A DNA stretch of 45,843 nt from a virus: IMG/VR virus record IMGVR_UViG_3300031673_000107, positions 1-45,843 of that record, one strand, 5' to 3'. Of this stretch, positions 1-45,843 are shown one piece after another. Position 1 is the stretch's first letter. Every line of letters starts with the position of its first letter. Under the pieces are notes generated by a model. That model did not search any database and was not told where the DNA came from. It worked only from the letters and a program-made list of their open reading frames with translations. The translations under genes were made by a program, and so were the position numbers.

Positions 1-171
1 GAGGACTTTGCAATCACCAAAATAACTAATCAACTGCTCATCGTTGAATTCTCCTGGGGGTACATCATAAGTAATATTGTCGATAGCCGTAGCGTGAGTA
101 ACGCGATATTCTTTACTATTACCATCTTTTGACGGAGATTCGAGGATATAGATACCATTGTCAGCACTCAT
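1..171 (-). CDS. Conserved phage hypothetical protein (MSADNGIYI family), 3' end outside window
   Basis: Reading leftward from an ATG at 171, the frame stays open to the window edge (57 codons). It begins MSADNGIYILESPS and continues through YRVTHATAIDNI. This opening is one I recognise from many phage genomes as a small conserved protein of unknown function. A GGAG ribosome binding site sits a few bases upstream. The start overlaps the end of the tiny ORF at 161-250, and a tRNA gene lies just upstream. The C-terminus is missing because the window starts here. No function can be given. Confidence 0.8.
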   Translation of the reverse strand, partial: MSADNGIYILESPSKDGNSKEYRVTHATAIDNITYDVPPGEFNDEQLISYFGDCKVL

Positions 172-250
172 TGATTTTCTCCACTGTGCGACTTGTACCC
201 GCACATTTCCAACAGGTTTTTTCGTCACTAAAGACAATTCGATTGGGCAA
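161..250 (-). CDS. Possible 29-residue Cys-pair mini-protein starting in the tRNA 3' end
   Basis: A TTG-started frame (29 residues) begins in the last bases of tRNA-Leu and ends 11 bases inside the next gene, an overlap typical of this genome. It contains TCWKCAGTSRTVEKINEC, with a CxxC pair like the zinc-knuckle proteins elsewhere in the window. No ribosome binding site can be seen because the upstream bases belong to the tRNA. It may be a remnant whose original start was lost when the tRNA was inserted. Support is weak: the peptide texture and the overlap. Confidence 0.3.
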   Translation of the reverse strand: MPNRIVFSDEKTCWKCAGTSRTVEKINEC

Positions 251-327
251 GGCGGGATTTGAACCCGCACGGGAATTATCCCGAGGGATTTTAAGTCCCT
301 TGCGTCTGCCGATTCCGCCACTCGCCC
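244..327 (-). tRNA. tRNA-Leu (anticodon UAA)
   Basis: On the minus strand the sequence folds as a tRNA. The 7-bp acceptor stem is GGGCGAG with CTTGCCC (one G-U pair). The anticodon stem AGGGA/TCCCT encloses the loop CTTAAAA, giving anticodon TAA. There is a variable arm GGGATAATTCCC typical of class II tRNA-Leu, and a T arm with loop TTCAAAT. The discriminator is A, and CCA is not encoded. It reads UUA codons, which fits supplementation of leucine decoding in an AT-rich phage. It lies between two small minus-strand genes. Confidence 0.95.
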
Positions 328-342
328 TGTGTTTGTATTATT

Positions 343-552
343 TTATTCTGGAAGATAGGTTCTCCATTCTTTCGCTGTTTCAATTTTTTTCATTCTATGG
401 ATAATACCTGCTAGTTGATGATCAAATTCTTTGCTGAACCCAGAATTGTGTCCCATATCTGACAGGGCATAGAAAGTATTTAGACTAATGCCACATTTAT
501 CATTTAAGACGGCCTTGATGAAGTTTAATGTGAGTTCTTCGTGTTTTTTCAT
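343..552 (-). CDS. Small hypothetical protein, 69 residues
   Basis: The product is a mixed-charge protein starting MKKHEELTLNFIKAVLNDK and ending KEWRTYLPE, with two likely helices and no recognised motif. It is preceded by the 586-825 gene on the same strand (33-base gap) and followed by tRNA-Leu. No strong ribosome binding site is visible before the ATG, so the start is less secure than for its neighbours. Coding is supported mainly by the ordered series of minus-strand ORFs here. No function is recognised. Confidence 0.55.
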   Translation of the reverse strand: MKKHEELTLNFIKAVLNDKCGISLNTFYALSDMGHNSGFSKEFDHQLAGIIHRMKKIETAKEWRTYLPE

Positions 553-585
553 ATTTACACTATACTTGGTAGATATTGAAAGTAT

Positions 586-825
586 CTAAATATTCTCGGT
601 TGAAGTCCATAACGCTTCTGGCAAGACAAGCAAGATTGGCTCGTTTTGTTGGTTATCTATTTCTGCTGAGATTTTTTGGACCGCGAGCAAGGAACCGATC
701 TTACAAGCTACTCCTGCGGGAGTGTCATCCGGTTTGGTGCCATAAAGGCCAACCCATCCGATTACACGAACACGATATCCACGAGTATACCCCTCCATTC
801 CGACAGTAATTTTATTTTTTTGCAT
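586..825 (-). CDS. Hypothetical protein, 79 residues
   Basis: The frame is open further upstream, but the ATG at 825 is preferred because an AAAGGATC ribosome binding site lies right before it. The protein begins MQKNKITVGMEGYTRGYRVR and continues VIGWVGLYGTKPDDTPAGVA. It is probably a small beta-rich protein, and I recognise no family. Its first bases overlap the end of the truncated paralog at 812-990. It lies in a leftward run of small accessory genes. Confidence 0.6.
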   Translation of the reverse strand: MQKNKITVGMEGYTRGYRVRVIGWVGLYGTKPDDTPAGVACKIGSLLAVQKISAEIDNQQNEPILLVLPEALWTSTENI

Positions 826-990
826 TTTTGATCCTTTTACTATATGTTTTGCATATCCGTGGAACAACGAACGCCTTGAATTCGACTCCGTTGCCTGTTG
901 TAGGTTGGTTAAAAATAGCGCAGGGAAGACTAAAATGGCTGAATTGAATCGGTATTGCAGCATCTCCACTATGTTCGGCGGGTAGGGAGT
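812..990 (-). pseudogene. Truncated second copy of the 1186-1464 gene
   Basis: A minus-strand frame ending at 812 encodes LPAEHSGDAAIPI, GVEFKAFVVPRICKTYSKR and related sequence. This aligns residue by residue with the C-terminal half of the protein at 1186-1464 (HAEYSGDSAIPI, GVEFVAFVIPRICKTYSKR). The N-terminal zinc-binding half is absent and no ATG, GTG or TTG lies in frame upstream, so it looks like a decayed duplicate. The 994-1173 gene sits where the missing half would be. An unusual start codon cannot be excluded. Confidence 0.6.
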
Positions 991-993
991 CTT

Positions 994-1173
994 CTAGTAC
1001 AATCGAAGGTCCATTTCGTGATCGAGGAATCCTTCGGAATATCCGTCGTTGAAATCCATACTAAGGGAATGGAGACAAATCGGAGTAAGGATAACACCGG
1101 CGCATCCTACGCGATATCCCCATTCATAATCTGTTTCTTTGTCTCGTTTTCCCATATCTTTGGTGTCTTGCAT
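994..1173 (-). CDS. Small hypothetical protein, 59 residues
   Basis: ATG at 1173 follows an AAGGAAT ribosome binding site at good spacing and the frame ends in TAG at 994. The product starts MQDTKDMGKRDKETDYEWGY and contains a central stretch VGCAGVILTPICL followed by FNDGYSEGFLDHE. The FNDGYSEGF-type segment is of a kind often met in small phage proteins. It is too short for most gene callers. It lies between the intact gene at 1186-1464 and the truncated copy of that gene. Function unknown. Confidence 0.65.
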   Translation of the reverse strand: MQDTKDMGKRDKETDYEWGYRVGCAGVILTPICLHSLSMDFNDGYSEGFLDHEMDLRLY

Positions 1174-1185
1174 GTTTATTCCTTT

Positions 1186-1464
1186 TTATGGCTGTGCTTC
1201 TTTTTTGACTCTTTTACTGTATGTCTTGCATATTCGCGGAATGACGAACGCCACAAATTCAACTCCTATACCCGCAGCAGGCCGATTCCGAATGGCATGT
1301 GTCAAACTAGGATTATCGAATCCAATTGGTATCGCAGAGTCCCCACTATATTCTGCGTGTAACCCATCTAGATATCGTCCGCTAGCAGCCCCACATCGAC
1401 AGGTTCGCAATTCAAGCTGTAATTTGAAAACGTCTTGACATGAAGTGCATAAGAGTAATTTCAT
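1186..1464 (-). CDS. Small Cys-rich phage protein, 92 residues
   Basis: The product begins MKLLLCTSCQDVFKLQLELR and continues CRCGAASGRYLDGLHAEYSG. The N-terminal CxxC and CRCG pairs suggest a zinc ribbon. The second half (SGDSAIPIGFDNPS, then GVEFVAFVIPRICKTY) matches a widespread phage protein type of unknown function that I recognise by its CRCG-x-GRYL-EYSG layout. A purine-rich AAGAAGAA stretch precedes the ATG. A truncated second copy lies at 812-990, so this region has undergone duplication. Confidence 0.8.
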   Translation of the reverse strand: MKLLLCTSCQDVFKLQLELRTCRCGAASGRYLDGLHAEYSGDSAIPIGFDNPSLTHAIRNRPAAGIGVEFVAFVIPRICKTYSKRVKKEAQP

Positions 1465-1490
1465 TGTTATTCTTCTTACTGCAAGCTATT

Positions 1491-1541
1491 CTACTGTTGC
1501 TCGAATGTCATGATGGGGTTTAAGTGTAATTTAATTTTCAT
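1491..1541 (-). CDS. Tiny ORF (16 residues), possible leader peptide
   Basis: A 16-residue frame (MKIKLHLNPIMTFEQQ) has a strong AAAGGAC ribosome binding site. It lies between the lipoprotein gene and the Cys-rich gene on the same strand. It could be a leader peptide, a very small protein, or a chance ORF with a good start. Nothing else supports a function. Confidence 0.3.
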   Translation of the reverse strand: MKIKLHLNPIMTFEQQ

Positions 1542-1580
1542 GTTGAAAGTCCTTTCTGGAGCAGTTGTGGATATGACTTG

Positions 1581-1718
1581 TTAGTTATCTCCTATTTGAC
1601 TACTAATACCGGTGTTGTGTGCCTCGTGGTCAAGCGGTAGGGGCTTGGAAATCTGAGAACATCCGCAAAGCCAGACACAGAAAATACAGACGGACATTAG
1701 ATACGTGATCTTGGACAT
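1581..1718 (-). CDS. Predicted small lipoprotein, 45 residues (possible outer spanin-like protein)
   Basis: The sequence starts MSKITYLMSVCIFCVWLCGC. It has a short charged N-terminus, a hydrophobic stretch and a C-G-C-S lipobox around residue 20, followed by a short polar tail of 25 residues. An AAAGGGAG ribosome binding site lies 6 bases upstream. This is the layout of a bacterial lipoprotein signal. Phage mini-lipoproteins of this size include outer spanins and superinfection-exclusion factors. No inner-spanin or endolysin gene is recognised beside it, so the role is inference. Confidence 0.65.
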   Translation of the reverse strand: MSKITYLMSVCIFCVWLCGCSQISKPLPLDHEAHNTGISSQIGDN

Positions 1719-1767
1719 TGGTTTCTCCCTTTGTTAGAGGTTATGTGTTTCAAGAACCCTGTTTACT

Positions 1768-1989
1768 TTACCAAATGGTGAAGACTATTCTAGTTTTTCG
1801 GTCCACTTGTAGGTTGAACATTCCAGTAGCGATTAGTGTAAGCTCGATTTCAAACTTTGTACTCTGAAATACATATCGTCGTTGTTTGGATAATATTGTC
1901 GTAATCCGACGATACTGTGTGTTTTTTCTTTTGTACTTCATTCCTACATAGTGGCACAGATTCCCACAGAGTGGAAGACGAACCCACAC
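1768..1989 (-). CDS. Doubtful small basic protein
   Basis: A frame from GTG at 1989, or ATG at 1941, encodes a Lys/Arg-rich peptide including MKYKRKNTQYRRITTILSKQ and ending in a beta-like segment, FNLQVDRKTRIVFTIW. The ATG at 1941 has only AGGA directly beside it, which is poor spacing. I keep it because it fills the gap upstream of the lipoprotein gene on the same strand. It could be spurious. Confidence 0.35.
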   Translation of the reverse strand: MWVRLPLCGNLCHYVGMKYKRKNTQYRRITTILSKQRRYVFQSTKFEIELTLIATGMFNLQVDRKTRIVFTIW

Positions 1990-2312
1990 ATATGGGGTAA
2001 ATCGACTTGGCGATAATTCCCGGAATGCAGTGTCACAAACCCCATTTTTGGCCCTGTGAAGGCCCCTTTCTACTCTAACCTACCATACCCACCCCTACAC
2101 AAGTAACTAGAGCAGAACAGTGATGATTGGGGATGCGCAGATTTTGTGCCTAGTGCAGAAACACACCCAGACTAGACACTCTCAAAACCCCCAAAAGTGC
2201 CCTGGAGACCCCGTAAGAGGGGTTTTTATGTGGATATGGTTTTTGTAGGTCGATAACTGGGGTACAAGAAAGAGTGAAAACTATTTTTTGTTCACACCAT
2301 ATGTGGTGTGGC
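1990..2312. other. Intergenic stretch with no convincing gene
   Basis: No supported ORF is present. The stretch holds a short hairpin at about 2207-2222 (ACCCC, loop GTAAGA, GGGGT) followed by TTTTT on the plus strand, which resembles a weak rightward terminator although no rightward gene ends here. It also holds a palindrome (ACACCATATGTGGTGT) at about 2294-2309, directly before the first 43-base repeat. A 32-codon minus-strand ORF near 1943-2041 lacks a good ribosome binding site and was not called. Confidence 0.4.
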
Positions 2313-2355
2313 GCACTTTGTTCGCGCTACATTACGTGTGAACAAAAATGAGTGA
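2313..2355. repeat. 43-base direct repeat, copy 1
   Basis: This is identical over 43 bases to 2662-2704. It starts GCACTTTGTTCGCGCTACAT and ends with AACAAAAATGAGTGA. It contains an inverted repeat, TTTGTTC and GAACAAA, that can form a hairpin. It lies just downstream of the stop of the minus-strand gene at 2366-2611. An MTTase-independent role such as terminator, processing site or recombination site is possible, and the sequence does not decide which. Confidence 0.85.
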
Positions 2356-2365
2356 TAACGAATGT

Positions 2366-2611
2366 TCAGTCGAATCTGATGACTGCACGATAGTCTGGTA
2401 TCACCAAATCACTATCGAGCATGATTGTTAGTGCTCCAGAATGAAGATTTAGGGCATATTCTTGTACTGTTTCTGCTAAAACTTCGGTTTTTATGAAAAG
2501 TGTTCCTTCCGATGGGGCAGATTTTGTGTGACAAAACAACCAGAAGGGTTGTCCAGAAGCAATATCTCTGAATCGTACACTCTCTCTTGTTGGCCTACTT
2601 TCTATTTCCAT
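2366..2611 (-). CDS. Small phage protein, 81 residues, beta-rich
   Basis: The ATG at 2611 is chosen over an upstream in-frame ATG because it follows a perfect AAGGAGAGG ribosome binding site. The product contains SVRFRDIASGQPFWLFCHTK, then TLFIKTEVLAETVQEYALNL and VIPDYRAVIRFD. The pattern of F-R-D-I-x-x-G followed by a surface-strand K-T resembles a common phage small beta-barrel protein type of unknown function. The gene is bracketed on both sides by the 43-base repeat, so gene and repeat may form a cassette. Confidence 0.75.
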   Translation of the reverse strand: MEIESRPTRESVRFRDIASGQPFWLFCHTKSAPSEGTLFIKTEVLAETVQEYALNLHSGALTIMLDSDLVIPDYRAVIRFD

Positions 2612-2661
2612 TTTGTTCCTCTCCTTGTGTGTGTGGTGTTCACACCACATCTAGTTATGGT

Positions 2662-2704
2662 GCACTTTGTTCGCGCTACATTACGTGTGAACAAAAATGA
2701 GTGA
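2662..2704. repeat. 43-base direct repeat, copy 2
   Basis: This is an exact copy of 2313-2355, between the stop of 2730-2960 and the start of 2366-2611. The preceding bases (GTGGTGTTCACACCAC) again form a palindrome related to that near copy 1, so the repeated unit may be longer and diverged at one end. The spacing places one copy after each of two consecutive minus-strand genes. Confidence 0.85.
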
Positions 2705-2729
2705 CGACGAATTCTTAGACGGAAAGATT

Positions 2730-2960
2730 CTAATCCATCGTTTCGCCTAGTTGGTGACTAAGACATCCTTCTTGACACCATCTTTCATAATCCCAGCTAT
2801 AGATGCCGCTGGTGCCATTCGGCAATCTCATACAAGTTTGGCCAGAACACCATTTGCGGAATTGTGTTGCTTCTTTATGGGTATGATGAGCTTTGACCAT
2901 TTCCATTGTGACGTACGAAATGTCTTGATGAAAGAGATAGGTTGTTTTGGGAATTGCCAT
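2730..2960 (-). CDS. Hypothetical Cys/His-containing protein, 76 residues
   Basis: The product starts MAIPKTTYLFHQDISYVTME and contains HHTHKEATQFRKWCSGQTC and WCQEGCLSHQLG. The Cys and His residues could bind a metal, but I recognise no family. An AGGAG ribosome binding site lies 8 bases before the ATG. A 14-base perfect palindrome lies about 50 bases upstream, and copy 2 of the 43-base repeat follows the gene. Confidence 0.7.
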   Translation of the reverse strand: MAIPKTTYLFHQDISYVTMEMVKAHHTHKEATQFRKWCSGQTCMRLPNGTSGIYSWDYERWCQEGCLSHQLGETMD

Positions 2961-3009
2961 GATTGTGCTCCTATGTTATGCAGTGTCCAAGACAGCGCAG
3001 AGAAACACC

Positions 3010-3023
3010 CCCTCTATAGAGGG
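3010..3023. promoter_or_regulatory. 14-base perfect palindrome upstream of 2730-2960
   Basis: CCCTCTATAGAGGG is a perfect inverted repeat about 50 bases upstream of the start of the minus-strand gene at 2730-2960. There is no T-run, so it is not a typical terminator. An operator-like site for a dimeric repressor is a reasonable guess. Confidence 0.4.
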
Positions 3024-4105
3024 AGCATTTAACCACACTGGCAGCACACCCAAACGCGCCCGATCACGTCCTAAGCGGTCTGCAAGACATGGGTGGCCAA
3101 ACCCAATTTTGAGACTTTCTCAATGACAAGGCGCGATTGGCTATGCTGCCACGAACGACAACATAGCTTTCGGACGCGGGATTATTCGGGACTTTGCAGC
3201 CCTTTTCATCGTCATACGTCTTACAAAAGTTGACCGGAATCCCCACCAAAACCGATCTAGTCCCGCACAGTGCGCGCCAGTATAGACATCGCCCTATCCT
3301 TGCTTTTCTGCCAGCGTACTAGACAGGACGTTTTCGTGTGTCTTTAATTTACAACGGAGTATTTCGGAATGCGCCACCAGACCGGACAGACGGTTTGTTC
3401 TGGATTTACACTCGCCGTTGCGTCGTAGTCGTTCAGCGTACCAACAGAAACGCGCCGCGCTACTGGCGAACTTCCGTCGCATCAGACTTCCATGGAGTCT
3501 AACCACTATCCATGAACCAACGGCCCTTACCGCTAGCTTTGGTGTCGAGCGATTGTAAATTGTTCGATGGAATCGTTGTGACTAGATTGACGCGCAGAAA
3601 ATCTGACGACTTATCCCTACGACGATTATCAATTCAGAGTGAATCCGCCCTAATAGGACCATTCACAAAGTCAAAAAAATATGCTTTACCACTAGCTACT
3701 ACCGATTACGTTCTTCGCCTGGCACACATAGACGCTACTCTACAAGCGATTCGCGGAAACGATTCTTCACTAGCTTAGGCATAGACTTTCTGTCTGAATT
3801 GAACTCCCGCTTTAACGGCTTCGGCGTGCTAACGTTAGTCGGCTTGCGCCAACATTTTCCCGGACGTTCGACTATAGACCCTAAGACCGATAGCTACTAA
3901 ATCCGAGCGCTTCGCGCGACTGACGGTTCTACCGGGAACTACCCGATCCCCCGCCCTTATCAGACCTTGTGTCCGACTAATGGGTAGAATCAACGCGACT
4001 TATCGCCTTAATGCGCGTCATATAATGCCCGGAGTTATCGGGCGATTCTATATCCATCGGTCCGCGCTCGCGGACGAACCGAAAGCGCGGTACGAGAGAT
4101 ACAGA
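3024..4105. other. ORF-poor region of about 1.1 kb
   Basis: No gene here is convincing. Stops are frequent in all frames, and the longest frames (3064-3249 minus, 3294-3506 minus, 3512-3778 plus) lack ribosome binding sites. The minus-strand one at 3064-3249, containing GCKVPNNPASESYVVVRGS, is the best candidate gene. Base texture differs from the AT-rich rest: one hand-counted line (3061-3120) is 50 percent G+C and CpG is common. A perfect hairpin, GTCCGC/GCGGAC with a GCTC loop, lies at 4060-4075, just after the 4106-4432 gene. A structured non-coding RNA is possible but unproven. Confidence 0.4.
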
Positions 4106-4432
4106 CTAACTGCCCAGCTTGGCGAAAGCCTTGCGGGTTGCGCCGACGCTCGGTTTACGTCCGAGAAGCGCTTCCGCAATCGTAGAGGCGTTATCGGAGC
4201 CGAATCCCATTTCTTTAGACGGAGTATATCGGCTTCCGTTCTCCGCTTGACCTTCCAATGCCGTCCAAACGTCGGTAAGCGCTGCGATTGCATCATCGAG
4301 ACAATCGTAAGTGGACGCCGCGTCCACGATGCGCTTGTTTTTCTTGTAGGCTTTGGCGTTGGCAATCAAGTTGTCGCCCGTAAATCCTACGACTTCCGCC
4401 TGATCGACTACGGTTTGGGTGGAATCGTTCAT
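4106..4432 (-). CDS. Hypothetical protein, 108 residues
   Basis: The product begins MNDSTQTVVDQAEVVGFTGD and continues with an Ala/Asp-rich helical body (DCLDDAIAALTDVWTALEGQ) and the end RKAFAKLGS. It looks like a soluble helical protein and no family is recognised. A GGGGAA sequence precedes the ATG as a possible ribosome binding site. It lies downstream of a sigma70-like promoter at 4653-4682 and of the possible mini-membrane protein at 4478-4588, probably on one transcript. Confidence 0.65.
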   Translation of the reverse strand: MNDSTQTVVDQAEVVGFTGDNLIANAKAYKKNKRIVDAASTYDCLDDAIAALTDVWTALEGQAENGSRYTPSKEMGFGSDNASTIAEALLGRKPSVGATRKAFAKLGS

Positions 4433-4477
4433 AGTTATTCCCCATAAAAGATTCGCCCCATAACCGCGACTACGCCG

Positions 4478-4588
4478 TCACAAGTTATGGGACGGACAGT
4501 AGACTGCGATATCAGGTTTAGTTTTTCGGACCAAAACAGCGAGACCAACAACTAGGACAAGCATGGTCTCATAGCGCTTGTGTGGCAA
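4478..4588 (-). CDS. Possible 36-residue single-helix membrane protein
   Basis: A TTG-started frame, or ATG at 4564 for a 28-residue form, encodes a short basic start (PHKRYETM), a hydrophobic segment LVLVVGLAVLV and a polar end RKTKPDIAVYCPSHNL. The ribosome binding site is weak (GGAG about 12 bases away). A good promoter upstream on the same strand and the typical positive-then-hydrophobic layout are the support. It could be a small lysis or regulatory peptide, or spurious. Confidence 0.4.
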   Translation of the reverse strand: MPHKRYETMLVLVVGLAVLVRKTKPDIAVYCPSHNL

Positions 4589-4652
4589 GCGCTCGATAAC
4601 TCCGAGGGAGAGAACCCTTTTTGTTATCGAACTGTTCTTTATCCTACATCAT

Positions 4653-4682
4653 AGTATATGCCGAGTTATACCGGGAAGTCAA
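4653..4682 (-). promoter_or_regulatory. Sigma70-like promoter (TTGACT-N18-TATACT), leftward
   Basis: On the minus strand TTGACT (4682-4677) is followed after 18 bases by TATACT (4658-4653), with TATGAT slightly further on. It points at 4478-4588 and 4106-4432 and would give a leader of about 60 bases before the first start codon. Confidence 0.55.
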
Positions 4683-5043
4683 TTCTATATACAAAAGAAA
4701 AACCGGCGTTTTTGATAGCGCCATGGATGATATTATCGGTAAACAACGTCCTGGTCCAATAATAATTACGTCTGCTTTTGGGGTCTTATAAAAGCTATTA
4801 TACAAGCAAAAAACCGTATATTCCTATAATAATCGGTATTTTGCCGTAGAAAACCGTTATCTTATAGGCACGACCCATAAAGGAGGTTATGCTAGTTCGA
4901 TAACTAACGATTTTAGTCCTATAATTATGAAAAAGTCGATATTATTGGCAAAATCCAATAAAAAACACGTCCTATAATACAAAAACCACGTTTTTTCTGT
5001 CGAAAACGACGATATTTTCACACACAGTAAACGATTATCGACC
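4683..5043. other. Intergenic region between divergent genes
   Basis: No ORF is supported in these 360 bases. The region is rich in ATAA, TATAG and CGATAA words. It carries repeated TTATAGGA-type words on the minus strand (see the repeat feature at 4916-5054). It lies between the start side of the leftward 4106-4588 genes and the rightward planctomycete-like gene, so it must hold any promoter for the latter, but I see no good rightward consensus promoter. Confidence 0.4.
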
Positions 5044-5054
5044 TTGTCCTATAA
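4916..5054 (-). repeat. Three exact TTATAGGAC words on the minus strand
   Basis: TTATAGGAC on the minus strand occurs at 4916-4924, 4969-4977 and 5046-5054 (plus strand GTCCTATAA). Near-matches lie close by, such as TTATAGGAA near 4822 and TTATAAGAC near 4792 and 5415. Spacing is irregular (53 and 77 bases). The words could be iteron-like binding sites or initiation sites for a phage RNA polymerase. Confidence 0.45.
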
Positions 5055-5394
5055 AACGCAGCCCCTAGTCCTAAAGAGACCAGCGCCCAGACCCAAACAC
5101 GACCTGCGGCGTTTCCTGCGTACGCGAGTGCCCGAGGTGGAATGGGATGACCTTCCCTTTGATGAGGCGGTGGACTGGCTCCGCGAGCAGGGTGAAGTCA
5201 ACGTCGTGGTTCGTTGGAAAGTCCTCATGGAACAGGGGGTCGATGAGGATTCACCGGTGAGCCTGCGGCTCAAGGACGTGGCGATTGCGACGGTCCTGTC
5301 GGAGACGTTGGCCCAGCTCTCCAGCGGAGAGGAACTGCGCTTCGTCGGCATCGGTTCGATGCTGATCATTTCGACGCGTACGGACCTCAACTAA
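5044..5394 (+). CDS. Short secretin/TonB-N-terminus-like domain protein, planctomycete type; probable host-derived cargo
   Basis: The frame from TTG at 5044 encodes 116 residues. The clear part is residues 24-116: PFDEAVDWLREQGEVNVVVR, WKVLMEQGVDEDSPVSLRLK, and a C-terminus LRFVGIGSMLIISTRTDLN. This order (amphipathic helix, VNVVV strand, VSLRLKDV, late helix, IISTR strand) is that of short STN-like domains common in planctomycete secretin-related proteins. Base composition stands apart: one line (5101-5160) is about 62 percent G+C by hand count, against 38 percent in a line at 12241. It is the only plus-strand gene in the left arm. The start is uncertain and the real gene may be 5'-truncated. 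There is no signal peptide, so secretin assembly is unlikely. Confidence 0.65.
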   Translation: MSYKTQPLVLKRPAPRPKHDLRRFLRTRVPEVEWDDLPFDEAVDWLREQGEVNVVVRWKVLMEQGVDEDSPVSLRLKDVAIATVLSETLAQLSSGEELRFVGIGSMLIISTRTDLN

Positions 5395-5442
5395 TGATTT
5401 CCGCTGGGTCTCACGTCTTATAATATTTGCCCAAGCGCATAG

Positions 5443-5467
5443 AAAAGGCCCGATGTTATATCGAGCC
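5443..5467 (-). terminator. Leftward rho-independent terminator after 5481-5864
   Basis: On the minus strand GGCTCGAT and ATCGGGCC pair (one G-U) around loop ATAAC and are followed by TTTTC. It lies 14 bases beyond the stop of the leftward gene. The plus-strand gene ending at 5394 has no clear terminator of its own. Confidence 0.65.
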
Positions 5468-5480
5468 CCTTGATAGCCTG

Positions 5481-5864
5481 TTATCGTCCAGCCGACCCAA
5501 CAGCCTCCAAAAGACTTATCGGACATGCTGAATTGGCGATGGTTATCGCTCCGTCGTAAGGGATACCGACCGTATCTGCGGTGTCAACGTCCGAGAACAG
5601 TAGCGTTCCGATAAACCCGAAGTTGCGGGCAAGATTATCGGACAGGTTGTCGCGAGAGGCTACCTTAGTGATTCCGAAGCTACTTACCCCATAATATCGG
5701 CTGTGAAACGGTCCGCAGACCCAACAGCACCAGACCTTCTTTGATAGCCGATAATATTGATACCGGACGGAGCGACCGACCGATAACTTAAACTGGATTG
5801 CTTCGTCTGATAATGCGATTCGTCCATTCGTGGACCGGATAACCGTACGTCCGCTTTTTGCCAT
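5481..5864 (-). CDS. Hypothetical protein, 127 residues
   Basis: A perfect AGGAGA ribosome binding site precedes the ATG, and a consensus promoter (5907-5935) and a terminator (5443-5467) flank it, so this is a well-defined single-gene unit. The product starts MAKSGRTVIRSTNGRIALSD, continues FKLSVGRSVRYQYYRLSKKV, has a CCWVCGP motif near residue 47 and ends with IPYDGAITIANSACP and a short tail. No family is recognised. Its strong isolated expression signals suggest an early-expressed, possibly host-acting protein (inference). Confidence 0.75.
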   Translation of the reverse strand: MAKSGRTVIRSTNGRIALSDEAIQFKLSVGRSVRYQYYRLSKKVWCCWVCGPFHSRYYGVSSFGITKVASRDNLSDNLARNFGFIGTLLFSDVDTADTVGIPYDGAITIANSACPISLLEAVGSAGR

Positions 5865-5906
5865 TATTATATTCTCCTAGTTAATACCTTGACCTGTTCA
5901 CAATCC

Positions 5907-5935
5907 ATCATAGACCTGCTACCAGCCGATGTCAA
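5907..5935 (-). promoter_or_regulatory. Near-perfect sigma70 promoter (TTGACA-N17-TATGAT), leftward
   Basis: On the minus strand TTGACA at 5935-5930 is followed by exactly 17 bases and TATGAT at 5912-5907. It points at the 5481-5864 gene and leaves a leader of about 35 bases. It is the best housekeeping-type promoter seen in the window and contrasts with the GTGTATAAT elements used on the right. Confidence 0.8.
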
Positions 5936-5944
5936 GGGGCTAAT

Positions 5945-6028
5945 TCATTCCTCCAGCATGAATAGCAGGTAACAAAACCAGCACAGGCCGACAACAACCA
6001 AAACCAATCCACCGATAATCATAGTCAT
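5945..6028 (-). CDS. 27-residue single-helix membrane protein
   Basis: The frame from ATG at 6028 encodes almost one hydrophobic helix: MTMIIGGLVLVVVGLCWFCY followed by LLFMLEE. The TGGAGGATTGATAATG context gives a strong ribosome binding site, which is inside the end of the upstream gene (6031-6204), so translation is probably coupled. Very short hydrophobic phage proteins can act as pinholins or regulators, but no partner identifies the role. Confidence 0.6.
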   Translation of the reverse strand: MTMIIGGLVLVVVGLCWFCYLLFMLEE

Positions 6029-6030
6029 TA

Positions 6031-6204
6031 TCAATCCTCCAGTCTGGTAGCTTTTCCGTCCTTTAGTCCGATAGCTATCATGGTTCCATCGTTCAGGGTG
6101 ATACGAACGTAACCGTCTTGCCCCGATAACATCTGAGAGATTGCTTCGGCACGTTCCTGGACCATTTTTTCAGACAACGTTATTGCCACTTCTAGCTTTG
6201 CCAT
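6031..6204 (-). CDS. Hypothetical protein, 57 residues
   Basis: ATG at 6204 overlaps the stop of the upstream membrane-protein gene as TAATG and follows GGGGAGG, so this start is preferred although the frame stays open further upstream to 6570. The product begins MAKLEVAITLSEKMVQERAE and ends ITLNDGTMIAIGLKDGKATR plus LED: an N-terminal helix and a small beta hairpin. No family is recognised. It lies in a coupled trio with the two tiny membrane proteins at 6204-6323 and 5945-6028. Confidence 0.65.
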   Translation of the reverse strand: MAKLEVAITLSEKMVQERAEAISQMLSGQDGYVRITLNDGTMIAIGLKDGKATRLED

Positions 6205-6323
6205 TACAGTAACCTCCCCGTCCGTCCCTTCGCGTGGTTCAGGCTCCGTTTGATTCCGAAGACCGCTCCGAGGATAGCTATCCCAGCAAGTATCCAGATC
6301 GACCTGTTCAGGTCGGCAAACAT
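6204..6323 (-). CDS. 39-residue single-helix membrane protein
   Basis: ATG at 6323 opens a frame reading MFADLNRSIWILAGIAILGA, then VFGIKRSLNHAKGRTGRLL. This is a short polar start, one transmembrane helix, and a strongly basic tail expected to stay in the cytoplasm. It ends TAATG into the next gene. The ribosome binding site is weak. The helix-plus-basic-tail layout, three such mini-membrane proteins in 2 kb, and a lipoprotein nearby invite a lysis or envelope role, which is not proven. Confidence 0.5.
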   Translation of the reverse strand: MFADLNRSIWILAGIAILGAVFGIKRSLNHAKGRTGRLL

Positions 6324-6777
6324 CCATTGGTATTGTACAATATTCTTTGTTCCTAGAGCAAAGGGAAAAGGGAAAAGAATCTTTCGCCCAATAACATACC
6401 TTGTATGTCATGCAAGCGTTATGAGCAAGGTCTGATAATTCTTGTGGGCGGGTTGTCTGATAACCAAAGGTCAAGGCGATAAGGGGTCGCCCTATAATAT
6501 AATCGGAGGCCCATTTGGGTGCAAGGTCCGAAAACCGCTCGGGGTTCACCCACACCAAGATCGATTTCAAACTCTTCCACGACTTTTAGTGTAAACGACT
6601 CCTTATACCTTTTCCCCCACATTTCTCTCTCGGGGTGCCCCTTTTTATAACGCCATATCAATTATATTATCGTCCTCAAAAAATTCCAGAAAAAAATCTG
6701 AGACCACCTGAATAAATGACTGACTTAAAGGTATAACCTTATGTAAAGAAATGGAACCTTTCAAAAGGAGAATTCAT
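6324..6777. other. Divergent intergenic region; possible small gene on minus strand
   Basis: Leftward and rightward transcription part here. On the minus strand, two overlapping open frames (about 6325-6570 and 6419-6661) encode plausible but unrecognised peptides without ribosome binding sites, so I call neither. A leftward promoter-like pair lies at 6496-6524. The last 100 bases are AT-rich and should contain the promoter for the rightward operon, with TATAAC at about 6732 the best -10 candidate and no clear -35. Confidence 0.4.
6496..6524 (-). promoter_or_regulatory. Sigma70-like promoter (TTGCAC-N17-TATATT), leftward
   Basis: On the minus strand TTGCAC (6524-6519) and TATATT (6501-6496) are exactly 17 bases apart. 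It would transcribe the 6204-6323, 6031-6204 and 5945-6028 genes. Two mismatches to consensus keep this tentative. Confidence 0.45.
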
Positions 6778-7212
6778 ATGGACGCTCAAAAAGCGACACC
6801 AGAAGAACGAGCGAAGAATTTTATTGAATGGGCATGTGATGGCGATGAACGTGTTATAGGCACCGCATTTCCTAAACTATTATTGAGCAGTTTAACCGAT
6901 GCTTTCAAAATTGCTGAAGAGGCCGCTTTCCGGCGAGGACTCGACGAAGCACGGAGGACGTTTTTGGGAATAACGGATGAGACCCTATATAGGAAACTGA
7001 CAAATACGAGAATATATTTTGATAGCTTATTGCTTCGAGTAGAACGAAGAACTCTTGGTCTTCCGGGTGGTAAAAACATTAAATTAAATGACAAGCAACG
7101 AGACACCGCCCTGAGACTCGCTGGGCAATTAGGGGCTATCGGAGATGTTATTAAGGGACTAGAAGATATGGTGAAAGCTTACGATCATAGTTTTATCGAT
7201 GACATAGTTTAG
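6778..7212 (+). CDS. Hypothetical helical protein, 144 residues; first gene of the rightward operon
   Basis: ATG at 6778 follows AAAAGGAGAATTCAT, a strong ribosome binding site, and is preferred over an upstream ATG at 6751. The product starts MDAQKATPEERAKNFIEWAC and contains DAFKIAEEAAFRRGLDEARR and KQRDTALRLAGQLGAIGDVI. It is mostly helical and Arg/Glu-rich, and could be a small DNA-binding or regulatory protein, but no family is recognised. It opens the long rightward small-gene operon. Confidence 0.7.
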   Translation: MDAQKATPEERAKNFIEWACDGDERVIGTAFPKLLLSSLTDAFKIAEEAAFRRGLDEARRTFLGITDETLYRKLTNTRIYFDSLLLRVERRTLGLPGGKNIKLNDKQRDTALRLAGQLGAIGDVIKGLEDMVKAYDHSFIDDIV

Positions 7213-7297
7213 CGGAAAAGTTTCCAATGAACAAGCGACAAACGATTGCTAACCAAGGGAAAGGTCGAGTAATTGTGTCTAGCAGCGGGCGAAGCCC
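7212..7297 (+). repeat. Intergenic repeat elements A and B, first copies
   Basis: GCGGAAAAGTTTCCAAT (7212-7228, element A) recurs with one change at 7826-7842. GTGTCTAGCA followed by a GGGC-GAA-GCCC mini-hairpin (7275-7297, element B) recurs at 7762-7783 as CGGC-GAA-GCCG, a compensated change. The elements bracket the gene at 7316-7747. Conserved pairing with changed bases hints at a functional RNA hairpin. Confidence 0.55.
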
Positions 7298-7315
7298 CAG
7301 AAGGGAGATGTATGA

Positions 7316-7747
7316 ATGGATTGTGAACTAAAACTAGATAAGATTATAAAGCTTTTAGAGAAAGCCAAATTGCAACTAGGAATAGGGAACTATCACGATG
7401 CATGTGCAACCGTTCAAGATACGGAGAAATTGATTAATAAAGCGCCTGGAGATATTTTGGAAAAATGGGAGCATCAACATCCGATTTGTTCCAAGAAGGG
7501 CGAAGACTTAAAAGTGGGGGACGTGGCACTTGTGAGTAGTCCACGAGAATGGGTTAATGGAAGCCCAGTTTCGGTTCCGGTCAAAATTGTTGCTGTTCAG
7601 CCAGATTCTCACGGTCCACAAGTTACCTATGCAGACGGCAGAACCCATCACTGCATAGGACATTACCATGTGCTAAAGAAAAGACAACAACAGCCATGTG
7701 TTCCTCTTTGTCCTACTTGTAAAATGTTAGCCGATATCCCGGATTAA
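7316..7747 (+). CDS. Hypothetical protein with C-terminal Cys pair, 143 residues
   Basis: The product starts MDCELKLDKIIKLLEKAKLQ, a helical N-terminus. A beta segment follows (EDLKVGDVALVSSPREW, then VPVKIVAVQPDSHGPQVTYA) that looks like a small SH3-like barrel, and then HHCIGHYHVLKK and a CVPLCPTCK tail. The His/Cys residues may bind zinc. GGGAG precedes the ATG by about 9 bases. It is bracketed by the A and B repeat elements. Function unknown. Confidence 0.7.
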   Translation: MDCELKLDKIIKLLEKAKLQLGIGNYHDACATVQDTEKLINKAPGDILEKWEHQHPICSKKGEDLKVGDVALVSSPREWVNGSPVSVPVKIVAVQPDSHGPQVTYADGRTHHCIGHYHVLKKRQQQPCVPLCPTCKMLADIPD

Positions 7748-7761
7748 TACACTTTACTTTG

Positions 7762-7842
7762 GTGTCTAGCAACGGCGAAGCCGCATACGAAGAATGATGT
7801 TGTGCTTGCGTTACGGTAATTGGCAGCAGAAAAGTTTCCAAT
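7762..7842 (+). repeat. Intergenic repeat elements B and A, second copies
   Basis: These are the second copies of the elements described at 7212-7297, here in the order B then A. The shared GTGTCTAGCA plus GAA-loop hairpin lies at 7762-7783 and GCAGAAAAGTTTCCAAT at 7826-7842. Confidence 0.55.
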
Positions 7843-7855
7843 AGCGGATAGTGAG

Positions 7856-7990
7856 GTGCCAATTATCGACTTATATTTTATAGACCCAGATATTCCCGAT
7901 GATATTATTGGAGGTTTTGATTGTGATAATATTTTTTCTGTAAGATTATCCTATTCGGTAAAGAAAAAGAAAGACAATCTCATTTTCTAA
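7856..7990 (+). CDS. Possible 44-residue protein
   Basis: A GTG-started frame, or TTG at 7820, encodes PIIDLYFIDPDIPDDIIGGF followed by DCDNIFSVRLSYSVKKKK and ends at 7990. The peptide is protein-like, with an acidic centre and basic end, but the ribosome binding site is poor. It fills an otherwise empty 270-base gap in a tightly packed operon. It may be a decayed gene. Confidence 0.35.
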   Translation: MPIIDLYFIDPDIPDDIIGGFDCDNIFSVRLSYSVKKKKDNLIF

Positions 7991-8023
7991 GATGCAAGAC
8001 CCCAAAGGGAGAGGAATGAAGAA

Positions 8024-8353
8024 ATGGCTGAGCGTAAACATACAAGACGATTTGTGATAGGGATGAAGCAATCACAAAAAGAAATAAAGCGACCTTGGGA
8101 AAATGGCCGAAAGCGAAGTCTACCACCTATGAAAAGGACTGTTGTTCGCGATGGATATAAATTCGTTTATGCGGGTTCTAATGGGAAGCTTTCTGTAGGT
8201 AGTTTGCCTCGAAGCCGTTTTATTTCACTCAATGTGCGTGTCCCTAATGAATTTGTAAATCTCTGCGAATTAGATTGGGACGATGTTCAAGCTCGGGATT
8301 TCGTTGAAGACGGCGGGAGACTACAAGGTTGGATGAACGATCATGCGGACTAA
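8024..8353 (+). CDS. Hypothetical basic protein, 109 residues
   Basis: The product starts MAERKHTRRFVIGMKQSQKE and continues IKRPWENGRKRSLPPMKRTV. This strongly basic first third is followed by YKFVYAGSNGKLSVG and an acidic C-terminus (ELDWDDVQARDFVEDGG). A GGGAGAGG ribosome binding site is present. The basic N-terminus could bind nucleic acid. No family is recognised. Confidence 0.7.
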   Translation: MAERKHTRRFVIGMKQSQKEIKRPWENGRKRSLPPMKRTVVRDGYKFVYAGSNGKLSVGSLPRSRFISLNVRVPNEFVNLCELDWDDVQARDFVEDGGRLQGWMNDHAD

Positions 8354-8375
8354 GTGAACAGGAGCGTATCGTAAG

Positions 8376-8576
8376 ATGAAGAATATAGATATTGAAGAAT
8401 TGCGCACCGTACTAAAACAATTGGCTTCCTGTGAATGTTGGTGTGATGGTTCGAATTTTGCTCCATGTTACCCTGCGGAAAGTGACGAAGCCGATGCCTA
8501 TTCTGAGGGCAAAGAAGATGGGGAAAGCGGACTTGCCAGACAACTTCTCAAACAATTTTTTAATGAGACAAAGTGA
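8376..8576 (+). CDS. Hypothetical acidic protein, 66 residues
   Basis: The product starts MKNIDIEELRTVLKQLASCE, followed by CWCDGSNFAPCYPAE and the acidic EADAYSEGKEDGESGLARQL. The GKEDGESGLARQLL portion is of a type often seen at the C-terminus of short phage proteins. AGGAG lies about 11 bases before the ATG. Its end overlaps the next gene (AAGTGA). Function unknown. Confidence 0.7.
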   Translation: MKNIDIEELRTVLKQLASCECWCDGSNFAPCYPAESDEADAYSEGKEDGESGLARQLLKQFFNETK

Positions 8577-8776
8577 ATATGGAACATAAACCAATCGATC
8601 AGATTAATAATGGAAATTCATCAATTTGTCCGGCATGTTGTACGATAAGTTTTCCCCCGCCTGTTGCGAAGAGATGCCCTGTATGTGGAAATCCCGTGCA
8701 AATTATTACTAAAGACAATCCTCTCACGATAGAAAAAATGGCAAGTTTTTCTTACTTTAGAGGCGGGCAAAGATGA
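8573..8776 (+). CDS. Zinc-ribbon mini-protein, 67 residues
   Basis: GTG at 8573 overlaps the upstream stop; ATG at 8579 is an alternative. SICPACCTISFPPPVAKRCP plus VCGN gives CPAC and CPVC pairs 14 residues apart, a classic zinc ribbon. The tail (NPLTIEKMASFSYFRGG) is short. Zinc ribbons of this kind usually bind nucleic acid or proteins. It is one of the zinc-ribbon genes in this operon, and its end overlaps the next gene as ATGA. Confidence 0.7.
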   Translation: MNMEHKPIDQINNGNSSICPACCTISFPPPVAKRCPVCGNPVQIITKDNPLTIEKMASFSYFRGGQR

Positions 8777-9219
8777 AACGCAAAGCAATTCCAAACCATT
8801 TAGGATACTCAGCAGATCGATCTGGCCGAATATGGCGTAGGCACAAGAATTGTTGGATCAAGGTAAATCCTGTGACACATTGTGGCGGATATCAATATAC
8901 CAATGTTCATGGGGTCAAATATTTAACACAACGTTTAGTATGTAGTGCGTTCAAGGGAATTCCACCAAAATCACTTCCTATCTGTATTCGTAAGGCTAAA
9001 AATCAACAACCACGCAGACTTAGATCACAAAGATACCTGAGATGGGGAACCCACAAAGATCGAAAACCAGGGAAATGCCACCATCACTTGGGCGTCGAGC
9101 ACGTTGTTCAGATAAAAGTGCTTTACGAAGCGGGAGAAACACAAGCTGCAATAGCACTCCGATTTGGAGTGAGTCAATCAGCAATATCTCAGATACTGAC
9201 AAGAAGGAAAAATTTGTGA
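8773..9219 (+). CDS. HNH-like/NUMOD-type protein with C-terminal helix-turn-helix, 148 residues
   Basis: The N-terminus reads IPNHLGYSADRSGRIWRRHK and later GVKYLTQRLVCSAFKGIP. This is the pattern of NUMOD4/HNH-type homing endonucleases (a GYSxDxxGRIW start, then a basic strand, then R-L-V-x-x-A-F). The expected HNH His residues after that point are not evident, so the nuclease may be inactive or of a different type. Residues 108-145 (VVQIKVLYEAGETQAAIALR, then FGVSQSAISQILTRR) form a clear HTH for DNA binding. It overlaps both neighbours by ATGA/GTGA. It may be a free-standing selfish gene domesticated in the operon. Confidence 0.65.
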   Translation: MKRKAIPNHLGYSADRSGRIWRRHKNCWIKVNPVTHCGGYQYTNVHGVKYLTQRLVCSAFKGIPPKSLPICIRKAKNQQPRRLRSQRYLRWGTHKDRKPGKCHHHLGVEHVVQIKVLYEAGETQAAIALRFGVSQSAISQILTRRKNL

Positions 9220-9452
9220 TTGAAATAAAAAGTATGAGCGAAGTTGATCCTATGTGTAGTGGATGTTCTTCCAAGAGGGCAACGTGGACATATCACATTG
9301 GCTCTAGTATATGTTTTAGTTTGTGCGACGACTGTTCAGATGAGTTGAGTCTTATCTCTGGAGATGCTGGTGAGTCTCATAGGGCAATGAAGCAAATAGA
9401 TGGACTAGTTCAAAACTGGAAAGATCGATTGATTGGGCCATCTACGAAATGA
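9216..9452 (+). CDS. Cys-pair zinc-binding mini-protein, 78 residues
   Basis: GTG at 9216 overlaps the previous stop (GTGA), and ATG at 9234 is an alternative. The frame stays open upstream but there it shadows the HTH gene. The product contains CSGCSSKRATWTYHIGSS, then CFSLCDDCSDELS. CxxC and CxxC spaced about 22 residues apart suggest a treble-clef or ribbon zinc site. The C-terminus is helical (HRAMKQIDGLVQNWKDR). Function unknown. Confidence 0.65.
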   Translation: MIEIKSMSEVDPMCSGCSSKRATWTYHIGSSICFSLCDDCSDELSLISGDAGESHRAMKQIDGLVQNWKDRLIGPSTK

Positions 9453-9456
9453 ATGA

Positions 9457-9657
9457 GTGCTGTGGCGCGTTTCTAGAGAATTGCGAGATTTAGCTCTTAG
9501 AATAGAGATAAGGCTAGATGAAATACAGGACAATGATCAAAAGGGTTTGGCCGAATCTCTAAAAGGAACGCTGAATAGCATAATGGAAGATAAGAGCAAA
9601 CGAGCCGATGATTGTGATTTATATAAAACTATTTTAGAAATGGGAAAAAATGGATGA
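9457..9657 (+). CDS. Short helical protein, 66 residues
   Basis: GTG start, with residues LRDLALRIEIRLDEIQDNDQ and a C-terminus RADDCDLYKTILEMGKNG. The ADDCDLYKxILE ending recurs in the protein at 10313-10798, and their DNA is nearly identical there. This points to duplication of a gene end. No good ribosome binding site is visible, although coupling to the previous gene (4-base gap) is possible. The end overlaps the next start. Confidence 0.55.
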   Translation: MLWRVSRELRDLALRIEIRLDEIQDNDQKGLAESLKGTLNSIMEDKSKRADDCDLYKTILEMGKNG

Positions 9658-10015
9658 AGAATTAGTTAGAAGAAATTCCGAGAACAAACCAAATGTGACG
9701 GTGATTAAAAACGGCGAATATTATTATGCGCATTTGCAAATTGGTAATCAGGGATTTAATATTATGCCACCATACCAAGATGGGGTAGACGAAGATTCTG
9801 AAAAATGTGCTCAGTGGGTGGCTGATATGTTGAAAGTAGCTATTACACGAGTTCAAGGGCATACTGAAGATTGTCAAGATTTATCTAAAATAGCCAAAGA
9901 TTATGTTGCTGCGGAGGGTGGTAGGTGTGGTTATCCGATTGACTGTATGTGTTTTCCATGCCGATTCGCAAGAGCTTTAGAGATAATTGAGGAGGAATTT
10001 ATTGATGGCAATTGA
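9650..10015 (+). CDS. Hypothetical protein, 121 residues
   Basis: The product starts MDEELVRRNSENKPNVTVIK and continues YYYAHLQIGNQGFNIMPPYQ, then an acidic helical part and a Cys-rich section CGYPIDCMCFPCRFARALEI near the end. The Cys residues may bind metal. The ATG lies inside the end of the previous gene and the stop lies inside the next, so it belongs to a translationally coupled chain. No family is recognised. Confidence 0.65.
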   Translation: MDEELVRRNSENKPNVTVIKNGEYYYAHLQIGNQGFNIMPPYQDGVDEDSEKCAQWVADMLKVAITRVQGHTEDCQDLSKIAKDYVAAEGGRCGYPIDCMCFPCRFARALEIIEEEFIDGN

Positions 10016-10289
10016 ACGGCGTGGAGAATGGCGTGTTGGATCACAATGTCCACAATGTTTATGGGTTTGTCGCTGGACTAGTTATCGTAAAGGATCATGT
10101 CCACGATGTGGGGCTGATAATCAACCAATGCTACATGTTAATCGATGGAGTCGTGTTTGTTGGAGGAGATTACGACATCCAGTATGGTATAAGTTTTGGA
10201 CGTGGTTTGGTGGCAGTATCGAAGTGTTTTCGACAGGTCAATGTGAAAAAGCAAAAAATATCGGGGGGCATTTTGCTCAACACAAATAA
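10005..10289 (+). CDS. Zinc-ribbon protein rich in Trp and Arg, 94 residues
   Basis: ATG at 10005 follows GAGGAGG and overlaps the previous gene. A competing frame starting at 10012 lacks these signals and was left out. The protein reads MAIERRGEWRVGSQCPQCLW and later GSCPRCGADNQPMLHVNRWS, so CPQC and CPRC pairs 15 residues apart form a zinc ribbon. The tail RHPVWYKFWTWFGGS is aromatic and basic. The fold suggests nucleic-acid or protein binding. Confidence 0.7.
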   Translation: MAIERRGEWRVGSQCPQCLWVCRWTSYRKGSCPRCGADNQPMLHVNRWSRVCWRRLRHPVWYKFWTWFGGSIEVFSTGQCEKAKNIGGHFAQHK

Positions 10290-10312
10290 GAGATATAAAA
10301 GGATAGGGAGCA

Positions 10313-10798
10313 ATGAGTCTATTTCGTAATATTGGTTCTTGGGTAGTTGTCTATAATGATGATCGTCGATCAATGAGAATGAGCAAACGAGAAGCGTCAA
10401 GTTGTCTCAGTATTTTTCCTGATGCTAAATATATTACTAAAATTTATGGCTTATGGAAGCGTAGGATTTACAAGCGACTTGAAATGTGCAAACAGTTCTT
10501 GGCGTGGAGAGGTATTAGTGACCCTTGTATGTCCTGCGGGGGTAGGGGGATATTGATATATAATAAGGCTAAGGCTAAGACGATTGGTGTTTGCAATAAT
10601 TGTTGGGGCAGCGGAGACGCTAAACATCCATGGGCGAATTTGGATAAATTTGCTTTGGCGCAACGCTGGATAAAAGATATGGAACAAAATATTCGAGCGG
10701 TTAATGGTATTTGTCCGCACTGCAATAGGAGACTTGGCAAACTGCTTGAACATGCTGATGATTGTGATTTATATAAAATGATTCTAGAAAGGAAATAA
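10313..10798 (+). CDS. DnaJ-type CxxCxGxG zinc protein, 161 residues
   Basis: A GGGAG ribosome binding site precedes the ATG. Residues 72-79 are CMSCGGRG and about 15 residues on comes CNNCWGSGD. These two CxxCxGxG-like repeats are the hallmark of the DnaJ cysteine-rich zinc domain, here without a J domain. A third pair, CPHC, follows near residue 135 and the tail is HADDCDLYKMILERK. The 10800-11360 protein shares the arrangement (AWRG/EWRG, then the Cys repeats, then WGSGDA), so the two are paralogs. A role in binding unfolded proteins or RNA is conceivable. Confidence 0.7.
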   Translation: MSLFRNIGSWVVVYNDDRRSMRMSKREASSCLSIFPDAKYITKIYGLWKRRIYKRLEMCKQFLAWRGISDPCMSCGGRGILIYNKAKAKTIGVCNNCWGSGDAKHPWANLDKFALAQRWIKDMEQNIRAVNGICPHCNRRLGKLLEHADDCDLYKMILERK

Positions 10799-10799
10799 A

Positions 10800-11360
10800 A
10801 TGGATAAAACGCCCGAAGAAATTGTGGAGGATTTGATGTCAGATTGGCATCCAATGGTTTCTCCGCATAACCGACAGAGACTTATTGACACAATATGCGA
10901 AATCATCAGACATGAACGGAATTGCGCAAGAAATCAATTGGAAGAATTTGAACAGAGGATGCATCAACATTGGCTTGAATGGCGAGGCATTGAAATTCCT
11001 TGCAAAAAATGTGGTGGTTCTGGTGTGCGATGTTACGCAAATACTTCTGGTTGGCGTGGCGGTATCGGTGGTAACGCAATAACAACTGGTATGTGCGATA
11101 GTTGTTGGGGTAGCGGAGATGCAGAACGTTCATGGTTGAATTTGCGAAAATTAGAGAACCAGAATAATAGTTTTAAAAGAATGCAATCTTGGATATACAA
11201 GGCTGCCAAATATATACCAACAATGACTCAATGTCAATGTCAGGGTGAAATGGATTGTGACTCATGTCAACTACGTAGAGAAGGAAGAAGTATTTTGGGA
11301 GTGGAAGAATGGGAGAAGGCTATATGTAAGAAAGCCACTGGGGTAGACCTTGATGATTAA
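10800..11360 (+). CDS. DnaJ-type CxxCxGxG zinc protein, 186 residues, paralog of the previous gene
   Basis: The product starts MDKTPEEIVEDLMSDWHPMV, with a helical first part. WLEWRGIEIPCKKCGGSGV follows, then CDSCWGSGDAERSWLNL: two CxxCxGxG-type units as in 10313-10798. A second cluster CQCQGEMDCDSCQLR lies near residue 145. The end, CKKATGVDLDD, is nearly repeated as CKKATGANLDG at the end of the next gene. It starts one base after the previous stop (TAAAATG). Tandem duplication inside the operon is evident. Confidence 0.7.
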   Translation: MDKTPEEIVEDLMSDWHPMVSPHNRQRLIDTICEIIRHERNCARNQLEEFEQRMHQHWLEWRGIEIPCKKCGGSGVRCYANTSGWRGGIGGNAITTGMCDSCWGSGDAERSWLNLRKLENQNNSFKRMQSWIYKAAKYIPTMTQCQCQGEMDCDSCQLRREGRSILGVEEWEKAICKKATGVDLDD

Positions 11361-11580
11361 TTATGATGAACGAATTGGATGTGTGGTTGTTTATCGTGGC
11401 CAACGGCGAAACTGTCTACTTTGGATAGAAGAATCACCAGATTGTTTGTTTTATCGTCACGGATATCAGCGTAATGGGATTTGGTATGTAAAGTGGCGGC
11501 ATAAATTAATGGCTAAATGTTTATATTGGTGGTGGAGATTTGTTTGTAAGAAAGCTACTGGAGCAAATCTCGATGGATAA
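11350..11580 (+). CDS. Small hypothetical protein, 76 residues, sharing its end with the upstream gene
   Basis: ATG at 11350 overlaps the previous stop. The product reads MMINYDERIGCVVVYRGQRR and later YVKWRHKLMAKCLYWWWRFV, with the C-terminus CKKATGANLDG. That last motif matches the end of the gene before it, and the DNA there is alike too, so a gene end has been copied. The Tyr/Trp/Arg-rich body is beta-like. Function unknown. Confidence 0.6.
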   Translation: MMINYDERIGCVVVYRGQRRNCLLWIEESPDCLFYRHGYQRNGIWYVKWRHKLMAKCLYWWWRFVCKKATGANLDG

Positions 11581-12298
11581 TCGCGTCGTCTGTAATGTTT
11601 GTGGTCAATTTATAACGGATGGTTATTCCGCTGAGTGTGTGTGTAAGATGTGTTATGCTAAAATGAAACGTTTTGCACAGATATATCGCACATGTATTAT
11701 ATGTCGGAGTTTATGTAAAGGAATTAGCGATAAGCTTAGCGCAGAATTGCAAGAAGCTGAAGATGTTATCCGTTCGACAAACGCTGGTTTAATTAACAGA
11801 AAACCAGAATACTTGCCTGGGTTTTATGAATCTTGTTTTGCGGAAATTTTACGAAAACAAGAAGCAAAACAGAGGGTGATCGATGCTAATATGACTGTAG
11901 ATTGGTTAATACTGCACGACGTTTTATCTAAAGGAGAAGACTACGCTGAGGGCTTGGCTTATGGTCGGATAGCCGATTATGTTCGCTCGATATTGGATTG
12001 TACTCCATGTGAAATTCCTAATGTTTTAACGTTTTTTTTACAATGGCTTGACGAACAAACTGAAAAATTGTTTGAAGTCCAAAGCAGAAGGATGCGGCGA
12101 CCAAGTGAATCACTTTCTGTTGCACTAGAGAAGGCTGCTGATATTATAGGAGATAAGAACAATTTTAATGATGGGTGCGAACAATGGGAAACTGTTTGCC
12201 TCCAACTCAGAAGACTTCGTTCGCTTGATTGTACTCCGTATGGGGTAGGTTGGTGTGAAGCACTAGAAAGTTTAATCAACGAAATGAAGAATAAGTGA
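11573..12298 (+). CDS. Zinc-binding helical protein, 241 residues
   Basis: ATG at 11573 overlaps the previous stop; an upstream in-frame ATG at 11540 is in the middle of the previous gene. The N-terminus VVCNVCGQFITDG, then ECVCKMCYAKM and TCIICRSLCKG, carries four Cys pairs, likely two zinc sites. The rest (about 180 residues) is helical, with LSAELQEAEDVIRSTN and SESLSVALEKAADIIGD. It is the largest of the zinc proteins in this operon. No family is recognised. Confidence 0.65.
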   Translation: MDNRVVCNVCGQFITDGYSAECVCKMCYAKMKRFAQIYRTCIICRSLCKGISDKLSAELQEAEDVIRSTNAGLINRKPEYLPGFYESCFAEILRKQEAKQRVIDANMTVDWLILHDVLSKGEDYAEGLAYGRIADYVRSILDCTPCEIPNVLTFFLQWLDEQTEKLFEVQSRRMRRPSESLSVALEKAADIIGDKNNFNDGCEQWETVCLQLRRLRSLDCTPYGVGWCEALESLINEMKNK

Positions 12299-12522
12299 AG
12301 ATGGACGATATTAAAATGAACTGTATTTGTTGTAACAAACAAATTATGGGGGATGTGAACGAGGATTCAGCTGATCCAATTTGTATTTGTGATAGCGATT
12401 TTTTGGAAGTTGTTATTTGTGATGAATGCATCAGGGAAAGATCGCAACATATTATGCGCATTAGGACAGCCAAAACCACATGGCGTGGTGATAGGCATGA
12501 GTTTTTGTCCGACGAAGAATAG
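12295..12522 (+). CDS. Cys-rich zinc-binding mini-protein, 75 residues
   Basis: GTG at 12295 overlaps the previous TGA, with ATG at 12301 as an alternative. MNCICCNKQIMGDVNEDSAD is followed by PICICDSDFLEVVICDECIR. Four Cys pairs give a probable two-zinc or cross-brace site, somewhat like small ClpX-type or FYVE-like zinc modules. The tail is short and charged. It belongs to the same series of Cys-rich small genes. Confidence 0.65.
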   Translation: MKMDDIKMNCICCNKQIMGDVNEDSADPICICDSDFLEVVICDECIRERSQHIMRIRTAKTTWRGDRHEFLSDEE

Positions 12523-12526
12523 AGAT

Positions 12527-12946
12527 ATGAAACGACAACTGGAATTTATTGAACAATTGGATCAGTATGGGTGTACTATTGCTTGTATGGCCATGATTGT
12601 CGGTATGTCATATTTTGAACTACGGGAAATGATGCATCGTAAAATGGATAAATTTCGACATGGATTTGTAAAACCAGGGAATATCGGGTTTGGTTGCATA
12701 GAATTCAAATTATATTTGAAACAATGGTTCGGGATATCGAGTGAATTTATTAAATTTTGTGATCTTGACGATCTCAAACAACATTGTGTTCTTTGGATTG
12801 CACCGTTAACTGGACCTTATACGTATATTCATGCTGTTGTTTTCGATTCTTGCACTAGGCGTATTCTCGACCCCAATTTACAAGATAAGATCAAAAATCT
12901 TGATAAACATAATGTAGTTTGTTGTATTGCTATAGGAGGAAAATAG
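12527..12946 (+). CDS. C39-like cysteine peptidase domain protein, 139 residues
   Basis: ATG at 12527 is chosen because the conserved domain starts here. Residues 8-30 (IEQLDQYGCTIACMAMIVGM, then SYF) match the Q-x-x-Y-G-C-x-x-x-C-x-x-M start of C39-like peptidases, with C16 the nucleophile and Q10 or Q13 for the oxyanion hole. H102 in YIHAVVFDS and D115 in RRILDPN complete the triad. The length equals one bare domain, with no transporter. Such domains cleave bacteriocin leaders or act as papain-like hydrolases. Here it sits among zinc proteins, so its substrate is unknown. Confidence 0.7.
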   Translation: MKRQLEFIEQLDQYGCTIACMAMIVGMSYFELREMMHRKMDKFRHGFVKPGNIGFGCIEFKLYLKQWFGISSEFIKFCDLDDLKQHCVLWIAPLTGPYTYIHAVVFDSCTRRILDPNLQDKIKNLDKHNVVCCIAIGGK

Positions 12947-13189
12947 ATGGATGTTACTTTTAAACCAGAAGATATAGTAGTAGAGGAAGTAGAAAGAACT
13001 ATTGGATGTTCACTGGATGTTCTGTTGATTTTTACCGAAACAATTGAGTCTGACGAGTCAATTTTTTCGCAGACTAATACCATTATATTGAATAAAATGC
13101 TGGCAGACATATTGTATTCGCAGTTGGGAAAGATTTTGAAAAAATCAGAAAACTATAAGATAGAGATTGAAAGGAAGGAACCAAAATGA
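12947..13189 (+). CDS. Hypothetical acidic protein, 80 residues
   Basis: An ATAGGAGGAAAATAG sequence gives a strong ribosome binding site directly inside the end of the previous gene. The product reads MDVTFKPEDIVVEEVERTIG, then CSLDVLLIFTETIESDESIF and a helical end ILYSQLGKILKKSE. It is a small alpha/beta protein with no recognised family, coupled by ATGA overlap to the receiver-like gene that follows. Confidence 0.65.
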   Translation: MDVTFKPEDIVVEEVERTIGCSLDVLLIFTETIESDESIFSQTNTIILNKMLADILYSQLGKILKKSENYKIEIERKEPK

Positions 13190-13587
13190 TTGTTTGGATA
13201 GTCGATAACGATGAGGAAATGCAACGGTTACATAGACAATCGTTTATTAGGAAATTGCCCGAAGCAACGGTACATACTTTTGGCTGTCTTTATGATGCGC
13301 AACAGTTTTTATCTAAGAAAGCTCCTGATTTTATTTTTATAGATTTAGATGCTGTTGAAGGACGAACACTTCCCTGTTTTGATAACCATTCTTATTTCGG
13401 TAATTTGCAAAAATTTGTTGAGCGATTTAGATCGGCATTTATCGTTATTATGTCTATGTTGATTTCTCATGCCAAAGAAGACGTTAAAGAGTTGAAAGAA
13501 GTTTGTGGAGACAACTATCTTTTTACGCTGGACCCGACGAAACCACATGCGTTGGCTGATTTTTGCAAAAGATATGGAGGAGAATAA
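13186..13587 (+). CDS. Single-domain receiver (REC)-like protein, 133 residues
   Basis: The fold pattern of a response regulator receiver is visible. Strand 1 IVWIVDNDE carries the acidic pair (D7, D9), strand 3 DFIFIDLDA has the phospho-acceptor candidate D53, strand 4 FIVIMSM ends in S90, and K119-P120 (DPTKPHAL) stands at the end of strand 5. These are the canonical acid-D-S/T-K positions. There is no output domain, so it may act like a CheY-type single receiver. Phage receivers are uncommon; a role in interfering with host phosphorelay is inference. It overlaps the preceding stop by ATGA. Confidence 0.6.
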   Translation: MIVWIVDNDEEMQRLHRQSFIRKLPEATVHTFGCLYDAQQFLSKKAPDFIFIDLDAVEGRTLPCFDNHSYFGNLQKFVERFRSAFIVIMSMLISHAKEDVKELKEVCGDNYLFTLDPTKPHALADFCKRYGGE

Positions 13588-13808
13588 TGGGGACCAAAGA
13601 ATGGCAAAAACGACTTATAGATATATTGTCTGGTAATCCATCCGAGAATCTTCTATAAGCAGTTTTGTGGATGTGTCTACATTTTTGTGAACTGTATGGA
13701 ATGGAGTTGAATGATTCCGTTGAGATAGTTGAACGTGCTGTGCATGACGCAGAATGTCCATGGTTTAATGGTTCGGAATGTTCTTGTTGCGAGACCGATA
13801 AGAAATAA
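13587..13808 (+). pseudogene. Small Cys-containing gene interrupted by an in-frame TAA
   Basis: ATG at 13587 (TAATG overlap, GGAGGAG upstream) opens a frame that stops at TAA 13656-13658 after 23 codons. The same frame then continues for 49 more codons of protein-like sequence, AVLWMCLHFCELYGMELNDS to NGSECSCCETDKK, ending at 13808. This looks like one gene of 73 codons broken by a nonsense change (for example CAA or GAA to TAA), a sequencing error, or stop readthrough. Elsewhere in this window TAA ends genes normally. A separate gene from ATG near 13671 is another reading. Confidence 0.6.
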
Positions 13809-13817
13809 TTTAGAAAA

Positions 13818-14063
13818 ATGCTGAACAAATTCATGCGTTTAACGTATAACATAGCGATGATGTTATTTGAATTTTGCCCGATATGCAAAAGGGACCACAC
13901 GAGCGATACCGATTTTCTTAAACCTATGGTTTTATCAGGGGACGACAAGATGATGCAATGTGGTGTTTGTAACAATCAATTTCCCCTGATACAATCGACC
14001 CCACTCTTGTGTCTTGCTTGCGAACGCAGAGAATATTGGTATAATCAAAAGGAATCATTTTAA
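13818..14063 (+). CDS. Zinc-ribbon protein with three Cys pairs, 81 residues
   Basis: The product starts MLNKFMRLTYNIAMMLFEFC, and the Cys pairs are CPIC, CGVC (MMQCGVCNNQFPLIQ) and CLAC (LLCLACERREYW). The first and second pairs are about 28 residues apart. The N-terminus is hydrophobic but short. The ribosome binding site is weak. The stop overlaps the next start as TAATG. It is another member of the zinc-protein run. Confidence 0.65.
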   Translation: MLNKFMRLTYNIAMMLFEFCPICKRDHTSDTDFLKPMVLSGDDKMMQCGVCNNQFPLIQSTPLLCLACERREYWYNQKESF

Positions 14064-14299
14064 TGGCAGCAAAAGCTCCGATATATCGTGAAGATTTGAA
14101 AGGCTCGATTATTGACAGGGACTTATTGAATCAGCTTCGACGGGCTACAGAAGAATTGGAAGGAAACATGAGAGCTTCCAAACCAATCTTTAAGGGTAAT
14201 AAAAAGATTGGGTATGGTGTAGACAAAGTTCAGCGAGGTATAGCTGCTGATTTGGTAATTTCTATTGCCAAGGCCATTAAAGCTTTAAGGGGTTGGTGA
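14063..14299 (+). CDS. Hypothetical basic protein, 78 residues
   Basis: The product reads MAAKAPIYREDLKGSIIDRD and LLNQLRRATEELEGNMRASK, then VDKVQRGIAADLVISIAKAI. It is mostly helical and positively charged and could bind DNA. No family is recognised. It is coupled on both sides (TAATG at the start, TGATG at the end). Confidence 0.65.
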   Translation: MAAKAPIYREDLKGSIIDRDLLNQLRRATEELEGNMRASKPIFKGNKKIGYGVDKVQRGIAADLVISIAKAIKALRGW

Positions 14300-14553
14300 T
14301 GAACAGGTTTTATTTTAACCGTCATAGTGGGTATGGTAGCAATGGTCTTGTTGTTGCCGTGCGTTTTTACGGCAAAATGGCATTGGGAGCATGGTTAGGT
14401 TATGGTAAACCGGTATGGTGGAAGCCACGAGTTATAGGAAAAGGTAGAGCGTTATGGGGTATCGGGTTCGGTTGGTTATTTTTGTGTTTTCGTGTTCAGG
14501 TAATTAAATTGAAACAGAAAGGAGCAAGAAATGAAGGTCGGAGACTTGGTTGA
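14299..14553 (+). CDS. Gly/Trp-rich possible membrane protein, 84 residues
   Basis: ATG at 14299 overlaps the previous stop (TGATG). The product reads MNRFYFNRHSGYGSNGLVVA, then YGKMALGAWLGYGKPVWWKP and ALWGIGFGWLFLCFRVQVIK, with a basic tail. The central segments are hydrophobic and aromatic, so membrane association is possible. Its last 23 bases overlap the next gene, which has its own good start. Confidence 0.6.
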   Translation: MNRFYFNRHSGYGSNGLVVAVRFYGKMALGAWLGYGKPVWWKPRVIGKGRALWGIGFGWLFLCFRVQVIKLKQKGARNEGRRLG

Positions 14554-14710
14554 GATTACTCATTGTAATCAATGTCCGGATATGGAAGGAAAGACTGCAC
14601 AGATTGAAAGGACTACCGAGTGTTTTGTTAAACTTCGTTTCGGTAAAGGGCGTCCACAGGTAAATCGTCCGGTGATGTATCGTAAGTGCGATGTGCGTTT
14701 GGTAAATTAA
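14531..14710 (+). CDS. Small KOW/SH3-like protein, 59 residues (tandem copy 1)
   Basis: AGAAAGGAGCAAGAAATG gives a strong start. The product reads MKVGDLVEITHCNQCPDMEG, then KTAQIERTTECFVKLRFGKG and ends NRPVMYRKCDVRLVN. The opening V-G-D-L-V-E-I and the G-K-T-A-x-I turn are typical of KOW/SH3-like small barrels, with a CxxC pair inserted. The next gene encodes a clear paralog. KOW-type barrels often bind RNA or ribosomes; this is only suggestive here. Confidence 0.7.
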   Translation: MKVGDLVEITHCNQCPDMEGKTAQIERTTECFVKLRFGKGRPQVNRPVMYRKCDVRLVN

Positions 14711-14729
14711 ATAGTTGGAGGCATGTGAT

Positions 14730-14918
14730 ATGGAAATTGGAGATGTTGTTAGGGTTGTCAAATGTGATGTATGTCCAGATGTTGTTGGGAAGACCGCCAC
14801 GGTGAAGTCGTTTTCTGATAATGGTACGGTTGAACTTAAGTTTGGTCGTGGTCGTCCCCCGAAGGATCGTCCGTCGCTGTACAATGTGAAAGACGTATGT
14901 GCGGTCGATAATAGCTAG
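14730..14918 (+). CDS. Small KOW/SH3-like protein, 62 residues (tandem copy 2)
   Basis: ATG at 14730 is the start, with TGGAGG upstream; a TTG at 14715 is less likely. MEIGDVVRVVKCDVCPDVVG and KTATVKSFSDNGTVELKFGR align throughout with the upstream gene (GDxV, CxxCPDxxGKTA, KxxFGxGRP, RPxxY). The tandem pair shows local gene duplication. A terminator follows within 40 bases, so this is the last gene of this transcript unit. Confidence 0.7.
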   Translation: MEIGDVVRVVKCDVCPDVVGKTATVKSFSDNGTVELKFGRGRPPKDRPSLYNVKDVCAVDNS

Positions 14919-14949
14919 TAGCGGTCTAAAGATTTGGTTATGGACGGAG

Positions 14950-14983
14950 ATAAGAAGTAGCCTTCGGGTTTCTTCTTATTTCC
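14950..14983 (+). terminator. Rho-independent terminator ending the zinc-protein operon
   Basis: ATAAGAAG pairs with CTTCTTAT, and an inner CC-TTCG-GG tetraloop lies between them. TTTCC follows. It lies between the KOW pair and the collagen-like gene. Confidence 0.75.
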
Positions 14984-15001
14984 ATTTAAAGGGATAAAAA
15001 T

Positions 15002-16354
15002 ATGATTAATGGACGATGGTTAATTGGATTTTTTGTTTGTTTGTGCGCTGTTTCAAACTTTGTTAACCCGGCAGAGGCTTGTCGTTTTGACATTCGATCG
15101 ATTACTTTTGTTCCGGAGACGGCTTGTCCCGGAGAGGAGATTCAGGTTACGGTACAAGTCGAATGTTCGTCTATGATATGGAAAAGTACAAAGATAGATG
15201 GCGACTGTACTGAACACATTGGTCATGGACATAGCGGTATATTTACAGAGACATTCGTTATAATTGCGCCAGATGTCCCTGGTATTTATCCTATTGAGGT
15301 TGTGGTGTATCAGCGAAATGAGTGTTACGCGGGCTGGGGTGGTCATTTGCAAAGTCAAACGGTTAATTTGACTGTAATCTGTTGTTGCGAGGATGGTTTT
15401 TCTTGTTGGGATTTAAATCAGAATTATTTGTGCGACGACGATGAAGACATTAATTTTGATCAAGTTTGTGATGTTCTAGATTGTCATGGAGGTGATGGTG
15501 AAAGTTGCAGTGTTAAGCAGGACGCAGAGTGTGCAATTATTACCTGTGCCGAAGAGACCTGGGCTATTATTTGTAACGGAGAAGATGGAGTAGATGGTGT
15601 CGATGGTACTTCGTGCTGGATTGAACAAAATTCTGACGGGATTGTTGTTCATTGCGGAGAGTCTCAAGCTGTTGTTCTGAATGGTTTGAATTGCTGGGAT
15701 ATTAATGAGAATCATGATCCAGATTTTTGTTCTCCATATCTTCAGCAGATGTTCGATGGGGAATGTCCTTCTAGATTTATTGTTGAATATCCATGCGAAG
15801 ACCCCGTCGTTCCTTGCACCAAGGCAAGTTTGGTTGCTAAAGATTATGAGGGACATGTCTGTGAAATCGAAGTTACTTGTGTTGAGTATATGATGGGTGA
15901 GATGTTGGTTGATGAAGATATTGCCAATCAGATTTGTATATTTACCGAAGATACGAATGGTGACGGTAAAATTGATATGCTTGACTGTCAAGGGAGTGAT
16001 GGGTATAATGGTGTAAATGGTACTAATGGGACGAACGGGATTGATGGTCGGGATGGTATTGATGGGATCGATGGGGTTGATGGAAGTATCGGTCCGCAGG
16101 GTGAGTCTGGAATTGATGGGACCGATGGCAAAAATGGCGAAGATGGTGAAAACTGTGAAGTTATCGATAATTTAGATTCTACTTGTACCATCGTATGTGG
16201 TGAATCAGAAGTGCTTGTGTACGATTGCGGTGTTGGTGTAGAACATGAAGCTACATCTGTCATTGCTACTCATGGCGTTAGCTGTGGAGCATTCAACGGC
16301 GTAGCTTTTTTAGTTTTTCCGTTTCTTTGTTATTGGTTTAAATTGCGTCGATAG
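15002..16354 (+). CDS. Secreted, membrane-anchored Cys-rich protein with collagen-like repeats, 450 residues
   Basis: The N-terminus MINGRWLIGFFVCLCAVSNF plus VNPAEA is a clear signal peptide. Residues 27-130 are a beta-sandwich-like domain with SITFVPETACPGEEIQVTV. A Cys-rich section with EF-hand-like pieces follows (SCWDLNQNYLCDDDED; DTNGDGKID at 317-325, a dockerin-like calcium loop). Residues 331-384 are 18 uninterrupted G-X-Y triplets (collagen-like), with four more at 193-204. The C-terminus (VAFLVFPFLCYWFKLRR) is one membrane helix with a basic tail. So the protein should be exported and held in the cytoplasmic membrane, facing outward. It is its own unit between two terminators. Role unknown; surface modification or superinfection exclusion are guesses. 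Confidence 0.75.
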   Translation: MINGRWLIGFFVCLCAVSNFVNPAEACRFDIRSITFVPETACPGEEIQVTVQVECSSMIWKSTKIDGDCTEHIGHGHSGIFTETFVIIAPDVPGIYPIEVVVYQRNECYAGWGGHLQSQTVNLTVICCCEDGFSCWDLNQNYLCDDDEDINFDQVCDVLDCHGGDGESCSVKQDAECAIITCAEETWAIICNGEDGVDGVDGTSCWIEQNSDGIVVHCGESQAVVLNGLNCWDINENHDPDFCSPYLQQMFDGECPSRFIVEYPCEDPVVPCTKASLVAKDYEGHVCEIEVTCVEYMMGEMLVDEDIANQICIFTEDTNGDGKIDMLDCQGSDGYNGVNGTNGTNGIDGRDGIDGIDGVDGSIGPQGESGIDGTDGKNGEDGENCEVIDNLDSTCTIVCGESEVLVYDCGVGVEHEATSVIATHGVSCGAFNGVAFLVFPFLCYWFKLRR

Positions 16355-16385
16355 AATGGATTGTCGATTAAATGAATAATGGTTT

Positions 16386-16415
16386 GGTAGCCCTTCTGGG
16401 CTACCCACTATTTTG
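16386..16415 (+). terminator. Rho-independent terminator after the collagen-like gene
   Basis: GGTAGCCC, loop TTCT, GGGCTACC form a perfect 8-bp stem. CACTATTTT follows, a modest T-run. It isolates the collagen-like gene from the next operon. Confidence 0.75.
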
Positions 16416-16427
16416 AGGAGGTTTATA

Positions 16428-16898
16428 ATGGAAGAATCGAAGCAACAAGAGATGTTGCAAAAAGAGGTAGAGGAGATTTTAAACGAAACAAAAGAACTTA
16501 CTGAACGTCTTGATAAGCTTCACACAGCTATCGAGATAAAGAGAGAAGCCATTAAGAATCTAGATATTTTGGATGCAGTGGTGTGTTCTCTTCCAAATGG
16601 GTGTTGTCTTTATCGAAAACCAAATGGAGTTGGTGGTTTTATTTACTATTCAGATGAAGTTGGATGTGGGGTCACAGTTTGGGACACTTGTGCGGTTGAT
16701 GAATCTACGTTACTTGCGGCTATAGTAGCGGAACATAGTCGTAAGATTATCGAGAAAGAAACAAAACATAAGACGGAAATCCATAAATCTGGTTCATGTC
16801 CTAGTTGTGGCAGGACAAAGGAGAATCACACCGGAACTAGCTGCGATATGGTTTTTGGGAGAAGGGGTTGGAGGCAATTGGGTGTTTATGATGGATAA
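16428..16898 (+). CDS. Coiled-coil protein with C-terminal zinc pair, 156 residues
   Basis: GAGGAGG precedes ATG 16428. Residues 1-45 (KQQEMLQKEVEEILNETKEL, then TERLDKLHTAIEIKREA) are a heptad-rich coiled coil. A beta-rich middle contains NGCCLYRKPNGVGGFIYYSD. The end has SCPSCGRTKENHTGTSC, a Cys/His zinc knuckle. It is probably oligomeric. No family is recognised. Confidence 0.7.
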   Translation: MEESKQQEMLQKEVEEILNETKELTERLDKLHTAIEIKREAIKNLDILDAVVCSLPNGCCLYRKPNGVGGFIYYSDEVGCGVTVWDTCAVDESTLLAAIVAEHSRKIIEKETKHKTEIHKSGSCPSCGRTKENHTGTSCDMVFGRRGWRQLGVYDG

Positions 16899-16922
16899 AG
16901 TTTAAGATAACGGGGGACGAAT

Positions 16923-17192
16923 ATGTCAGATGAAGTAATGTTGGTTTATCTTACTAAGCATGTTTTTACCAGAGGAATTGTAGTCAAAAAAATATTAAAA
17001 TCTTCTGTGCTTTATGACAACAATATCTTAGTGGAAGGCGAATGGTACCAAGGCGATGAATGGCATATTACACCTCTTTGTGCTATTGTTCGCGCTGAAG
17101 AAATGCGCGCCCAAAGAATAGAGGTTCTTAAAAAATCAATAACTGAAATAGAGAATTTGGTTTTTACTATGGAGGACCGTTATGGTACATAG
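16923..17192 (+). CDS. Hypothetical protein, 89 residues
   Basis: The product reads MSDEVMLVYLTKHVFTRGIV and VKKILKSSVLYDNNILVEGE, then a helical end EEMRAQRIEVLKKSITEIEN. A small beta barrel followed by a helix is likely. GGGGGACG precedes the ATG. Its last 11 bases overlap the start of the CYTH fusion gene. Function unknown. Confidence 0.65.
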   Translation: MSDEVMLVYLTKHVFTRGIVVKKILKSSVLYDNNILVEGEWYQGDEWHITPLCAIVRAEEMRAQRIEVLKKSITEIENLVFTMEDRYGT

Positions 17193-18240
17193 TGAAATAG
17201 AAAATTCATATATTTTCGACAACGAATCGTTAAAACGATTATTATCCTGTGGTGGATATGAGTTGATTGATCCGGTAGATATTACTGACTACTATATATC
17301 AAAAGACACAAGAATACGGGCGCAAACAAAGTCAGAACATACTTTGTATTTTCTTCAACATAAAATCGGAGAAAAAGCATCTGGTGTTCGTGACGAAGAG
17401 TCTATAGAAATTTCTGTTGAAGTTGTTCGGCTATTATCTCAGCAAGCAGGGTTAATTGTTAAAAAACGAAGATATAGATTGCGTGCTCATAGTTATTTAT
17501 GGGTCACCATAACTGTTGATTTTATAGAATCTCCATTAAAAATCGTGGTTGCTGAATGCGAAGTCAATAATCGTAATCAAGTTCTTCCACCATTGCACCA
17601 AATATTGGGCTATAGGTTTCCATTGATTTCGTGTCCATTGTCTGCTTGGGATTATTTCCATCGTCGCATCGGTATCTGTGGCGCTCCTTCGTCTGGCAAG
17701 TCTGAGGTGTCGAGATTATTTACAACTGTCATTAACACTGTTTTTGATGGCAATGCATTCCCTACCCAGGAATATGCTACTACTTTTATACAGAAATATG
17801 ATCGTTGTCCAAGTTTTGTGGAACAATTTTTGGTTTACGAAGGACAAAAAACTAGAGAATTGGATGCTTTAAGACGATCGAACATTGTTATTTCTGATTG
17901 TCCTACATTTTTGTCATATCTTTATGCTGTTTTATACAAAAAGGAGTCGTTAAACCCAGTTAATAGTTTGATGTTGGGTAAATTGTATAAAGGAGTATTG
18001 CTTGATATCCAGAATTATACAGATATTGTATTTTTACGTTTCAAGAAATATCGTGAGAACGGGATACGTTTTAACGACGAAGTAGCTGCAAAATTAATAG
18101 ATAATCAAATTGAAGTATTTTTACAAAATCATAATATCTTTTATATCGAATCATATTGTGAAGATTGGCAATGTGCACTGGAACGTTTGCTTTATTTGAA
18201 TGCGATTGCCGAGACAAAATCTAATTCAAAAGGAGAATAA
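17182..18240 (+). CDS. CYTH domain fused to NadR/Ttd14-like P-loop (AAA_28) domain, 352 residues
   Basis: Residues 1-150 fit the CYTH (triphosphate tunnel) fold: TRIRAQTKSEHTLYFLQHKI, EESIEISVEVVRLL, LIVKKRRYRLRAHSYLWVTI and KIVVAECEV supply the alternating basic and acidic strands that line the tunnel. The classic first ExExK is degenerate (EIENSY). From about residue 163, RIGICGAPSSGKSEVSRLF is a Walker A motif. QEYATTFIQKYD and FVEQFLVYEGQKTRELDALR, then IVISDCPTFLSYLYAVL, follow the NadR/AAA_28 pattern. CYTH enzymes hydrolyse or bind triphosphates, so action on a phosphorylated nucleotide or RNA end is a fair inference. AAA_28-CYTH pairs exist in Ttd14-type proteins, in the opposite order. 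Confidence 0.7.
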   Translation: MVHSEIENSYIFDNESLKRLLSCGGYELIDPVDITDYYISKDTRIRAQTKSEHTLYFLQHKIGEKASGVRDEESIEISVEVVRLLSQQAGLIVKKRRYRLRAHSYLWVTITVDFIESPLKIVVAECEVNNRNQVLPPLHQILGYRFPLISCPLSAWDYFHRRIGICGAPSSGKSEVSRLFTTVINTVFDGNAFPTQEYATTFIQKYDRCPSFVEQFLVYEGQKTRELDALRRSNIVISDCPTFLSYLYAVLYKKESLNPVNSLMLGKLYKGVLLDIQNYTDIVFLRFKKYRENGIRFNDEVAAKLIDNQIEVFLQNHNIFYIESYCEDWQCALERLLYLNAIAETKSNSKGE

Positions 18241-18241
18241 T

Positions 18242-18373
18242 ATGACAGAAGAAGATGCGCCGATTATTTCAGATGAATCCGATGCCGATGAAGAGTACGT
18301 ATCGTCTTCAGACGATGAAACATTTGATGAGATGATTAAACGGAAGCAGCAGGAAATATGGGAACGAGAATAA
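18242..18373 (+). CDS. Very acidic 43-residue protein
   Basis: An AAAGGAGAATAAT sequence gives a strong start right after the CYTH gene. MTEEDAPIISDESDADEEYV and SSSDDETFDEMIKRKQQEIW are dominated by Asp/Glu/Ser, with a short basic helix at the end. Such acidic phage mini-proteins can mimic DNA, but nothing specific shows this. It is the last rightward gene before the strand switch. Confidence 0.65.
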   Translation: MTEEDAPIISDESDADEEYVSSSDDETFDEMIKRKQQEIWERE

Positions 18374-18405
18374 TGTTTAACCAAAAGAAGCTGTAGGGGG
18401 TGTGT

Positions 18406-19365
18406 TTATTTAATCCCTACAACAGAGGAAATGATTTTATCGAAATTAATTGATTGCCCCCATTTTTTATTATAAGCTTGGATATAGTCCGAGACTCGCT
18501 TATCTTGGGTAATTGTTGCCGCAATAATTTCATAAAAAATATTTTTTATTTTGTTGATCGGTGCACGACGAGGTAGGTTGGTTTTTGATTCAGCTTGTTG
18601 AGCTTCATAAAGTAACTCTCTATAAATTTCTGTGACTTTTTCTAGCTTTATGGTTCCCCGTTTAATTTCTAATAAAAGTTTTGCATTTGGTCTAGGAAAA
18701 GTGAGACCACCAGTTTCCGTTAGTTCTTTCAATTGCCCTAAAAGTCTAATGGTGTGTGACGCACTGGAGGTACAATATCCATAGTGTTTTATTTGGAGCT
18801 TTCGTTTTGCCCCTAGTTTACGTCTAGCGGGCTGTGTTTCTTTCGGGCGATTGATAAATAATAGGTGAATTAATTTATCCATTTCTGTTTTGTTGGGGCG
18901 GAAGACCTTACGAATATTTTCGATGATCTGGTTTTCTGTTGTGGTCCTTTTAATGGGAACAAGTTGCGTCCCAGTAACTTTTCTCCATTCAGATTGTGCA
19001 TAACCCATAATCCGTCTAGCGAATTGTTCGCTGGCAAACAGTTTACGGTTGTGACGTAAAATTTTACCGACATTGGTACATTCAGCTATATTTGGTTTTG
19101 GCGCGAACAGGATTTCATATAGAAGTGGATCGCCTTTTATCAGTAATTCGAAAGTTCGTCCGATAGAATAGATTACTGTGTCTGGTTTTCGAATTACTCG
19201 CTGGTCGAATCGACTTAGACCTATTAAATATTCAAAAGGTGGTACTACGAGTCCCCTTAAATCGTGATCACTTTCTGGAGTATCGGTGCCGTATAGTTTA
19301 GACCCAGCTATGACTAAATAATCTGGATGTTCGAGGCTACATTCAAGAGCTTGTTCTTGTTTCAT
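18406..19365 (-). CDS. Predicted nucleotidyltransferase (COG3541-like), 319 residues
   Basis: The N-terminus DYLVIAGSKLYGTDTPESDH, then DLRG, contains the G-S-x-x-Y-G ... D-x-D signature of minimal nucleotidyltransferases. A FELLIKGDPLLYEILFAPK region typical of the phage COG3541 family follows. The helical C-terminal part has FRPNKTEMDKLIHLLFINRP and KHYGYCTSSASHTIRLLGQL. The two Asp residues would bind metal. Members are frequent in phages with large genomes, and their substrate is not established. It overlaps the upstream 19362 gene by ATGA and ends 33 bases from the convergent acidic gene. Confidence 0.75.
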   Translation of the reverse strand: MKQEQALECSLEHPDYLVIAGSKLYGTDTPESDHDLRGLVVPPFEYLIGLSRFDQRVIRKPDTVIYSIGRTFELLIKGDPLLYEILFAPKPNIAECTNVGKILRHNRKLFASEQFARRIMGYAQSEWRKVTGTQLVPIKRTTTENQIIENIRKVFRPNKTEMDKLIHLLFINRPKETQPARRKLGAKRKLQIKHYGYCTSSASHTIRLLGQLKELTETGGLTFPRPNAKLLLEIKRGTIKLEKVTEIYRELLYEAQQAESKTNLPRRAPINKIKNIFYEIIAATITQDKRVSDYIQAYNKKWGQSINFDKIISSVVGIK

Positions 19366-19700
19366 TTGATTCTAAGTTTTTTAATAATTGTTTGTACTTT
19401 GGATATACATTGCGATTGTTCGTTGGAATAGAGTTCCATGAAATCATTGGGATTCAATGGACAAGGGGATTCGTAGTCGTAATTAATAAAACTAGCTTCT
19501 GGTAATATGTAAATAATATATTGTTTTATAATAGCAATTTGTTTGCCTGGTTCGGCAGCAATTATTTTAACGATAGGTTCTTCTGCGTTATTCGGATAAG
19601 TTGTTAACACTTGTTCTATCGCTGCGAGTGGAGTTAGAATCTGCCATCTTCGCAACAGGAAGTTTAATATTGATTTACGTTTATTTTTTGTGATTAACAC
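19362..19700 (-). CDS. Hypothetical protein, 112 residues
   Basis: GTG at 19700 is preferred: it comes one base after the previous stop, with CTGGAGAATAAC as ribosome binding site. An ATG at 19742 would overlap more. The product contains KRKSILNFLLRRWQILTPLA and IVKIIAAEPGKQIAIIKQYI, with an acidic, helical C-terminus ending in TIIKKLRIK. No family is recognised. It is coupled to the nucleotidyltransferase gene. Confidence 0.55.
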   Translation of the reverse strand: MLITKNKRKSILNFLLRRWQILTPLAAIEQVLTTYPNNAEEPIVKIIAAEPGKQIAIIKQYIIYILPEASFINYDYESPCPLNPNDFMELYSNEQSQCISKVQTIIKKLRIK

Positions 19701-19701
19701 G

Positions 19702-19989
19702 TTATTCTCCAGAAAGTTCTGAAATTTTTGTTCGTATTTCATCGATGCAGTCTGCTGCCATGCCGCACAGGTCTTCTTTCCTAGCTTCGAATATGTTGAT
19801 GTGAAATTGTCTTCGTATTTTAATTTGTTCGTTTGTTCGGTTATCTATATACGGTACGGTAATAATCATATAGAGGATATTGTTCGTAAAAATACTTTTT
19901 ATATTCCAATCATTGGGAGAATGTACCCAAAAAAAGTTTTCAAATTTTTGGGCTAGAACTGGTTTTATTGTTTTTGCCACCGAATCCAC
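19702..19989 (-). CDS. Hypothetical protein, 95 residues
   Basis: GTG at 19989 follows AAAGGAGAAAGCTAG. The product reads MDSVAKTIKPVLAQKFENFF, WVHSPNDWNIKSIFTNNILY and a positively charged strand KIRRQFHINIFEARKEDLCG. It looks alpha/beta. The next gene follows one base after its stop. No family is recognised. Confidence 0.6.
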   Translation of the reverse strand: MDSVAKTIKPVLAQKFENFFWVHSPNDWNIKSIFTNNILYMIITVPYIDNRTNEQIKIRRQFHINIFEARKEDLCGMAADCIDEIRTKISELSGE

Positions 19990-20003
19990 CTAGCTTTCTC
20001 CTT

Positions 20004-20402
20004 TTATTTTCGCTCGTCAGGGTGGGCTTTATAGTGTTGTGTGAAATACGCTAATTCTGGCAAAAGAATATTAACGTCTGGAGATAAATTTTCTTGCATA
20101 GCATACATTTCTTCTAAAGTAAACCAGCCGATTTCAACGATATTTCCATGCGGTTGACCGATCCATTCTAGACATACGCAAATATTGAGACGACATTCAT
20201 CTATAGGTGTTTGAAATAATAGATGAAAATTGTTGCCATCTATTCCAATTTCTTCTAATAATTTCCTATGTGCGGTTGCGATTAAGCACTGATCTTCTGG
20301 TTCTCTTTCTCCGCTTGGGTAAGCCCAAGTTCCTTCGGGAGAGTGTCGAATAAGCAAAAAGCGATTTTGATTTTGGAGAATTACTAAAACTACATCGATC
20401 AT
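20004..20402 (-). CDS. Nudix-fold protein with altered Nudix box, 132 residues
   Basis: Strands MIDVVLVILQNQNRFLLIRH lead to AYPSGEREPEDQCLIATAHR and KLLEEIGI, which is a Nudix box in outline. The key Glu of the R-E-x-x-E-E core is Lys here (R-K-L-L-E-E), the preceding Glu is Asp, and the box appears one residue longer than usual. Catalysis may be reduced or the substrate unusual. The rest (CVCLEWIGQPHGNIVEIGWF) fits the fold. The family hydrolyses nucleoside diphosphates linked to another group. AAAGGGGTG precedes the ATG, and the GTGTATAAT element at 20445-20453 lies in its leader. Confidence 0.75.
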   Translation of the reverse strand: MIDVVLVILQNQNRFLLIRHSPEGTWAYPSGEREPEDQCLIATAHRKLLEEIGIDGNNFHLLFQTPIDECRLNICVCLEWIGQPHGNIVEIGWFTLEEMYAMQENLSPDVNILLPELAYFTQHYKAHPDERK

Positions 20403-20444
20403 TTATTACACCCCTTTATGTTAAAACGGGGGCACTGTCATATA

Positions 20445-20453
20445 ATTATACAC
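20445..20453 (-). promoter_or_regulatory. GTGTATAAT promoter-like element, leftward
   Basis: On the minus strand GTGTATAATTATA sits about 45 bases upstream of the Nudix gene. It matches elements before the sigma-factor, portal, scaffold and HTH/RCC1 genes. No -35 box is evident. The sequence TATAATTATA is also a perfect palindrome. Confidence 0.5.
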
Positions 20454-20456
20454 CAT

Positions 20457-21032
20457 TTATCTACTATCGCCGTCTCCTCGTAGTGTATTGCGATTTTTAC
20501 GACTTAATAGTTTTTCTATGTTAAGATCGCATATTTCTTCTATAGATAAGCCACAAGCTTGATAAGCGATTGCTTTGATACACTGCAATATTGATGATAG
20601 GCCAGATGTTATGTTTACATAATATGGATATTTGCGTTCATGATTTCTGTTATGGCTATAGTACCATTGTTCGACTGATTTTGCTACTTCCGCCGATAAG
20701 CAGAAAAGGTGAATAGCAATTCTTGGTAAATCAAAATTTCTAACATGTTCTGCGGCTCTGTATCCCCCCATTATGTAAAGCATATCTATTTCTGCCATGA
20801 TTTCTGAACAAATTGTGGCAACATACCACATTATGTCCCCTAATTCCATGGCGATTGTTTTTTTACGTTCGGTGGTTATTATATTATTGTCATCGCGAAT
20901 AAGTTTTTTTATTTTTTCACATATTTCTCCACATTCTCCCATCAATCCAAGGGTTGGATATAACATATTCCTACCGATATCCGGGTAGATTGCCGTAATT
21001 TTGGTCTGTTTTTGGTATTCGCTTAGATTCAT
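20457..21032 (-). CDS. MazG-like nucleotide pyrophosphohydrolase, 191 residues
   Basis: The motif GLMGECGEICEKIKKLIRDD followed by MELGDIMWYVATIC is the E-x-x-E ... E-x-x-D metal-binding set of all-alpha NTP pyrophosphohydrolases (MazG superfamily). The C-terminus, IEEICDLNIEKLLSRKNRNT plus LRGDGDSR, is the typical MazG-like tail with R-K-x-R and G-D-G-D. There is an insertion of about 60 residues in the middle (HLFCLSAEVAKSVEQWYYSH), which makes it longer than usual. It would cleave NTPs or dNTPs, or lower (p)ppGpp-type signals. It overlaps the ClpP-like gene's end by 4 bases. Confidence 0.8.
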   Translation of the reverse strand: MNLSEYQKQTKITAIYPDIGRNMLYPTLGLMGECGEICEKIKKLIRDDNNIITTERKKTIAMELGDIMWYVATICSEIMAEIDMLYIMGGYRAAEHVRNFDLPRIAIHLFCLSAEVAKSVEQWYYSHNRNHERKYPYYVNITSGLSSILQCIKAIAYQACGLSIEEICDLNIEKLLSRKNRNTLRGDGDSR

Positions 21033-21739
21033 TTTTCTTCTATTTCGTATTCATTTTCTATTTCATGTTTAGTGCTTGTCATTCCAGGAGTCCACTTGTC
21101 ATTTTGAGTGTTTGTTGCAAAGAATTTGTATGGGTCGTCCAATCTTTCCATCACCCAATCAGCGAAACCATAAGAAACAGCTTGTTCGGCACTTAGTACC
21201 GTGTCGTGTGAACACATATTTTCAATTTTATCCAACGTAATTCGTGGTCTAGCTGCTCGCATTCTACTATAATAAATGCTGTATAGCTGTTTTCTTGTCT
21301 TAATGCTATATTTTATCCAAGCTTCAACTGCTTTACATGTACCGGACTCTGTTATATCTCCGTCATGAATCATAAAGACACAGTTTGGCGCGATGATACG
21401 TGAATCGCATGCTTGAAAAATAACCGATCCCATACTGGTAGCATATCCCCATGCTATACCATAAACATGGCAACGGGACATACGAATTGCATCAAACATA
21501 GCCATACCGTGATACCAATTTCCTCCAATATTATTCATATGAACAATTATAGGTTTATTGGAAATATTGCTTAGGTGAATCATGGCTTTCAGAAAAAATT
21601 CCGCCATACGACAATCGGTTCCAGATTCACCCTCTTCGTTTTCTGTTCCGGCTGTTTGTGAGCCCACGTAAATCAACCTCTGGGAAGGTAAATAATTAAA
21701 ATCGAATAAACGATCTACGTCTTCCTTTATCCGTGACAC
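21029..21739 (-). CDS. ClpP-like serine protease, 236 residues
   Basis: The ClpP fold is visible: KPIIVHMNNIGGNWYHGMAM, YGIAWGYATSMGSVIFQACD with the nucleophile S102, CVFMIHDGD with H125, and MCSHDTVLSAEQAVSYGFAD with D179 as third catalytic residue. The length is slightly above a single ClpP subunit because of an extended acidic C-terminus. Free ClpP-like proteins occur in phages as prohead proteases or as partners of host ClpX. It lies outside the head cluster, so a host-directed or regulatory role is more likely (inference). GTG start overlaps the preceding TAG. Confidence 0.8.
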   Translation of the reverse strand: MSRIKEDVDRLFDFNYLPSQRLIYVGSQTAGTENEEGESGTDCRMAEFFLKAMIHLSNISNKPIIVHMNNIGGNWYHGMAMFDAIRMSRCHVYGIAWGYATSMGSVIFQACDSRIIAPNCVFMIHDGDITESGTCKAVEAWIKYSIKTRKQLYSIYYSRMRAARPRITLDKIENMCSHDTVLSAEQAVSYGFADWVMERLDDPYKFFATNTQNDKWTPGMTSTKHEIENEYEIEEK

Positions 21740-22035
21740 TACATTATTTCTCCGCTTGTTATATAATCAAGTAGCACATCTAAACTGCAAAATCGACATA
21801 CTTTTTTTGCATCGCTGCCGCATTTGGGACAAAGTGATTTAATTGGAAAAGTATACGCGAACTGTGTTAAAATCTTTTCAGAACATTCATCGCAGACACA
21901 AATTCCGGATAAGATTATTTTGACATTTGCCCTTTTTTTGCAACAGACATCACAAAGAATTGTATCATGTTTTTGAGATTGCTTGGGCAATTTTGTCAAC
22001 AACCATTTCATAATGCGAAAAATATAAGTCCACAT
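21739..22035 (-). CDS. Zinc-binding protein with four Cys pairs, 98 residues
   Basis: ATG at 22035 has GAGGAG right before it; the ATG at 22062 is an alternative. The N-terminus MWTYIFRIMKWLLTKLPKQS is amphipathic and may touch the membrane. CDVCCKKRANVKIILSGICV, then CDECSEKI, CPKCGSDAKKVCRFC give two zinc sites. The start overlaps the upstream gene by about 70 bases, more than usual here. It is related in style to the zinc proteins of the rightward operon. Confidence 0.6.
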   Translation of the reverse strand: MWTYIFRIMKWLLTKLPKQSQKHDTILCDVCCKKRANVKIILSGICVCDECSEKILTQFAYTFPIKSLCPKCGSDAKKVCRFCSLDVLLDYITSGEIM

Positions 22036-22312
22036 AGTCTCCTCTTGTCCAAGTATATCCATCCAGTAGATTAGGATCGCTACGAATAATATCAGCTATA
22101 TGGGGAAGTTCAAGGCACAGTTGATCCCTAAAGGCCAATAAATTTCTGTAATATTTTAGATCGAAAACAATATCGCTGCCCACTATTCTTTTGATACGAC
22201 CACTTTTACCATCTGGCATTTTGTTAATTTTTTCAATGGCTTCTTTTTTGCCCAGAATAATAGCTTGCTTCCAGTTTTCTAAAATTATTTTTATTTTAGT
22301 TGAATTTACCAT
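21965..22312 (-). CDS. Hypothetical protein, 115 residues
   Basis: The product starts MVNSTKIKIILENWKQAIIL and has KINKMPDGKSGRIKRIVGSD and later LPHIADIIRSDPNLLDGYTW. It is helical and basic. The ribosome binding site is weak, and it overlaps the zinc-protein gene at its end. No family is recognised. Confidence 0.55.
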   Translation of the reverse strand: MVNSTKIKIILENWKQAIILGKKEAIEKINKMPDGKSGRIKRIVGSDIVFDLKYYRNLLAFRDQLCLELPHIADIIRSDPNLLDGYTWTRGDYVDLYFSHYEMVVDKIAQAISKT

Positions 22313-22364
22313 TGGATACTTTGTCCGTAATTTTGTTGAATCATAATTTAAGCCATTACAAATA

Positions 22365-23084
22365 TCACATCGAAAATTTTTCGTAACTTACATTCAAATA
22401 TTCTGCTGTCACACCTATGATTGGTTCGCTTATTTCGATGCCCACACAGTCTAGGCCAAGTCGTTGACACACTATTGCGGTAGTACCACTTCCCAAGAAT
22501 GGATCAAGAACACAACCATCCGGACAACAGTGTCCCTTTATTATTCGTTCCACCAGGGCTTCTGGAAGTTGTGTTGGACAGTGGTTCCTTCGTTCCTTAA
22601 AAGTCCCACAAATACGAGAGAACTCCCATACGTTAGGCGGCATTTTCCCGTCTTGGGAGGCTCGTTTGTCTTTATACTTTGTTTGTCGAGCACTGGGAAC
22701 TTTGATTTGTTCTGGTCGCACATAGTCAGAATTAAGCCAGTAGATGGGACGATAGCATAAGGCGTATTTGCCTTTGCTTGTCTGATCTTGTCCGAAGGTA
22801 TAATACCATTGCAATCTTTGAATCAATGAAATTTTTAGAGTATTTATAGTATTTTCTACTTCTCTGGTCCATTTTTCATTGAAAGTAAAAAAGATAGGCC
22901 CTTCAGTTAGGTTGGCCATTGTTTTGAGCCAAAGTTCAAGATTAGTTCTATATTCCTGTGTCGTTTGATTGTCTTTGAAGCCATTGTATTTAAGACCAAT
23001 ATTATCTGGTGGGTCTGCAACAATTAAGTCGATTTTATCGATTATCGGGGTTTTTTCAAATTTTCCATGAATTAATTTAATCAT
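22365..23084 (-). CDS. DNA methyltransferase (beta-class order, N6-adenine/N4-cytosine type), 239 residues
   Basis: The catalytic motif IV comes first (LIVADPPDNIGLKYNG, residues 20-35) and the SAM-binding motif I comes last (CVLDPFLGSGTTAIVCQRLG, residues 191-210), which is the beta-class order. Near the end, GLDCVGIEISEPIIGVTAEY is the conserved E-I-x pocket. Motif IV is DPPDN, with Asp where Tyr, Phe or Trp normally stacks on the flipped base; this is unusual. No restriction endonuclease lies beside it, so it is a solitary methylase, likely protecting phage DNA. It overlaps the 23077 gene by 8 bases. Confidence 0.85.
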   Translation of the reverse strand: MIKLIHGKFEKTPIIDKIDLIVADPPDNIGLKYNGFKDNQTTQEYRTNLELWLKTMANLTEGPIFFTFNEKWTREVENTINTLKISLIQRLQWYYTFGQDQTSKGKYALCYRPIYWLNSDYVRPEQIKVPSARQTKYKDKRASQDGKMPPNVWEFSRICGTFKERRNHCPTQLPEALVERIIKGHCCPDGCVLDPFLGSGTTAIVCQRLGLDCVGIEISEPIIGVTAEYLNVSYEKFSM

Positions 23085-23379
23085 ATTTTGTTTTCAATTC
23101 TATTCGTCTATGAATTGGTTTGCATTTTTGTTGTGGTTGAATGGGTTTGTCTCCGTCAGGACGCAGCATGCGTTTTCTCATGGTTTCCAAGGCATTTTCA
23201 GGTTTTGAAGGTGTTTCACTATCGATCCCATTAATCCCCTGTTTTTTGAAGACCGCGATAGCTTCTTGAGCTTTTTCATTGTTTTTATATTGACCAAGAA
23301 CATTGCCTGTTGGGATATGGATAACAGAATATGGTTGGATATATGGCAGGGTATTTTTACGAATAGCAAAATCAGACAT
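23077..23379 (-). CDS. Hypothetical protein, 100 residues
   Basis: The product starts MSDFAIRKNTLPYIQPYSVI and contains HIPTGNVLGQYKNNEKAQEA, with a basic C-terminus (MRKRMLRPDGDKPIQPQQKC). It is divergent from the rightward sigma-factor operon and is the first gene of the leftward block. No clear ribosome binding site is visible. Function unknown. Confidence 0.55.
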   Translation of the reverse strand: MSDFAIRKNTLPYIQPYSVIHIPTGNVLGQYKNNEKAQEAIAVFKKQGINGIDSETPSKPENALETMRKRMLRPDGDKPIQPQQKCKPIHRRIELKTKYD

Positions 23380-23458
23380 AACATCATGTTATACGTTTAA
23401 AATCACTATTTGTTTAGAAAAAAAAGAAAAATGGAACATTTTGTACGAAAAAGCACTG

Positions 23459-23497
23459 TATAATACTATGGAGAGATGTTATCGGACTGTGTATAAT
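23459..23497 (+). promoter_or_regulatory. Two -10 type elements (TATAAT and GTGTATAAT) before the sigma-factor operon
   Basis: CTGTATAAT ends at 23464, and GTGTATAAT lies at 23489-23497, 17 bases before the ATG at 23514. The second has no -35 match. It shares its nine bases with elements at 32412, 35340, 40324 and, on the other strand, 20453. The region is the intergenic space between divergent operons. Confidence 0.55.
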
Positions 23498-23513
23498 TAA
23501 AAGAGGTGATAAA

Positions 23514-23702
23514 ATGAGTAAATATGAAGTTACGCAAGTGGATGTAGATTTAATAGCGAAGGGTAGCGAAGAGGTGGAAGTTCAGGTGAGCGAAGACCTT
23601 GTTCAGGATGATCCTGATCCTAAAGTTGGTAAAGATATTGTTGAGCAAGCTTTGAAAAATTGCGAAGGAGATAATAATGGTATCGCAGGCTCTGTTGGAT
23701 GA
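23514..23702 (+). CDS. Acidic hypothetical protein, 62 residues
   Basis: The product reads MSKYEVTQVDVDLIAKGSEE and VEVQVSEDLVQDDPDPKVGK, then helical IVEQALKNCEG. It is strongly acidic. AGAGGTGATAAA is the ribosome binding site. It overlaps the sigma-factor gene by 26 bases and might act with it, as small acidic proteins sometimes regulate sigma factors, but this is inference. Confidence 0.6.
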   Translation: MSKYEVTQVDVDLIAKGSEEVEVQVSEDLVQDDPDPKVGKDIVEQALKNCEGDNNGIAGSVG

Positions 23703-24219
23703 AGCATATCCGATCATTGCGCGGATAGCCGGTATTCGTAGTAAGAATGGAGCTTTTGCGTATTATACGAACGAGGACATTTCACAAGAAGTTTGGTCTA
23801 TGTGTCTTGACGCTTTGGATAGATATGATAGGTCTGTAGGTCCGCTGGAGAACTACTTAGTGAAGCACGTGTCTAATCGTCTCAAGAATTTGAAACGAGA
23901 TAAATATTTTCGTCCAGGATCGGATTTGGCCACATCTGGTCATGCACATGTTCGCATTAGTCTTGTCAACGCATTGCCTTTGGATGCTGAGAATGCCGAT
24001 TCTGGATGTGTTATTCTTGGGTGTAGCTCTGCTCCTGTTAATCCGTTAGAACGTGTTATTTGTAATGAATCGATGGAGTATCTGAGAAAAAATCTTCCTA
24101 GTGGACTTGCAGATTATTTTGATGATATTATAAATGGTAATAAAATTAGCAAAATTTTGATGGATGAAATTCAATGCAAGGTCGTTAAGCTTTTAGAAGA
24201 AAGGGGCGACGATGGCTAA
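23677..24219 (+). CDS. Sigma-70-family-like RNA polymerase sigma factor, 180 residues
   Basis: A GAAGGAGATAATA sequence gives a strong start. Residues 25-75 read YYTNEDISQEVWSMCLDALD, RYDRSVGPLENYLVKHVSNR and LKNLKRDKYFRP. This is the sigma-70 region 2 pattern of a conserved D-x-x-Q-E-V-W, R-Y-D, then N-R-L-x-N-x-x-R-x-K-x-F, known from phage and bacterial sigma factors. The C-terminal part (NPLERVICNESMEYLRKNLP, then helical EIQCKVVKLLEERG) would be region 4 but is short and poorly recognisable. It heads the late operon. It could steer RNA polymerase to the GTGTATAAT elements. Confidence 0.7.
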   Translation: MVSQALLDEAYPIIARIAGIRSKNGAFAYYTNEDISQEVWSMCLDALDRYDRSVGPLENYLVKHVSNRLKNLKRDKYFRPGSDLATSGHAHVRISLVNALPLDAENADSGCVILGCSSAPVNPLERVICNESMEYLRKNLPSGLADYFDDIINGNKISKILMDEIQCKVVKLLEERGDDG

Positions 24220-25111
24220 ATTTCGTCGTTTGGCGAACGATCCTCAAGCAATCAAGGTATTCGAAGATGGTTTGCGACAAGGATTGACCGACAAACAAAT
24301 ACAAAATGCTTTATTGGATGCGTGCCATTATCGTTGGAATATAGATACTATCGCTAAAAGGCGAAGAGGTTTGGGAATAATCAAAAAGACTGGGGAGCCA
24401 GCTAATATAGAATTGTCTGATGCCCCCATGCTGGGCAGTCCACGGCCAGGTATGGATGAGTTTGAAAAGGCCCAATGGTTTAGAGCCCAGTTTAAAAAAA
24501 CACATCTTTATCAAACAATTCGTCAACAATTTGAATCCCATGAAGTTGATGTGTACATAGAAGATTATGGCAATTTATGCTGTCAGTTCGAAGATATCGT
24601 ACTGAGTGAATTTTTCCAAATTGACGATTTTTTGAAGCATCGTATTTTGGTAGATAGACAACTTATATTGGTCAAATCATTGCAACAGCAAATAGCTGAT
24701 TCACAAGAATGGTTTAGACAAAATCCTAAAAAAGAGGATGAAGATAAGGATTTTATCAAATATCGTATAATGCAACAGAGACAATTAGAAGACAGGTATA
24801 GATATCTTAAGAGCGCCAATGATCGATATGATGCTTTGGTTAAAGAGCGACAGAAAACTTATAGTAGCTTGGCCGCTACTCGTAAGGACCGTTTAGACGA
24901 ACTTAGAGGTGGAAAAGAAACCTTTTTTGCTCTTGTGTCATCTTTACAGCACTCTCAAGATGAGAGAAATCGTCAGGGAAGGTATGCGCAACTTACGAAA
25001 CTTGCTGCTAATGATGTTAGAAATATTTTTCGTACACCACAGGAGTTTCCTGATGGTACTGTGGCTCCTATTATTATGGACGAAAAAACTAATTTTGGAG
25101 AAGAAAATTAA
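24212..25111 (+). CDS. Candidate small terminase subunit, 299 residues
   Basis: The N-terminus NDPQAIKVFEDGLRQGLTDK, QIQNALLDACHYRWNIDTIA is helix-turn-helix-like, and a long helical middle (LEDRYRYLKSANDRYDALVK) suggests a coiled-coil oligomer. This DNA-binding plus oligomer layout and its position before the large terminase suggest TerS, which recognises packaging sites. But glycosyltransferase, Gmd and nuclease genes lie between, and I do not recognise a specific family. It overlaps the sigma-like gene by 8 bases. Confidence 0.45.
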   Translation: MAKFRRLANDPQAIKVFEDGLRQGLTDKQIQNALLDACHYRWNIDTIAKRRRGLGIIKKTGEPANIELSDAPMLGSPRPGMDEFEKAQWFRAQFKKTHLYQTIRQQFESHEVDVYIEDYGNLCCQFEDIVLSEFFQIDDFLKHRILVDRQLILVKSLQQQIADSQEWFRQNPKKEDEDKDFIKYRIMQQRQLEDRYRYLKSANDRYDALVKERQKTYSSLAATRKDRLDELRGGKETFFALVSSLQHSQDERNRQGRYAQLTKLAANDVRNIFRTPQEFPDGTVAPIIMDEKTNFGEEN

Positions 25112-26181
25112 TGAATATGGTGGCACTGTATATTTCTAGGCCAGGAATGGCTTATAGTGTATTACAAAGAGGATATGTAGATAGTCTTCGTGCGGCAGGT
25201 TGGAAAGTTTTGATTACTGATCTTCAGACTAAGTTAGGTTGTCGCCAATTGATTGAGTCACATAATATTAATCTAATTTTTACCCATTCTAGGTATGGTA
25301 TCCGCCAGTTGCCAATAGATACAATTAATAATCGCAATATTTCTGTAGTTGTTAATATTTTGCCATTTAATGGAAGGGACGGTGCTCACACAGACGAAGC
25401 GGCAATTCTCAGTAAGATAAAATTCGTAGTAGCACATACACAGTTAGAAACGGATGTATGGTCCGATCATCTAAAAGGTTGGTTCAACACATCTTTCCCA
25501 CTGATTCACTCACCTTTGGCCGGTAATATAATTACAGCCTTACCCACTGATTGTAGTTCATTAACCGATGTGGTGTTGGTGGCGAATTTGCGACATCGTC
25601 TTGTAGTAATGAAAAAACTAATCATTCCTCTGTTCAAGCAACTAGATATATTAGATTATTCATATCAAATTTTTGGAGATGAGTTATGGACAGAGACGGG
25701 ATTAAATTATAATGGTCCACTTTCAACTGATAAATTGGCTCAAGTTTATGCTACTGCAAAGGTGTGCCCTAATATTCATACACAACAACAGGTAGAGGAA
25801 AAAACATCTATTAATGAACGGCTTTTTACAATACCTCTCTGTGGGGGATATCAAATTGTTAACAGCCCGTTAGCAACTACATATTTGGGAAAACATATCA
25901 CAGTTGCATCTCGAACTAGTGATTTTATTGTTCACACCATTAATGCTATCGAAAATGCTGACCATAGACGTGAACAGATTCGTGGTGCAATGGAACACAT
26001 TGCGCACAATCACACTTATTTTAATCGTTTATTCAGTATTTTTTGTTCGTTGGGAAAATCTGATTGGGCCGATAGCATAAAAAAAACTGGATACGATTTA
26101 GCTATTAAACATTGCTGGGAAATGCGGGCGAGATTAAGTGCTGAAGAGAGAGGTGTGCCATGGGCAAAATCTTCTGTCTAG
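25111..26181 (+). CDS. Glycosyltransferase-like protein (CgeB/GT1-like), 356 residues
   Basis: An N-terminal Rossmann-like start has GYVDSLRAAGWKVLITDLQT and strands such as LIFTHSRYGIRQL. The C-terminal part has DYSYQIFGDELWTETGLNYN, LAQVYATAKVCPNIHTQQ, then INERLFTIPLCGGYQIVNSP, which matches the C-terminal sugar-nucleotide domain of CgeB-like glycosyltransferases (NERLFEIPxCGGFQIV). It would move a sugar from a nucleotide donor to a protein, DNA or glycan acceptor. It is near GDP-mannose 4,6-dehydratase, which supplies a deoxysugar donor. TAATG coupling with the preceding gene. Confidence 0.75.
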   Translation: MNMVALYISRPGMAYSVLQRGYVDSLRAAGWKVLITDLQTKLGCRQLIESHNINLIFTHSRYGIRQLPIDTINNRNISVVVNILPFNGRDGAHTDEAAILSKIKFVVAHTQLETDVWSDHLKGWFNTSFPLIHSPLAGNIITALPTDCSSLTDVVLVANLRHRLVVMKKLIIPLFKQLDILDYSYQIFGDELWTETGLNYNGPLSTDKLAQVYATAKVCPNIHTQQQVEEKTSINERLFTIPLCGGYQIVNSPLATTYLGKHITVASRTSDFIVHTINAIENADHRREQIRGAMEHIAHNHTYFNRLFSIFCSLGKSDWADSIKKTGYDLAIKHCWEMRARLSAEERGVPWAKSSV

Positions 26182-26201
26182 CAAAACAAAGGAGAACATG
26201 A

Positions 26202-26459
26202 ATGGGGAAAAATTCAAAACAACGTAGTTTTCATAAAAGAGTTGATGGGGTTACCATGCCTATTCGACGCAAAAGATCAAGATGGGGAAGGAACTGGCCG
26301 TGTTTATGTGGAAGTAATAAAAAGTACAAGCACTGTTGTATGGATCATATCCAAGCCTTGGATAGTGGTGATCAAAATGCTATCGTAACACCTATCCCGG
26401 AAGAGATGATCGTCGATATAGAGAAACTTAAGTTAAAAAGAGAGGAAAATAATGATTAA
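26202..26459 (+). CDS. SEC-C motif small zinc protein, 85 residues
   Basis: The motif NWPCLCGSNKKYKHCC is the SEC-C zinc-binding motif (C-x-C-x8-C-C) as found at the end of SecA and in many small proteins. It is preceded by a basic stretch KRVDGVTMPIRRKRSRWGRN. AAAGGAG precedes the ATG. SEC-C modules bind SecB, ribosomes or nucleic acids; the basic segment favours nucleic acid. It overlaps the next gene by 8 bases. Confidence 0.75.
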   Translation: MGKNSKQRSFHKRVDGVTMPIRRKRSRWGRNWPCLCGSNKKYKHCCMDHIQALDSGDQNAIVTPIPEEMIVDIEKLKLKREENND

Positions 26460-27465
26460 ATCTGCTTTGATCACAGGAGTTGTTGGTCAAGATGGTTCAT
26501 ATTTGGCCGAATTATTGTTAGACAAGGGGTATAAAGTTTACGGTCTAATTCGTCGTTCATCTGTTAATACCAAAGAACGAATAGTCCATTTGCTTGATAA
26601 TTCATCATTTGAACTTATTGAGGGAGACGTAACAGATGCGACCTGTATACATCGACTGGTTTCTGGAATTATGCCAGATGAGATTTATAATTTAGCAGCG
26701 ATGAGCCATGTGGGTACTTCTTTTGACCAACCAGTAACTACTTGTCAAATTAATGCATTGGGGCCGCTATATATCTTAGAAGTTATTCGTCAAACTTCTC
26801 CAAAAACACGATTTTATCAAGCTTCTACCAGTGAGTTAATGGGAGATACCAAAGTCGCATTCCAAAACGAAAAGACCCCATTTAATCCCAACTCGCCCTA
26901 TGCCGTTGCTAAATTAGCTGCTCATAATTATACTGCCCTTTATCGTCGTGCTTATAATATTTATGCGTGTGGGGGGATATTATTTAATCATGAGAGTCCA
27001 CGTCGTGGGGAAACTTTTGTAACTCGCAAGATTACTCGATATGTCGCTTCATTGTGGAATTGGATAAATATTAACGGTTGTATCCCTCAAAGTGGTATCG
27101 ATGTACCACCTTTGGTTCTCGGAAATATAGAGGCCAAAAGGGATTGGTCACATGCGAAAGATATGGTTTTTGGTATGTGGTTAATGTTACAACAAGACAT
27201 ACCAGAAGATTATGTTCTTGGTTCAGGAGAAACCCATGCTGTTAAAGATTTTTTGAAGATTGCATTCAGCATTATTGATTTAGATTATAGCGAATATGTA
27301 GTTATTGATCCTAAATATTATAGGCCAGTTGATGTAAATTTATTATGTGCCGATGCATCGAAAGCACGAAAACAATTGGGTTGGAAACCCAAGATTAATT
27401 TTGAACAACTAATTGATTGTATGGTTCGGAGCGATTACAAAAAAATATCTGGAAAGGAGATGTAA
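26452..27465 (+). CDS. gmd: GDP-mannose 4,6-dehydratase
   Basis: The NADP-binding motif is GVVGQDGSYLAELLL (G9, G12, G15). The catalytic set is present: S127/E128 in ASTSELMG, Y150 and K154 in SPYAVAKLAAHNY. FNHESPRRGETFVTRKITR is the diagnostic Gmd segment. At 337 residues it has the usual length. The enzyme turns GDP-D-mannose into GDP-4-keto-6-deoxymannose, a precursor of fucose and rhamnose-type sugars, in the cytosol. No second-step enzyme is seen in the window, so the host may supply it. It pairs with the glycosyltransferase just upstream. Overlaps the next gene by TAATG. Confidence 0.9.
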   Translation: MIKSALITGVVGQDGSYLAELLLDKGYKVYGLIRRSSVNTKERIVHLLDNSSFELIEGDVTDATCIHRLVSGIMPDEIYNLAAMSHVGTSFDQPVTTCQINALGPLYILEVIRQTSPKTRFYQASTSELMGDTKVAFQNEKTPFNPNSPYAVAKLAAHNYTALYRRAYNIYACGGILFNHESPRRGETFVTRKITRYVASLWNWININGCIPQSGIDVPPLVLGNIEAKRDWSHAKDMVFGMWLMLQQDIPEDYVLGSGETHAVKDFLKIAFSIIDLDYSEYVVIDPKYYRPVDVNLLCADASKARKQLGWKPKINFEQLIDCMVRSDYKKISGKEM

Positions 27466-27989
27466 TGTCGAAACTTGTTCTGCCGACCTATACGGTCGTA
27501 CGCGATACTCGGGAACAACTTGGACATGGCTGGACTTTCGATGCTCATCTTCCTGAACGCCGCGCTCCGAGATGTGCGGGGACGGTTGTTGATACTTTAG
27601 AAACTGGTGATTATAGTCTAGTTGGTTACACAGACATATTGGCTATAGAACGAAAATGTGGTTTCGCTGAACTTTGGGTAAATTATAGCAGTAAGAGACG
27701 AATAGCATTCGAAAATGAAATGGGGCGAATGTCTCAGCTTAAATACGCCTATATTATTGTTGAATCTTCTATTACTCCAGATACATTAGATTTGTCACCT
27801 CCACAGTTCACTAAGGGTGTACCAGGAACATCTCTGGTTCGTTGGTTAATGTCTCTTACTATTAAATATGGGGTGCAGTTTATTCCTGCGGGACAATGTG
27901 GTAGAAAAATTGCTCAACTAATCTTTGAAGAAGTCGTGCGAGTGGAAAGAGATCGTTGGGTTTCGAAAGGGGATTATTTTGGCCGCTAA
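27465..27989 (+). CDS. ERCC4-domain nuclease (XPF/Mus81-like), 174 residues
   Basis: ATG at 27465 follows AAAGGAG and overlaps the gmd stop. The product has TVVRDTREQLGHGWTFDAHL, VDTLETGDYSLVGY and ILAIERKCGFAELWVNY. This is the ERCC4 nuclease pattern (D-x-R-E, then G-D-Y, then the E-R-K-x3-D/E active site, here IERKCGFAEL), and IVESSITPDTL follows. It likely cuts branched or flapped DNA, perhaps packaging intermediates or recombination structures. Its end overlaps the large terminase start by 11 bases, so it is translated with it. Confidence 0.8.
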   Translation: MSKLVLPTYTVVRDTREQLGHGWTFDAHLPERRAPRCAGTVVDTLETGDYSLVGYTDILAIERKCGFAELWVNYSSKRRIAFENEMGRMSQLKYAYIIVESSITPDTLDLSPPQFTKGVPGTSLVRWLMSLTIKYGVQFIPAGQCGRKIAQLIFEEVVRVERDRWVSKGDYFGR

Positions 27990-30900
27990 TACGGCAGAAT
28001 TACAAGATTTGTTGTACGGAGAGCAAGGCCGCTATGGTTATCTCTTTCCTTATAGAAATCGTGTTCCAACAATTAAACATCATATTTTTACAGATTTAAA
28101 GAAATCACGACGAACACTCGATCAAGAAGTGGTAGAAAGAATGCTTGATCTAAATAACATTGGCTGGACCGCCAAGGTTGTTCTGAATCTTGATCTTTTT
28201 CCGCTTCAGATAGCTATATTACAAATGTTGTGGAATACTCCATTTCCAATGTTGGTGGCTGCGCGTGGAGGAGCTAAATCTTTTTCTTTAGCTGTATATG
28301 CAATTTTGCGAGCTTTATTGGACCCAGGATCAAAAGTTGTAATTATTGGTGCAGGTTTAAGACAGGCTCGTCTAGTTTTTAGTTACATAGAAACCATATG
28401 GAACAATGCCCCCGTTTTAAGAGACATTGTTGGCAGTAAGAAAAACGCTGGTCCTCGGCAAAATGTGGACCTTTGTTACTTTAGAATCGGTGACAGTATA
28501 ATTACGGCTCTGCCTCTCGGCGATGGCTGCGTATCCAAACATTCGTTGCTTACTTACGACGATGGTTTTGACATTATATCGAGAGATTATCTCAATAATC
28601 AACATGATAAAAGCATTATATACAAACACCGGCAAATATGGGGGAATAAATCATTTCGACAAACGGACGAATCATATTGCAATGGCAAATCGCAAACAAA
28701 AAAAATTAGAACACATCATGGATTTGAAATTGAGGGAACACATAACCATAAATTGAAAATTGTTCGAGATAAACAAGTTCAATGGATTCGAATGGATGAA
28801 ATGCAAATTGGCGACAGAATTCTTTTAGATCGCTCCGTTCGATGGCATCGTGGACAAACAGATATCACAGAAAAAGAGGCTTACGCTATTGGTCTTTTGA
28901 TAGGAGTTAGAACAAAAGATAAACAATTTCCCGCCGCCATTCTTAAGTCATCTCGTAAAGTAACATCGGCATTTATTTCTGGACTTTTCGATAGTGACGG
29001 CAATATTCAAGTGCAAACCAGCAAGGGCGGCACCAGCATAGCCATTGGCTTTACGAATACCAGCAAGGAATTAGTCATACAACTTCAATATATTCTTCTT
29101 CATTATGGGATAGTTGCCCATGTTTGTTCCAGGAAGAGAGATGAGAAATGGGAAAGATGTTATGAATTATTGATAACAGGCGAAGATGTGCTCATTTTTG
29201 CTAACAAAATAGGGTTTAGATTGAAGCGGAAACAAAATGAGCTATTCGCAGGGATTGCCAAGAAAAAACGCTGGATGGATCAAAAAGATGATATTCCAAA
29301 TATCTTAGAGACCATGATAGATATAGCAAAAAACAATATGATCCCGTGGATAAGTAAAGATAATCAACAAGTGTGTGCGGGACATCTCAAAGACAAGAAG
29401 ACCGCCAGTCGTCCATTGGTAGAAAAATTTATAAGAGTGTATGGCCACATAGACGATCCTCGTATTGCCCACATTCGTTGTCTTGCTGATCCCGACATTT
29501 ATTATGATGAAATAATATCTATAGAAGATTCGGAATGTGTCACTTTTGATGTTCATGTGCCAGATGGACACGAATATTGTGCCGGAGGATTCTATAGTCA
29601 CAATACTAAAATTCGTGGATTTCGTGCCACTTCCATTTTATGTGATGAATTCGCGTGTTTGATTGGTCAAACTCCATTGACTTACGCCGACAAATTTGGG
29701 TGCATTTCGGATGGTCATGATTTATCGAATGTTAAGAAACAAACATTTAACAGAGAAACACAGATTTGGGGCAATGGTCTATTTAGAAAATCTACACAAA
29801 CATATTGTAACGGTATACATGACACTAAAAAAATATTGACAGGTAGAGGTAGAGTTATAGAAGGAACCCATAATCATATGATTCGTGTATTGAGAAATTA
29901 TTCCTTAGAGTGGACAAGATTGGATGCAATAGAAATTGGCGATTATGTACCTGTTGATCGTTCGTGGAGGTGGCATAGTGGACAAACAGACGTAACAAAG
30001 AATGAGGCTTACGCTATCGGCCTATTAGTAGGGGATGGCAATTATACAAGAAGGGGGCTCACTGGTTATTGCAGTTATGATCAACAGCTACTTGATGCTA
30101 TGACGGCATTTGGCAACTTTACTGTTCGCCGCACTAAGCCTTATGAAATGATTATGCATGGTGTTCAAAAACAACAACAGTTATTCGATAGATATGGATT
30201 TAAGTTTGCATATGCTCACGAAAAAATGTGGCCAACAGCAATCCTTGGTTCGTCTAGGGACATAGTTACCGCCTTTATTCAGGGGCTTATGGACACCGAT
30301 GGTCACGTGCAACGGATTAAACTTTATAATGATTCATATGGATGTATGGTTAGATTCGCAAGTACGAGTAAGTCCTTAGTAGATAACTTACAATATATTT
30401 TATTGCATTATGGAATCATTTCTCATGTTTATCATACTACTGGTTTTAGAAAAAGGCCGTTATACGTGTTAACCATTAGTGGGACCAACGTTAAACTGTT
30501 TTATGAGTACATTGGTTTTAGATTAGTAAGAAAACAAAAAATCTTACAAAATGTAATAGATCATAAGAGATTGTGGAAAGACAATGTTGATTATATTCCC
30601 GATATTAAAAATATGATTTTATCTATTATTTCTGATTATGGACCATTAAAAGGTTGCCATAAATCTAAGCGGTGGGATTTCGCAACGCTGAGCAGGGTTA
30701 AGCACATTTCAAGAGAGAGGGCTACACAGTTTTTAGACTATTATGGACATCTTGATGACAAAAGAATATCTACAATCCGTTCTTTAGCAAATGGTGATTA
30801 TTATTACGATCGTGTTACCTCTATTTCTAACGGTAGATGTGTAACGTATGATACATATGTACCAGATGGTAATGAATATTGTGCGAATGGATTTTACAGT

Positions 30901-32409
30901 CACAATAGCATTCCGTCGGATATATTTGATATAGTGGTTCGAGGTTTTGCTGCAACAACTAAAACCCCCATAGACGAAGCGAGACGCCTTGCTTTTGAAA
31001 GAGACCTCGATAAACTCAATTTTCCCTCCGATATTAAACACACTCTTGTGAAAAATGGTGGTAAAATGCGGGGTAATCAAATTGTTTATTCTGGTACGGC
31101 TTATTATGCTTTTAATCATTTTGCCAAGCGATATGAGATGTGGCAAGATATTATTAAAAGCAAAGGCGATCCAGAAAAGATATCACAAATTTTTGGTGGT
31201 GATAATTTGATTCCAGAAGGCTTTGATTACCGCGATTATGCTGTTATACGAATTCCATATAATCATTTACCAGATGGTCTTCTCGACCAAAGACAATTAG
31301 CACATGCAAAAGCTATTCTTCCGCGTAATATTTTTCTTATGGAGCACGGTGCGATTTTTGTTAAAGATTCGGATGGTTTTTTCCCCCGTAGTTTAATCGA
31401 AGGATGTACCGTTGGACCGAATAAGCCTATTGAAACTCCTGATGGTGCGATTACTTTTACGCCTTTAATGAGGGGGCAGAAAAATTGTAAATATGTTGCA
31501 GGAATCGATCCTGCTGCCGAAAGAGATAATCTAGCTATTGTTGTGGAAGAGGTTTGGGCGAATCATTCTCGGGTGGTCTATTGTTGGGCTGTAAATAAAA
31601 AAGAATTTATTAATCGTAAGAAAAAAGGGTTAATCACGGAAGACGATTATTACGCTTATTGTTGTGCTCGGATTCGTGAGATTACTCAATTGTTCAACTT
31701 AATTCGAATTGAAATGGATAGTCAAGGTGGTGGTTATGCCATAGCAGAAATGCTTCGTAGCAAAAAACTGCTAGACAAAGAAAAGGGGGATTTTCCGATT
31801 TATGAGGTTATTGATTTTAACGATCCTAAGTCTACCGACGGAGAGATCGATGGACGACATATTTTACATCTTGTGAAACCAAGTTCGGAATTTAATCAAG
31901 AAGCTAACATAGCTCTTCATAAAGGCCTAGAAACTCGTTCTTTATTGTTTCCAGCTTTTGATAGCGTCAAAATGTATGCTGCGATCGAGGCAGAAAAAGC
32001 TGCTGGTATTCTTTTTGACACTTTTGAAGAAAATGTGTTTAATTTAGAAGAACTTAAAAATGAGCTTTGTACTATTCAGATGAGTGAGACGGCGACAGGT
32101 AAAGAAAAGTTCGATACTCCACAAGTGGTTCAGCCCGGTGCTATTGAGGGTCGCAGTCGTAAGGGGAGACTTCGTAAAGATCGTTATACAGCATTATTGT
32201 TGTCATATAAATATATTTACGATACAGACATAGCTCCAGATAATGCCATTGATTATGAAAATGTGGTTGGTAATTTTGAGAAGCGGACCAAAGTTCCTAA
32301 AGATGAACCGCTTTATAGGGGGCCGGGAGTCGGTAGGATGCGAAATAGTGAATATACTCGTGGTGGCGGTTCTTTTGGGGCGGTAAAACGAAGCAAGAAA
32401 ATTTTGTAG
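27979..32409 (+). CDS. Large terminase subunit (TerL) precursor with two inteins, 1476 residues
   Basis: A TTG at 27979 with AAAGGGG upstream is the likely start. The N-extein (residues 1-183) has the Walker A motif ARGGAKS at about 95-101. Then intein 1 (184-542), the short middle extein TKIRGFRATSILCDEFA (543-559, with the Walker B ILCDEFA), intein 2 (560-976) and the C-extein (977-1476). The C-extein holds the RNase H-like nuclease: GIDPAAERDNLAIVVEE and EMDSQGGGYAIAEML carry acidic metal ligands. Spliced length would be 700 residues, normal for TerL. The protein powers DNA packaging into the prohead and cuts concatemers. Both splice sites lie by the ATPase active site. Confidence 0.9.
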   Translation: MAANTAELQDLLYGEQGRYGYLFPYRNRVPTIKHHIFTDLKKSRRTLDQEVVERMLDLNNIGWTAKVVLNLDLFPLQIAILQMLWNTPFPMLVAARGGAKSFSLAVYAILRALLDPGSKVVIIGAGLRQARLVFSYIETIWNNAPVLRDIVGSKKNAGPRQNVDLCYFRIGDSIITALPLGDGCVSKHSLLTYDDGFDIISRDYLNNQHDKSIIYKHRQIWGNKSFRQTDESYCNGKSQTKKIRTHHGFEIEGTHNHKLKIVRDKQVQWIRMDEMQIGDRILLDRSVRWHRGQTDITEKEAYAIGLLIGVRTKDKQFPAAILKSSRKVTSAFISGLFDSDGNIQVQTSKGGTSIAIGFTNTSKELVIQLQYILLHYGIVAHVCSRKRDEKWERCYELLITGEDVLIFANKIGFRLKRKQNELFAGIAKKKRWMDQKDDIPNILETMIDIAKNNMIPWISKDNQQVCAGHLKDKKTASRPLVEKFIRVYGHIDDPRIAHIRCLADPDIYYDEIISIEDSECVTFDVHVPDGHEYCAGGFYSHNTKIRGFRATSILCDEFACLIGQTPLTYADKFGCISDGHDLSNVKKQTFNRETQIWGNGLFRKSTQTYCNGIHDTKKILTGRGRVIEGTHNHMIRVLRNYSLEWTRLDAIEIGDYVPVDRSWRWHSGQTDVTKNEAYAIGLLVGDGNYTRRGLTGYCSYDQQLLDAMTAFGNFTVRRTKPYEMIMHGVQKQQQLFDRYGFKFAYAHEKMWPTAILGSSRDIVTAFIQGLMDTDGHVQRIKLYNDSYGCMVRFASTSKSLVDNLQYILLHYGIISHVYHTTGFRKRPLYVLTISGTNVKLFYEYIGFRLVRKQKILQNVIDHKRLWKDNVDYIPDIKNMILSIISDYGPLKGCHKSKRWDFATLSRVKHISRERATQFLDYYGHLDDKRISTIRSLANGDYYYDRVTSISNGRCVTYDTYVPDGNEYCANGFYSHNSIPSDIFDIVVRGFAATTKTPIDEARRLAFERDLDKLNFPSDIKHTLVKNGGKMRGNQIVYSGTAYYAFNHFAKRYEMWQDIIKSKGDPEKISQIFGGDNLIPEGFDYRDYAVIRIPYNHLPDGLLDQRQLAHAKAILPRNIFLMEHGAIFVKDSDGFFPRSLIEGCTVGPNKPIETPDGAITFTPLMRGQKNCKYVAGIDPAAERDNLAIVVEEVWANHSRVVYCWAVNKKEFINRKKKGLITEDDYYAYCCARIREITQLFNLIRIEMDSQGGGYAIAEMLRSKKLLDKEKGDFPIYEVIDFNDPKSTDGEIDGRHILHLVKPSSEFNQEANIALHKGLETRSLLFPAFDSVKMYAAIEAEKAAGILFDTFEENVFNLEELKNELCTIQMSETATGKEKFDTPQVVQPGAIEGRSRKGRLRKDRYTALLLSYKYIYDTDIAPDNAIDYENVVGNFEKRTKVPKDEPLYRGPGVGRMRNSEYTRGGGSFGAVKRSKKIL
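28528..29604 (+). mobile_element. Intein 1 in TerL, 359 residues, degenerate homing endonuclease
   Basis: It starts at Cys (C1, GGC|TGC) after PLGDG and ends YSHN before Thr, so C1, the penultimate His, terminal Asn and +1 Thr are all present for protein splicing. Block B GTHNHKLK and block F VTFDVHVPDGHEYCAGGFYS are clear. The LAGLIDADG (DOD) region is broken: after EAYAIGLLIG the text goes VRTKDKQ to ILKSSRK, with the GDG acid and about 58 residues missing relative to intein 2, while the second motif (ISGLFDSDGN) remains. Splicing looks intact; homing activity is probably lost. Confidence 0.85.
29656..30906 (+). mobile_element. Intein 2 in TerL, 417 residues, with complete LAGLIDADG homing endonuclease
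   Basis: It begins with Cys right after the Walker B CDEFA and ends YSHN before Ser (+1). C1, penultimate His and terminal Asn are present. Block B is GTHNHMIR. The endonuclease carries two DOD motifs, AIGLLVGDG and IQGLMDTDG, both with acidic residues, so it may be active. Throughout it is related to intein 1 (QIWGN, DRSWRWHSGQTDVT, EAYAIGLLVG, VTYDTYVPDGNEYCANGF). It therefore arose by transfer of an intein of the same family into a second site of the same gene. Confidence 0.9.
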
Positions 32410-32411
32410 TG

Positions 32412-32444
32412 GTGTATAATCACATTGCAATTGAATTGTAATGT
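32412..32444 (+). promoter_or_regulatory. GTGTATAAT promoter-like element followed by an inverted repeat, before the portal gene
   Basis: GTGTATAAT lies at 32412-32420. Two bases later a near-perfect inverted repeat (32422-32444: ACATTGCAAT, TGA, ATTGTAATGT, 9 of 10 pairs) covers the expected transcription start. A dimeric regulator bound here could block initiation. The portal ATG follows at 32468 with AAGGAAT. Confidence 0.55.
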
Positions 32445-32467
32445 CATCAATTATATAAGGAATAAAA

Positions 32468-34564
32468 ATGGATAAAGAAACACAGGCGATAGAGCAATTG
32501 TATACCAGAGGAGAAGAGAATTTTGCCAATTATGCCTTGGCCAAAATCTGTCATGCAAATCAAGGCATGCCCCACAGAACAATTGCATCTGATGTCAATC
32601 TTAGGTCGGGACATAATCGCTACGATTATGATTCCCATAGACCGAGCGATAAAATTCCCACTGAACATGCTAAAATTTTAAGTGCATGCCAAGCTGTTTA
32701 TCGCAAAGTGGGTATGGTTCGCAACGTTATCGATATGATGACCGATTTTGCTTCAGAAGGATTGGAATTACAACACCCTATTAAGTCACAAGAAAAATTT
32801 TATCGTGAATGGGCCAAAAGAGTTAATTTATCTGGTCGGGCACATGATTTTATGAAATTACTTATGCGAGACGCCAACGTGATTGTTCGTCGAAAAAATG
32901 CACTTATTACCAAATCGGCGACAAAAGAAATGTCGAAAAGTATTGTCTCGACTTTGATCGATGAAACCAAGGTTTTTGATTCTCCCGAAAAAATCAAAAC
33001 TCTTAAAGAAAAGGTTAGGAAAAATGAGATTCCTTGGAAATACACATTTCTTTCGCCAGTTATAATTGAAAAGATCGGTGGGGAAATAGGTAAATTTTTT
33101 GGTTCCGATGCTTTGGGGATGCGTATTCCAGCGCACTTGTCCAACGCCATTAAAAGGCCCAAAACTACTGTTGAGAAGGAATTTGTAAAAAAATTACCTC
33201 CAGAGATTGTTTTAGCTGCTCGCAAAAATGGGGTTTTAGTCAAGCTAGATATGGACAAAATATATGTCGATTACTATAAAAAAGACGATTGGGAGGATTG
33301 GGGAACGCCGTTTTTGTATGGTGTGCTCGAAGATATTATGTTCAAGGAAAAAATGAGATTGGCCGATATGGCAGCACTCGATGGTGTTATTAACGTGGTG
33401 CGATTATGGAAACTGGGTAAATCAGACAAGGAAATTTTACCGACTTCTGCTTGTGTAGATAAATTAATCGGAATTCTTCAGCACAATGTTGGTGGTGGAG
33501 TAATGGACCTTGTATGGGATGACATGATTGATCTCCAGGTTGAATATCCACCGACAGATAAAATTCTTGGAATAGAGAAATACAAAGGTGTTAACGCCGA
33601 TATTGTTCGTGGATTAGGAATTCCCGATTCATTGGTCGGTGGCGCAGATTTGGGTACACGAAATGCTCAATCTGCTTTTGTACAATTGAAAACATTGGTT
33701 GAGCGCCTAGAATATGTGAGAAGTCGCGCTATTCGTTGGATGGAGAATGAATTACGACTGGTTGCCAATGCTATGGGATTTAAAAATATTCCTGCGATTA
33801 ATTTTGGTAATATGTCTTTGAGAGACGAGGCCGCAGAAAAACAATTAATAATTCAATTGTTAGATCGTGGCATTATATCATCTGAGAAAACTACTGAAGT
33901 TTTTGGCGTTAATTATATGATTGAGCTTGAAAGAATGAAATCCGAACAAGATATTAGAACAAATAATCCGGGTGTGTTGGAAAAATCCAATCCCTATAAT
34001 AGGCCATTTTCTCTTCTGGATAAACAGAACGATCTTGCGATTAAATTAGAAAAGGTTAAACGGGGTCGTGACAGTGATGGTAATGGCGATAGTGGCGGCG
34101 ATAATCCGAATGGGGATCAACCCAAGGATGATGGGGATAATTCTTCGGGAAGACCACCATCAACCAAAGATACTGGACCAAGAGACGTAAGAACTCCTAA
34201 GTCCTTTTCTGTATTACAAGTCGTTGCAAATGATTTTTTAGAACAGATCGATCTTTTGGTGGATGATTCATATTTGAAAAAGAACAATGTTAAAAATATG
34301 CGATCTCTCACTAAGGCTCAGCGAATTGAATTAGAAGGAGTCAAACGCAGTATCTTGTCTGTCTTGCGATTCGGCGATAAGATAACAAAAAAACTTGTGT
34401 ATGAAAAGTTGAATACGAAAGGGAATGTGATTCATCGTATGGAGGTTTGTTTTGGTAATTTTGTGTCTGAGTTCGTTGCAACAACTCAGAAGGAACCCAC
34501 TATTAAAGAACGTAGGCTTTTGACCGCTATGGCGTGGGCCACTATTTTATCGGAAAGAGGTTAA
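32468..34564 (+). CDS. Portal protein, 698 residues
   Basis: Position right after TerL, size, and content identify it. YRKVGMVRNVIDMMTDFASE and FYREWAKRVNLSGRAHDFMK match the N-terminal portal region of large tailed phages. A central NVGGGVMDLVWDDMIDLQVE and the helical SLVGGADLGTRNAQSAFVQL, KTLVERLEYVRSRAIRWMEN form the long stem and crown helices. From about residue 530 a low-complexity DGDNSSGRPPS linker leads to a helical C-terminal domain. Twelve copies make the DNA-entry ring of the head. It starts the head operon behind the GTGTATAAT element. Confidence 0.85.
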   Translation: MDKETQAIEQLYTRGEENFANYALAKICHANQGMPHRTIASDVNLRSGHNRYDYDSHRPSDKIPTEHAKILSACQAVYRKVGMVRNVIDMMTDFASEGLELQHPIKSQEKFYREWAKRVNLSGRAHDFMKLLMRDANVIVRRKNALITKSATKEMSKSIVSTLIDETKVFDSPEKIKTLKEKVRKNEIPWKYTFLSPVIIEKIGGEIGKFFGSDALGMRIPAHLSNAIKRPKTTVEKEFVKKLPPEIVLAARKNGVLVKLDMDKIYVDYYKKDDWEDWGTPFLYGVLEDIMFKEKMRLADMAALDGVINVVRLWKLGKSDKEILPTSACVDKLIGILQHNVGGGVMDLVWDDMIDLQVEYPPTDKILGIEKYKGVNADIVRGLGIPDSLVGGADLGTRNAQSAFVQLKTLVERLEYVRSRAIRWMENELRLVANAMGFKNIPAINFGNMSLRDEAAEKQLIIQLLDRGIISSEKTTEVFGVNYMIELERMKSEQDIRTNNPGVLEKSNPYNRPFSLLDKQNDLAIKLEKVKRGRDSDGNGDSGGDNPNGDQPKDDGDNSSGRPPSTKDTGPRDVRTPKSFSVLQVVANDFLEQIDLLVDDSYLKKNNVKNMRSLTKAQRIELEGVKRSILSVLRFGDKITKKLVYEKLNTKGNVIHRMEVCFGNFVSEFVATTQKEPTIKERRLLTAMAWATILSERG

Positions 34565-34568
34565 TTTT

Positions 34569-34964
34569 ATGGATTTTGATCAAATGTTTAATTTGTTGGC
34601 GACATATGGAGACAGAAGTTTTCCAGATGCTGCTTTTATTATAGAAAAGGGTGCTGAAAAAGATAAAAATGGTAAGACTTTACAAAAATTCAGACATCTT
34701 CCTCATCATAATAAAAGTGTTACTTCTGCTACGGATAATGGGAGCGTAGATGTCCCTCATTTGAGAAATGCTTTGGCTCGCGTTAATCAAACGAAGCCGA
34801 TTAAGGAAAGTGCCGCTAATTTTAGAAAACGGGCTAAGTCGCACTTACAATCGCATGCCCGTGCGGTACTTAAAAGTTATAAAGCTAAAGGATCGGTAAC
34901 TTTTGAGCAACAGGAATTTGTGGAATTTTGTGTTTCGATAGGTATAATTGAAAAGGGAGAATAG
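34569..34964 (+). CDS. Small head-associated protein with protease-linked motif, 131 residues
   Basis: The product contains DAAFIIEKGAEKDKNGKTLQ, KFRHLPHHNKSV and DVPHLRNALARVNQTK. The order ExGAxKDxxGKT, LPxH, then LPHLRNALARxxQT followed by basic helices is a module I know from phage capsid maturation proteases and their neighbours. Here it stands alone, just before the protease/scaffold gene. It may be a separated part of that protein. It starts 4 bases after the portal stop. Confidence 0.65.
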   Translation: MDFDQMFNLLATYGDRSFPDAAFIIEKGAEKDKNGKTLQKFRHLPHHNKSVTSATDNGSVDVPHLRNALARVNQTKPIKESAANFRKRAKSHLQSHARAVLKSYKAKGSVTFEQQEFVEFCVSIGIIEKGE

Positions 34965-34966
34965 TT

Positions 34967-35293
34967 ATGGCGATAGTTAATGTTTCGTTGGATACGCAAA
35001 CTCGACAGGTTGTTCTTACTGTTAATGGCGTATTGGTTCCTGCGCACGAATGTTCAATTACAAAATATGTGTATGATGGTGATGGAGAAGAGGTGGCGTT
35101 TTCTTATACGCTTGAAAATGTTGATGGAAATGGAATGAAAGAAAGACGGCAATACTATCTTCCTTCTCCAGAAGAATTGGCTACCAAAGCTCACGATGGA
35201 TTAGATGATAAAGGAATCGCGTCTAGGATTCTTCATAATGATGATCGGGCTAAAGCTGATGTAATTAATTTTTTGAATCAACGACGGCTATGA
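34967..35293 (+). CDS. Hypothetical head-operon protein, 108 residues
   Basis: The product is beta-rich: MAIVNVSLDTQTRQVVLTVN, GVLVPAHECSITKYVYDGDG and VAFSYTLENVDGNGMKERRQ, with a helical end DRAKADVINFLNQRRL. Its position between the protease-linked module and the protease/scaffold gene suggests a head structural or assembly role. No family is recognised. Confidence 0.6.
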   Translation: MAIVNVSLDTQTRQVVLTVNGVLVPAHECSITKYVYDGDGEEVAFSYTLENVDGNGMKERRQYYLPSPEELATKAHDGLDDKGIASRILHNDDRAKADVINFLNQRRL

Positions 35294-35339
35294 AAGATCA
35301 TTTTATGAGTTTATTTTTGTATAATTTTTGTTAATAATT

Positions 35340-35348
35340 GTGTATAAT
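35340..35348 (+). promoter_or_regulatory. GTGTATAAT promoter-like element before the protease/scaffold gene
   Basis: GTGTATAATTT lies about 20 bases before the ATG at 35370. A second TTGTATAAT lies about 24 bases further upstream. The leader is AT-rich, with no -35 consensus. It matches the elements at 23489, 32412 and 40324. Confidence 0.55.
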
Positions 35349-35369
35349 TTAAATGATGGAGGATTTTGA

Positions 35370-36794
35370 ATGCGCATATATAAAACAGAACAAAATGATG
35401 GTATTAATTTGACCAACAACGCTTCTGTTGTATGTCAAGTTCAACTTGGAGAAAAGGCTAATATTTTTGACGATACTTCCATTGCAGACCTTATGTCGCA
35501 ATTCGATCAAGTTCAAACGGTTGAACAATTGCTTGGTCAAGACCAGCCAGATTTATCATTGATTGTAGCAATTATGGTTAGTACTGGTTGGAATAAGAAC
35601 GACGACATTTTTCTTCCCGAAGAAGTTTGGAAGGCTCGTAATTCACCGCTGCATAAGCCTTTAAATGATAATCATGATGCAAGACGGATTCTTGGGCATA
35701 TTGTTAAGAGTCGTGCAATTGATAAATTTGGAAATGAAGTTGAACTCGGTGAAGGGGAAGCTCCGCCAGCAGAGTTTGATATCGAAGTTGCGGGTGTTCT
35801 TTATAAAGCATTTCCAGAATTATCCGGAAGAATTGAGGAAATTATTGCTAAAGCCAAGATAGGTGAAATGTTTGTTTCTGTAGAGGCATGGTTTACTGAT
35901 TTTAATTACGGTATTGTTGATTCGGCTACCGGATCAACTAAAATAATTGAAAGGACTGAAAAAACTGCCTTTTTGACTAAATATTTACGAGCTTATAGCG
36001 GTATTGGTGAATATCGGGGATATCGAATTGGTCGTGTGCTTAAAAATATTTTATTTGGGGCGCAGGGTTTTGTAGAGAAACCGGCGAATCCAGAATCAGT
36101 AATCAAAGTAGCGGCTAACCAGATGGTCGCTTCTAATGTTTTCGAGGATATTAAGTTGAGTGAAATACCGGAAGGAGGTGTAGAGAGTATGGAAAAAGAA
36201 CTCAAAGAACTTCAGGAAAAACTTGATCAGGCAGAAGCAAGCTTGAAAAGTAAGGAAGCAGAACTTGTTGATGTTCGTACTACTCTTGCTGAGTTGCAGG
36301 AGAAAAATTTGGAAACACAAGTAGAGGAATTGACAACTAAGATAGCAGAGGCTTCAAATAGAGTAGAAGTTGTTGAAGGTGATAAGGAAAAGCTTCAGAA
36401 GGCATTTGACGAAGCTACTGCTCGTGCAGAGAAAGTTGAAATGGAACTTACTGAAATTCGTAAAAACGAAGCGGCTCGTAATCGTTTAACAAAATTATCG
36501 GAAGTTAAAACGATTGTAGACGAAGATGCTACATTAGCAGAGCTTCGTGAAATGACTGACGAGACGTTTGCTACAGTTTTGAAGTATGCTGGAGAAATTA
36601 AAGTAGAGAAATCGGATAACAAGGATGATACTACGGGGAAAGATGTAATACACGCAGAAATAGTTCTGGACAACGTGGAGCCAGAAAATAGTGCTGATTT
36701 TATTGCATCTGATGATGTGGAACAATCAGAAGTGGAACAATGGCTAGCAACGGCACAGGCGCTCTGTGGTCGAAGCGAAGAGGAGAAAGATTAA
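35370..36794 (+). CDS. Capsid maturation protease fused to scaffold, 474 residues
   Basis: The N-terminal half (residues 1-265) includes IVAIMVSTGWNKNDDIFLPE, EVWKARNSPLHKPLNDNHDA and AKIGEMFVSVEAWFTDF, which are of the type found in prohead protease or core proteins of large phages. The H in LNDNHDARRILGH could be the catalytic His; the Ser (VSVEAWF) is a candidate nucleophile. From residue 274 the protein is an Ala/Glu/Lys coiled coil (MEKELKELQEKLDQAEASLK), typical of a scaffold, with an acidic C-terminus. The scaffold fills the prohead and is removed before DNA entry. Confidence 0.7.
   Translation: MRIYKTEQNDGINLTNNASVVCQVQLGEKANIFDDTSIADLMSQFDQVQTVEQLLGQDQPDLSLIVAIMVSTGWNKNDDIFLPEEVWKARNSPLHKPLNDNHDARRILGHIVKSRAIDKFGNEVELGEGEAPPAEFDIEVAGVLYKAFPELSGRIEEIIAKAKIGEMFVSVEAWFTDFNYGIVDSATGSTKIIERTEKTAFLTKYLRAYSGIGEYRGYRIGRVLKNILFGAQGFVEKPANPESVIKVAANQMVASNVFEDIKLSEIPEGGVESMEKELKELQEKLDQAEASLKSKEAELVDVRTTLAELQEKNLETQVEELTTKIAEASNRVEVVEGDKEKLQKAFDEATARAEKVEMELTEIRKNEAARNRLTKLSEVKTIVDEDATLAELREMTDETFATVLKYAGEIKVEKSDNKDDTTGKDVIHAEIVLDNVEPENSADFIASDDVEQSEVEQWLATAQALCGRSEEEKD
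36172..36191 (+). promoter_or_regulatory. Internal ribosome binding site and in-frame ATG for a separate scaffold
   Basis: AAGGAGGT at 36172-36179 lies 9 bases before an in-frame ATG at 36189, exactly at the border of protease and coiled coil. This would allow a separate shorter product, as known for protease/scaffold genes such as lambda C/Nu3. Confidence 0.6.
36189..36794 (+). CDS. Predicted separate scaffold protein (nested, same frame), 201 residues
   Basis: Starting at the internal ATG, the product is MEKELKELQEKLDQAEASLK through the heptad-rich region (about residues 1-115), then LTKLSEVKTIVDEDATLAEL and an acidic tail. A free scaffold made in excess over the fused protease would suit prohead assembly. 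Inferred from the strong internal ribosome binding site and the domain border; a nested product is not proven. Confidence 0.5.
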   Translation: MEKELKELQEKLDQAEASLKSKEAELVDVRTTLAELQEKNLETQVEELTTKIAEASNRVEVVEGDKEKLQKAFDEATARAEKVEMELTEIRKNEAARNRLTKLSEVKTIVDEDATLAELREMTDETFATVLKYAGEIKVEKSDNKDDTTGKDVIHAEIVLDNVEPENSADFIASDDVEQSEVEQWLATAQALCGRSEEEKD

Positions 36795-36808
36795 GGGGGT
36801 GAGCACAA

Positions 36809-37279
36809 ATGGCTTTAAAACCAGATCGTGAGTACAATGAGGTCACTGATATTACTAATTTTTGGAGTACTGGGCAGACGACAGCGGAAAAGGGCGGCGT
36901 TGCTTCGCAATCCGGTTCCAGCACCGGTGTTGGACTGGATGATTCAGGTATTACCGTTGCATATCTTGTTGATCCATCGGGTGCCATCGCGAAGGGTGTT
37001 CTATTGCAGACCGTAAATCCGGCAATGAGCACAACTCGTGATTTTATCAACTATGAAAATGGTGAAATTCGCGCGGGTACAAAGTGTACTCTTGTGAAAA
37101 AGGGGTTTGTGGTTACTGATATGATTACCGGTACTGCGCCAACTGCTGGTGCAGCGGCATATCTAGCTGCAAGCGGGTTGATTAGTGCCACTCAAGCGAC
37201 AAGTGCGCCGCAGGTGGGTAGGTTTGAAACTGCGCAAGATGCTAATGGGTTTGCACGAGTTTCGATTGATATTACTTAA
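36809..37279 (+). CDS. Head decoration-like protein, 156 residues
   Basis: AAGGGGGTGAGC precedes the ATG. The product is a Gly/Ala/Thr-rich beta protein: NEVTDITNFWSTGQTTAEKG, GVLLQTVNPAMSTTRDFINY and AGTKCTLVKKGFVVTDMITG. Position just before the major capsid gene and the composition match capsid decoration proteins (a small trimeric stabiliser on the head surface). No exact family is named. Confidence 0.65.
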   Translation: MALKPDREYNEVTDITNFWSTGQTTAEKGGVASQSGSSTGVGLDDSGITVAYLVDPSGAIAKGVLLQTVNPAMSTTRDFINYENGEIRAGTKCTLVKKGFVVTDMITGTAPTAGAAAYLAASGLISATQATSAPQVGRFETAQDANGFARVSIDIT

Positions 37280-37294
37280 GGAGGTGAAGAAACA

Positions 37295-38323
37295 ATGAAA
37301 CGTAGTAAAGTTGTAAAACCAACCGCCGAACAAGTAGAATTGTTACGTCGGACAGGCTCTCCCAATAAATCCGAAGCCATGGAGGCGATGCACGCTTTAG
37401 CTCAGGCACTACAGGTACCGCTGCGTTCAGCACTACTTGATGGCGACATCTTGGGTGGGATTTTCGCTTCTGAAATTCTCGATCCAGGTGCAACTGCTGA
37501 GTATCCGCTGGATTTCTATCAGACTGGGCAAGAAAATGACTATGTTGCATACCAGATTCCGAGCGAAGGGGCGCTACCTCAACGAACTATCTCTGGGGAT
37601 GCTGTAACGATTAGTACTTATGATGTAGGTAATGCAATCGATTGGCCTCTAAAGTATTCTACTTCTGCACGATGGGATATTGTTGCTCGTGCAATGGAAG
37701 TTATGGAGGCTGGATTTGTTAAGAAAATGAACACGGACGGCTGGAGAGTTATTATTGCCGCTGGTGTCGGTCGTACTGATTACGCTGGTGGTGCGCCATT
37801 GGTGTATGATAGTGCCGCAACGGCGGGTCAATTTACGAAGCGTCTTGTGTCTTTGATGAAAACCAGCATGACTCGTCTTGCTGGTGGAAATACTGCAACA
37901 CTTAAAAGAGGCCGTTTAACTGATTTGTATATTAGTCCAGAAGCTTTAGAAGACATTCGGGAATGGGATCGAGATGAAGTTGATGATTTGACTCGCAGAG
38001 AGATTTTACTTGCTGACGAAGGTGGTAGTTTGATGGCCCGTATTTATGGGGTCAATTTACATCCACTAGACGAACTTGGTGTCGGCCAAGAATTTCAGGC
38101 ATATTTTGATACGTTGGGTCTTAGCGTAGGCACTAGCGACGAAGAAATTGTTGTGGGCCTTGACCTATCCCATAGAAATTCGTTCGTGATGCCTATTAAG
38201 CGTCAGTTGGCAATTTTCGAGGATGATATGTTGCACAGGCGTCAGAAAGCTGGTTTTTATGGATGGCAGGAGCACGGTTTTGCATCCCTCGACGGACGCA
38301 GGGTTTTGCTCGGATCATTCTAA
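37295..38323 (+). CDS. Major capsid protein (HK97 fold type), 342 residues
   Basis: A perfect AAGGAGGTGAAGAAACA leader precedes the ATG, suiting a very abundant protein. The sequence has ALLDGDILGGIFASEILDPG (N-arm), TISTYDVGNAIDWPLKYSTS, MEVMEAGFVKKMNTDGWRVI (spine-like helix) and VNLHPLDELGVGQEFQAYFD, ending in the P-domain-like IKRQLAIFEDDMLHRRQKAG. Helical spine and beta P-loop parts in this order, the length and the location after protease and decoration genes identify it. A strong terminator follows. Confidence 0.8.
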   Translation: MKRSKVVKPTAEQVELLRRTGSPNKSEAMEAMHALAQALQVPLRSALLDGDILGGIFASEILDPGATAEYPLDFYQTGQENDYVAYQIPSEGALPQRTISGDAVTISTYDVGNAIDWPLKYSTSARWDIVARAMEVMEAGFVKKMNTDGWRVIIAAGVGRTDYAGGAPLVYDSAATAGQFTKRLVSLMKTSMTRLAGGNTATLKRGRLTDLYISPEALEDIREWDRDEVDDLTRREILLADEGGSLMARIYGVNLHPLDELGVGQEFQAYFDTLGLSVGTSDEEIVVGLDLSHRNSFVMPIKRQLAIFEDDMLHRRQKAGFYGWQEHGFASLDGRRVLLGSF

Positions 38324-38334
38324 ACTATTGTAAA

Positions 38335-38398
38335 CAAAGAACTTATGTTCTTTGATCAAGCACGGGAGGGAAGATGAAAATCTTCTCTCTCTTTTTTT
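38335..38398 (+). terminator. Double hairpin with strong terminator after the major capsid gene
   Basis: A perfect 8-bp hairpin (CAAAGAAC, TTAT, GTTCTTTG, 38335-38354) is followed by a 10-bp stem with one G-U pair, GAGGGAAGAT, loop GAAA, ATCTTCTCTC (38366-38389), and a T-run to 38398. The second is a textbook rho-independent terminator that ends capsid transcription and separates the following HTH-HNH gene. The first may protect the mRNA 3' end. Confidence 0.85.
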
Positions 38399-38472
38399 AT
38401 TTCAAAATTTTCCATAAAATCCTAAACAAACGGTTGTTTGGAACGTATAACTCTCTAAGAAGGGAGGTGTGT

Positions 38473-40245
38473 ATGGCTCATAAAAAATTGTTTGATTTAG
38501 ATAAAGCTACTTCGTTATATCAGAACGACGGGCTGTCTACATCAAAGATAGCTAAACAACTTGGAGTACATCTTCAAACAATCATTAACAGATTCAAAGA
38601 AGCTGGGATTCCTTTGAGACCGCAGGGACAAGCTCCGAATTCCATTGATCCTAAAAAAATAGGGTACGACCATAAGGTAAGGAAAATGTCAACCAAAGAA
38701 ATAGCACAAAAATATTTTATATCAACGTCTCTTGTCCGGAAAAAATTGGCCGAATGTGGAATCAGAGTAAAAAAAACTGGTGGTGCATTCAAAGCAATAG
38801 GCATAGACGAAGAAGAATTAAGAAAATTATATCGTGATGAATTTATGACCATGAGAGCATGTGCTAAACATTTTGGCGTTAGTGATTCTGTTATTCGGAG
38901 TCGTCTCAAAGGGCTCAAAATAAATATTCGTTCGTGTAGTGAATCTTTGACAGACTCGTCAATAACCAATAGACAGATTGTCGATCTATATTGGGGGCAA
39001 AATTTGAGCATAGCGGAGACCGCCAAACAATTAGATAAAAGTGAAAGTTTCGTTAAGTTAAGACTGCAAAAATCAGGGGAGGGAACACGTTCTGTTTCGG
39101 CGGGCGCTAGGCTATGGAGGAAAAGCGATGACATTTCCGATGATCAATTGATTTATTTATACGATGTATGCGGCTGGTCGTGTGAAAAAATTTCTGCTTA
39201 TTTTCATAAAAGCGCTCCATTTACAAGGCATAGATTTATGGCTATCGGCAAAGCTCGACGACAAAGTGTTGGGAAATACAATGGTTCGTGGAAGGGCGGC
39301 GTAACTGACATCCGTAATGCCGTTCGTGGTTGTGCTGCTTCTCTCAAGTGGAGAAACGACGCTTTCGCGAAACAACAATACAAAAGTGAGATTTCCAATA
39401 GAAAGATCAGGGAATTGAACTGCCATCATATTTACCCATTCCATATAATTCTACGATCCTCGTTAACAAAGCACACACCTTTACCAGATGAATATCGTAG
39501 CTTGGCTGTTATTGGTGATCCCAGATTTTATGATGATAATAATAGTTTGGTTGTTTCGAAAGAAGAACACGATAAAATTGAAGAAGGAAAATTAGAGCAA
39601 TCGCATCCTTGGTGGAAAATTTGGCGAGCATACCCAGACTTCGCTATCAGTCATAGCGATTTAACGGTAAATTATTTTAGGCTATTCAACGATAGCGGCC
39701 AAATACAACCAATAGAATATGCTTTACAGACTTCGACGCCCAAAGAAATACGTAGTTTAATTAGATACGAGCATTACTTAGGGACGCTTGTTGGATCAAA
39801 ACTTATCCTTGTTGCGAAGAGGGGCAATATAATTATTGGCATTGCCACGTTTGGCACGGGAACCAACCGATATATTAAAGATGATACATGGGAGTTGACT
39901 CGTTTATGCATTCCCTTCTATGTCGTGCGACCGTTTGCTTGTGAGTTTCTTAACGAATGTTGTACATATATTAAAAATCATTGTTCGCAAATCAAAAGAT
40001 TGATAGCATTTGCTGATTCTTCTGTCGGGCATAATGGCGGTGTTTATAGGATGGCTGGATGGGAAAAGGGCGGAAGAACTCAACCCAGTTATGCCTACTT
40101 CGATCCTACGATATTCAGTCTAAAACACAAGGCGTCTTGCCGAAGAATAAAGGGAATAGATAAAACAGAAAAGGAACTGGCTCAAGAGAGAGGATGGATT
40201 CGTATTCCATTGAGTCATAAATACAGATACACTTTAACTTTGTAA
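38473..40245 (+). CDS. Five-fold HTH array fused to HNH nuclease and Mom-like domain, 590 residues
   Basis: ATG at 38473 follows AGGGAGGTG; an upstream ATG lies inside the terminator. Residues 10-255 hold five helix-turn-helix modules of one type (for example IAKQLGVHLQTIINRFKEAG and CAKHFGVSDSVIRSRLKGLK). Residues 268-368 are an HNH nuclease: GSWKGGVTDIRNAVRG, LNCHHIYPFHI (H318, H319) and NNSLVVSKEEHDK (N357, H366). Residues 425-545 resemble Mu Mom: EHYLGTLVGSKLILVAKRGN, IIIGIATF, WELTRLCIPFYVVRPFACEF, then IAFADSSVGHNGGVYRMAGW. Mom is a GNAT-type enzyme that modifies adenines in DNA. So one protein could bind, cut and modify DNA, or be a homing endonuclease carrying a captured modification domain. 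Confidence 0.75.
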   Translation: MAHKKLFDLDKATSLYQNDGLSTSKIAKQLGVHLQTIINRFKEAGIPLRPQGQAPNSIDPKKIGYDHKVRKMSTKEIAQKYFISTSLVRKKLAECGIRVKKTGGAFKAIGIDEEELRKLYRDEFMTMRACAKHFGVSDSVIRSRLKGLKINIRSCSESLTDSSITNRQIVDLYWGQNLSIAETAKQLDKSESFVKLRLQKSGEGTRSVSAGARLWRKSDDISDDQLIYLYDVCGWSCEKISAYFHKSAPFTRHRFMAIGKARRQSVGKYNGSWKGGVTDIRNAVRGCAASLKWRNDAFAKQQYKSEISNRKIRELNCHHIYPFHIILRSSLTKHTPLPDEYRSLAVIGDPRFYDDNNSLVVSKEEHDKIEEGKLEQSHPWWKIWRAYPDFAISHSDLTVNYFRLFNDSGQIQPIEYALQTSTPKEIRSLIRYEHYLGTLVGSKLILVAKRGNIIIGIATFGTGTNRYIKDDTWELTRLCIPFYVVRPFACEFLNECCTYIKNHCSQIKRLIAFADSSVGHNGGVYRMAGWEKGGRTQPSYAYFDPTIFSLKHKASCRRIKGIDKTEKELAQERGWIRIPLSHKYRYTLTL

Positions 40246-40282
40246 TGTAAATTTTCGTCATTTCATTTTAGCAATTCTCTAG

Positions 40283-40322
40283 GGACTGAACCAAATCTAT
40301 GGTTTTCAGTCCTTTTCTTTTT
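40283..40322 (+). terminator. Rho-independent terminator after the HTH-HNH-Mom gene
   Basis: GGACTGAA and TTCAGTCC pair, extended by CCA/TGG around ATCTA, and are followed by TTTTCTTTTT. The GTGTATAAT element for the next operon begins two bases after it. Confidence 0.8.
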
Positions 40323-40323
40323 G

Positions 40324-40332
40324 GTGTATAAT
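40324..40332 (+). promoter_or_regulatory. GTGTATAAT promoter-like element before the HTH/RCC1 operon
   Basis: GTGTATAATTC lies about 30 bases before the ATG at 40364, directly after a terminator, so it must start new transcription if the tail genes are separately expressed. There is no -35 match. Confidence 0.6.
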
Positions 40333-40363
40333 TCTGGTGAAAAGTCTTTTTTGTGGGGGCGAT

Positions 40364-40759
40364 ATGTCTTTATCTGATACAAAGGTGAGAGAACTATATG
40401 AGCGTGATCGGTTCTGTTGTGCCGATATTGCTCATTTTGATGGTTGCAGTGAAACAAAAATGTACCATAGATTAAAGGCTTTGGGCGTTAAAATCCGGGG
40501 AAGATCAGAAGCAAATCAGATTTTTCCCGACCATCTTTTTATAGCACTTTATAATCTGGGACTATCTGCTTCTCAGATCGCTAGGTTATTGGGAGTTCAT
40601 CCTTCAACTGTAATTAAGAGATTCGGGTCACTCAACTTCCCTTTGCGGTCTCGCAATGTGGCTTCGGCAATCAGATACAATGAAGAAGAATTTCAACGAT
40701 ATTTTATGGTACCAAAAGTTTTAGATGAGTTGAAAAATTATTTGTTGGTGATTTCATGA
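40364..40759 (+). CDS. Two-HTH DNA-binding protein, 131 residues
   Basis: ATG at 40364 (GGGGGCGAT upstream) is preferred to an upstream GTG. Residues 5-40 (VRELYERDRFCCADIAHFDG, then KMYHRLKALGVKIRG) and 50-95 (LYNLGLSASQIARLLGVHPS, then VIKRFGSLNFPLRSR) are two HTH modules of the same type as those in the 38473-40245 protein. It has no nuclease part. It may be a homing-endonuclease fragment or a small regulator. Its stop overlaps the RCC1 gene start by ATGA. Confidence 0.65.
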   Translation: MSLSDTKVRELYERDRFCCADIAHFDGCSETKMYHRLKALGVKIRGRSEANQIFPDHLFIALYNLGLSASQIARLLGVHPSTVIKRFGSLNFPLRSRNVASAIRYNEEEFQRYFMVPKVLDELKNYLLVIS

Positions 40760-42216
40760 ATGCTATTGCGTCTGGCAATTTGTATATATATAATTGTGTG
40801 TCTATAAACACAGTCGATACACCGTCCAATCTCTATGCATGGGGGGACAACACTTATGGTAAATGTGATATCCCATTGCCGAATGGAAGTTATACTGTAG
40901 GCACCGGTGGAGATGAACACAGTCTTGGGCTAAAATTAGACGGATCAATCGCAGCATGGGGGAACAACACTCATGGTCAGTGCAATGTGCCTTCTCCTAA
41001 TACAAATTTTGAGGCGATTTCTGCTGGGTGGATTCACAGTTTAGGTCTTAAGTCTGATACGTCGATAATAGCATGGGGAAACAACTCTCAGGGACAAAGA
41101 AATGTTCCTGCACCAAATACGGATTTTATAGCACTTAGTGCTGGTTATTATCATAGTTTGGGAGTTAAATCTGATGGTTCTATTATAACTTGGGGATATA
41201 ACAACGAAGGTCAATGTGATGTTCCTTCGCCGAATACCGATTTTATAGATGTTGCCGGAGGTTATCTTCATAGTATTGGTTTGAAATCTGATGGTTCGAT
41301 AGTGTCGTGGGGCTATGATTCTCATGGCCAATGTAGCGATACTCCGTCTAGTGGGGTGTTTTGTAAAGTTGTCGCTGGTCGTAGTTATAATCTCGGTTTG
41401 AAATTTGATGGTTCTATTGTGGCGTGGGGAAGTAATATTGAGGGACAATTAAATATTCCATCTCCAAATACAGATTTTGTGGATATCGCAGCGGGGGATA
41501 CACACGGTTTAGGTTTAAAATCTGATGGATCAGTTGTAGCATGGGGGGATAAGACTTATGGTAAATGTGATATACCTTTGCCGAATGCTGATTTTATAAC
41601 AATAGGGGCTTCCGTTTCTTGTAGTTTTGGTGTACGGAAACAAACACTAGGTAATTTATTCATCTCTGGTCCGTTACTTGCTACGGTCTCTGGGAATCTA
41701 TTCGTTAACGGAATGGATAATATTGATGAGTGCAGTGATTTGTCTATCATGGGATCGGACGAAATATCCGAATCTATATCATTATCCACTTTTGCTCCAC
41801 CACCAGATTTATTTAATATTCGCAATCTTTCTATTTCTGGTCCGCTACCTATTACAACTTCTTGTGATTTATTTATTTATGCTTATTCTGACGATGTTAA
41901 TTTCTATAATAATCTATACATATGTGGTTGTAAAAGGTTCGGATTACCAATTAGTGGCACAGAATTTAAATATATTGAGAGATTAACTAGGACATCTGAT
42001 TATCATCCTCAATTGATAGGATCATTTGATCCTGCGATGTCGGGTGTTAATATTTTTGTTTGGGACATCACCGGTGGCGAAAACATTCCAGTTGCAATCA
42101 CAGACAGTAATTGTTACGCTATAGGTGATACGGGTAAATGGGGATGGTCCACCGAGCACATTCCGTTTTCGGGATATTGTGAACGTCATTATGTATGGCA
42201 AATGATGATAACATAG
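40756..42216 (+). CDS. RCC1-type beta-propeller protein with C-terminal tail modules, 486 residues
   Basis: Seven units of about 40 residues follow the pattern AWGxNxxGQCxVPxPNxxF, then AGxxHSLGLKSDGSI (for example WGNNTHGQCNVPSPNTNF and AGWIHSLGLKSDTS), about residues 28-300. This is an RCC1-like seven-bladed propeller. After it come repeated short modules LGNLFISGPL and SGNLFVNGM, and a C-terminal domain ending YCERHYVWQMMIT related to the 43146-43496 protein. Propellers on phage tails likely bind receptors or other tail proteins. There is no signal peptide, as expected for a virion part. Confidence 0.8.
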   Translation: MNAIASGNLYIYNCVSINTVDTPSNLYAWGDNTYGKCDIPLPNGSYTVGTGGDEHSLGLKLDGSIAAWGNNTHGQCNVPSPNTNFEAISAGWIHSLGLKSDTSIIAWGNNSQGQRNVPAPNTDFIALSAGYYHSLGVKSDGSIITWGYNNEGQCDVPSPNTDFIDVAGGYLHSIGLKSDGSIVSWGYDSHGQCSDTPSSGVFCKVVAGRSYNLGLKFDGSIVAWGSNIEGQLNIPSPNTDFVDIAAGDTHGLGLKSDGSVVAWGDKTYGKCDIPLPNADFITIGASVSCSFGVRKQTLGNLFISGPLLATVSGNLFVNGMDNIDECSDLSIMGSDEISESISLSTFAPPPDLFNIRNLSISGPLPITTSCDLFIYAYSDDVNFYNNLYICGCKRFGLPISGTEFKYIERLTRTSDYHPQLIGSFDPAMSGVNIFVWDITGGENIPVAITDSNCYAIGDTGKWGWSTEHIPFSGYCERHYVWQMMIT

Positions 42217-42231
42217 ACGGGAGAAATTAAC

Positions 42232-43146
42232 ATGATTATCCGTGTGTGGGGAAGAAATAATTATGGACAACTAGATATGCCACCCGAGGCGTTTGGTGAT
42301 GATTTTGCAGAAGTTGCGGCGGGATGGTACCATACCCTTGCGCGCAAATCAGATGGTTCTTTAATAGCATGGGGATGGAATGATTTTGGTCAAATTGACC
42401 TGCCGATACCTAATGAAAATTTTATAAAAATATCAACAGAATTTGCTCATAACGCAGCTTTAACAACTAGTGGCACTGTTGTGTGTTGGGGAAGAGACGA
42501 TTATGGGCAAGTTAGCGACGCTCCGGTTGGTACCGGTTTTGTGGATGTTTCGGCCGGTAATCGTCATTGTTTAGCTCTTACATCAAGTGGTACTATCGTA
42601 GCTTGGGGAATAGACGCTTTTAATCAAGTTAGCCATACCCCAACTGGTTCAAATTTTACACAAGTATGGGCGGGCAGTTTTAGTTCCTTTGCCTTAACTT
42701 CCGAAGGATACATAGAAACATGGGGACGGGGCGATTTAAATCAACTAGAAGTGCCGTCACCCAACGAAAATTTTGTGGCAGTAAGATATTGTGCTGGTTT
42801 AAAATCTGATGGTACTGTTGTATTATGGGGACCAAAACCCGACTATCCTGGAGCTAGCGAAGATGATAAATACCCCGAAATTCCTATGGTAGTAGCTACA
42901 GCACCGAATAATTTTAGAGAAATAATGACAAGTATCTTCGGATGGAGTATAGCCTTAACGAACAATAATGTAATTGTAGTATGGGGTCGTAACGAGTATA
43001 ATCAATGCGAACCTCCTGCCCCCCTTACTGGTTGGAAGTGTGTTTCGGCGGGTGTATATCACGGTGTGGGTTTAAAAGAAGTCGCGACCGAAAGTTGTTA
43101 TGGCGAATTTTTCTTGCGTTGTTCTAAAATAAGGGAGAAAAGATAA
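42232..43146 (+). CDS. Second RCC1-type beta-propeller protein, 304 residues
   Basis: It starts MIIRVWGRNNYGQLDMPPEA, and units such as VAAGWYHTLARKSDGSLIAW and VSAGNRHCLALTSSGTIVAW repeat about six times. It lacks the N-terminal SGNLYI module and the C-terminal extension of the first protein. The two propeller genes are adjacent and similar, so they are probably duplicates. GGGAGAAATTAAC precedes the ATG. Likely a virion surface or tail protein. It overlaps the next gene by TAATG. Confidence 0.8.
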   Translation: MIIRVWGRNNYGQLDMPPEAFGDDFAEVAAGWYHTLARKSDGSLIAWGWNDFGQIDLPIPNENFIKISTEFAHNAALTTSGTVVCWGRDDYGQVSDAPVGTGFVDVSAGNRHCLALTSSGTIVAWGIDAFNQVSHTPTGSNFTQVWAGSFSSFALTSEGYIETWGRGDLNQLEVPSPNENFVAVRYCAGLKSDGTVVLWGPKPDYPGASEDDKYPEIPMVVATAPNNFREIMTSIFGWSIALTNNNVIVVWGRNEYNQCEPPAPLTGWKCVSAGVYHGVGLKEVATESCYGEFFLRCSKIREKR

Positions 43147-43496
43147 TGGGATTAATTGGTACATCAATAATAGAATTAGATTTTTTTCCGGATGCTCCAC
43201 CAGCGATTGTGGGTGAATTAACCACTGGAGCTACTGTAAATATAGAATTGTGGCACGACGGAACAGGGGTGGTTCCGACTGCGAGTGGTTGCAACGAAAT
43301 CGACGGCACTGGAAGATTTAGTTGGTCAACTGGTAATATAGAGACATTGGCAGCTAGTAGGATGCAATATCATTGGCGAATGTCTGGTGATACCGGAGAT
43401 ACCGATGAAGGTGATTTTGTCTTAATTGCCCATGAAAATCGAGATGGTATGATGCCATCGTTAGATGATAAAGATTCATACATCAAACTAATCTAG
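43146..43496 (+). CDS. Small tail-module protein, 116 residues
   Basis: The product contains GELTTGATVNIELWHDGTGV, CNEIDGTGRFSWSTGNIETL and MQYHWRMSGDTGDTDEGDF. The order x-W-x-x-G, C-x-x-I-x-x-T-G-x-F-x-W-S-T, then YHW-x-M mirrors the last 65 residues of the first RCC1 protein (IFVWDITGGE, GDTGKWGWSTEHIP, RHYVWQM). So a free-standing copy of that module exists. A beta-sandwich tail module is likely. Confidence 0.65.
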   Translation: MGLIGTSIIELDFFPDAPPAIVGELTTGATVNIELWHDGTGVVPTASGCNEIDGTGRFSWSTGNIETLAASRMQYHWRMSGDTGDTDEGDFVLIAHENRDGMMPSLDDKDSYIKLI

Positions 43497-43506
43497 GGGG
43501 ATTCTT

Positions 43507-44028
43507 ATGTCCTGGAATACCGATCTAGTTTTAATGGTAAGAGTTTTAATAAGCGATATTGCCACGCCACAAACTTATGTAGATGAATACCTTCAGCGTG
43601 TATTGGTGGTAGCCGGAATTATGGTCGATGCTGAGTTCACATTTGATTATACTTATTCCTACGATATTGGTGAATTGACTATTACTCCCGATCCCGTTAT
43701 TAGCAGGGACCCACTATTTATGGCGTTAATTCCATTAAAAGCTGCGTGTATTTTGACACAAGGTGAATTTAAACAAGCATTGGGCCAAGGTATTAAAGTG
43801 AAGGATGGGGATAGTGCGATTGATACTAGTGTTAGTTTTAGGGGCTATAGGGATATTTTAGAAATGGGGCCTTGCGCAGCGTATGAGAAATTAAAATGGC
43901 AATTGTTAGCAAATACTGGTGTTGGTAAAGCTGTATTAGGGCCATATCGAATACCAGATAGCAATGCATTAGACACGATTTCGTGGTATTATGATCAGTT
44001 TGTAGATAATCAAAGGAGTCGTTCTTAA
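43507..44028 (+). CDS. Neck/connector-like protein, 173 residues
   Basis: GGGGATT precedes the ATG. The product reads MSWNTDLVLMVRVLISDIAT, then LQRVLVVAGIMVDAEFTFDY, and PLFMALIPLKAACILTQGEF. The pattern of an N-terminal helical bundle (VRVLISDIATPQTYVDEYLQRVL) followed by a beta section is reminiscent of gp6-like head-tail connectors, which usually follow the capsid gene. The identification is moderate. It ends TAATG into the next gene. Confidence 0.5.
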   Translation: MSWNTDLVLMVRVLISDIATPQTYVDEYLQRVLVVAGIMVDAEFTFDYTYSYDIGELTITPDPVISRDPLFMALIPLKAACILTQGEFKQALGQGIKVKDGDSAIDTSVSFRGYRDILEMGPCAAYEKLKWQLLANTGVGKAVLGPYRIPDSNALDTISWYYDQFVDNQRSRS

Positions 44029-45843
44029 TGGGAGCTTCTGGAATATTAAGACCGGATGAAGTAATCTTTTATCATCCGCTGGATGATTTTACAGAATACA
44101 CACAGGACCAAATCTGGAATGGTTGCGGTGAATTCGTAGGAGGAAAAATAGGTTCTGGATGCTCCCATATTGTACCAAATGTATTTACATGGAGTTTGCC
44201 CGTTGAGGTATATGATGATGTCGTATATTCGGACGGCGGGTGGGGTACTAGTGATATAATAGCTCTTGACGAAACTACGGTAGTTTGTGCGTATAAACCG
44301 TATGGAACATTTGATGTAGAAGCAAAAGTTGGGATAGTATCCGGAACAACAGTGGTATTTGGTTCAGGTTTTTTAAAAACAGGTTGTGGCGTCCAGTTTT
44401 CAATCGCTAAATTGGATGCGACAAGATTTGCGATAGCATCAAGAGATGCTTCTTTGACTTATGCTGTTGGTGTTGTTATCGGTGAAGTTTCTGGAACCAA
44501 CATTACTTGGGGAACACAGGCGGTGGCTCCATTAATATCTGGGGAACAATCCGTGTATGGCAATGACATTAAAGGAGTTATTTGTCCGACACCGAGTTCT
44601 ATTGTAATATCGAGAGCCGCTTATGGTCCCGTGTATTGGTCGGCTCAAGTTATTGCTGGCGAGGTTGACGGGACAGTTGTCACACTTGGATCGGGAACGA
44701 TCGCAAGAGCTAAATATGGTCAGGCGTGCAGAACTTCACTTACCGCTTTTGATTCGTCAACTGTTTTACTCGGTGTTATTGATTCCTATTATTCGAATTA
44801 TGATTTAGAGACATATGTGTGCACCATATCCGGGACAGATATCACTTCCTATCCAGATACAGGGCCATCATATGATGGTGGCAAGTTTCCTTCTCCACAC
44901 GGACTTGTATCGCTATCTTCTACTAAGGTTGTAGCTTTTACTGGACCTATTATATACGCATCGGTTGGTATTCGTTCTGATACAGATATAGCTTGGGGTT
45001 CTCGATATTCGATTGATACGAGTCAACCCTTTCAAGAAGGATTTGGTGTTTCAAAACTTGATTCAACACATATTATAGTAAGTTATCGTCCATATTCATC
45101 GCTCCGAGTTGAAGCGAAAGTAATTACAATAAGTGGAACGAACATTACAGTTGGCGCAGCATCTATTTGTGTTGATGAACTAAGACATAGTAATCAGATC
45201 ACTTCTTTGTCTTCAACTAAAGTCGCTACAATTAATATACCAATTACCCATGGTATTTGTAATACAATAATCGGAGAAATTCCTTTAAAAACTGAGATAA
45301 CATCTTCGGTACCTAGTGAATATTCGTCCACAAGCGGAACTACTCGGTTTGTAGTAGCATTTTGGGCGATTAATCCCACTATAGATGGAACTATCATTGA
45401 AATTGAAAGAGGTTACGAAGTTATCCTGACATCTGGTACAGTTTCGCTAGGAGGTACGACAGCAGAGTGGGATGTTTCTTTGGGCCTAGATGACGATGAT
45501 GATCATCTTATTGTACTAGATTTTGAACACCAATCCTCTACTACATGGAATCTTAGCGCGTCAATTGATGGTGCTGCTTTTACCGACTATGGTTCACAAG
45601 ACGTTGGCTCGCAAATTGTAGTTACCGAAGATACAGCACCAAGATTTGCTATTTCTGGTACTTCCGAGGAAACGCAATGGATTGATGAGTTGGTAGTGTG
45701 GGCTGGTGACAAAAATACCTTCGATCAATTTACCGGTCAAGAACTAATTAATTTATATCATTTAGCAGATACATTCGGTTTATCAATGAATAATTATGCA
45801 TCATTGGGACAAATCAATGTATCTGGTAGTTTATTTATAAGTG
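44028..45843 (+). CDS. Large repetitive tail or fibre protein, 3' end outside window
   Basis: ATG at 44028 follows AAAGGAGTCG, and no stop appears to the window end (605 codons). The product starts MGASGILRPDEVIFYHPLDD. Units of about 60-70 residues follow, with motifs such as VEAKVGIVSGTTVVFGSGFL, AVGVVIGEVSGTNITWGTQA and VEAKVITISGTNITVGAASI. The repeat with ISGTxIxxG turns suggests a beta-propeller or repetitive fibre. The last visible residues (LGQINVSGSLFIS) resemble the SGNLFI module of the first RCC1 protein. Probably a receptor-binding or fibre protein. Confidence 0.7.
   Translation, partial: MGASGILRPDEVIFYHPLDDFTEYTQDQIWNGCGEFVGGKIGSGCSHIVPNVFTWSLPVEVYDDVVYSDGGWGTSDIIALDETTVVCAYKPYGTFDVEAKVGIVSGTTVVFGSGFLKTGCGVQFSIAKLDATRFAIASRDASLTYAVGVVIGEVSGTNITWGTQAVAPLISGEQSVYGNDIKGVICPTPSSIVISRAAYGPVYWSAQVIAGEVDGTVVTLGSGTIARAKYGQACRTSLTAFDSSTVLLGVIDSYYSNYDLETYVCTISGTDITSYPDTGPSYDGGKFPSPHGLVSLSSTKVVAFTGPIIYASVGIRSDTDIAWGSRYSIDTSQPFQEGFGVSKLDSTHIIVSYRPYSSLRVEAKVITISGTNITVGAASICVDELRHSNQITSLSSTKVATINIPITHGICNTIIGEIPLKTEITSSVPSEYSSTSGTTRFVVAFWAINPTIDGTIIEIERGYEVILTSGTVSLGGTTAEWDVSLGLDDDDDHLIVLDFEHQSSTTWNLSASIDGAAFTDYGSQDVGSQIVVTEDTAPRFAISGTSEETQWIDELVVWAGDKNTFDQFTGQELINLYHLADTFGLSMNNYASLGQINVSGSLFIS

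Follow-up and report, generated by a model that had tools for sequence, protein, structure and literature searches.

An HTH-HNH protein with a fused Mom-type domain beside a viral capsid gene, a probable homing-type endonuclease cassette

In the IMG/VR virus record IMGVR_UViG_3300031673_000107, analyzed over its positions 1 to 45,843 (45.8 kb, hereafter the window), a single 590-aa protein joins five HTH modules, an HNH nuclease domain and a C-terminal Mom-type domain. We consider it probable that the corresponding gene is a free-standing (intergenic) cassette of the HNH homing endonuclease type, whose fused Mom domain most likely still modifies adenines. The mobility of this cassette is well supported by the comparison of related loci; cutting, modification, location of the target and self-protection are what we infer for its product. 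The gene, its parts and the limits of the site it occupies are the following:

37295..38323, + strand: gene of the major capsid protein (342 aa), which anchors the site on its upstream side; assigned from gene order and a weak match to the PHROG major head protein
38364..38391, + strand: intrinsic terminator behind the capsid gene; the cassette starts, on its 5' side, shortly after it
38446..38451, + strand: -10-like TATAAC, putative promoter of the cassette itself; position before the start codon conserved in relatives
38460..38469, + strand: strong Shine-Dalgarno-like sequence AAGGGAGGTG, upstream of the ATG
38473..40245, + strand: HTH(x5)-HNH-Mom protein gene, 590 aa; ORF, Pfam/PHROG matches and intact homologs
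38497..38622, + strand: HTH module 1, residues about 9-50; Pfam, model and module similarity
38650..38775, + strand: HTH module 2, residues 60-101; model and module similarity
38809..38934, + strand: HTH module 3, residues 113-154; model and module similarity
38968..39093, + strand: HTH module 4, sigma-r4-like, residues 166-207; Pfam, model and module similarity
39139..39264, + strand: HTH module 5, residues 223-264; model and module similarity
39268..39588, + strand: HNH nuclease domain, residues about 266-372 (H319, N357, H366); phrog_8446, hhalign and invariant residues
39724..40236, + strand: Mom-type GNAT domain, residues 418-588 (H434, Y435, E474, L475, R477, C490, D515, Y525)
40327..40332, + strand: TATAAT in the conserved TGGTGTATAAT promoter of the following gene; 3' boundary of the cassette
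40364..40759, + strand: gene of a small two-HTH protein, downstream anchor of the site; found in filled and most empty relatives

The ORF runs from an ATG at 38473 to a stop at 40245 and is preceded by a -10-like sequence and a ribosome-binding site belonging to the cassette, the former being TATAAC in the window and TATAAT in relatives L001, L002 and L004. Intact homologs were found in L001, L002, L003 (with fewer HTH modules), L004, L012, L017, L019 and L020. No full-length relative was found among GenBank phages, which gave matches at the HTH level only, and a scan of genome contigs gave no bacterial or prophage homolog.

The cassette is placed between the terminator of the capsid gene and the TGGTGTATAAT promoter of the small HTH gene. 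The capsid gene comes after portal and decoration-like genes and has 399 related stretches in viral contigs, while its product found no match among GenBank phages. At 40322-40345, and in related loci, the TGGTGTATAAT promoter is followed by a palindrome-like AAAGRTCTTT wherever the small HTH gene is present. This sequence, slightly diverged in the window, is missing from L038, L044 and L017, all devoid of that gene, and is a candidate operator of the small HTH protein; one strict pattern detected no second copy of the promoter/operator motif in the window.

Further downstream, two RCC1-repeat (beta-propeller) proteins are encoded among the structural genes (40756-42216 and 42232-43146), and other repeat proteins take their place in related loci. 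Elsewhere in the window, the terminase large subunit ORF (27925-32409; 1,494 aa) contains intein splicing and LAGLIDADG homing domains at about residues 255-560 and 620-1004, and thus probably two inteins in one terminase. A RlaP-like RNA repair nucleotidyltransferase (18406-19365, - strand; PF10127, 1.6e-19) was also recognized, as was a ClpP-related protein resembling head maturation proteases (21029-21739, - strand; NF045542, 7.6e-22, under the cut-off of that model), whose gene lies far from the capsid genes and on the opposite strand.

The AlphaFold model of the full-length protein (pLDDT 54) is poor beyond the HTH array, and for this reason only its HTH part was used: it contains exactly five tri-helical modules. 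Pfam HTH and sigma-r4 models match the array (best 9e-12), the mutual similarity of modules 1-4 exceeds that of shuffled sequences, and module 5 is similar to modules 1 and 4. The number of modules varies within the family, L003 and L017 lacking the first 105 residues and L021 featuring more than five. The second module of the small protein encoded at 40364 is 54% identical to module 1 over 40 aa, in agreement with the proposal that this gene carries the same HTH type.

Pfam HNH models did not match the window copy even at E=10, and a search of PDB sequences with the HNH profile was equally negative. The domain was nonetheless recognized through a PHROG HNH endonuclease match (1.9e-21, a score to which the HTH part contributes) and by hhalign comparison of the family profile to the HNH domain of Mom-less cassettes located at the same site (98.9%, 1e-17), some of which match HNH_2 (4e-4). 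The putative catalytic residues H319, N357 and H366 are invariant. The presence of an HNH domain, read by the initial annotation from signature residues, is therefore borne out.

The C-terminal region is recognized as Mom by both sequence and structure. PF25680 (Mom) matches residues 418-588 with E=4.4e-14 and 53 bits, against a curated cut-off of 27.1 which each of the 10 other cassette records searched also passes, and the Mom-like phrog_1384 matches the protein at 9e-19. A model of the last 185 residues, built from 11 relatives (pLDDT 84.6), finds Mu Mom (8bv8) as its best PDB match (E=6.9e-9), followed by many GNAT acetyltransferases; in a viral structure library a Salmonella phage Mom ranks first, with many annotated endonucleases among the matches after it. 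The sequence profile alone (11 rows) also finds 8bv8, with E=0.005. The C-terminus is thus predicted to have a GNAT fold rather than an unrelated one; the initial annotation had placed the Mom domain at residues 400-560, roughly the right region, its actual extent being 418-588. Structure models, profiles and invariant residues together confirm that five HTH modules, an HNH domain and a Mom-like C-terminus coexist in one protein.

Comparison with Mu Mom (the 241-aa sequence L106, about 20% identical to the window domain) indicates that H58, Y59, E108, L109, R111, D149 and Y159 correspond to H434, Y435, E474, L475, R477, D515 and Y525. These seven residues are kept across the window family, as they are in stand-alone Mom proteins, and the conserved Mom residues other than S124 are invariant in its 11 copies. 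S124 of Mu, mutated in the inactive crystal form, aligns with C490 with no gap after R111, the column being tentative at about 20% identity. This position is a Cys in most family copies, a Ser in L019 and L020, an Ile in L021, and a Ser or Thr in the aligned stand-alone relatives; Cys could substitute for Ser here. In the one unsaturated pair, L019 and L020, dN/dS is 0.06 for Mom, 0.11 for HNH and 0.20 for HTH, Mom being the most constrained part of the protein. Judging from kept residues and constraint, the Mom domain of the family is probably active. A second possible DNA-modifying enzyme of the phage, an N6/N4 DNA methylase (PF01555, E=1e-34), is encoded at 22365-23084 on the - strand.

In related loci, the interval between the capsid and the small HTH genes is found in three states: a Mom cassette in 11 contigs (window included), where its intergenic place is behind the conserved and essential major capsid gene, an HNH cassette without Mom in another 11, and no cassette in 8.

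Mom cassette at the capsid-gene site: window, L001-L004, L012/13, L017-L020
HNH cassette without Mom at the capsid-gene site: L026, L027/29, L031, L034, L035, L039/40, L042, L048, L055
No cassette at the capsid-gene site: L022, L023, L032/33, L041, L049, L038, L044; the small HTH gene is also missing in L038 and L044

A filled and an empty site can be compared in L036 (the same record as L017) and L038, which are colinear and 87% identical in nucleotide sequence over 7.1 kb, but feature 1,554 bp at the site in the former and 44 bp in the latter; their capsid proteins are sisters with 100/99 support. On a tree of capsid proteins, in which 15 of 24 forks are open, the site has passed from one state to another at least 11 times. 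This pattern of filled, alternative and empty sites beside the capsid gene makes the cassette look like a selfish homing nuclease, and the suggestion that the gene is a selfish element is, accordingly, well supported.

Exchange of flanking sequence along with the cassette is suggested by one clear breakpoint, for which ordinary homologous recombination is also a possible source. L019 and L020 are free of mismatches for about 1.2 kb, as far as position 3130 within the capsid gene, while differences are dense from 3228 through the 3' end of that gene (its last 40%) and the cassette; synonymous divergence is 0.26 in the capsid gene and two to three times as large, 0.6-0.8, in the cassette. Modules appear, from sequence comparison, to be shuffled between copies: L012 and L002 are 82% identical in the Mom part, 60% in HNH and 40% in HTH.

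In L021 the HTH-HNH-Mom gene lies at a different place, not at the capsid-gene site, and a HTH-LAGLIDADG endonuclease gene (2274-3392) is found immediately upstream of it. In L018 a single in-frame TAG (4935-4937) parts the HTH-HNH from the Mom ORF, which continues in the same frame: it may represent a sequencing error, a split gene or decay, and it suggests that fusion is not needed in every copy.

A single PF25680 match is present in each of 10 cassette-bearing records, and none in 8 relatives without a cassette, 7 of which are 119-168 kb long; since several records are fragments, further Mom genes may have been missed. Whole-genome Mom modification would thus not be a fixed trait of these phages, allowing for records that may be incomplete.

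Several known systems resemble the cassette in part. Mu Mom (PF25680, phrog_1384, PDB 8bv8) shares with the window domain the GNAT-like fold and the seven conserved residues, but stands alone and has S124, while the window Mom is fused to HTH-HNH and features a Cys in that position. Hef-type homing endonucleases (phrog_3339, phrog_559), known in phage U5, Campylobacter phages and AR9, are similarly free-standing nucleases with a C-terminal Mom-like domain. They are, however, composed of zinc-finger-like repeats and a REase-fold nuclease, so that the window protein, with its HTH array and HNH domain, does not belong to them. Their Mom-like domain keeps H58, L109, R111 and Y159, has lost Y59 and S124 and varies at D149, the set of residues in the window being fuller; Hef-type proteins with such a partly lost active site were identified in the sequences labeled L103, L109, L110, L114 and L115. 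The HTH-HNH endonucleases of L026, L027, L031 and L055 share with the window the place of insertion, the HTH arrays and a homologous HNH domain, but not Mom.

The AR9 REase-Mom protein, used as a query, matched 408 phage records, with a coverage of 80% or more of its length in 366 and up to 12 places per genome, many matches being annotated as Hef-like homing endonucleases. Hef endonucleases ending in a Mom-like domain are found, overall, in about 370 phage genomes. Their genes adjoin capsid genes in Campylobacter phage F352 and in phages Octan and Kuja; in a T4-like phage such a gene separates nrdA from nrdB, and in other cases RNA polymerase genes are the neighbors. Cutting of nrdB has been reported for Hef of phage U5 (PMC2988022). 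Phage homing endonucleases are known to lie preferentially near the genes for terminase, ribonucleotide reductase and capsid, as well as near other essential genes, and to shuffle their DNA-binding domains (PMC10448857). Among the annotations seen, a single one hints at the Mom-like domain carried by these widespread enzymes, the "putative nuclease/acetyltransferase protein" of phage Octan.

In jumbo phages, Mom domains are typically fused to REase-fold nucleases and a combination of protection and attack has been proposed, according to Iyer et al. 2021 (PMC7824862). These proteins, which may overlap the Hef set, have nuclease and Mom in one chain as the window protein does, and a self-marking logic has been proposed for them, but their nuclease has a REase fold instead of HNH; the passages of the study that were consulted contain no analysis of filled and empty sites. 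The fusion of a nuclease to Mom in a homing endonuclease is therefore already known. As far as could be checked, the HTH-HNH form of the fusion, its fuller active site and the three-state site are new, and nothing was found in the literature on HNH-Mom fusions specifically.

Other explanations have to be weighed. The cassette might act as a weapon similar to a restriction-modification system, with Mom marking all of the phage genome as a protection from host restriction, and HNH attacking unmarked host or competitor DNA. Such a role was predicted for the jumbo-phage fusions by Iyer et al. 2021 (PMC7824862), Mu Mom is an anti-restriction enzyme (PMC6483171), and the active-site residues of the window domain are retained. 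We regard it, however, as rather unlikely: an array of five modules points to a target that is long and rare, not to frequent sites, HNH-only cassettes occupy the same site, the alternation of filled and empty states at a single spot is the pattern of homing, and close cassette-free relatives, in records of up to 168 kb, have no Mom anywhere, which argues that genome-wide momylation is dispensable. The same absence weakens the anti-restriction reading of the initial annotation; its other proposal, a phage defence protein, found no support, PADLOC giving only a HTH-level match. That the protein is an ordinary homing endonuclease, with a degenerate, non-catalytic Mom-like domain which only assists DNA binding, also seems unlikely. 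Degeneration of this kind does occur, as the losses of Y59, S124 and sometimes D149 in Hef enzymes demonstrate, and C490 replaces the Ser of Mu; but the invariance of the other conserved residues, and a constraint stronger than a mere scaffold requires, speak for catalysis.

The fixed position, with the capsid gene on one side and a small gene of related HTH type on the other, might suggest a domesticated regulator or processing enzyme for expression of the capsid region, retained for the benefit of the phage, the more so as the capsid repressor CapR shares DNA-binding domains with homing endonucleases (PMC10448857). The cassette is, however, missing or replaced in close relatives with intact neighbors, making this very improbable. 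An assembly chimera of unrelated genes, conceivable for a window consisting of a single metagenomic record, has a negligible probability. The initial annotation had proposed looking for homologs with the same domain order, and ten other IMG/VR contigs carry nuclease and Mom in this order at the same locus, as one continuous ORF in nine of them and as two adjoining pieces in L018. Chance or chimerism was accordingly rejected, the arrangement also recurring at a different place in L021.

According to the favored interpretation, that of a homing-type endonuclease with a fused Mom domain, the five-HTH array would bind a long stretch of DNA as its target, probably within the conserved neighborhood of the capsid gene or next to it, and the HNH domain would cut this target in co-infecting relatives without the cassette, which recombinational repair would then copy into the cut genome. 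The Mom-type domain would act at or near the target that HNH cuts; being tethered to the same array, it could mark the DNA of carriers and spare it from cutting. That the protein marks its own cut site in this way is plausible, and the evidence agrees with the suggestion of the initial annotation that the element would cut unmodified DNA and mark its own. The complete scheme, in which one HTH array aims a cutter and an adenine marker, within one polypeptide, at the same site, so that carriers would be immune while retaining an intact target sequence, would amount to a gene drive of the restriction-modification kind encoded by one gene; we advance it tentatively, as a possibility on the doubtful side. 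Many Mom-less HNH cassettes fill the capsid-gene site, evidently without any need for Mom.

As a rule, the genome that carries a homing endonuclease escapes cutting because the target is removed by insertion or by sequence drift. A mobile nuclease to which a seemingly functional DNA-marking enzyme is attached would represent a different route to the same end, and the occurrence at one site of empty, cutter-only and cutter-plus-marker states makes the idea of self-sparing directly testable. If self-marking is true, the Hef endonucleases would be a parallel version, in which the marking domain has decayed.
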